From: Candidatus Nitrosocosmicus agrestis
GTDB lineage: Archaea; Thermoproteota; Nitrososphaeria; Nitrososphaerales; Nitrososphaeraceae
NCBI RefSeq assembly: GCF_008389435.1
Contig: NZ_VUYS01000027.1
Span: 1 to 33,637 of the forward strand
Reading direction: 5' to 3'
Length of the DNA stretch: 33,637 bases
In this document: piece after piece, positions 1 to 33,637 of the stretch
Layout of the letters: each line of letters begins with the position of its first letter
Numbering within the stretch: the first letter of the stretch is position 1
Notes under the pieces: model-generated
Databases searched by the model: none
What the model saw: only the letters and a program-made list of their open reading frames with translations
What the model was told of the DNA's origin: nothing
Translations under genes and position numbers: made by a program

Positions 1-126
1 ATTGATCTTCCAGAACAAGCTAACCTTGAAACAGCAAGATCTGTTTACAACAATGGTGTATTGGAAATATCCTTTGATAAAAAGAAGGATGAGAAACCAG
101 CAGGTAAAGAGATAAAGGTAGAGTAG
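1..126 (+). CDS. Hsp20/alpha-crystallin small heat shock protein, C-terminal end (partial)
   Basis: Only the last 41 codons are inside the window, read in frame 1 and ending at TAG 124-126. The sequence includes NNGVLEISFDKK, the hallmark end of the alpha-crystallin domain (A-x-y-x-NGVL-x-I-x-x-x-K), followed by a short Lys/Glu-rich tail. Small heat shock proteins are ATP-independent holdases that bind unfolding proteins in the cytoplasm. The N-terminal arm and most of the beta-sandwich lie upstream of the window, so oligomer type cannot be judged. The tail lacks an obvious I-x-I anchoring motif. The downstream DNA is T-rich and probably ends transcription. Confidence 0.8.
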   Translation: MDLPEQANLETARSVYNNGVLEISFDKKKDEKPAGKEIKVE

Positions 127-130
127 TCAA

Positions 131-180
131 TTCTCGCTTTTTATCTTTCTTACCTTTTATTTTCTTTAATTTTGTTTAAT
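131..180 (+). terminator. T-rich terminator-like tract after the Hsp20 gene
   Basis: A run of pyrimidine-rich DNA with several T4-T5 tracts begins directly after the Hsp20 stop codon. Archaeal RNA polymerase terminates at such oligo-T tracts without needing a hairpin. This is inferred from composition only. Confidence 0.4.
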
Positions 181-616
181 ATACACACATACTAACATAT
201 TTCTAATAATTTGGTTGACGAACATATTGATACAGAAAACAAAAAAATAACTATATCATAAACTAGTTAAGCGTTAGCTGTATTGTCTTAAAAAATATGA
301 TGTAATATAGCGGGAATTTCTATTTCAAGATCAAGACTGGCAGAAGATTCGAATGGTAGTGTGGGTATAAAAGTACTTTACTAGGATAATTATGAAATAT
401 TTGATTCTTAATCTTTATCAAAATTATGGATTATTTCGAGAAGTATGATAGTGAGAAATCTGAGGTATGGTCATAGAAACGATAGGGAAGCAAATTTTGA
501 GAAAATGGTAGTACATTCCTACATTTATTAATGCTTAATTTTACACATATCGCCATGGATATTTGTATTAGTAAAATTAATTACTATAAATAATTCAGCT
601 TGCTACATGTACAATA
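181..616. other. Intergenic region with no convincing gene
   Basis: No reading frame here has a plausible start and protein-like composition. The only clear signal is a TATA-like box (TATAAAT, 585-591) about 30 nt before the TTG start of the universal stress protein gene. Confidence 0.5.
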
Positions 617-1132
617 TTGAGAATCCTGGTACCCGTTGACGGGTCTAAACAATCAGAAAAGGCTTTAGAATATGCAGTTAAAACATTGTCACCAATAAAA
701 GGTGATTTTAATGATGTTGATATTGATAAGACTCTAAACAAAACAACAGAATTATTCATACTACACGTGTTACCACAGTTTGCAATGCCTCTTGGATTCG
801 AACGACCAATGAGATCATCAAGGACTGGAGAAGTCATATCATTCTCAGAATATATCAATGAATTGAATGAGATATTCCTTGATGAATGGAAGTGTAAGTT
901 ATCTGACTATGCAAAAAAGTATGAATCAAAAGACCTTTTGATAAAAACCAAACTGCTTAAACCAAGTGAATCGGTTGTAAAAACAATAATTGATGTAGTA
1001 GATAAAGAACAAATAGACCTCATAGTGATTGGTAATGTTGGACTAGGCGGAATTTCAAAAATAAGGACGCTAGGAAGTGTTTCTAGAAGTGTTTCCGAAA
1101 TGGTAAAATGTCCAGTGATAATTATCCATTGA
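617..1132 (+). CDS. Universal stress protein (UspA family)
   Basis: The 171-aa protein is a single UspA domain. It begins with the beta1 strand ILVPVDGS, whose Asp contacts adenine in ATP-binding members, and ends with a glycine-rich phosphate loop (IGNVGLGG...LGSVS) followed by the last strand CPVIIIH. The loop has ten rather than the usual nine residues between the second Gly and the GS pair, so ATP binding is likely but not certain. Start is TTG at 617; a TATA-like box at 585-591 fits a nearly leaderless transcript. Thaumarchaea carry many such genes, generally linked to stress or energy sensing. It stands alone here, so no specific partner can be inferred. Confidence 0.88.
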   Translation: MRILVPVDGSKQSEKALEYAVKTLSPIKGDFNDVDIDKTLNKTTELFILHVLPQFAMPLGFERPMRSSRTGEVISFSEYINELNEIFLDEWKCKLSDYAKKYESKDLLIKTKLLKPSESVVKTIIDVVDKEQIDLIVIGNVGLGGISKIRTLGSVSRSVSEMVKCPVIIIH

Positions 1133-1374
1133 ATAAACAAATTGTAAAAGTGGAGTAATATGTTAAAATGTAATAATTCGAAAATTGCATTAAATAGGCA
1201 TTTAGGAATATTAAAAGAAGAACATATTATTGTAATCAAAATATGCTCTTGTTCTTTTAAATTTTACCTTTAGCATGTTGCTATACATATACTCTTATTA
1301 GTTACAAATCTCCTATACTTATTAGCAGGCATTAATAATAATACCACTCTAAGTCTTTGAAGTAGGTTCCACCT

Positions 1375-2037
1375 ATGAGAATATCATTTGACTTGATGGT
1401 GATTTTATTCTACATCTTTATCTTTGCACTAATTTGTTATCCTATTCAGGTTTTTTCTTTAACTAATAAAACCCAAATTGTTATAAACAATTTTTGGATA
1501 AGTGAACGGGATAATCTGAGTATTAGTAGGCTTACGACCTTAAATACTACTCATTGACGTAAAAACTACATTCGTATTTGACGTAAAAAAATCTAAGTAG
1601 TTTTAACCTTATTAGTGAATTGAATGCAAAGGTTACCATAACAGATCATGATGGAGGTTTATTTAAATTTGAAAACAAATTGATTCTTATTCTTTATGGT
1701 CATTTTTCAATTGTTAATATATTTCCAGATAATGGTGAGCATCGAATAATTTTATAACTATATAAGAACGTTACCGCATTTACGGTAAGTTCATTTGATG
1801 TGATAATACCATATCCTAAGCCACTTTCTGAATTAGATAAATTAGTAAATCCTTACTTGGAATTATTTCATCCAATTTTGGGTTCTAAATTGATCCTTTT
1901 TCATAGTCACTTGATTACTTAATTATTGAAGGATTATACGAAGCTAGACACAAAACATCAAAGAATAGTTTTGATTTACTAATTTAATTTAATTCGTTTG
2001 AAGAATGGTTATATGATAATTCTTTCACTCTTTCATG
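1375..2037 (+). pseudogene. Decayed secreted-protein gene (remnants in several frames)
   Basis: An ATG at 1375 opens a 60-codon frame with a clear signal peptide or membrane anchor (LMVILFYIFIFALICY, then VFSLTNKTQIVINNFWISE) and stops at 1557. Protein-like stretches then continue in other frames: 1587-1756 (reads ...NAKVTITDHDGG..., stop TAA at 1755), 1767-1922 (reads NVTAFTVSSFDVIIPYP..., 51 codons) and 1926-1982 (IEGLYEARHKTSKNSF). Their order and strand agree, with amphipathic beta-like composition, which suggests one exported protein broken by several frameshifts. I do not recognise the family. Alternatively the 60-aa ORF is a real short protein and the rest is noise. Confidence 0.35.
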
Positions 2038-2131
2038 AGTAATAATAAGCAAATGAATCCCAACATTATTGATGGCGGTGTAAATATTTTTTTTACCTAT
2101 TACTTTCTTGCCATTTGTTTTAGTATTTCAT

Positions 2132-2569
2132 CTATGCCTGTAGGGTATGCAAAGATTTGTGAATCTTGTACAATCCTACAACGGATAGTGCAATAACAAC
2201 AACTTGCAGTATTTTTGAAATCATGTCTAGTTTTCCTACATAGTATTCTACTCCTACTATAGGTACACCCACTGTTCTTGAGGCGATATACGTTAAGATC
2301 AAAGCTACTGAAACAAGTATAGATGCTATGTAAGGTGATTTTTTAATAAATCTTGTTTTAACTAGCCATATCACAATCCCAAAATAGATTAAACCCGATA
2401 TAATGAATAATGAAATTTCAACCTGCTTTTCAGTAGTTTCATCTTGAATACCAAAACTTAGTAATTCAACCCAATCTTCGTATTCTCCATATGCAACAAG
2501 GAAATAAACAATTCCAGTAACAGCCAAAATCCCACATAAAATATAAACTATTGTTAAATTTTTATTCAT
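2132..2569 (-). CDS. Small membrane protein with four predicted helices
   Basis: About 145 aa with four hydrophobic segments: near residues 5-25, 48-68, 78-96 and 112-130. No catalytic or metal motif is visible and I do not recognise the family. ATG 2569 is preferred over the TTG at 2581 because an SD-like GGTGAT lies four nt upstream of it. It is 49 nt downstream of the secreted helical protein gene (2619-2999) on the same strand and is probably co-transcribed with it, so it may fall under the palindromic operator at 3041-3059. Function unknown. Confidence 0.6.
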   Translation of the reverse strand: MNKNLTIVYILCGILAVTGIVYFLVAYGEYEDWVELLSFGIQDETTEKQVEISLFIISGLIYFGIVIWLVKTRFIKKSPYIASILVSVALILTYIASRTVGVPIVGVEYYVGKLDMISKILQVVVIALSVVGLYKIHKSLHTLQA

Positions 2570-2618
2570 TTTAATCACCAATTTCTGATTATGAGGACCA
2601 AATAATAAAAAAATTAGA

Positions 2619-2999
2619 TTAGGCTAAACCTTTCTTTGCTTCTTCAGCATGCATTAATGCTCCATTTTTGTCATTCTCTTTTAATGCTTTCAATGAAGCT
2701 TCAATATGTTTTTCAGCACCACTTAAATCCGGTTTGTCTTCTAATCCTGATTCAGCTTGCAATAACGATTTTTTAGCACCGTTATTATCACCACTATTTA
2801 TCATAGAAATGCCCGAATCAATCAATTTTACTATCTCGCTATTTGGACCATTAGCAGAAGCACTTGTCTGGTTTGTAGCGTTTGTCATATTATTTGTTTG
2901 TCCATGGGATGTAACGCTGTTTGAAATTAAAAGCAGCGGTACAATGGCTACAATTGATAACAATACAACTTTACGATAGTTTTGTAGTTTGTTTATCAT
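2619..2999 (-). CDS. Secreted small helical protein, SmbP-like
   Basis: The 126-aa protein has an N-terminal signal peptide (basic start, hydrophobic core at residues 10-26), an Asn/Thr/Ser-rich linker, and two helical repeats rich in Ala and Lys. The repeat pattern AEKHIEASLKAL and GALMHAEEAKKGL resembles the H-x-x-x-A-x-x-A repeats of the periplasmic small metal-binding protein SmbP known from nitrifying bacteria, though it has far fewer His. That link is an inference from pattern only. The ATG at 2999 has a TATA-like element (TTATTATT, 3023-3030) 26 nt upstream, consistent with a leaderless message, and a palindromic operator just behind it at 3041-3059. The membrane protein gene downstream is probably in the same transcript. 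Confidence 0.65.
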   Translation of the reverse strand: MINKLQNYRKVVLLSIVAIVPLLLISNSVTSHGQTNNMTNATNQTSASANGPNSEIVKLIDSGISMINSGDNNGAKKSLLQAESGLEDKPDLSGAEKHIEASLKALKENDKNGALMHAEEAKKGLA

Positions 3000-3022
3000 T
3001 TACGAGTAATCTGATTTATAGT

Positions 3023-3030
3023 AATAATAA
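3023..3030 (-). promoter_or_regulatory. TATA-like box of the SmbP-like gene
   Basis: TTATTATT on the minus strand is centred about 27 nt before ATG 2999. A second candidate, TATAAAT at 3014-3020, is closer than usual for a leaderless start. Confidence 0.4.
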
Positions 3031-3040
3031 ACTACCTATC

Positions 3041-3059
3041 ATTCCCACTAAGTGAGAAT
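3041..3059. promoter_or_regulatory. Palindromic operator, copy A (ATTCCCA-N5-TGAGAAT)
   Basis: Seven-base arms with one mismatch flank a five-base spacer, and the flanking C/G pair extends the symmetry. The proximal edge is 42 nt upstream of ATG 2999, directly behind the TATA/BRE region. The same sequence with perfect arms occurs at 4236-4254 upstream of the cupredoxin gene at nearly the same distance from its inferred start. The winged-helix protein encoded between the two (3104-3490) is a natural candidate to bind both, but this is inference. Confidence 0.55.
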
Positions 3060-3103
3060 GGTCATGAAACTTTTAAATTAGTAGCAGATTTGGAATTATC
3101 ATT

Positions 3104-3490
3104 TTATTTGAACCCCTGCCATAATCTTACTATCCTATCAGGAGAATATTCTTTGTTTTTAACCCTACAGGTCATTTTATTATTCTTAAATGATATTTGA
3201 ATTTCGTCAATCCGAGAGGTATAGAATGATTCATCTGTTCCATCATCTTTGCGAACAATTTTTGCTTTTTTTAGTATATGCAAATGTTCTAACTTGTTTA
3301 CCTTTCTATATGTTGAGGATACAGGTAAATTTAAGTTAGATGCTATTTGCTGAATACTGTATTCTTTTCTATCAAGTAGTTTCAAAATGGCAAGACTGGG
3401 TTTATCTGATAAAATGGCTAAAATATTTTCAGGATCCGGTGAAGGTGATGATGATGACGAGGATGGTGGTGGTGGTTGACGATCATTCAA
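3104..3490 (-). CDS. Winged-helix transcriptional regulator (ArsR-like)
   Basis: The 128-aa protein starts with a low-complexity Pro/Ser tail (four Pro, then Ser/Pro repeats, residues 5-20). A compact winged helix follows: the segment ILAILSDKPSLAILKLLD, then YSIQQIASNLNLPVSSTYRKVNKL as helix-turn-helix (about residues 44-68), then a wing with HILKKAKIV. Bacterial and archaeal ArsR-like repressors share this layout; no Cys/His metal site is visible. The TTG start at 3490 overlaps the TGA of the upstream DUF7521-like gene, so the two are translationally coupled, a pairing also known for DUF7521 proteins in haloarchaea. The palindromes at 3041 and 4236 flank the operon and are candidate targets. 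Confidence 0.8.
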   Translation of the reverse strand: MNDRQPPPPSSSSSSPSPDPENILAILSDKPSLAILKLLDRKEYSIQQIASNLNLPVSSTYRKVNKLEHLHILKKAKIVRKDDGTDESFYTSRIDEIQISFKNNKMTCRVKNKEYSPDRIVRLWQGFK

Positions 3491-3744
3491 CTCTTCAACA
3501 CGGCTATTATTACTAATACAAAACCCGATATTTCTGTTATTTCTTCAACCATTTCTTTGAAATATTCATCCTCTAGGGCCAAAGAGTCTCCAATTATCGT
3601 ATCACCTATTGTTATCAGAGTAAAACCAATTGCAAGAAATATCATTGGAATATATTTACTTCTTTTATAAGCTCGAACGGCAAAATAGACTAGTATAAAT
3701 CCCAATATTATGTGAATCAATATTATTAGATTCATTACTTCCAT
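3487..3744 (-). CDS. DUF7521-like small membrane protein
   Basis: About 85 aa with three hydrophobic helices: NLIILIHIILGFILVYF, a short basic turn AYKRSK, YIPMIFLAIGFTLITIGDTII, an acidic stretch (LEDEYFKEMVEE), and a C-terminal helix SGFVLVIIAVLKS. This matches the size and layout of DUF7521 proteins, which are typically encoded beside winged-helix regulators. ATG 3744 is preferred, because AGGT lies seven nt upstream; an in-frame ATG at 3777 would add eleven residues. It overlaps the regulator gene by four nt. A sensor or regulator-tethering role is possible but there is no direct evidence. Confidence 0.65.
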   Translation of the reverse strand: MEVMNLIILIHIILGFILVYFAVRAYKRSKYIPMIFLAIGFTLITIGDTIIGDSLALEDEYFKEMVEEITEISGFVLVIIAVLKS

Positions 3745-4011
3745 GGCTTTACCTGATAGATGGAAAATGAAGATCATGATTTAAATGTTATACTAAAAAA
3801 GTAAATCGATCTTTCTTTGTAGGATTATTGGGAAATACTCATGTAAAAAGGTAGTATATGCCGTCTTGTCCAACAATATTGTCTTAAGAATTGTATTTCC
3901 CTCGATTCAAACTACAGTATATATTTGGTCATGGGTCCACATGCATTTTTTATCTAGATTTGTAGCTTAACCATAAAATTGAATCATGTTGAAAATAACA
4001 AAACCATATTG

Positions 4012-4045
4012 CATCCAGAAAAGCGTTAGTTTGCTTCTCTGGATG
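4012..4045. repeat. Strong hairpin in the 3778-4294 intergenic region
   Basis: CATCCAGAAAAGC and GCTTCTCTGGATG form a 13-bp stem with one A-C mismatch and an 8-nt loop. A smaller hairpin, GCATCA...TGATGC, follows at 4049-4068. The region lies between the divergent DUF7521 and cupredoxin genes, more than 200 nt from either start, so it is not an obvious terminator. It could be a small structured RNA or the end of an unseen transcript. Confidence 0.4.
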
Positions 4046-4235
4046 TAAGCATCAGGCCTAAATGATGCAATTATTATACCAATCCATTAGTCTTAAGGAT
4101 TTGCAAACATCGGTGCCTTTCCTGCTAGAATCCTCCGTGTTAGAACTATCTTCTATGGAGAGGATTTTTTGCAAAATAATATGTATATAATACTTTTTAC
4201 AGCCATTTCGAGGACATTTTATATCTGTACTTATT

Positions 4236-4254
4236 ATTCTCATTGACTGAGAAT
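4236..4254. promoter_or_regulatory. Palindromic operator, copy B (ATTCTCA-N5-TGAGAAT)
   Basis: Perfect arms, extended by one pair to 4235-4255, with a 5-bp spacer. The proximal edge is 41 nt upstream of 4295, the start predicted from the TATA box at 4264-4271, closely matching copy A. A second, overlapping inverted repeat TTGACT-N6-AGTCAA lies at 4243-4260. Confidence 0.55.
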
Positions 4255-4263
4255 AGTCAAATC

Positions 4264-4271
4264 TTTTATTT
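4264..4271 (+). promoter_or_regulatory. TATA-like box of the cupredoxin gene
   Basis: TTTTATTT centred near 4268 predicts a transcript start at about 4295, giving a 15-nt leader before ATG 4310 or a leaderless TTG at 4295. Confidence 0.4.
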
Positions 4272-4309
4272 GGAGTATTAAACTATTAGAATTATTGTTT
4301 AGAAATATT

Positions 4310-5131
4310 ATGTATTCAAATCATCATTTATCTTATTTGATAGTAATAGGTATTTTGGGAATATTGTTAGTGATGACTTCATATACGACCAATGCATCAG
4401 CCCAACAGAATTCGCAAGGCAATATTACTAATTCTACTGCTGGTGGCATACAACCAAACATTAATGCTGAAAGCATGTTTAATACTAAAACGATGACGTT
4501 AGGCAATAATGTAAAAACTTTAGTCGTTCTCATTCCTAATGAAGGTCATCATTCTGCGGGTGAAGACAAGGAGGCTCGCTTTCTGGATCAACACTTTGTA
4601 CCAGAAAATGCTGTTATTAATACCGGGACTACTGTCTTATGGTTTAATGGAGATGCGGGTCATGAAAGAACAATTGATGTTAAAGATGCGAATGGCAAGT
4701 CAGTATTTAATACGGGTGAAATAACTGACAGCCAGCCTTCTCAGTCGTTTACCTTTAGCAATCCTGGAAATTTCGAATATGAAGCGGAAGGTGATCCTGG
4801 CGTAACCATGACTGGTACTATTACAGTTAAAAATATAGAATCACCAGTTATTTCTTCTGATCTTTCCGCTACGCTGACAAAATCAAACTCAAATAATATT
4901 GATACTGTGGGGGTATTGATGGTTCCCACCCAAGACATTGATAGTTATATTCAACAGATAACTTCTGCTGGAATTACCGTAGATAATACCTATGACTTTA
5001 AGGATTTAAGGGGAGGACAGAAAGGAACTGGAGACACCCAAACCTTGATTGTATGGACTACCGCAAACAAAGATGTGACAGAAACACTCTCTTCATTAAG
5101 TGATCTTTCTGCAGATTTGCCCTATAGTTAA
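4310..5131 (+). CDS. Secreted cupredoxin-like protein with incomplete copper site
   Basis: The 273-aa protein (from ATG 4310) has a signal peptide ending near ASA (residues 29-31), an Asn-rich linker, a plastocyanin-like beta-sandwich (about 85-175) and a C-terminal alpha/beta domain of about 75 aa (VGVLMVPTQDIDSY...). In the cupredoxin part, His118 (GDAGHE) matches the first copper ligand and Met167 the axial ligand, but the Cys and second His of the usual C-x2-H-x4-M loop are replaced by Ala159 and Asp162. A normal blue-copper site is therefore not possible. It may bind copper differently, or serve structurally. An in-frame TTG at 4295 could be the real leaderless start. The promoter carries operator copy B. 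Confidence 0.78.
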   Translation: MYSNHHLSYLIVIGILGILLVMTSYTTNASAQQNSQGNITNSTAGGIQPNINAESMFNTKTMTLGNNVKTLVVLIPNEGHHSAGEDKEARFLDQHFVPENAVINTGTTVLWFNGDAGHERTIDVKDANGKSVFNTGEITDSQPSQSFTFSNPGNFEYEAEGDPGVTMTGTITVKNIESPVISSDLSATLTKSNSNNIDTVGVLMVPTQDIDSYIQQITSAGITVDNTYDFKDLRGGQKGTGDTQTLIVWTTANKDVTETLSSLSDLSADLPYS

Positions 5132-5193
5132 GTTATTGGATTTTTTTGAAATAAATCCTTTATACTCTTTAATAGATTAGAAAAACATGAAAT

Positions 5194-5223
5194 TTACATA
5201 GCCTTGCTTTACATAGCCTTGCT
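5194..5223. repeat. 15-bp perfect tandem duplication
   Basis: The unit TTACATAGCCTTGCT occurs twice back to back in the 3' region of the cupredoxin gene. It looks like a slippage duplication in non-coding DNA. Confidence 0.85.
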
Positions 5224-5279
5224 TTTGTCTTTTTCTTTAATTCTTTTCCTTTTACACACAATGAGATCAAACTGTTGAA

Positions 5280-5614
5280 GCTCAACTTGGGCAATACAGT
5301 CAAGACAAATCGCTATAGAATTGGAAAATGAAAACTGGAGTACTAATGCGAAATTTGTTGTACCAGTTAGTGGTAAAGATTCATCCCTGCAGTCTTCCTA
5401 ATTCTAGGTCATAGCATCACAAATTAAAATGATTATTAGTCACCAGAGATATCTGGTGTCGAAGGAGATTCAAATCATTTTGGCAAATCTCAATGTACCT
5501 CGCTTAGCATATGGATTTGTGTGTTATAGTACAACAAAAGAGGAGATGCAAAATGTATTTGTTGTAAATTACCAATCAATTATCACCGATAATTCCGTTA
5601 CCATTAGCTTTTAG
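5280..5614 (+). pseudogene. Remnant of a small protein gene
   Basis: Two protein-like stretches in different frames follow each other. One reads ...AIELENENWSTNAKFVVPVSGK... and stops at 5400. The next reads ...EIQIILANLNVPRLAYGFVCYS, then KEEMQNVFVVNYQS, and stops at 5612-5614; its only ATG (5429) would give 61 aa. Their composition is that of an exported or cytosolic globular protein, not random AT-rich DNA, which suggests one broken gene. No family is recognised. The rest of the 5132-5672 stretch holds only the tandem repeat at 5194. Confidence 0.3.
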
Positions 5615-5672
5615 AATTATAAATTTAGTCGTTATCTAAATATTCAGATGATACTTTTCCATTATCTCTTTC

Positions 5673-6224
5673 TCATTTTAGTTTTGCATTTACTTTAATT
5701 ATGTGGCTTATACTGTAAATGGCCGGACATTTTTCTTCAGCCATACTTACAACTTGACTTAGTTGTTGTCTATCTACAGTTTTATTACTATCACGAACAT
5801 CACCAACGTCAATTTCAAAATTTATACCTTCAGTTATGGGTTCATCAGAAATATCAAATGTTTTTGCAAAATTTATCCTACATTCTGCATTTATGTGTAG
5901 TTTCTCAAGCCTAATACCTTGTTTTGCTAACATAGTCATAAATGTCGTTATAAAACACGAAGTAATTCCAGCAACACAGTATCCCATTGGGCCCAATCTG
6001 TTTCCCCCTCCGCCTAAAAATGAAGGTGAATCTATTTCGATTACTTGTTTTCCGTTCTCAAATGCCATCTCGGTCCTAAATTGGTATCCCTTCTGATTAT
6101 AAAAATTCCATTCACCTTCCAATCGCACTGGTTTTCTTAAGGACTGTTTGTCTTTTTGTCCACCTTCAATAGTTTTTTGTATTTTATCGAGGTTGACATT
6201 ATTTATGATATTTGTTGTTGTCAT
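5673..6224 (-). CDS. OsmC-family protein (peroxide-reducing fold)
   Basis: The 183-aa protein has the OsmC/Ohr fold: an N-terminal beta region (GEWNFYNQKGYQF), the core helix with GPMGYCVAGITSCF (Cys90 at the usual peroxidatic position, Cys83 nearby), and a distal EEKCPAIYS with Cys166 matching the conserved second Cys-Pro. OsmC/Ohr proteins reduce organic hydroperoxides with a thiol cofactor such as lipoyl groups; many archaeal members are uncharacterised. The FLGGGG loop before the core helix is typical. An AT-rich TATA-like stretch at 6247-6257 lies 27 nt upstream of ATG 6224, fitting a leaderless message. Monocistronic. Confidence 0.85.
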   Translation of the reverse strand: MTTTNIINNVNLDKIQKTIEGGQKDKQSLRKPVRLEGEWNFYNQKGYQFRTEMAFENGKQVIEIDSPSFLGGGGNRLGPMGYCVAGITSCFITTFMTMLAKQGIRLEKLHINAECRINFAKTFDISDEPITEGINFEIDVGDVRDSNKTVDRQQLSQVVSMAEEKCPAIYSISHIIKVNAKLK

Positions 6225-6460
6225 ATTATTATGGACTACTTCGTCAAATTATTAAATAAGCATGTACTATCCGACCATTCTTTGGCAATTCAAATGGTTC
6301 TTGCTCATCAAATTTGAGCAACAAGACAAGGATAAATCAAATCCAACAGCTGTGTCGATGGGTAAACCAATAATTTTTTTATGATATCAAGTTACTACAC
6401 TAACTTCTATCTAAACAGAATATATTTCATATAATTAGGAGTACAAACGGAACTAAATTC

Positions 6461-6468
6461 TTTTAAAA
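6461..6468 (+). promoter_or_regulatory. TATA box fixing the TTG start of the DUF72 gene
   Basis: TTTTAAAA is centred 27 nt before TTG 6492, the normal archaeal TATA-to-start distance. This supports a leaderless message starting on the TTG. Confidence 0.5.
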
Positions 6469-6491
6469 TTAGTTAATTAATAAATTTTATA

Positions 6492-7253
6492 TTGAATCTG
6501 TATGTTGGATGTTCTGGTTGGACATACACAGGATGGAAAGGAGCATTTTACCCTATCAACCTTGAGAATTGGCAGAGACTATCATATTATTCTAGGTTTT
6601 TTGAGTTTATTGAAATCGATTCTACATTTTATTATATACCTTCAAGAAACGTAATAACTGGATGGAAGAATAAAACCCCTGATGATTTTAAATTTACATT
6701 CAAATTTCCACAAGTAATAACGCATGTCAATAAACTTGAAAAAGTTTCAAAATATCTCTCGTACTTTTATTATGCATTAGAACCTTTGTTGGACAAAACT
6801 TTGATGCTTTTGATTCAACTGCCGTCATATTTTTCTGTAAAGGCGGGTTTACATCCACTAATTCAATTTTTGGATAAATTGGATCATAGATATAGATATG
6901 CATTAGAAGTACATGAATCCTCATGGTTTAATGCTGACATTTACGATTTTTTGAATGAAAACGACATTACAATAGTGTGGAGGGTGAAACAAGATCTAAA
7001 GACACCCTCCTTCGTAACAACCGACACTATTTACCTAAGATTTATTGGAAATCGAAATGCTGATCAGAGAAGATTTGGAATATATGTTCAAGATAAAGAA
7101 GACGAACTGAAGGAATATGTAGTACACATACAAGATGCGATGCAAAACAATGACATTAAAGATGTTATTGTAACTTTTAACAACAATTATGCAGGATTCA
7201 GTCCTCAACTAGCAAACGATTTTCTAAGATTGATGTATGCACCGCGAGAATAA
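6492..7253 (+). CDS. DUF72 family protein (YecE-like TIM barrel)
   Basis: The 253-aa protein carries the family signature from its first residues: LYVGCSGWTYTGWKGAFYP, then the FEFIEIDSTFYYIPS strand-loop, then FKFTFKFPQVITH, LLIQLPSYF, YALEVHESSW and VTFNNNYAGFSP. These are the standard DUF72 blocks of a TIM-barrel protein of unknown biochemical function; the conserved Glu, Asp, His and Asn cluster at the barrel mouth. Length is normal. The TTG start is required, because the GCSGW motif begins at residue 6 and no ATG lies upstream. Monocistronic. Confidence 0.88.
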   Translation: MNLYVGCSGWTYTGWKGAFYPINLENWQRLSYYSRFFEFIEIDSTFYYIPSRNVITGWKNKTPDDFKFTFKFPQVITHVNKLEKVSKYLSYFYYALEPLLDKTLMLLIQLPSYFSVKAGLHPLIQFLDKLDHRYRYALEVHESSWFNADIYDFLNENDITIVWRVKQDLKTPSFVTTDTIYLRFIGNRNADQRRFGIYVQDKEDELKEYVVHIQDAMQNNDIKDVIVTFNNNYAGFSPQLANDFLRLMYAPRE

Positions 7254-7352
7254 GTTAATATTTAATAAGGTAGGGCTAATGGTTCCCCTCTTTTAATAGG
7301 AAGTATTAACATGGAAAATTTCAGATCAGAAACTTAAAAAAAAGATAAATAA

Positions 7353-8033
7353 TTGTCAAGCAACAGTTTTCTGTTGAAAAGTATTCAGTCATTTACATCA
7401 ATCCTGGCTCTAATCTTTGTAATCGGGACTTTGTTGACAATATTTGATGGTTGGTCGACAAGTTCGGTACATGCTATAAGTGCCCATGATTCAGGTTTTG
7501 ATCATGGATGTGATGACGCTAAAATATCTAATTCAGATAATAGATACATAAACCAACCTGAAAAAGGGCCTTCTTTTCACACCAAGGCATTTATGAATGG
7601 TTACGATGATGGATTTGATGCCTGTTTGTCACATGGAGATGGGCGGGACAACCGCGATACTGAAAACATAAACAACAACAATGACAACTTTAACAAGGGG
7701 ATCGAACAACTAGTCTCTAGATCCACCGATTTTCCTCATGATGATAAAAATGTATTAGACATAGAATTTGCAAAAGCTACAAAGGATAGTGTTGATTACT
7801 ATCACGTAAAGGGTTTAATTAAAAACATCGGTTCTCATACTTTGGAATATGTAAAGGTTACAGCCCACTTTTATGACAAAAACAACAGTCCAATAGGTAT
7901 TACAACATGCTGCTATGCCGAACCTTCTGATATTGAACCTGGACATACTTCATCATTTGACAGTTTTGTCGCAGAAGGTGATATGGATGGAACTCCAAAA
8001 TACTTTAGATTGTCATTTGATTGGAATGGTTAG
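7353..8033 (+). CDS. Secreted protein with FxLYD-like domain
   Basis: The 226-aa protein has a signal peptide (hydrophobic core ILALIFVIGTLLTIF, cleavage near VHA). A region rich in Asp, Gly and His follows (HDSGFDHGCDDAK..., FMNGYDDGFDACL), containing two Cys that may form a disulfide. An Asn-rich linker leads to a C-terminal beta-sandwich (about 135-226) with VKGLIKNIG, YVKVTAHFYD and IEPGHTSSFDSF, the pattern of FxLYD domains. That domain is common on archaeal and bacterial surface proteins. Start is TTG 7353. Function unknown; a surface or adhesion role is inferred from export. Confidence 0.72.
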   Translation: MSSNSFLLKSIQSFTSILALIFVIGTLLTIFDGWSTSSVHAISAHDSGFDHGCDDAKISNSDNRYINQPEKGPSFHTKAFMNGYDDGFDACLSHGDGRDNRDTENINNNNDNFNKGIEQLVSRSTDFPHDDKNVLDIEFAKATKDSVDYYHVKGLIKNIGSHTLEYVKVTAHFYDKNNSPIGITTCCYAEPSDIEPGHTSSFDSFVAEGDMDGTPKYFRLSFDWNG

Positions 8034-8163
8034 AAGTCATATTTTCTAATTCCTTTTTCTTTGCATTCTAAGGCCGATCTTTATAAAATGTCTTAAATTT
8101 ATTCTAATGTAATCAATCCACGTTTGCTTTTTTTAATTAAAAAGTCTTATAGATATTAGAATT

Positions 8164-8283
8164 ATGAATTTGGAGTCCTGTGACAAAATAATTCTCAATA
8201 TTATAATAATTTTAACAATTGCAGAATGTTGCTATTATGATTTTATTGACCCAATTGGTTTCATCAGAATAACAGTGGGGTAA
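8164..8283 (+). CDS. Possible 39-aa membrane peptide
   Basis: ATG 8164 opens a 39-codon frame with one hydrophobic helix (IILNIIIILTIAECC) and a short tail ending IRITVG. An AT-rich TATA-like stretch lies near 8133-8145. No homolog is recognised. Protein-like order (charged start, helix, polar tail) is the only argument. The rest of 8034-8591 shows no other gene. Confidence 0.3.
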   Translation: MNLESCDKIILNIIIILTIAECCYYDFIDPIGFIRITVG

Positions 8284-8591
8284 ACTATCAAATTGGAAAA
8301 AAAATTAATGACAATTGGCCCATACATCCTTGCTTAAATGAGTCATACTAATTTATCTGTAAAAAACGCAAGTAACATATCAATTCCAGGTTTTGGATAA
8401 TTGAGATACTTGACAGTTTTAGACAATGGAGATGACAAAAAGATTTTATGATTATTTATAATAAAAACAAAAAAATTGACACAAATACTAAAAGTGTAGT
8501 CTACTAGAATGAAATGATCTTCTTTATCTTGGGTGAGGAATTCAAACAAAAGAGGTCGATATAATTATGATCCCAAACTCTTTGTTTACTT

Positions 8592-8996
8592 TTAGTTGAT
8601 TTCAAGATTCTTTCCACATTGATTGCAATATTTTGCATTTGTCATGTTCATAGCATCACAATCATTACATTTCATACTTAGCCTGTTTTCAAATTCTTGT
8701 TGAATTCGATCAGAAATTATTGCTTCCGTGTTGTTTGAATTCTCATCTATGATTGTTTTGCAGATTGTTCCTAGAAATAGTGCGGCGACCGGATCCGCTG
8801 CTAAATGATATTTGTTTCCTTCCAATTTTTTAATATTTAGAGAAATTGGCGCATACTCTCCTTCATGAAGACCAAAATGATTTGACGAGTGGATCTTCTT
8901 AATGTTCGATTCTATCGCACTAAAGAAGTAATACTCCCGAGGATGATGTTTTTTAAACCAGTTGATAAAACTTTTCCTTGATTCTTCAGTAGGCAT
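8592..8996 (-). CDS. Hypothetical protein with C-terminal zinc ribbon
   Basis: The 134-aa protein ends in CNDCDAMNMTNAKYCNQCG, a C-x2-C...C-x2-C zinc ribbon. The N-terminal 105 residues are globular (FINWFKKHHPREYYFFSAIES, HLAADPVAALFLG) with no recognised family. Soluble and cytoplasmic by composition. ATG 8996 has an AT-rich TATA-like stretch at 9015-9025. A nucleic-acid or protein-binding role is possible, as for many archaeal zinc ribbons. Confidence 0.65.
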   Translation of the reverse strand: MPTEESRKSFINWFKKHHPREYYFFSAIESNIKKIHSSNHFGLHEGEYAPISLNIKKLEGNKYHLAADPVAALFLGTICKTIIDENSNNTEAIISDRIQQEFENRLSMKCNDCDAMNMTNAKYCNQCGKNLEIN

Positions 8997-9265
8997 TTAG
9001 GAAAGTTATATGCTTTATAATATTTAAAATGCTCAAAATAAGGTGGTCAGAATAGAAATTGTTGTAATTCTTCTTGTATTTTACCGTAATTTCTTAACTA
9101 CTATTTAAACCAACGATATTTTAACAAGGGTCCGATTTATTACACTAATCTTTCTATTTGATTAAGATCAATTAGCATGTCTGGCTAGATAATTATATGA
9201 CTATTATTATAAAAAAAGTATAAGTCAAATAAAATGCGAAATTTGTAATATAAACACGGTGATTG

Positions 9266-9273
9266 TTATATAG
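9266..9273 (+). promoter_or_regulatory. TATA box fixing the start at 9296
   Basis: TTATATAG is centred 27 nt before ATG 9296. It lies inside the region that would be coding if the in-frame TTG at 9263 were used, so it argues for ATG 9296. Confidence 0.5.
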
Positions 9274-9295
9274 GCTATGTCATCATAATAGTGGT

Positions 9296-9574
9296 ATGGA
9301 TTTTGAATTATCACCCAAGTGGTTGGCACTACTATTTGCCGTTGGAGGTGTAGTGGTTGTTTTTATGTTGATGGGAGGATCTTTGACTCAGCTATTTAGT
9401 TCCGGTATACAAGAAAGCGTTTTAGTTCACCTTAAAGAAGGTAATACCTGTGTTGTGGAAGCATCTGATGGAATACCTCGTAGTATAAACAATTGTCCTT
9501 ACCAGAAGGGAGATAATATTACTATAAGTTATAAACAAGGATTACCTGCCATTGAAAGTCATCGAGTGACATAA
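9296..9574 (+). CDS. Single-pass membrane protein with small extracellular domain
   Basis: About 92 aa. One membrane helix at residues 9-30 (ALLFAVGGVVVVFMLMGG) is followed by a small beta-rich domain with two Cys (NTCVVEAS and NNCPYQKGD), which may pair by a disulfide outside the membrane. No family is recognised. The start was chosen from the TATA box at 9266-9273. The next gene downstream on the same strand is another small membrane protein, 171 nt away and probably separate. Confidence 0.55.
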   Translation: MDFELSPKWLALLFAVGGVVVVFMLMGGSLTQLFSSGIQESVLVHLKEGNTCVVEASDGIPRSINNCPYQKGDNITISYKQGLPAIESHRVT

Positions 9575-9745
9575 TTGTTGTTCAAATATTTTTTCATTTC
9601 ATAAATTAGTCACAAGTGTCAAGCATATATTAGGAGCTAATGCAGTACAATATTGCTAATTTTTCCATATTTTGTAAATTTGGCTACTTTAGTAATGTGA
9701 AAACCTTATTAATTTTGGCAAGTACGTATACAAGTTAAAATAAAG

Positions 9746-10000
9746 ATGGCAAATTCACTTGCTGACGGCATGGGCTGGAGGGTCACCACATCAATTATAA
9801 CCTTCTTTGGTTCCATTATAGGTATCATTATTTGGCTATTCTTTTATGCCGAAAATTACACTATCTATCAGAATATTGCTATAGTTGTTATTATCTTCTT
9901 AGCATTTATCGCTGTAATGGCGGCCACCTGGGCCTCTTGGGGTTTGAAGCAAAGTAGGGAAGGTAAATGGAGTAATAGTAAGAAAGAAGAAGTTGAATAA
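9746..10000 (+). CDS. Small membrane protein with two helices
   Basis: The 84-aa protein has two hydrophobic segments (about 14-36 IITFFGSIIGIIIWLFF, and 43-66 IAIVVIIFLAFIAVMAATW) joined by a short polar turn, and a basic/acidic C-terminal tail. Small two-helix proteins of this kind are common in thaumarchaeal genomes; function unknown. The ATG at 9746 is the only reasonable start. Confidence 0.55.
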   Translation: MANSLADGMGWRVTTSIITFFGSIIGIIIWLFFYAENYTIYQNIAIVVIIFLAFIAVMAATWASWGLKQSREGKWSNSKKEEVE

Positions 10001-10020
10001 GCGATGATTCTTTTTGCTGT

Positions 10021-10158
10021 CTACCCGTACCTTTCCTTTCGAGAAAGCTTTTGATTTTTCTTCCATATCATGAAATAACAATTAGTTATAAATGCGAAAA
10101 CCAACACTCCTGTAAGTTTTGCAACAGAAAACCCAAGTTGTTGTATCTTGTATTTCAT
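10021..10158 (-). CDS. 45-aa single-pass membrane protein
   Basis: From ATG 10158 the frame reads MKYKIQQLGFSVAKLTG, a hydrophobic helix VLVFAFITNCYFMIW, and a strongly basic tail KKNQKLSRKERYG, stopping at 10021. The frame stays open upstream for 11 more codons but lacks a start there. The positively charged tail fits an anchor with its C-terminus in the cytoplasm. It is convergent with the two-helix protein gene ending at 10000. No family recognised. Confidence 0.4.
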   Translation of the reverse strand: MKYKIQQLGFSVAKLTGVLVFAFITNCYFMIWKKNQKLSRKERYG

Positions 10159-10506
10159 TTCAACAGAATTTAATTCACCAAGAGACAGTAATTACATTTA
10201 AAATTAATAAAACTCGACTTTTCATCTAACATTTGTCAACACCCTTTTGCAAAAGCAAAATCAATCTCTTGAAGAATTATTAGAAAGAGGAGAAAAAAAG
10301 ATGTATCCTTGATTTACAAAAATTTGATTTCCACTTATGGGATTCCTCCATACTAATTTTTTTATTTCTTAAAGTCTAATCTTACGACTGCCCTTCATGT
10401 GAACAGATACCTTTCCATTGCTAATTATTGATATGGTAGAGTCTCATCCAGTTTATTGCAAAGATTAGATTCAAACCTTGTCTGAAACGATTATTCTTTT
10501 TACTAA
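10159..10506. other. Intergenic region with no feature seen
   Basis: No reading frame, tRNA or strong palindrome is visible in this AT-rich stretch. The degraded gene that ends the hyf-like operon begins just beyond it. Confidence 0.5.
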
Positions 10507-10753
10507 TTAAGAAAAGTAGTTATCTTGGAAATAGACCTCTATTTTTTCTTGAATAATAGATCTGTTAGCAACATCCAATCCAATTACAAACTTTCTATTA
10601 AAATCATTTGTTACTGCTTTAATAAAATCAGTGAATGGAATTCTATCTATCTAATGGTTTGCTTCCATTTTGGAGTTGTCAAATGGTTTAGTTCTATGGC
10701 ACCATAAAATAACTTTCGAGATGACTTGAATATGCTTTCTGAATGTCATCCAT
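10507..10753 (-). pseudogene. Degraded small gene at the 3' end of the hyf-like operon
   Basis: An ATG at 10753, 11 nt after the stop of the small-subunit gene, starts MDDIQKAYSSHLESYF and hits TAG at 10694-10696. In another frame, after a further TAG, the DNA reads IPFTDFIKAVTNDF, then VIGLDVANRSIIQEKIEVYF, ending at TAA 10507-10509. The two pieces join to about 82 codons of soluble, protein-like sequence in the same direction. The best explanation is a small co-transcribed gene lost by a frameshift plus a nonsense change. Whether it was a subunit or accessory factor cannot be told. Confidence 0.4.
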
Positions 10754-10764
10754 ACCTAAAAAAA

Positions 10765-11712
10765 TCAATGATGAATTTTATTCATTGTAGATAAAAGCCC
10801 GTATATCAGAGCCTCTGGTCGTGGTGGACAACCTGGAATATACATATCAACAGGTAGTATTGTATCAACCCCACCAGAGGTGGCGTATGTATCACCAAAA
10901 ATTCCACCGCTGCAGGCACATGCACCAACGGCGATTACTATTTTAGGATTAGGAGTCGCCTGGTATGTCTTTTTTAGTGCGACAACCATATTTCGCGATA
11001 CTGGACCTGTAACTAACAATACATCTGCGTGTCTGGGAGAAGACACAAAATGAACACCAAATCGTTCGATATCATAAATAGGATTATTCAGTGCTGTTAT
11101 TTCTATCTCACAACCATTACATGAACCGCCATCAACTTGTCGGATTGCCAAAGATCTTCCAAATAAACTGTTGATCCTTTCTTTTAATTCATTTCCAATT
11201 TGTTCATAATCCAAAACCTTTGAATTTTTCTCATTTAAAGATAGGTTTTTTGATCCAGTGTTTGGATGTTGGGGTTCCAATTCAACCGAATCTATCAGTT
11301 GTTTTTTATTCTTTGCAGGAGGGTTTAGGTTCTTTTCCATTCTAAATAAACTTGAATATGCTTCTTCACATCTACCACAGAGAAAACATTTTGCATTATC
11401 CAAAGTTACCTGTGTGCTGTTATTCTCTATATTTCTCACTCTAATTGCATTTGATAAACAAATATTTTCTATCTCGTTTCCCTTTCCGGATGCTTCATAA
11501 TCACAGAAATCCTTAGAAGGAATAATGTTGATCTTTCCTTTATAATTTTCAGACGTAGTATGAAGTTCTTTGAGAGGATTAGGTATCGTTACACGTTTAT
11601 GGCTTAGAATTTCCTCATTTTTATTTCTGTTCTTTGGATTGGGCCCCAGTATTCCTTTATAATCAATCCTATTCTTCTTTGAACCTTTGCCAAACACATT
11701 TTTTTCATTCAT
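10765..11712 (-). CDS. HyfI/NuoB-like small subunit with fused single-cluster ferredoxin domain
   Basis: The 315-aa protein has a basic N-terminal tail (1-60), a ferredoxin-like domain (about 61-125) and a NuoB/HycG-type small subunit (about 185-315). The latter keeps all four N2-cluster ligands: Cys198 and Cys201 (GGSCNGCEIEI), Cys265 (VGACACSGG) and Cys295 (PGCPPRP). In the ferredoxin part, Cys85 (ENICLSNAI) and Cys109/112/115 (CFLCGRC) match ligands 4, 5, 6 and 7 of a 2[4Fe-4S] ferredoxin. Ligands 1-3 and 8 are missing, so one cluster should form. It would pass electrons into the large subunit of the membrane complex. ATG 11712 overlaps the stop of the large-subunit gene. E. coli Hyf encodes its ferredoxin-like subunit separately, so this fusion is unusual. 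Confidence 0.88.
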   Translation of the reverse strand: MNEKNVFGKGSKKNRIDYKGILGPNPKNRNKNEEILSHKRVTIPNPLKELHTTSENYKGKINIIPSKDFCDYEASGKGNEIENICLSNAIRVRNIENNSTQVTLDNAKCFLCGRCEEAYSSLFRMEKNLNPPAKNKKQLIDSVELEPQHPNTGSKNLSLNEKNSKVLDYEQIGNELKERINSLFGRSLAIRQVDGGSCNGCEIEITALNNPIYDIERFGVHFVSSPRHADVLLVTGPVSRNMVVALKKTYQATPNPKIVIAVGACACSGGIFGDTYATSGGVDTILPVDMYIPGCPPRPEALIYGLLSTMNKIHH

Positions 11713-13490
11713 TATAGATCGTTTCCTGAATAAGAGAGATCAAAGCTTTTGTTAATCAATGGAAAATCCGGAATAATATTATTCTGAACAGCCAATTCTA
11801 TCAAAGGCCAATTACAAAATGAAGCCGTTCTTATTTTGTATCTAAATATTTTATTACTGTCCTTTCCAAGCATGACCCAATGTATTGTCTGACCCCTGTG
11901 GGATTCACTGTATCCTAAAGCACTGTCGTAAGGTTGAAGATGATTTTTCAAATTGTCAATAACCAAACCCTCATCATTTTGGGTTTGTGGGGTATTGTGT
12001 AATTCTTGTTTAGTACTCTTATCCAAAATATCGGTCGCAATTTTTTTGATAATATGTACTGAATGTGTTATTTCAACAACACGGACCTCAAATCTGGAAA
12101 GAACATCACCTTTTCTCTTCTTTAACTCGACTTCGTAGGCAATCTTATCTACTATACCTTGAATATTTTCAAGGTCTATGTACTGGTAATACGCATAAGG
12201 ATGGTTTTTTCGCGTATCAATGTCTATGCCAACACATCTTGCGATTACCCCGTTAGCTCCTAATGCTTGCACATCCTGACTTGAAATAATTCCTGTTCCC
12301 TTAAGGCGGTCCATAAAAGACGACGTGTTATGTAATGATTTTACTAGATTATCAAAGTCTTGTAGTATTTGTGATAGATCTGCAAGAATCAAACCTAGTG
12401 TTTCTGGCTTAAAATCAATTTTCACTCCTCCTATCTTATTTACTCCAAAAAGAAGCCGACTTCCACTTAATTTTTCATTTATTCTCATTATTTTCTCTTT
12501 TAGTATATTTATTCTTGAACTCCCATATGCAAACCCCACGTCAGTACACATACCTGCCACCGTCCCAAGATGATTCCAAATTCGTTCTAGCTCTGCACAA
12601 ATAGTTCTAATCTGTGCGGCTTTCTTGGGAATTTGTATTGATGCCATCCTCTCTATTGCTTGGCAGTATGCCATAGAATTTGCCACTGATTCATCGCCGG
12701 ATATGCGTTCGGACAAAAGTAATGCTTCATCTAGAGTCATGGTTTCAGCTAGCTTTTCAATCCCTTTATGGGTATAGTATAAACGCGTTTCTAAGTTAAG
12801 GATGTTCTCCCCATAAATACTGAATCTAAAATGCCCTGGTTCAATGATTCCTGCGTGAACTGGACCTACCGGTATCTCACAAATACCTTCCCCCTCGACT
12901 TTTAAAAATTTGTATGGTTTATTTAGACGAATTTTGTTCTTTGTCTTAATGTTAAAATCCCTTCGAAGCGGAAATTGATTGTCAGGCCATCGTTCGTGCA
13001 AAACAAGTTTTCTAGTATCTGGGTTCCCTTGAGCAATAATACCAAACATGTCGAATATTTCTTTTTCATAATAGATTGCAGATGGAATACGTACTACGTT
13101 GCTTGGATACGCGGGGTTATCTACATTGGGTAGAAATGTAGTAACTATGAAAAAAATATCATCGGTTTCGCTGGAGAAAATGAGTCTAAGACTGAATCCG
13201 TATTGCCAATTTTTATTGAAATTGATTGTCTGTTTAGAATTGACTGATTTATCTTTCCAGTCAATCGTATTTTCAATATTCCTTTCATCGGTACATATCA
13301 CGGTTACAAGCCCACATCTTAACTTATCGTGTATAAAATAACTAACCTCATTACTATCTTCTGGACTAATCGTCAAAATATGGATCTCGTTGAAATTCTT
13401 ACAATAAATATTCTGTATTCTCTCACTGAATTTTTCATGTATAATTGACTCGTACTCAAAGATTTTTTTGCCAAATAAATTATCGCTCAC
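11712..13490 (-). CDS. HyfG-like large subunit (NuoCD-type fusion) lacking Ni-Fe ligands
   Basis: The 592-aa protein joins a NuoC-like domain (about 1-185, with PSAIYYEKEIFDMFG and PLRRDFN) to a NuoD/HycE-type large subunit. In [NiFe] hydrogenases the metal is held by two C-x2-C pairs. Here the first motif reads ERISGDES (261-268), with Ser264 and Glu267 in place of Cys. The last reads SFDLSYSG (582-589), with Ser586 and Gly589 in place of Cys. The rest of the fold, such as IPVGPVHAGIIEPGHF and IRTASFCNWP, is well kept, so this is a divergent functional subunit, not decay. It probably forms the quinone- or substrate-facing part of an Ehr-type complex. GTG start at 13490; a 97-nt gap separates it from hyfF. 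Confidence 0.9.
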   Translation of the reverse strand: MSDNLFGKKIFEYESIIHEKFSERIQNIYCKNFNEIHILTISPEDSNEVSYFIHDKLRCGLVTVICTDERNIENTIDWKDKSVNSKQTINFNKNWQYGFSLRLIFSSETDDIFFIVTTFLPNVDNPAYPSNVVRIPSAIYYEKEIFDMFGIIAQGNPDTRKLVLHERWPDNQFPLRRDFNIKTKNKIRLNKPYKFLKVEGEGICEIPVGPVHAGIIEPGHFRFSIYGENILNLETRLYYTHKGIEKLAETMTLDEALLLSERISGDESVANSMAYCQAIERMASIQIPKKAAQIRTICAELERIWNHLGTVAGMCTDVGFAYGSSRINILKEKIMRINEKLSGSRLLFGVNKIGGVKIDFKPETLGLILADLSQILQDFDNLVKSLHNTSSFMDRLKGTGIISSQDVQALGANGVIARCVGIDIDTRKNHPYAYYQYIDLENIQGIVDKIAYEVELKKRKGDVLSRFEVRVVEITHSVHIIKKIATDILDKSTKQELHNTPQTQNDEGLVIDNLKNHLQPYDSALGYSESHRGQTIHWVMLGKDSNKIFRYKIRTASFCNWPLIELAVQNNIIPDFPLINKSFDLSYSGNDL

Positions 13491-13587
13491 TATGTGATCA
13501 ACCCTTGCTCCTCAAAATGTCTGAATGTCGTGCACCGTTCTCCATCATCCTTTGCCCTATTTTCATTACGTGTTTCACTCTCGATCC

Positions 13588-15102
13588 TCACACCTGTTTG
13601 AATATATTCGCAGCGTCATTGATCAAAATGTCCAAAGGTTCGGGTATGTATATTCCTAGTATCACTACAAAAGCAACTAGCATTACCATTGCGACTACGG
13701 ATAGAATGCCAAGTTCTCCATTCTTTATTGGTGTCTTTGGTTTACCAAATGACATCATAATCAAATTTCTTATAAAACCGATAAAAACAATTGCTAATAG
13801 GATTATCAAAACCATGCTGGCTAGTATATTATCGCTACTGAATCCAGAATACAATATCATGAATTTACTTAAGAAGATATTAAACGGAGGTAAACCTACT
13901 ATTGCTAATCCTCCTATAAGAAACACAATCCCTGTAATGGGCATATTCGTCACTATTCCCCTTATTTTTATCATTGCTTTAGTTTCATATTTCTGGCTTA
14001 TCTTTCCACTCGCAAAAAACATTAAGGGTTTTACTAGAGCGTGATTTATCATGTGCAAAATCGCACCATATATTCCTATGAGTCCTCCAAATCCAAATGC
14101 CAAAGTAACTATCCCTATGTGCTCGACACTAGAATATGCCAACATTCTCTTCATATCCTTTTGAAATAGAATGGAAAATGACGCAATGCCTACTGACATC
14201 AAGCCAAATATGATAAGTAAGTTATCAGAAAATTCTGCACCAATTGAACCACTGCTAATTAGATAGAATCGAAGTATTCCATACAGGGCACAATTTAAAA
14301 GGACACCTGATAACATGGCACTTATTGGTGTGGGAGACTCACTATGGGCATCCGGTAACCACGTGTGCATTGGAGCTATACCTGCCTTTGTTCCATACCC
14401 AATAATTATAAAAATAAATGCTATTTTTACAATAATAGGATCGAAAGCCCTGGAGTTTTCAAGCATACTTGTCCAGTTAATCTTATCCTCCACCGATTGA
14501 GCAGGTTCCATTTGATCAGAAATATTAGCATAGTAAAAGAAAACAGTTCCAATTAAGGCAAATGATAAACCAACTGTTGCAATTATAAGATACTTCCAGG
14601 CCGATCTTATTGCATCCTCTTTTACATAAATCATGATTAATAAAACAGATATCAGAGTGGTTGCTTCTACTGCAACCCACATCAATCCCGTATTATTTAT
14701 TGTTGGAACTAGAAGCATCGTAAAAATGAATATATTAAACCCCTGGTAATATCGCACCAAATGTCTGTCATCTACTATTCCATCTTCAAATTGCTTTCCC
14801 ATATAATTAATTGAATAAATTGAGGAAACGAAACTAACAAAAGATATTAACAAAAGTACGATCATACTAAGCGAGTCTATGTAAAAAAATTCATTGAATA
14901 GAGTGATTTTCTTGAATTCAACCACGTATAGAAACAGAATGAAAGTTAGAAAAAGGATAAAAGTGCTGGATACCACACTGATGATTTCTAAAAGTCTTTT
15001 CTTTTGCAACAGAGTAACAAGGCAACAACCCAAAAGTGGAGTCAAGACAATGCACATAATTACTGACGATTCGGGTAATATTTTAATTAAAGAATTAACC
15101 AT
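13588..15102 (-). CDS. HyfF-like antiporter-type membrane subunit
   Basis: The 504-aa protein belongs to the NuoL/M/N-Mrp antiporter superfamily, with about 13-14 helices. Conserved ion-channel residues are present: Glu146 in MWVAVEATTL, Lys239 in GYGTKAGIAPMHTWLPDAH, and the H-x-x-x-H motif in ILHMINHALVKPLMF. It should carry protons or Na+ across the membrane, driven by the soluble arm. ATG 15102 is preferred over GTG 15114, because the SD sequence AAGGTGA (complement of 15111-15117) lies eight nt upstream of the ATG and overlaps the GTG. It follows hyfE closely (stop at 15119). Confidence 0.92.
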   Translation of the reverse strand: MVNSLIKILPESSVIMCIVLTPLLGCCLVTLLQKKRLLEIISVVSSTFILFLTFILFLYVVEFKKITLFNEFFYIDSLSMIVLLLISFVSFVSSIYSINYMGKQFEDGIVDDRHLVRYYQGFNIFIFTMLLVPTINNTGLMWVAVEATTLISVLLIMIYVKEDAIRSAWKYLIIATVGLSFALIGTVFFYYANISDQMEPAQSVEDKINWTSMLENSRAFDPIIVKIAFIFIIIGYGTKAGIAPMHTWLPDAHSESPTPISAMLSGVLLNCALYGILRFYLISSGSIGAEFSDNLLIIFGLMSVGIASFSILFQKDMKRMLAYSSVEHIGIVTLAFGFGGLIGIYGAILHMINHALVKPLMFFASGKISQKYETKAMIKIRGIVTNMPITGIVFLIGGLAIVGLPPFNIFLSKFMILYSGFSSDNILASMVLIILLAIVFIGFIRNLIMMSFGKPKTPIKNGELGILSVVAMVMLVAFVVILGIYIPEPLDILINDAANIFKQV

Positions 15103-15110
15103 ACCTATTA

Positions 15111-15117
15111 TCACCTT
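15111..15117 (-). promoter_or_regulatory. Shine-Dalgarno deciding the hyfF start
   Basis: AAGGTGA on the minus strand sits eight nt before ATG 15102. It lies within the hyfE-hyfF junction, as expected inside a polycistronic message. Confidence 0.55.
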
Positions 15118-15118
15118 T

Positions 15119-15796
15119 CTAATCTAACTCCTCTGTATACTCTAGGTTCTCGTGTGACTGGTTTACGTCATTTATATCATCAAATGTGTAACCAATTCTG
15201 TGGATCAAGATTGATGATATTACAATTCCTACTAATATATCTATAAATATTCCAATTTCTATGATGAGGGAAATTCCATGAGTGAGTGAGAGCACAAACA
15301 GGAATAACCCATTTTCTAATATCAAAAGACCCACTATCTGATTTAAAGTAACCTTTCTACCGACCATTACCAAAAGGCCAATAAGTAACAACGAAATAGA
15401 GACTGGTAGGAAACTCATTGCTATAACATCATCGCCTAGTCTAATTTGTTGTGTAGAGAAGTAAGAAAGTGCCACAAGTATAGCTGAACCTACAAGTAAT
15501 GTACGTATACTGAGGTATGGTTTTGTTTCATTTTTGAAGTCGTAACTTATATTTTCTGTAACCTTTATTAAAAGCCTAGGAACTATCAATGCCTTTAGCG
15601 AAAAGGTGATTGTTGCAGCCACATATATCTCCCAATTATTGGTAATGTATCCAATAACCACAGTTATTATGGTGAGGACTATTGTTTGATATCTATAAGC
15701 CTGAATCCAACCAGAAAATTCTCTTTTAATAACAAGAACAATAGTGGAAATCAGTAACGTACCTGACAAGAATATTAATAAATTGTTATAAACCAT
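15119..15796 (-). CDS. HyfE-like membrane subunit (NuoK-like)
   Basis: The 225-aa protein has about seven hydrophobic helices and ends in an acidic tail. The segment GLLILENGLFLFVLSLTHG is the NuoK/MnhC-like core with the buried Glu, followed by IIEIGIFIDILVGIVI. E. coli HyfE is of similar length (about 216 aa). It should form part of the ion path between the antiporter-like subunits and the quinone module. It starts 15 nt after the hyfC stop and is followed closely by hyfF. Confidence 0.88.
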   Translation of the reverse strand: MVYNNLLIFLSGTLLISTIVLVIKREFSGWIQAYRYQTIVLTIITVVIGYITNNWEIYVAATITFSLKALIVPRLLIKVTENISYDFKNETKPYLSIRTLLVGSAILVALSYFSTQQIRLGDDVIAMSFLPVSISLLLIGLLVMVGRKVTLNQIVGLLILENGLFLFVLSLTHGISLIIEIGIFIDILVGIVISSILIHRIGYTFDDINDVNQSHENLEYTEELD

Positions 15797-15811
15797 TTCT
15801 ACTCACAATCC

Positions 15812-16768
15812 TCAAATATATAAAAATATCATACCCATCAGACCACTAGCCATACATAGAAATATCAAATCAGGAATTCTAAATAATCTCCATTTAGCAA
15901 CCTTAGATTCGATATATGAAATCAGCACACCTAAAGTAATTATTTTTGTAAGAAAAATCCCTAATCCTCCTATCATTGTAGCGGGGGAGAAGTTTGTGGA
16001 CAGACCCCATGGGATGAAAAAATTAATAAATAATATCATCAATACCAATTGTTTTATGGATTGGGATAGTTCTATAACGGCGAGTCTTTTACCTGAATAC
16101 TCTAAGACCATTGCTTCATGAACCATTGTGAGTTCTAGATGTGTAGCCGGGTTATCAAAAGGTAATTTTCCGGTTTCGGCCATAACGATAATAAAAAAAC
16201 CAAATAGAGAAAATAGTATGCTTGCCGAGATCATCATTGATCCTTCTGCCGCATGAGATACAATTGTGTAAATGTTTGTTGAACCATAGGTTACTGCTAA
16301 GGTAAACAGAACTAAAAATAGCGCAGGTTCTAATAAAGATGAAGTCATCATTTCCCTGCTAACACCAATACCACCAAAGGCACTGGAAACATCAAGTCCA
16401 GCCAGCATCAAGAAAAAACGGCAAAGACCAAAAAGGCCGAGCAATAATATAATGTCAAATCCGAGACCAAATGGAGGATATGGGATGAGAATAGGAATAA
16501 AGAAAGCAACAACCAGAGTTGCAGAAAAAATGATCCACGGAGAGTATCTAAATATCCAAGATGATTCCTCCGATATTACCTCATCTTTTCTTATCAATTT
16601 CAGTAAATCAAAATAAGTCTGAAAAATGCTTGAACCTATTCTTTTTTGAGTAATTGCCTTTATTCTTCGCATTATTCCCGTTAGCAATGGAGCAAGGACT
16701 ATTATGATAAGAAATTGGATGAACCCGACAAGAACACTTGACGGATATGCAGAAATTTCAGTCGACAT
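15812..16768 (-). CDS. HyfC-like membrane subunit (NuoH-like)
   Basis: The 318-aa protein has eight or nine membrane helices and the NuoH/HycD signatures: RRIKAITQKRIGSSIFQ near residue 34, FDLLKLIRK, AETGKLPFDNPATHLEL and TMVHEAMVLEYSGKRLA. In complex I and group 4 hydrogenases this subunit anchors the hydrophilic arm and forms the membrane side of the quinone or coupling cavity. The Glu-rich loops are intact, suggesting coupling function. The ATG overlaps the hyfB stop by one base (TAATG), so translation is coupled. Confidence 0.92.
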   Translation of the reverse strand: MSTEISAYPSSVLVGFIQFLIIIVLAPLLTGIMRRIKAITQKRIGSSIFQTYFDLLKLIRKDEVISEESSWIFRYSPWIIFSATLVVAFFIPILIPYPPFGLGFDIILLLGLFGLCRFFLMLAGLDVSSAFGGIGVSREMMTSSLLEPALFLVLFTLAVTYGSTNIYTIVSHAAEGSMMISASILFSLFGFFIIVMAETGKLPFDNPATHLELTMVHEAMVLEYSGKRLAVIELSQSIKQLVLMILFINFFIPWGLSTNFSPATMIGGLGIFLTKIITLGVLISYIESKVAKWRLFRIPDLIFLCMASGLMGMIFLYI

Positions 16769-18843
16769 TATGGAGATAACCTCACATACGTCAGAAGCAA
16801 CATGATTGTGATTAGAACATTAAGTAAATACAAATTAACCTTTCCTGTGCGAAATTTTTTCATTCTTTCACAAGTTTTAAATACGTTACTAAGAATGGGT
16901 TTATACATGAAATCCTCGATAATATTTTTGTCAGAAAATTGAATCTTAACTGATTTTTTAAAGTAAGGATTAGAAGAATAATGGGGAATACTCTGAATGA
17001 CCAAAGATGGTCTATAGAAGTTTCTAAATACATGTAATATAGGATGCGACAGGGAAGAGGGTGTATACTGCATTCTTTCATTAATATTCCCGAGTCCACA
17101 ACTCCAAGTTTCAGAAATTTTTTGTTCTGTTCTGCCACCAACTCCATAAAGAAACCCTATAGTTGCAACCAGAATAGACACAAAGATCAACAAAACAACT
17201 GGTAGTGAAAGCCCCGACGAACCATTATCTAATCCAGATTCTGGCAAAATCGAACTAAAGGAAAATAAAGTTTGATTCAAAGATAGCTGTAAATTAAGTG
17301 CATGACTTATCATACTCATTCCAATTGTTGGAAACAATCCCAGGATTATACATGCAAGAGCAACAATCCCCATTCCAACAAGCATTGTACGAGGAACTTC
17401 TTTTATTTTGTAAACTATATCGGTTCGAGGCTTTGAGAGAAAAGAAATACCAAAAATTTTTACAAAAGTGGCTAGGACAATTCCCAAAGTAAGTGCAAAG
17501 GCGACACTTGCAAAACCGATGGAAACTGTTATAATAATATTGGGAACTTGGGACGACGATATAAAAGAGATCATCAAGAGATATTCACTTACAAACCCAT
17601 TGAAAAAAGGCAAACCCGAAATTGAAAGTACACCCACCAAAAAAAGAAGGGCAGTCCATGGCATCTTCTTTATCAATCCTCCCAACTTTTCCATATTTGC
17701 CGTATGAGTTCTAAAAATTATGGCTCCCGCTCCCATAAATAAGAGGCTTTTAAAAATAGCATGATTTAACAAATGATACATTGCAGCTAACATTGCAAAT
17801 GCAGACAAATAGACCAAATTAAATGACAGAAATACGAGGGACAACCCCAGACCGATAAAGATAATCCCTATGTTTTCTATACTACTGTAAGCCAAAGCAC
17901 GTTTGATATCTTTTTCAACCACGCCGTGTAAAACTCCTACTACCGATGATATCGCACCAATGGTTACGAACAATAATCCCCACCAAACAAAATCAGAATT
18001 ATTTATAGCACTAGATCCAATTCCGCTAAAATCATAAATAATTCGTATCAGACCATAAATGGCAGTTTTGATCATTATGGCAGACATTAATGCAGACACG
18101 TTACTTGGAGCAGATGGATGTGCGTAAGGAAGCCAAATGTGTAGGGGTACAATACCAGCCTTGGTACCAAAACCAATAAATGCTAAAATAAAGACAATAT
18201 TTTTTAGAGAAGTAGAAAAAGAATCCGAGGACAATCTAAAGGACTCAAAACTAAAACTTCCAACGTGAGATGAAAGTAATAGAAGGGAAGCTAATATTAA
18301 TGCAGTTCCCATATTAGTCATAATTAAATATATTATACCGGCTTTCAAGTTGTGGTCACTCTCATGATTGTAGATAACTAGAAAGAACGATGTTATGGAC
18401 ATTAACTCCCAAAAAACAATAAAAGAAAATACATCATTTGATGAGATTAAAAATACCATGGAAAGGATAAAAGTATTGAAAAAAAATCCAAATACGGCTA
18501 CATGTTTATTGTCGATATATTCTCTAATGTAACTTAAAGAGTATGTCGATACTGATAATGATACTATACCAATAAGGAGTAGAAAAAATGCGGCTATCCC
18601 ATCTATAAGAAATTCATTAATTGAAAAAACAGTTCCGGGGTTCAATTCGATATGGACCGAACCTCCGTCAATTATTATATTTAAAGAGAGTGTTATTAAG
18701 AATATGGATCCAATTATGCTAGGGATGAAAAATGGTTTTCCATTTCCGTACTTTCTAAACAGCAGTGAGAATAAACCTCCAAAGATGTAAGATATTATTA
18801 CTATACTAAATAACGGTATCGCGTTTTCAAGCAAAGAAATCAT
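16768..18843 (-). CDS. HyfB-like antiporter-type membrane subunit
   Basis: The 691-aa protein is the first of the operon and is close in size to E. coli HyfB (672 aa). It is a NuoL/MrpA-type antiporter-like subunit, with Glu146 (FWELMSITSFF), Lys228 (GFGTKAGIVPLHIWLPYAHP) and the YHLLNHAIFKSLLF motif. The C-terminal part (after about 560) contains WSCGLGN and a final helix, typical of HyfB. With HyfF this gives two ion-pumping units; no HyfD counterpart is present. ATG 18843. Promoter elements should lie in the 300-nt region shared with the divergent regulator gene at 19146. Confidence 0.92.
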   Translation of the reverse strand: MISLLENAIPLFSIVIISYIFGGLFSLLFRKYGNGKPFFIPSIIGSIFLITLSLNIIIDGGSVHIELNPGTVFSINEFLIDGIAAFFLLLIGIVSLSVSTYSLSYIREYIDNKHVAVFGFFFNTFILSMVFLISSNDVFSFIVFWELMSITSFFLVIYNHESDHNLKAGIIYLIMTNMGTALILASLLLLSSHVGSFSFESFRLSSDSFSTSLKNIVFILAFIGFGTKAGIVPLHIWLPYAHPSAPSNVSALMSAIMIKTAIYGLIRIIYDFSGIGSSAINNSDFVWWGLLFVTIGAISSVVGVLHGVVEKDIKRALAYSSIENIGIIFIGLGLSLVFLSFNLVYLSAFAMLAAMYHLLNHAIFKSLLFMGAGAIIFRTHTANMEKLGGLIKKMPWTALLFLVGVLSISGLPFFNGFVSEYLLMISFISSSQVPNIIITVSIGFASVAFALTLGIVLATFVKIFGISFLSKPRTDIVYKIKEVPRTMLVGMGIVALACIILGLFPTIGMSMISHALNLQLSLNQTLFSFSSILPESGLDNGSSGLSLPVVLLIFVSILVATIGFLYGVGGRTEQKISETWSCGLGNINERMQYTPSSLSHPILHVFRNFYRPSLVIQSIPHYSSNPYFKKSVKIQFSDKNIIEDFMYKPILSNVFKTCERMKKFRTGKVNLYLLNVLITIMLLLTYVRLSP

Positions 18844-19011
18844 GAATATTGTCTAAAACCTCAAATTTGGCCATCCTTGGAACCTTCAAAATTTGTACCT
18901 ATCCATTATAATTTATTTGTTATGTATTTCTGAAATATTGAATTTCTGAGTTTTGCAAAAATTGAATTTAACATCTACTTGCATATTATTTACAGGAGGT
19001 CACCAACATAC
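18844..19011. promoter_or_regulatory. Promoter region of the hyf-like operon
   Basis: An AATTATAATGG element on the minus strand near 18902-18915 is the best TATA candidate and would give a leader of about 45 nt. No clear operator palindrome is visible in this part. Confidence 0.35.
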
Positions 19012-19104
19012 ATGAAGAAAAAAAATTTCTTCCAGTCAATTGCTTATTCTTATAATATCGAAAATATCAAAATTATCACTTTTTTATTATTATTGAAATT
19101 ATGA
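19012..19104 (+). CDS. 30-codon SD-led ORF between divergent genes
   Basis: ATG 19012 follows AGGAGGT (18994-19000), the best Shine-Dalgarno match seen in the window. The peptide begins MKKKNFFQSIAYSYN, is basic at the start, and ends in a short hydrophobic stretch IITFLLLLKL. An inverted repeat (GAAGAAA-A5-TTTCTTC, 19014-19032) overlaps the first codons. It lies 41 nt upstream of the regulator gene. It could be a small membrane peptide or a leader peptide. No homolog is recognised. Confidence 0.35.
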   Translation: MKKKNFFQSIAYSYNIENIKIITFLLLLKL

Positions 19105-19145
19105 TTTTAACAAAATTTAAGAATTGAGATGAATAAATAAAACTA

Positions 19146-19760
19146 TTGAAACAGAGACCTAAGAAACTAAAAACGTATTTGACCCATTTTCCTGTCAAAT
19201 CATACATTGAAGCTGATATTTTGTCGAAGGAATCTACTTGGCGAATAATGGACTTGTTAAGACAAGCAGGTGCAAAAGGTATAACTGCTGAAGAGATAAC
19301 ACAACAAGAACAGATCCCTGCGAGTGTTGTTTATACAACTCTGAAAGAACTTTACAGATTAGAATATGTATTCTTGTATCCGAGACAAAAAAAGGAAAAA
19401 GGTGAGCGGAAGAAAAGATTTGTTTGTGAAAGAGGCACTTGGGGTAAATATGGAATTGATGAGGGATTTGATGCTGTAATAAAGGTAAATGGAATCATAG
19501 AAAAAATTGCAAATGATCTGCGACAGCCTATAATGGAAACGTTTAATGATATTTATGAAAAATTTTCTTCTAAAAAAGAACTTAATCAATTCTTACCAAC
19601 AAAAGATACAAACATTTGTCCAAATTGCCAGAGGAGTCACGAATCAATGGAGTTTTTTTATGCGATACTATTGAGAAGTATCGATCTAATGATAACGGAA
19701 TCTAAGGAATTTAAGGAGTTTCTGATTGAGAAGGGGTACGCTTATGAAGAGCATGTATAG
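19146..19760 (+). CDS. Winged-helix regulator divergent from the hyf-like operon
   Basis: The 204-aa protein has a TrmB/PadR-like winged helix at about residues 24-80 (TWRIMDLLRQAGAKGITAEEIT, then IPASVVYTTLKELYRLEYV). A basic wing with KKEKGERKKR follows. A C-terminal helical region contains CPNCQRSH, half of a possible zinc site or a redox sensor. TTG start at 19146, with AAATTTAA at 19113-19120 as a suitable TATA box for a leaderless message. The divergent layout makes it the obvious candidate regulator of the hyf-like operon, but no binding site was identified. Confidence 0.78.
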   Translation: MKQRPKKLKTYLTHFPVKSYIEADILSKESTWRIMDLLRQAGAKGITAEEITQQEQIPASVVYTTLKELYRLEYVFLYPRQKKEKGERKKRFVCERGTWGKYGIDEGFDAVIKVNGIIEKIANDLRQPIMETFNDIYEKFSSKKELNQFLPTKDTNICPNCQRSHESMEFFYAILLRSIDLMITESKEFKEFLIEKGYAYEEHV

Positions 19761-20508
19761 AACTAAAAATTTATCTTTTCATTAGATTAAGACAGGGATA
19801 AACTTAAATGTGATATTTTCTTTTTTCCCTGCCTACTTTAAACTTGCCAGAGGCTCAGTCATTATACTATACTATGAGGGGAGATATTTTCCTTTATCTG
19901 TTAAACAATACATTTGTAAACCGTAATCATTAGGTTATTAGCCCATTCTATTGAAACAAATCAATTACTTTGAAAGAATAATTAAGCTATTTGTTCAGAA
20001 TTGTTTGTATCACTTCCTACGCCCTCGTTTCATTTGTAATTATCTAATTATTATCTCAAGCTGACCCAAGTTAGAGGTGCCTTCTGAAAAATTGTTATTT
20101 CAGAATATGTATTTGATAAATGCAGCTATATTGATTTGATAGCACTATGCCTCATCTCTTGAGAACTTTGTGGGTCCTAAAACTACCGAAAAAACAGATT
20201 GCCATATTCTTTATCAACAAGTGTCTCTTTATACACTGTTAAATAAGGAACAATTTGGTGTAATTAGAATTAAGTGAAAGGCTGGATTGCAGTTTATCCA
20301 ATGACATGCATATATTGGGGTTTTTCTGACAAGTTTGTTATTGCTTTTGTCTCCCTGTCTCTCTGAGACTCAACCAATCTCGATTAAATTTTAAAATATT
20401 CTGGATACTATGTCGAACGAAATGGTGCAAACCCTAATTGTTAAATTTACATTTAATTGGGGATTCCGAGATATTAAGTTCAAATCCCAGTACTTGTTTA
20501 TTTATTAA
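19761..20508. other. 748-nt gap with no convincing gene
   Basis: All frames are interrupted and composition is not protein-like. A small hairpin (CTGAAA...TTTCAG) lies near 20085-20105. A GATATTAAG element near 20471 could be the TATA box of the 20509 gene. Confidence 0.45.
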
Positions 20509-20667
20509 ATGGCTATCGAAATTGACGAGCAATACACCAAAGTTAAGTGCGACATATGCGAACGGGTTATTGAAAAACGAGTCAGATATTATTATGAAAA
20601 GCCGAATGTGATTTTGGATTCGAAAGATGTATGCAGAGAATGCAGTTTTAACACAAAAATGAAATAA
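20509..20667 (+). CDS. 52-aa zinc-finger-like protein
   Basis: From ATG 20509 the protein reads MAIEIDEQYTKVKCDICERV, a charged middle, then DVCREC near the C-terminus. The two C-x2-C pairs (KCDIC and VCREC) are 25 or so residues apart and should bind one zinc ion. The composition is soluble and charged. Tiny zinc-ribbon proteins are numerous in thaumarchaea and mostly uncharacterised. Another (20956-21120) follows on the same strand. Confidence 0.6.
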   Translation: MAIEIDEQYTKVKCDICERVIEKRVRYYYEKPNVILDSKDVCRECSFNTKMK

Positions 20668-20955
20668 AATTAAATAAATAAGCTACTATATGTATATGCT
20701 TGTTCTTCTTATCCTCCAAAGAATATGGTTTGCTAAATAGGTGATTTTTAAGATGTCAAATGGCGTCTTTAATTGCTTGAACATTAGATATCTCCTCGAG
20801 ACAAATTGTAACAATATGCCAGATATGTGAACCCACGATATTTTTGGTAACCCTGGAATTAAAAAAAATTTGATATTTGGTGTGACTTTGATTACAATTT
20901 ATCTATAAATAGCGAGTGCAATAATGTTTTCGCTATAAGGGACTGGCAACCTAAA

Positions 20956-21120
20956 GTGGAGCAAGAAGATTTGAATAATAATAAACAAAAAGATAGAAAT
21001 AAACAAGCTATCGAGTGTATTCGTTGCGGTACGATCATGAGTGAAATTACCGTATGTCACCTTAGATGTTTAAAATGTGGATCTGAATTAACTTGCTCTG
21101 ACAAAGGTAATTTCTGGTAG
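20956..21120 (+). CDS. 54-aa zinc-ribbon protein
   Basis: The frame from GTG 20956 encodes a charged N-terminus (EQEDLNNNKQKDRNKQ), then ECIRCGTIMSEITVCHLRCL and KCGSELTCSDKGNFW. Cys residues occur as C-x2-C, C-x3-C-x2-C and a final Cys, enough for one or two zinc sites. The start is uncertain: the frame is open back to 20886 without an ATG, and TTG 20971 is an alternative. The Cys pattern is too regular for chance. No family name can be given. Confidence 0.6.
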   Translation: MEQEDLNNNKQKDRNKQAIECIRCGTIMSEITVCHLRCLKCGSELTCSDKGNFW

Positions 21121-21273
21121 ATATATTTTATTAAGAATTTACACAATTAAGCATTTTTATATAGACCTGATTATTTTCGTAATTATTTCTCTATAGTTTT
21201 GTTATGGATATTTATTTGTGTCACTAGTTATTATCGTAATAGAATAAATATTTATGACAACTTAATTCTGAAT

Positions 21274-21819
21274 ATGATTTCAAAGGACCTTTATTATTCG
21301 CAAGAAACGACTATAAACCCGTTATATTTTGATGGCAAGGTAAAAATCCGTGAAATATTTAACGAAAACAACAGCTCCGATCAAGAGGTATATTTTGTAG
21401 AATTTTCTGATGGCGCTCTTACCACAGTGCATTATCATGAAACGGAACAAATATTGATACCTTTATATGGAAATGGAGTTGTGGGCCAATTTAATTTAAG
21501 GTCCTCTACCAATTTGATCGAACTTCAATGGGAAGATTATCAATTCAAAAAACTTAAAGTTGGCGAAATTGTAATTATACCTCCTCATATTTTGCATTTC
21601 CATGGTGCTATATCTGGACAGAATTTTTCACACGTTGCGATCAGAAAATTGTATGTATCTTCCGATGCCTCTCCTTCCAATAAGAGTAGGAAATCTCAAA
21701 CGAAGTGGGCTTTTGATATTATTGCACAAGATTTAAAATCTGAGGATAAGATGTCAGTGGCAGAAAAAGTTAGCATCGTCTCAAAAAAGGTTCGAGAAAT
21801 CATTTCTCAAACCAAATAG
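21274..21819 (+). CDS. Cupin-domain protein
   Basis: About 181 aa from ATG 21274. Motif 1 is GALTTVHYHETEQ with His53 and His55; the usual Glu is represented by Glu58 or replaced by Gln59. Motif 2 is GEIVIIPPHILHFHG with His105/108/110. Such a site usually binds Fe, Mn, Ni or Zn. The C-terminal 60 residues are polar and helical. ATG 21274 is chosen over upstream codons because an AATAAATATTT element lies 27 nt before it and the first 25 residues of the longer frame are not protein-like. The substrate cannot be inferred. Confidence 0.75.
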   Translation: MISKDLYYSQETTINPLYFDGKVKIREIFNENNSSDQEVYFVEFSDGALTTVHYHETEQILIPLYGNGVVGQFNLRSSTNLIELQWEDYQFKKLKVGEIVIIPPHILHFHGAISGQNFSHVAIRKLYVSSDASPSNKSRKSQTKWAFDIIAQDLKSEDKMSVAEKVSIVSKKVREIISQTK

Positions 21820-22189
21820 ACAGGTTTGTTATGATTGAACATAAAAAAAGAAGGAATATTTAATTGCTCTTAAATTTATGAATTGAGAGACTATTGCCTA
21901 TGTTGTTTACTGGTTACTCAGGATAATATTATTATCTAGTAATTCATCCTTTTTATCTTTATTCATCAAATTTTTGTAAAAACTCAATCAATTGCAAATG
22001 ATGAGGTTGCATACTGAGCAAAAATATTTGTATATTTAAAGCCTGAAAGTGGGACTGTTACACCAAATATCTTTATAGTTTAATAATTTTTTGTCATTAG
22101 ATAGTGGGTAAATCCTGTATTAGAACAATGTAAATGACTATTAGTGTCAAATTGATAAAAAAATATATAGTAAAGGTAAATCTGGCAGT
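21820..22189. other. Intergenic region between convergent genes, nothing seen
   Basis: No reading frame, RNA gene or notable palindrome is visible between the cupin and CorA genes. Confidence 0.5.
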
Positions 22190-23176
22190 TTATTTTGTGA
22201 GATTGTTAAGCCAACCTAATTTTCTGAAGTAGTATAACATTACTATCAAGGCCCCTACTGAGAGCCCAGTTGTGAGCATAAATGGAATATAATCAAACAT
22301 ATTTTCACTATAATTTACACTGCCTGGAATTAAGATATTCATTCCGTAAAAGGTTCCTATAATTGATACTGGGATGGAAAGTGTGAATAGAATTGTTAAA
22401 AAACTCAGTATTTTATTTGTTTTTTCGCTACTTAACATATGATCAGTATCTTTGTAAATTTCAATTGTTTCTTTAGATTCATCTAGTGCTTCGAGTACTT
22501 TTGACACGTGATCATTGATATCGTTAAAGTAAGAGATCAAATCTTCTTCTTCAACATCGGTAGAGAATTTTCTTACATCTCTTGATATGACTTCTACCAT
22601 GATTCTTTTGAGCGGAACCACTATTCGACGTAGAGTTGTTATTTCTCTCCTTAGAATAGAAATATCCTTTGCAATTGCCACCTTATCGTCAAAAACTGCA
22701 TCTTCAATATCGTCTAAATTTCCTATTACCTTCATCAATAAATGGAGTAAATCGTCCACCAGTGCATCTAAAATAGAGTGAAGCAAATAACCCGGAGAAT
22801 TACCCATAATTGCTTTTATGTTTTTAACGTTTTGGAACTTGCAAGCTAAAAATAAATCAGTCAGTGGTTTTAAATTACCTTGGTGAATGGAAATCAAAAA
22901 ATCTTTGCCTATAAACAATGAAAGCTGACTAAACCTGGGTATTGTTTTTTCCTTTTTTATGGTGGGGAATTGTAAAATAATGAATACATGGTCATCGTAA
23001 CGATCAATTTTTGGTAACTGATTCTTGGATAAACAGTCTTCAATATTTAGTTCATGTAATGGATATTCCCTAGAAAGGGTGTCTAATTTTTCCCTAGTTG
23101 GCTGATCTACATATATCCATACTAGGCCTTTGTTTTTTATCAGGTCTATTCCTTTGATATCGTTTGAAAGAGACAT
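22190..23176 (-). CDS. corA: CorA-family divalent cation transporter
   Basis: The 328-aa protein has the CorA layout: an N-terminal alpha/beta cytoplasmic domain (GLVWIYVDQPTREKL, LPKIDRYDDHVFIILQFP, LSLFIGKDFLISIHQG), a long stalk helix (residues 150-250) and two C-terminal membrane helices. The signature YGMN at about 277-280 closes the first membrane helix and forms the selectivity filter in pentameric CorA. It normally imports Mg2+, and some homologs carry Co2+, Ni2+ or Zn2+. The C-terminus is basic, as expected. Monocistronic, with ATG 23176. Confidence 0.92.
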   Translation of the reverse strand: MSLSNDIKGIDLIKNKGLVWIYVDQPTREKLDTLSREYPLHELNIEDCLSKNQLPKIDRYDDHVFIILQFPTIKKEKTIPRFSQLSLFIGKDFLISIHQGNLKPLTDLFLACKFQNVKNIKAIMGNSPGYLLHSILDALVDDLLHLLMKVIGNLDDIEDAVFDDKVAIAKDISILRREITTLRRIVVPLKRIMVEVISRDVRKFSTDVEEEDLISYFNDINDHVSKVLEALDESKETIEIYKDTDHMLSSEKTNKILSFLTILFTLSIPVSIIGTFYGMNILIPGSVNYSENMFDYIPFMLTTGLSVGALIVMLYYFRKLGWLNNLTK

Positions 23177-23237
23177 ATTTTAAATCCAGGTATCTGATTT
23201 AATTCGCAAGTACTCTGTATTTAATCATTTCATGGTT

Positions 23238-23645
23238 TCAGACTGAATCTGTTTTTCTGGGAAATCTCTTGATTGGAAATTCTAACAACTTTTTTGAATT
23301 ACAGCGCACGCAGCTTTTAGGCTCAATCAGTGATAGGATGTTCACGTAAAAGCAATCTGAACATTGTTTGCGTTCAAATAGAGAAATCAATTCTGCTTTT
23401 CCTGCCTGTATATTAAAGTCAACCACACCCTTTGTCCCCATGTCTACAAGTGTGACCATCAAAAACTCTTCAATCTTAGTTAATTCCCAATCCCTATATC
23501 TAAGATATTTATTTTTGATGTTTTCAGCAATATCTGATTTATTATACTTAAAAGATACTTTGTAATCGTTTATATGTGATGTGCTTCTGAAAAAAAAGTC
23601 TCTCAGATACCATTCAAATTCAAATATTTCAATATCTCTGTTCAA
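23238..23645 (-). CDS. Hypothetical protein with zinc ribbon
   Basis: The 135-aa protein has a globular charged N-terminal region (FEFEWYLRDFFFR, YRDWELTKIEEFLMVTLVDMG) and a C-terminal CSDCFYVN...CVRCNSKK, a C-x2-C pair repeated after 18 residues, typical of a zinc ribbon. No family is recognised. It lies on the same strand between hflX and corA, but the gaps (81 and 61 nt) with separate TATA-like sequences suggest independent transcripts. Confidence 0.65.
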   Translation of the reverse strand: MNRDIEIFEFEWYLRDFFFRSTSHINDYKVSFKYNKSDIAENIKNKYLRYRDWELTKIEEFLMVTLVDMGTKGVVDFNIQAGKAELISLFERKQCSDCFYVNILSLIEPKSCVRCNSKKLLEFPIKRFPRKTDSV

Positions 23646-23726
23646 CTTTTCATTAACTTAAAACAAACCTGTCTTTAATTTTATCCCTTGAATGTGTATG
23701 AATATTTTGTTTTAATGTCTTCTTAC

Positions 23727-24809
23727 TTAGTTTGAAAATGACTCATCAAGTATCAAATTCTTCAATGACTGTACATTGTAATTGTTTGAAGCAGATATTG
23801 GCACCATGTGATTGATACTTACAAAGCTTCGCAACTGACTTAACTTGTCTTCTATTTCAGTATTCAGAACCATGTCTACCTTATTTAAAACAAGAATACA
23901 CTTGCTAATAGGGATTTGAAGGGCTGACAATATTTTAATTGAACTTATCAATTTCTTCCTTATTCCTTGAACATCTTCACTAAAATCGAGGATTAGTAAG
24001 ATTAGGTTGGCGTAATTAAGCTCTGAAAGAGTTGATCTGAATGCCTGTATCATATAAGGAGGCAATTTACTAATAAAGCCGATAGTATCTGTTAGCAGGA
24101 ATTTTTTTTCTTTAATATGTAAAGATCTAGTATAAGTCGTGAGGGTTGTAAAGACATTTGGACTAGTGTCTTTTTTCTCTTCTACCAGAAGGTTAAATAG
24201 TGTAGTTTTTCCTGCTGAAGTATATCCAGTCAAAGCGATTAAAGGGGTATCCTGGACTAGTCTTTGTATTCTATGAAGTTCTCTCTTTTTTTCTTCCTGT
24301 TTTAACTTTTTTAACAAAATAGAAGTCCGTCTTTTGATGTCTAGTATGTGAATATCTGCATCATATTTTCCAAGGCCATAAAACCCTGGCTGTTCTCCCA
24401 ACTTGGCGGAACGGGTTTTTTCCTTTACTCTTACGATATCATATTTGAGTTGGGCTAATTTTACTTGAATTCTGGATTCATTCGTGACAGCATGAGTGGT
24501 AAATATTTCAAGTATCATTTTTTCTCTATCTATAACGTCCACCTTACATAGCCTTGCCAAGTTGTATTGTTGACTGGGCTTTAAAACCTCGTCAAAAAGA
24601 ATGATATCTGCATTTCTCTGAGCAACTGCTTCTTTAATAGTCTCTGCTTTTCCTTTTCCTACGCCGAATCTTGATCGGGTCAGATTTTTTTGAAATTCTT
24701 CACCGACTATGTGATAACCTGCTGTTTCTGCCAGACTTCTTGCCTCTAAAATTGAGAATTTGTTTGGATAAGTAACCAGTAATGCCTTCTTTCCCAAATC
24801 ATATTGCAT
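23727..24809 (-). CDS. hflX: GTPase HflX
   Basis: The 360-aa protein has the HflX N-terminal domain (RFGVGKGKAETI, ADIILFDEVLKPSQQYNLA), a coiled linker (about 115-185) and a G domain. G1 is GYTSAGKTTLFN (195-206), G3 is DTIGF (241-245) and G4 is NKVD (309-312). HflX binds the large ribosomal subunit and rescues stalled ribosomes in bacteria; archaeal homologs bind 50S as well. The glycine-rich linker motif reads GLGKYDAD rather than the bacterial GPGETQLE. Divergent from the GNAT gene at 24924 across a 114-nt promoter region. Confidence 0.92.
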   Translation of the reverse strand: MQYDLGKKALLVTYPNKFSILEARSLAETAGYHIVGEEFQKNLTRSRFGVGKGKAETIKEAVAQRNADIILFDEVLKPSQQYNLARLCKVDVIDREKMILEIFTTHAVTNESRIQVKLAQLKYDIVRVKEKTRSAKLGEQPGFYGLGKYDADIHILDIKRRTSILLKKLKQEEKKRELHRIQRLVQDTPLIALTGYTSAGKTTLFNLLVEEKKDTSPNVFTTLTTYTRSLHIKEKKFLLTDTIGFISKLPPYMIQAFRSTLSELNYANLILLILDFSEDVQGIRKKLISSIKILSALQIPISKCILVLNKVDMVLNTEIEDKLSQLRSFVSINHMVPISASNNYNVQSLKNLILDESFSN

Positions 24810-24891
24810 GAAATTTATTTTATTAGAATTTTCTAGTATTTTAACTTAAGAATGGTTCCAAAAGTATCTTTCATGGCAGCTTGTTGATAAA

Positions 24892-24899
24892 TTTAAATA
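24892..24899 (+). promoter_or_regulatory. TATA box supporting the TTG start of the GNAT gene
   Basis: TTTAAATA is centred 28 nt before TTG 24924, consistent with a leaderless transcript. Confidence 0.45.
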
Positions 24900-24923
24900 T
24901 TTTGTACAAATATTATATATTGT

Positions 24924-25421
24924 TTGCAGATAGCATTACGGCGGGTAAATGGATATGATATTCGTAGATGTACTTATGAAGATTTAGGTTCGGTAATTGA
25001 TATTAATCTCAAAACTCTTCCAGAACATTATACCGAATATTTCTTTGAATCGTTATTGCGTGAAATCCCGGAGGCATTTATTATTGCAGAAATAGATAAC
25101 TTGGTGGTGGGATACATTATGTGCAAACTGGAATTTGGATTTTCTAACTTTAGGAAATTGGGCTTCGTTAAAAAAGGCCATGTTGTATCGATTGCAATCC
25201 TAAATGAGCACAGAGGCAAAAAGATAGGTGAGGCATTGATGATCGAGGGTATTAACGGAATATCTGCAAGAAAAGGTGATGAAATCTATTTAGAAGTCCG
25301 AACAAGTAATCAGGCAGCTATTTCATTATATCAAAAACTTGGTTTTCAGATTAAATCAGTATTAAAATCCTATTATAGAGACGGCGAAGACGCAAATCTG
25401 ATGGCTCTTGAATTGTCTTGA
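24924..25421 (+). CDS. GNAT N-acetyltransferase (RimI/Ard1-like)
   Basis: The 165-aa protein is a complete GNAT fold. The acetyl-CoA loop is HRGKKIGEALM (R/Q-x-x-G-x-G/A), preceded by the VVSIAIL strand, and motif B is YLEVRTSNQAAISLYQKLGF. These match archaeal protein N-terminal acetyltransferases of the RimI/Ard1 group, which acetylate Ser, Ala or Met N-termini. The short loop PEHYTEYFFESLL is the substrate-side helix found in that group. The TTG start is supported by a TATA box. Substrate is inferred from family, not shown. Confidence 0.85.
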   Translation: MQIALRRVNGYDIRRCTYEDLGSVIDINLKTLPEHYTEYFFESLLREIPEAFIIAEIDNLVVGYIMCKLEFGFSNFRKLGFVKKGHVVSIAILNEHRGKKIGEALMIEGINGISARKGDEIYLEVRTSNQAAISLYQKLGFQIKSVLKSYYRDGEDANLMALELS

Positions 25422-25482
25422 TAAAAATTAGTTTATTAATTTATAACCATCAAATAAATAGAAGGAAATTAATTTTAGATTA

Positions 25483-25629
25483 TTGAATATTTTTGAGCCT
25501 TCTACTCTGTTAGCTATTTTTCCTTATGTTTTTATTTCTGCGTTCCCCATTTTTGGACTTTTATTAATAACCTATTGGCTAGTTAAAGATAAAAGAATGG
25601 GAAAGAAAGAGAAAGAGAAAGAGAAATAA
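25483..25629 (+). CDS. 48-aa membrane peptide with charged KE tail
   Basis: From TTG 25483: MNIFEPSTLLAIFPYVF, a helix through ISAFPIFGLLLITYWLV, then KDKRMGKKEKEKEK ending at TAA 25627-25629. The tail is encoded by GAGAAA repeats (25608-25626) that could expand or contract. An AAATAAATA stretch near 25452 could act as TATA box. The helix-plus-charged-tail pattern supports a real protein. No family known. Confidence 0.45.
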   Translation: MNIFEPSTLLAIFPYVFISAFPIFGLLLITYWLVKDKRMGKKEKEKEK

Positions 25630-25924
25630 AAGATTTAATTACTTAAAGATAAGAGTATTTCGAAAACAAATTCTGATGAGGATTCTCAACCTAACTGTAA
25701 CATATTAATTAATTAGTTCAAATACAATTGATATTTTACAATGTTAAGTTCAATGTTTTTACTATAATGCTTATTGGGCCTAGATTTACTATTATTCTAA
25801 AAAGAATACAAGATTTTGTATATGGGATATTAACTTACTTTGTATCGTTAATTTTTACTAATGAGTACATTTTTTTTTATACTTCATTTAATCTGCACAT
25901 GATTAAAATAAGATCAGAACCTAG

Positions 25925-26218
25925 TTGCTAGTCAAAGGGAAAGAACGAATTAAAACCAAGTATCGGGATAAATGTCAAATCTACTACTTGATTGTCAAAA
26001 GCTGTATAGGACATTATCAATCCAAGAATAAGTTAAGCTATTATAGTTCATATAAGCGTCTAAACGATTATTTAGCCGATCTGATCCGACTTGACTTACT
26101 CTCTTTTGATGAAAAACTACAGAGGTTCATAGCCACACCTAAAGGAAACGAATTTGTAAGAAAGTATGATAACATTATTGACTTCGTTCCTTCTTTTAGG
26201 CGCGACTATGAAATTTAG
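25925..26218 (+). CDS. Winged-helix protein (ArnR1-like)
   Basis: The 97-aa protein is a single winged helix with YLIVKSCIGHYQSKNKLSYYS, LNDYLADLIRLDLLSF and FIATPKGNEFVRKYD. The TPKG-x-x-F ending is typical of archaeal ArnR1-like or DUF4364-like winged helices. It is the nearest regulator upstream of the 26487 membrane protein gene, whose promoter contains a palindrome, but a link is speculative. Start is TTG 25925; no good TATA box is seen at the leaderless distance. Confidence 0.65.
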   Translation: MLVKGKERIKTKYRDKCQIYYLIVKSCIGHYQSKNKLSYYSSYKRLNDYLADLIRLDLLSFDEKLQRFIATPKGNEFVRKYDNIIDFVPSFRRDYEI

Positions 26219-26436
26219 CGTCTTTGAGATAAATATTTTGTCTTACGATATCTAGAATTGATTTTATTATTTTAATTTAATAAATTCATCGTATTTGCGA
26301 GTAAAGTCCAGTTTCATTACCATCAAGTAGGAATAATCTATTTTAAGCAGATATATTAACATCTGAACGATAATGTATATCAAAATCTATTTCTTTTTTT
26401 TAGGTTGAATTCTACTCAAACACTCTCAAAATTTAT

Positions 26437-26452
26437 CTGACTGACCAGTCAG
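26437..26452. promoter_or_regulatory. Perfect palindrome behind the TATA box (CTGACTG-AC-CAGTCAG)
   Basis: Two 7-bp arms with a 2-bp spacer end six nt before the TATA box and cover the expected BRE, where a bound protein would block TFB. The shape resembles TetR-family operators. A second palindrome, ATAAGATCTTAT (26461-26472), overlaps the TATA box. No TetR gene is in the window. Confidence 0.55.
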
Positions 26453-26457
26453 TAATA

Positions 26458-26465
26458 TTTATAAG
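26458..26465 (+). promoter_or_regulatory. TATA box of the 26487 membrane protein gene
   Basis: TTTATAAG lies 26 nt (centre to start) before ATG 26487, matching a leaderless promoter. Confidence 0.6.
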
Positions 26466-26486
26466 ATCTTATGTTTTATTGATTTC

Positions 26487-27617
26487 ATGGATCCGAATTT
26501 GCCGACCAATCGTAATTTATCCAGACTGATCGCACTAGTATTTATACTTGCAGGCACCGGTTCGATATTGCAGATCGGCGGTGGAAATTGGGATGTTACC
26601 TCTCATTTGCTGTTTAAACCTGAAACTTTTTTTACACCATCACATGCAATTCTTTATGCTGGAATATTTGTTTTAATTGTATCAGCAATACTATGTATAA
26701 CTCTGATACTGCGCCATAAAGATCTTCGCCAGAATTCTATCTACCTGCCCTTAAGATTACTGATCTTGGGTTCTTCTCTTTCATTAATCGCCGGCCCTGG
26801 AGATTATTTTTGGCATCAATTATTTGGTGTCGATGGTTTTTTGAGCCCTACCCATTTGCTATTGATTACTGGCATGCTTATCAATTCATTTGGAAGCGCG
26901 ATTGGATTGGTGAGAATTATGCCCGCAATCCAGAATCTCTTTGTTTCTAAATTGTGTCGAATTTTTCTTATTTTTGCTTTTATTGCTCTTTGGCTGAACC
27001 TTATATCATTCATTTACATTTTCGCATTACCTATATCTAACGGGGAATTATTTAATTTTAATTTAAATCCACTAATTGAATCCTTGATTGCAATTATATT
27101 TTTACCGATAGTTAACTCGCTGGTTGCAATTTCAATTATAAAGACAACAAAAAAATTTGGATATTTGAGTTTGATTGGAACCGGGGTTTTCTTGATGACT
27201 CTATTAACAAATATTTTACCATCTGTAGTAACTACTGCGTTTATGCCATACTATCTCTTATCTGCATTGCCTTTCTTTATCGTGGACGTATTTTTATACA
27301 AGAAGTCTCTCTCGTCACGTGTTGCAGTTGATCAAAATACTAAATTAATTATAGCAGGTACAATATCTGCTTCTTTATTTTATATTATTGGATACCCGTG
27401 GTTGCCTTTGGCTTTAGGCAATTACTTGACACCTATAGATTTGGAAGCGGTTGGGTTTACCACACTTGATGACATTGTTCCTTTGTTTATGAATTCACTG
27501 TATTTTGTGTTACCTGCTACTATAATAATAGGTGCATTGTTGGGATTATTTACTGCCTTTATATTTTTAAAATTTGAAAAAAACCTTGCCAGAAAAGTAC
27601 ATACTTCAGTTAAATAA
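26487..27617 (+). CDS. Polytopic membrane protein with duplicated Asp/His motif
   Basis: The 376-aa protein has about ten membrane helices. Two motifs with identical spacing follow the first and third helices: D36-x3-H40-x-LF-x2-E46-x-F-x2-PS-H53 and D106-x3-H110-x-LF-x2-D116-x-F-x2-PT-H123. Both read D-x3-H-x-LF-x2-[ED]-x-F-x2-P-[ST]-H. This is an internal duplication of an acid/histidine site, suitable for binding metal ions or haem at the membrane face. I do not recognise a named family, and no transporter signature is seen. Regulation is suggested by the palindrome at 26437. ATG 26487 is set by the TATA box. Confidence 0.7.
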   Translation: MDPNLPTNRNLSRLIALVFILAGTGSILQIGGGNWDVTSHLLFKPETFFTPSHAILYAGIFVLIVSAILCITLILRHKDLRQNSIYLPLRLLILGSSLSLIAGPGDYFWHQLFGVDGFLSPTHLLLITGMLINSFGSAIGLVRIMPAIQNLFVSKLCRIFLIFAFIALWLNLISFIYIFALPISNGELFNFNLNPLIESLIAIIFLPIVNSLVAISIIKTTKKFGYLSLIGTGVFLMTLLTNILPSVVTTAFMPYYLLSALPFFIVDVFLYKKSLSSRVAVDQNTKLIIAGTISASLFYIIGYPWLPLALGNYLTPIDLEAVGFTTLDDIVPLFMNSLYFVLPATIIIGALLGLFTAFIFLKFEKNLARKVHTSVK

Positions 27618-27822
27618 AAATGAGATAATATTATTTCTAATTTTTGTAAAATCGTTTCCATCCATTAATAATAATGCAATGAAAGGACAAAGCTATTTTA
27701 AACGAACCTTAGACATCAAAATATATTTGATTTTTTTTCAAATAAGGATTAGCACAGCTGGCCAGGAATATTTCGTTTTGGTAAAGTTGGTTGGATTTAA
27801 CTCATCTTCGCAAAGAAATCCA

Positions 27823-28788
27823 TTAATTTTTTATTCCTTGACCTACCAAAACCGAGTAGCAACCAATACCGCATTTTTCCTAAATGGGTTTCATTGATTT
27901 TGGATCTGAACTACCAATACAGCAAGGATGTTTTATTTCACCTTTGTGATCTTATGATAGAATTGCCCATGATGGGCAATCAATGGGTGTATTGCATTTT
28001 CCACCCCAAGGACCTTTCATCAGTTCTAATTGTTTGAAAGTATTCATTATTACATTCGGATATTTTTTTTTAAATTGATTATTTTTAAAATAATTTCATT
28101 GCGTACCTGGCCATACTGTAACCAAAGTGGATCGTTTTCTGTGAAGGGCGTATGAAACTGAAATCCAATCTTGTTTATTATTCCCTTCCACTCAATTACT
28201 AAATCTTCTATGGTTGAGTAATTAATTGAATTAATAGTCATTGTTATCCAAATATCTTTCCAAGCTGGTTTACCGTTTCGACTAGGACCTTCTATATACT
28301 TCAAAATGTTATGCTTGGTTTTTGTATAGGTGCCGTCTCCTCTAATTTGATCATGGATTTTTTCTGTTCCATCTAGTGAAATCCAGTAGAAATATAATTT
28401 ATCAAATCTTTGGATGGGGATAGTGCCATTAGTAACTACACATACACGATACGGTAACTCAATTACAAAATAACTCTATGACGTCCTTTCGTAACATAGG
28501 TTCTCCTCCCACTATTGCGACAACATAAACATTATGCTTTTTAAAAGTACTTTGGATAATTTTTTTCCATCCTTGAAGAGATAATTCATTTAATTCGTTT
28601 CTACGAGTTTTCCACCAGTAACAGTGAGAACAATGTAAATTACAGACATTGACAATGTCTACTGATCCATATAAATAAGGCTTTGACTTTAATAGCCAGA
28701 TTGAGGCATACTTTAATAACATTCTAAGATTTGGCAAAAACTTTATTATTAATTCCTTGGTTCCCATGCCATAAACTACATCGACCAT
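27823..28788 (-). pseudogene. Radical SAM/SPASM-like protein, broken by four lesions
   Basis: ATG 28788 opens a frame with CNLHCSHCYWW (C-x3-C-x2-C, the SAM [4Fe-4S] motif) and VGGEPMLRKDVIELF. It is broken at 28459-28461 by a frameshift; the next frame resumes with ELPYRVCVVTNGT and YWISLDGTEKIHD. A second frameshift falls in a 9-A run (28063-28071 on the plus strand), after which the reading is TFKQLELMKGPWGGKCNTPIDC. In-frame stops follow at 27952-27954 and 27880-27882, between further SPASM-like Cys residues (HPCCIG and CGIGC). The end is TAA 27823-27825. Together these give about 320 codons of one radical SAM protein. The function before decay could have been peptide or cofactor modification. 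Confidence 0.72.
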
Positions 28789-29467
28789 TTTGAACCTTAA
28801 GATATGATCCTGGTATTAATTAAACATTCCAAGCAGATTTCTTTTCAGACAATATGCTCATTTTGATGATTAGATTAAATAATTTGATATAATTAGCTGA
28901 TTAAATAATTTAGGTATATATGTTAAAAATCGAAACTATCATTTGATGGTTAATGATTATTTGCGAAAGTGTTGATCTTTATTGACGACGATAATATAAG
29001 AATCACAAATTGCACTGTTAATGTCTTATTAAATAGTCCTCTTTTGTATGACTAGATAAAAATTTTTAAATATCAATACTTTTTTTTGAAATCATTATTT
29101 GAAACGATGAATATTCAATGTTACTTAATAAAATATGCTCTAGTTTGAAATCCTAATCGATTCTAAAAGTACTCTTTCCAACTCTGTGAATTACAGTTTT
29201 AATATATCCAGTTGTTTCTCTGAGGATTAAATAGCATGATCTATAAGCGTACTTGTGTCTAAAGAAAAAAATTCTGCTAAAAAACACGATTGGAAATAAG
29301 AAAACAGGGTTAAACAAATACAGAAATACAGAACAAAAAGAAGAAAAAGACGCTGTTGCAAGTGCCGATTAATCCCTGTTTTTATGCAATGTGATTTGAA
29401 TACTTCAGAGCAACACTGAATCATTGATTTGAGGAATTGGTACTTTGATAAATAATTTAACTTAATT

Positions 29468-29489
29468 TCATATCCAACATTGGATATGA
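29468..29489. repeat. 22-nt palindrome with perfect 10-bp arms
   Basis: TCATATCCAA and TTGGATATGA flank a 2-nt spacer (CA). It lies in gene-free DNA, so it is not an obvious operator of a known gene. It could be an operator of an unseen transcript, or a site for a DNA-binding or mobile-element protein. Confidence 0.7.
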
Positions 29490-29955
29490 TTAACGCTATA
29501 ATTTGGTAAAGAAAGCTGAATCGACTTACAATTTTTGAATGATTTATCTCGGGTAAATTAATTATAAATCTAGTTGTATGGGACTGGAGGGCATCTATTC
29601 CTAATTTATTCCTCCTATTGTTTGACTTAATATAGGTTATATTATTCTTAGTAATCTTTGTATTGTTAATTTATTTTTTATTATATTGATCGGAGCATAA
29701 AAAAGCAAAAACAGATATTTATTGTCAAAGTCCCTAAGTCCGCTATCATCATTTATGAAATATCATTTGCCGATAACGCTACTAGAAAAATACGAGTAAC
29801 AGTTATTTTGTTAATTCTAAAAAAAAGAATAATAGTTACTATCCTCTTTGTCATTTAAAAATTCTGTATCTGATCTCTTGAAGAATAATTTATGAAAATA
29901 TAAAGTATTGAATGAAAAACAAGTATTCATCTACAAAATTAGTATTTCTTTAACC

Positions 29956-29989
29956 AAATGAGAATTAATCAAATCTATTTTTCTCATTT
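29956..29989. repeat. Hairpin with 9-bp perfect stem
   Basis: AAATGAGAA and TTCTCATTT are separated by 16 nt. The arms resemble half of the TGAGAAT operator described at 3041 and 4236, but with different spacing, so this is likely coincidental. Confidence 0.4.
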
Positions 29990-30137
29990 TAAGTTTTTAA
30001 TTCCTTCTTTGGGTTGTACCAAATCCACTTTTCAATTTCAGTTAGTTGTAAGTCTGATGGTATACTCATCTCATACTGCTGATTGTAATGCCACCTGATT
30101 CAACTATTACACTGGCATACGCGGTATAACTAGATTA

Positions 30138-30503
30138 TCAATAATCAGAATATTCATCTATTGTCTTTTGTGTTAGATAAATTGAGTCAACGTCTGTGGG
30201 GTCTACAAAGATGTAACCATTCTTTAGCAAATCGTCTCTGACATATTGCCTTATTTCTAGATTTGACTCTTCTTTGTTTCTGTTGCCGCCCCTTAACCTA
30301 CATGCCTCATTATAAATATCAATAAACTTTACCGGTACTTTCAATTCTTTACCGGTACTTTCTATCAATACTTTGACAAATGTCAAAGTCAAATTCTGTA
30401 TTTTGTCAGATTTGTCTTGTAGTTCCAATAAAATTAGAGTATGCAATGTTCTATATAACAATCTATTACTATGAGTCAAAAGAATTTGAGTAAAAACCAT
30501 CAA
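30138..30503 (-). CDS. Winged-helix-like hypothetical protein
   Basis: The 121-aa frame has a hydrophobic-helical N-terminal half (THSNRLLYRTLHTLILLELQ, TLTFVKVLIES) and a charged C-terminal half (VPVKFIDIYNEACRLRGG, IRQYVRDDLLKNGYIFVDPTD, YLTQKTIDEY) that looks like a winged-helix domain. No family is assigned and the N-terminus may start later. The sequence CTTTACCGGTACTTTC occurs twice 20 nt apart within the gene (30327 and 30347). It stands alone in a gene-poor stretch. Confidence 0.5.
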   Translation of the reverse strand: MMVFTQILLTHSNRLLYRTLHTLILLELQDKSDKIQNLTLTFVKVLIESTGKELKVPVKFIDIYNEACRLRGGNRNKEESNLEIRQYVRDDLLKNGYIFVDPTDVDSIYLTQKTIDEYSDY

Positions 30504-31017
30504 ACTCAGATATGACTAATCTTTTAACTATCTGACAAGTAGAAAAAGTATTTTCGTCACATGTATTACAATCTCTTGCATTATGTTGTCAATACTGAGA
30601 TCTAATATCACCAAAGAAAAAAACAAATTCATAAATTCTGTTAAAGAAATTTAAATTGTTTGATTAAGGGAAGTTATTGTTTTCTCAAAAAGAAATTTCA
30701 CTTTTGTCTAAATAATTTAATGAAAATATCAAGTCAATTCTTTCTGAATTTGTAGATGGATATGTCACACTGCTGCTACTTTCAATGCACTAAAATTTCA
30801 ATCAAACATTGATGGTTTAAAATTGTAACAGTGGACAAGGCGAGACCAACTTCAGTAATGGACTGCATAGTCTATCTAAACTAAGAGCTGAAGTTTTTAT
30901 GATGTGTGAGTGTCTCAACGATCTAGATTTTTCTTCAATTCAGCAAAATAACACTGAATCTATGGAATTCAGTAATAAACTAACACTATATGCCTTAGGA
31001 AATTGCACTTTTGAGGG
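30504..31017. other. Intergenic region with no feature seen
   Basis: All frames are closed and no strong palindrome or RNA gene was found in this stretch. Confidence 0.45.
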
Positions 31018-31022
31018 AAAAA
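31018..31022 (-). terminator. Oligo-T tract after the tRNA gene
   Basis: TTTTT on the minus strand follows directly after the 3' end of tRNA-Ser and would end its transcript. Confidence 0.45.
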
Positions 31023-31024
31023 GG

Positions 31025-31123
31025 CGCCGGGAGAGGGATTTGAACCCTCGAGGCCCTCACGGGCCACAAGCTTTTTAGTCTAAATTTCCAGGCTTGCGCC
31101 CTTCCAGGCTAGGCGACCCCGGC
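31025..31123 (-). tRNA. tRNA-Ser(GGA) with a 13-nt intron
   Basis: The 99-nt gene folds as a serine tRNA: acceptor GCCGGGG/TCCCGGC with discriminator G73, D-stem GCC/GGC, anticodon stem CAAGC/GCTTG, long variable arm (GGCCC-GTGA-GGGCC) and T-arm GAGGG-TTCAAAT-CCCTC. The anticodon stem encloses 20 nt rather than 7. Splicing out 13 nt (31073-31085) between positions 37 and 38, the usual archaeal intron site, restores the loop CTGGAAA with anticodon GGA (31087-31089). The discriminator G and long variable arm support serine. The genome encodes only CC of the CCA end. The upstream minus-strand sequence GATATAAATAAA (around 31150) is a suitable TATA box. Confidence 0.88.
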
Positions 31124-32025
31124 ATTTGATATTGGTTGAATCATCCGCTTTTTATTTATATCTAATTTATTGATAGATAAACTTGATAACAGTAGGTTAT
31201 TCTATTTTCTATTGATGTCAATCAAACTCTGCTATCTTTGATAAATGAACCTGAGGATTTTTTTGACATCATATAAATCAGTATCAATCCTTGTGTTATT
31301 TAAAATAATTAATGTTGCATAAATGGAAGTTCTATCTTATGCAGGTGCAATTTTTTTGTGAGGTTTGATTAAGGAAAACAATTGATTAGAATATATATAT
31401 AATAAAAAACATGGTCTGACAATACTTAATATAAACATACGCAGGTTGTATCCTATCCACAGTGATTTTATATGATAACTGCAGTTTCAGAATAAACACA
31501 TCTTTATACTCATTGATAAGAGCATGTGACTAACTTTCTATTTTTTTATTAATTCTGATGCGATTAAATAAAAAATAACTTGAGAAATTCTTGTTCCTGG
31601 ACAAAATCGATGATTTGCAGTTTTTGAAGTTTAATAATGTACTGCGGCGAAGGCCAATATTTTCCATGGATATGTTGATCAAAACTTAAACTGAACAGAT
31701 TGGACATATTATTTTGCTATTGGTCAAATAATTGATAGCTGATGTAGAATTTTTTTGTCTAATGTGATTGTCTTTGTTGGTCAAACATGCGATATACATT
31801 TTCTATTATGGATTCGAAATCATACAGATCTATTTCAGATCGTATTAATCTCATTTATCCTAAACTGTATTTGATAAAATATATCTGATTAATTAGATTT
31901 GGGTCGCATATGAACCACGTTTAAATTTCATTAAAAAGCATATGGTAACTATAAAAAAACACAGTCAAGAAATCAGAAGAAATAATTTATAAAACTTTTT
32001 GGAAATTGATCTGAAAGATATTTAA
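31124..32025. other. 900-nt gap with no gene seen
   Basis: Apart from the TATA box for the tRNA, no frame or RNA gene is convincing here. Confidence 0.45.
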
Positions 32026-32190
32026 TCAACTCATTTCAATCTTGTCAATCATCCTTCCCGACAATAAATCAAATTTAAAAATTTTGGAATGGCCAGTTGA
32101 AGTCTTGTGATCTTGAACATCTGAATAAAATAGAAAGTTTTGATTACATTGATTACACACCCAAACAATATTTAGATCTTTATCATTCAT
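32026..32190 (-). CDS. 54-aa C2H2 zinc-finger protein
   Basis: From ATG 32190 the protein reads MNDKDLNIVWVCNQCNQNF, then FYSDVQDHKTSTGHSKIFKF, then LLSGRMIDKIEMS. Cys12, Cys15, His28 and His34 give C-x2-C-x12-H-x5-H, a canonical C2H2 zinc finger with the usual aromatic residue (Phe19) between the second Cys and first His. It is far too regular for chance. Single-finger mini-proteins of this type occur in archaea and may bind DNA, RNA or protein. It is divergent from nfo, with 207 nt between the starts. Confidence 0.7.
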   Translation of the reverse strand: MNDKDLNIVWVCNQCNQNFLFYSDVQDHKTSTGHSKIFKFDLLSGRMIDKIEMS

Positions 32191-32364
32191 CTTAGTCTAA
32201 CGATAGCAATCAAACAAACGATATAAGCAGTTTGAAAACAAATAATATTAATTTATTTTGATTAATCTATAGTAAAATTATCTTCAACTAATGTCCTTTT
32301 CAATTTTATTCTAGTTGTATTACCTACAAATTATCTTTCCTAATAAAAGCTTCTCAATTATTAA

Positions 32365-32372
32365 TTTATAAA
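32365..32372 (+). promoter_or_regulatory. TATA box of nfo
   Basis: TTTATAAA is centred about 29 nt before ATG 32398, the expected distance for a leaderless or nearly leaderless transcript. Confidence 0.5.
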
Positions 32373-32397
32373 TTTCTAGAGGACAATTTTATTTAAG

Positions 32398-33264
32398 ATG
32401 ATCCAGAAACTAGGCATTCACGTCTCAATTAGCGGAGGAATTCATAATTCTGTTTCAAATGCAGTGAACTTGGGGTGCACCACATTCCAAATATTTAGTA
32501 GGAGTCCTCGGCAATGGAGTGCAAAGGATATAGGTGATTCCGAGGTTTCAACATTTAAAGAAAAATTAAAGCAAAGTGGTATTGATTCTTCATCTGTAAT
32601 CGTCCATATGCCCTATCTGCCGAATCTATCTGCCCCTGAAAGTGAAATGTATCAAAAATCTATAGAGACTCTAGCAGATGAGATATTTCGATGCAATCTT
32701 CTTGGAATCCCTTACTTGGTTATACATCTTGGAAGTCACTTAGGAAAAGGAGAAGACCATGGTAAAAGTCAACTTATCAATGCATGCAGTAAATCGCTAA
32801 ATAATTACGAAAAAAGGCGATTTCAAAAAAATAAAGTAAAAATATTACTTGAGAATAGTGCAGGTCAAAAAAATAGTATAGGTAGCAAGATTGAACAGAT
32901 CAGTGAAATCCTGGAAAAGTTGGAGCCACAAAACTATGGCATCTGTCTTGATACATGTCATCTGTATGCATCAGGATATGATCTCTCTAATGAGTCGAAA
33001 TCATTAGAATTAATTGATAATATAGATAGTGTTTTGGGACTCAGAAATTTGAAATTATTTCATATAAATGATTCTAAGGGTGATTTAGGATCTAACTTAG
33101 ATAGGCATTATCATATTGGATTAGGAAAAATTGGACCAACAGGATTCAAAACTTTGATCAATAACAAGAGACTAATTCACATTCCATTTATCATGGAAAC
33201 TCCAATCGACTCGGAAAGAGGGGATGCTGAAAATATGAAATACTTAAAGAGCCTGATCAATTAG
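32398..33264 (+). CDS. nfo: Endonuclease IV (AP endonuclease)
   Basis: The 288-aa protein is a TIM-barrel nuclease that cuts DNA at abasic sites in base-excision repair. All zinc ligands of the trinuclear site are seen: His70, His110, Glu152, Asp185, His188, His222, Asp235, His237 and Glu267, in the motifs VIVHMPYLPNL, LVIHLGSH, LLENSAG, CLDTCHLYASGYD, FHINDSK, DRHYHIGLG and METP. These match E. coli Nfo (69, 109, 145, 179, 182, 216, 229, 231, 261) with an offset of one to seven. Length is normal. ATG 32398. Confidence 0.95.
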   Translation: MIQKLGIHVSISGGIHNSVSNAVNLGCTTFQIFSRSPRQWSAKDIGDSEVSTFKEKLKQSGIDSSSVIVHMPYLPNLSAPESEMYQKSIETLADEIFRCNLLGIPYLVIHLGSHLGKGEDHGKSQLINACSKSLNNYEKRRFQKNKVKILLENSAGQKNSIGSKIEQISEILEKLEPQNYGICLDTCHLYASGYDLSNESKSLELIDNIDSVLGLRNLKLFHINDSKGDLGSNLDRHYHIGLGKIGPTGFKTLINNKRLIHIPFIMETPIDSERGDAENMKYLKSLIN

Positions 33265-33484
33265 GCCTATTTTCAGCATAGAAATCTTAATTTAAAAAAT
33301 ATTTGAGCTAAGACTCACAAGCCATATATCTTTCGCAATAATACTAAAATTCCAATTAAAGAATCATCTGTTCTTGATATTGATATTGATAAATGACATC
33401 TAAATGAAGAATACAGTAAAGATTGTTTAAATGGTGTAAAATGACTAGTATATATATTAGACATCATTTACAAGCTCTAAAATA

Positions 33485-33637
33485 ATGAATAATAAAGGCA
33501 TGGTGAGAAAATTCGGCTCTGTTCAGTTAACAGGTTTTATCTTTTTGTTATGATAGTCGGCAAATAACCGTAGCCAATTCTGTACATGCTTTAACTTACA
33601 ATTCTTTAACCTGCACGGAAAATAATCATCAAAGTTT
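33485..33637 (+). pseudogene. Start of a secreted-protein gene, frameshifted and cut by the window end
   Basis: ATG 33485 gives MNNKGMVRKFGSVQLTGFIFLL, then stops. One frame over, the DNA continues VANSVHALTYNSLTCTENN and is open to the window end. Together these form a typical signal peptide with cleavage after VHA, as in the FxLYD-like protein at 7353 (which has SSVHA). A frameshift near 33545-33560 is the simplest explanation; a sequencing indel is possible. The mature domain lies outside the window. Confidence 0.4.

Follow-up and report, generated by a model that had tools for sequence, protein, structure and literature searches.

Genes of the module

The window, meaning the whole stretch of 33,637 nucleotides analysed here (Candidatus Nitrosocosmicus agrestis, contig NZ_VUYS01000027.1, positions 1 to 33,637), holds a small module in which a winged-helix gene and its partner are flanked by two promoters carrying the same palindrome. 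Its features are the following.

2132..2581, minus strand: four-helix membrane protein (p5), encoded by the second gene after operator 1; among the putative targets it is the one most widely shared
2619..2999, minus strand: exported helical protein of 126 aa ('SmbP-like'), first gene after operator 1
3023..3031, minus strand: TATA box TTTATTATT of the SmbP-like operon, downstream of operator 1 at a distance of 9 nt, with the ATG following after 23 nt
3041..3059, no strand assigned: operator 1, ATTCCCACTAAGTGAGAAT, an exact match within the minus-strand promoter of the operon that encodes the SmbP-like and membrane proteins
3104..3490, minus strand: winged-helix DNA-binding protein of 128 aa, likely owner of the operators (HTH matches below cut-offs, ArsR-like predicted fold, co-occurrence with the operator)
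3487..3777, minus strand: DUF7521 membrane protein, possible signal partner (PF24365, E 5.9e-10, above cut-off)
4236..4254, no strand assigned: operator 2, ATTCTCATTGACTGAGAAT, an exact match within the plus-strand promoter that serves the cupredoxin-fold gene
4264..4271, plus strand: TATA box TTTTATTT of the cupredoxin-fold gene, downstream of operator 2 at a distance of 9 nt, with the TTG following after 23 nt
4295..5131, plus strand: exported cupredoxin-fold protein of 278 aa with an inferred TTG start and weak plastocyanin/amicyanin matches

The winged-helix protein falls short of every family model with which it was compared, scoring 27 bits against HTH_metalloreg (NCBIfam cut-off 55), 26.3 bits against Sta1 (cut-off 80) and 18.9 bits against Lrs14 (cut-off 90). 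Its structure model (pLDDT 73) has an ArsR-like predicted fold, with Foldseek matches to PH1932 (E 1.3e-4), Phr (E 1.9e-4) and CzrA (E 1.3e-3). An alignment of nine orthologues contains no invariant cysteine or histidine that could act as a metal ligand. Judged from its model, the protein is a regulator of the ArsR-fold type, and neither ligands nor family scores support the status of a metalloregulator. Its gene overlaps by 4 nt with that of the DUF7521 protein, a clear member of PF24365 (39.8 bits, gathering cut-off 27), and the pairing of the two is seen in relatives and across the phylum.

The first-pass annotation described the flanking genes as encoding exported, possibly metal-linked proteins; export stands, while the metal labels do not. 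The 2619-2999 protein matches no SmbP family model in Pfam or NCBIfam and, with three histidines in 126 aa, is not histidine-rich, so that without family match or SmbP signature its identity as SmbP is unsupported and the name is kept here as a handle. A cupredoxin fold of the 4295-5131 protein is weakly indicated by an amicyanin match in a profile search (E 3.8e-4), with Pfam Copper-bind below its cut-off. In the alignment its ligand loop reads Y-x-A-E-G-D-P-G-V-T-M, without cysteine; the type-1 copper cysteine and the second histidine have both been lost, and a type-1 copper site is thus absent. The annotation also overlooked a third target, the p5 gene, which starts 37 nt past the end of the SmbP-like gene. 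The predicted structure of p5 consists of four long helices (pLDDT 83); the protein has no match in Pfam, NCBIfam or the PDB, where a fold search with the model yielded nothing below E 0.5.

Operators in the window and in the genome

The two palindromes lie exactly where they had been reported, and their near-equal distance from the genes on either side also holds, with the 42 and 41 nt of the first-pass annotation becoming 41 nt from operator 1 to the SmbP-like ATG (2999, minus strand) and 40 nt from operator 2 to the inferred TTG of the cupredoxin-fold gene (4295, plus strand). At up to two mismatches the window contains four matches to the dyad, compared with 1.09 expected, a number reached in none of 100 shuffles.

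Operators 1 and 2 are the only two perfect occurrences of ATTCYCA-N5-TGRGAAT in the genome of 3.22 Mb, and the reversed pattern used as a control does not occur at all. Allowing one mismatch adds nine copies (11 in total, compared with three for the reversed control), seven of them overlapping long open reading frames and the other two without a start codon nearby, and none of the nine was found in a convincing promoter position. Copies inside coding regions are therefore background only, and a genome-wide regulon of the exact dyad is ruled out.

Conservation with the winged-helix gene

A profile search of 400 genomes of the order found an orthologue of the winged-helix gene in 50 of them, all in two families, with named matches in Ca. 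Nitrosocosmicus, Nitrososphaera, Nitrosopumilus, Nitrosarchaeum, Nitrosotenuis and their relatives. The families in which the dyad stands beside the gene are Nitrososphaeraceae and Nitrosopumilaceae. A first survey of 41 relatives had already shown exact sites adjoining orthologues in three genomes (G004, G013 and G006). Conservation was then counted as the presence of ATTCYCA-N4/5-TGRGAAT in the flanks of 38 non-redundant modules, 13 of which have an exact site with a spacer of 4 or 5 nt, 26 a site within one mismatch and 33 a site within two; in 60 dinucleotide-preserving shuffles, the corresponding means were 0, 0.08 and 1.2, and the maxima 0, 1 and 4. Seen from the side of the dyad, 14 of the roughly 52 exact sites in the 400 genomes lie within 1 kb of an orthologue, where a rough estimate of the chance expectation is about 0.01.

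Five of the 38 modules lack a recognizable site, and one of them is a decayed copy of the winged-helix gene with stop codons (L040). Broken copies of this kind are found at G018:C56:12041-12241 (L040) and at G227:C1:479714-480033; the best remaining operator of the former has three mismatches, as if gene and site decayed jointly.

The arrangement of the module differs between the two families. The order of the Nitrosocosmicus type (p5, SmbP-like, operator, winged helix, DUF7521, operator, cupredoxin) is largely kept, and G004 carries two copies of the winged-helix/DUF7521 pair, one by p5-SmbP and one by the cupredoxin gene, with an operator at each. Operator 1 recurs as the same site in the same place in all relatives that keep the SmbP-like gene beside the winged-helix gene. 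The equivalent of operator 2 shows one to two mismatches in G013 and G004, and the module cupredoxins of G002 and G006 have no recognizable operator. Close homologues of the SmbP-like gene occur in five of the 15 genomes of the genus, precisely those with the winged-helix gene; more distant homologues in three genomes without it (G023, G003 and G024) have no dyad. In Nitrosopumilaceae the operator precedes p5, the DUF7521-winged-helix operon or both, often as a single site between divergent genes, and p5 adjoins the winged-helix gene, with an operator of its own, in most modules. No dyad was found upstream of DUF7521 in Nitrosocosmicus, which speaks against autoregulation through the nearest promoter there. 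Some clades have a spacer of 4 nt instead of 5 nt, and the modules of Nitrosopumilaceae split along this line (L058, L062, L066-L070, L074, L076 and others). Among 18 loci of distant paralogues used as a control set, three have a site at up to two mismatches, and the best of them, in G039, is in fact a winged-helix/DUF7521 module with several dyads.

The dyad thus travels with the regulator gene and is strongly kept where that gene is kept, and the two very probably make up a genuine control circuit with deep conservation among ammonia-oxidizing archaea. The proposal of a shared operator and a small local regulon, with the winged-helix/DUF7521 pair as the likely regulator, gains support from this co-conservation and from the rarity of the site.

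Promoter geometry

The position of the operator was profiled in 48 promoters, which were picked for holding the dyad and consequently inform on geometry rather than on frequency. Aligned on the operator, the half-sites extend symmetrically to ACCATTCYCA...TGRGAATGGT and are followed by GRTAR..A, conserved over positions +1 to +8, and by a near-pure A/T block at +12 to +18, with start codons mostly at +39 to +42. Counting any run of 7 A/T nucleotides upstream and downstream of the operator discriminates poorly in such A/T-rich DNA, and it was the position-by-position profile that could tell the two sides apart. Across relatives, a TATA box of fixed position follows the operator at 9-12 nt and precedes the start codon by about 30 nt, so that operator, TATA box and start codon keep a constant spacing in two families. 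The TATA box of the SmbP-like gene has the same offset in all eight SmbP promoters, and TTTTAT recurs, equally far from the start codon, in the module cupredoxins and several of their paralogues, whether the dyad is present or absent. TATA-like scores over 164 genes, taken from the window and from loci related to it, peak 28-32 nt before the start codon, as expected for leaderless messages.

The fixed A/T block and the scores peaking near the start together place the conserved TATA box downstream of the operator. The palindrome would therefore sit, with high confidence, just upstream of BRE/TATA, some 10 nt from the TATA box and outside the BRE. This reverses the earlier picture, in which both sites were placed just behind the BRE/TATA. 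TATA-like stretches do precede both sites in Ca. Nitrosocosmicus agrestis, and relatives have not retained the one of the SmbP promoter. The element at 4216-4225, upstream of operator 2, is kept in several species, whose cupredoxin promoters carry a second TATA-like element that precedes the operator by about 8-10 nt; this element could represent an additional promoter, or one that is divergent.

Proposed mode of regulation

Number and rarity of the sites, their co-conservation with the gene and their constant spacing all point to the local winged-helix protein as the factor that very probably binds the dyad. Taken as a whole, the best explanation, and a probable one, is that ATTCYCA-N4/5-TGRGAAT is the cognate operator of the 3104-3490 protein. 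Presumably as a dimer, this protein would sit on the dyad just upstream of BRE/TATA and control leaderless promoters, namely those of the SmbP-like/p5 operon and the cupredoxin-fold gene in the window, and those of p5 and of its own DUF7521-winged-helix operon in Nitrosopumilaceae. It would most likely activate them by aiding the recruitment of TFB and TBP. A membrane, redox or copper signal may reach the winged-helix protein through DUF7521; the gene neighbourhood is consistent with DUF7521 as sensor or partner, for and against which the case is evenly poised.

The sign of regulation is drawn from general archaeal rules. Archaeal activators typically bind upstream of BRE/TATA, as TrmBL1, Tgr and Ptr2 do when they activate, whereas sites downstream of the TATA box are associated with repression by TrmBL1, Tgr, Phr and MDR1 (PMC4158304). 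By this analogy, activation rather than repression is moderately favoured for the module. The strongest competing explanation keeps the same protein and the same operators and has them repress: the true TATA boxes would be the upstream stretches at 3070-3079 (minus strand) and 4216-4225 (plus strand), the geometry of the first-pass annotation, with the operator covering the transcription start and leaders of about 45 nt. It can draw on the presence of such stretches at both sites here, on those in several species' cupredoxin promoters, and on the regulators just named that repress from downstream of the TATA box. However, the 48 promoters have their fixed A/T block downstream of the operator and none upstream, the SmbP promoter has lost its upstream stretch in relatives, and the TATA-like scores peak close to the start codon, all of which makes repression from this geometry unlikely. 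A repressor sitting just upstream of the BRE is also possible.

That an unlinked factor reads the dyads, leaving the winged-helix gene as a mere passenger of the cassette, is a distinctly improbable explanation. A longer dyad with the same ATTCTCA half precedes cupredoxin paralogues in genomes without the winged-helix gene, and the genomes examined also encode a paralogue whose recognition helix (SSTYKK) is similar. Nevertheless, the N4/N5 dyad tracks the winged-helix gene through many arrangements, including the position before its own operon in Nitrosopumilaceae, while the SmbP-like homologues without that gene lack the dyad, and the loci of the paralogue have no dyad of their own. Even less can be said for an RNA hairpin or terminator between convergent-looking genes, a very improbable role that the location of operator 1, 44 nt past the end of the winged-helix gene, might suggest: the position of the dyad is fixed to the TATA box and start of the target rather than to that gene end, many relatives have the dyad upstream of the DUF7521-winged-helix operon or between divergent genes, and leaderless starts would leave it outside the target message. 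Chance palindromes in A/T-rich DNA, for which the nine single-mismatch copies elsewhere in the genome might be cited, are effectively refuted by the 33 of 38 modules with a dyad as compared with shuffles, and by the retention of the dyad next to the same genes in dozens of species.

A related dyad at cupredoxin paralogues

The N5 dyad is missing from most cupredoxin paralogues that lie outside the module. Within the genus, several of them have instead a 24-bp dyad, ATTCTCATTC-TCTA-GAATGAGARW, just upstream of the TATA box, at G000:C12:102807-102830 in the window's own genome (L202, L215) and at L169, L185, L186 and L206. This longer dyad is also found in genomes without the winged-helix gene of the module, and half-sites of the ATTCTCA kind may therefore be read by more than one factor. 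As a candidate owner, the SSTYKK paralogue of the genus has no dyad at its own locus. Another copy of the 24-bp dyad (L226, G013:C1:2785437-2785460) lies about 44 nt before a different exported protein, and a broader range of exported proteins may come under this element.

Physiological context

The link to copper that was suggested at first, extended to respiration, is plausible from distant gene neighbourhoods, but the target proteins in the window have no clear known copper site. Distant loci of the winged-helix/DUF7521 pair belong to other lineages of the phylum (L232, L233 and L228), and DUF7521 is also present in Haloferax volcanii. The pair adjoins COX1/COX3 and COX2 in G034, SCO1 and plastocyanin in G461, and a cupredoxin-like protein (below cut-off) in G040. 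Its neighbours in G039 include a weak COX1-like protein and a rubrerythrin-like protein (just below cut-off), together with several dyads of 4-nt spacer within 9 kb. One of these dyads lies upstream of a gene (L227:1-1270, minus strand) whose product matches p5 at its N-terminus (E 4e-7; residues 41-99) and is a multicopper oxidase in the remainder, and this fusion is the best hint of the function of p5.

From the gene neighbourhood in distant relatives only, copper and respiration would be the somewhat preferred physiological context. A more specific reading is put forward tentatively, with doubt prevailing: the winged-helix and DUF7521 proteins may constitute an undescribed membrane-coupled two-protein transcription switch of Nitrososphaerota, in which DUF7521 would sense redox, oxygen or copper status at the membrane and govern the winged-helix protein, which, through the one conserved dyad, would set the level of a membrane partner of copper oxidases (2132-2581) and of exported cupredoxin-fold proteins.

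The literature searched contained no local transcription factor of ammonia-oxidizing archaea whose operator has been defined and no paper mentioning the DUF7521 (PF24365) family, and the transcriptional regulation of Cop genes has been called an open question (PMC7785015). Here a regulator, its operator, promoter geometry and targets are defined together and kept from soil Nitrosocosmicus to marine Nitrosopumilus, in a module small enough for gel shift and in vitro transcription. For DUF7521 and the four-helix 2132-2581 protein, both families without a known function, the module also offers a first hypothesis.

Comparison with known systems

A promoter motif associated with copper limitation, TTCSGSMTTTGWACYANT, has been described in the ammonia-oxidizing archaeon Nitrososphaera viennensis (PMC7785015). 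Like the dyad, it lies before exported and copper-related genes, at -35 to -70 (PMC7785015). Its sequence is not this palindrome, which rules out their identity and indicates a different regulator.

The archaeal winged-helix regulators of ArsR fold, PH1932 (1uly/2cwe) and Phr of Pyrococcus furiosus (2p4w), along with CzrA/SmtB, are the best sequence and fold matches of the 3104-3490 protein. From this likeness, a small winged-helix protein would be expected to bind a short palindrome as a dimer. Unlike them, it has no invariant cysteine or histidine, scores below the family cut-offs and is encoded together with a DUF7521 membrane protein.

The closest parallel in operator design is that of TrmBL1 and Tgr of Thermococcales (TATCAC-N5-GTGATA), which likewise consists of two halves of 6-7 bp around a 5-nt spacer. 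The logic would also be shared, with the position relative to BRE/TATA deciding between activation and repression (PMC4158304). The module of the window differs from these systems in its unrelated half-site, the 4-nt spacer of some clades, and a regulator with neither a TrmB match nor a sugar-binding domain.
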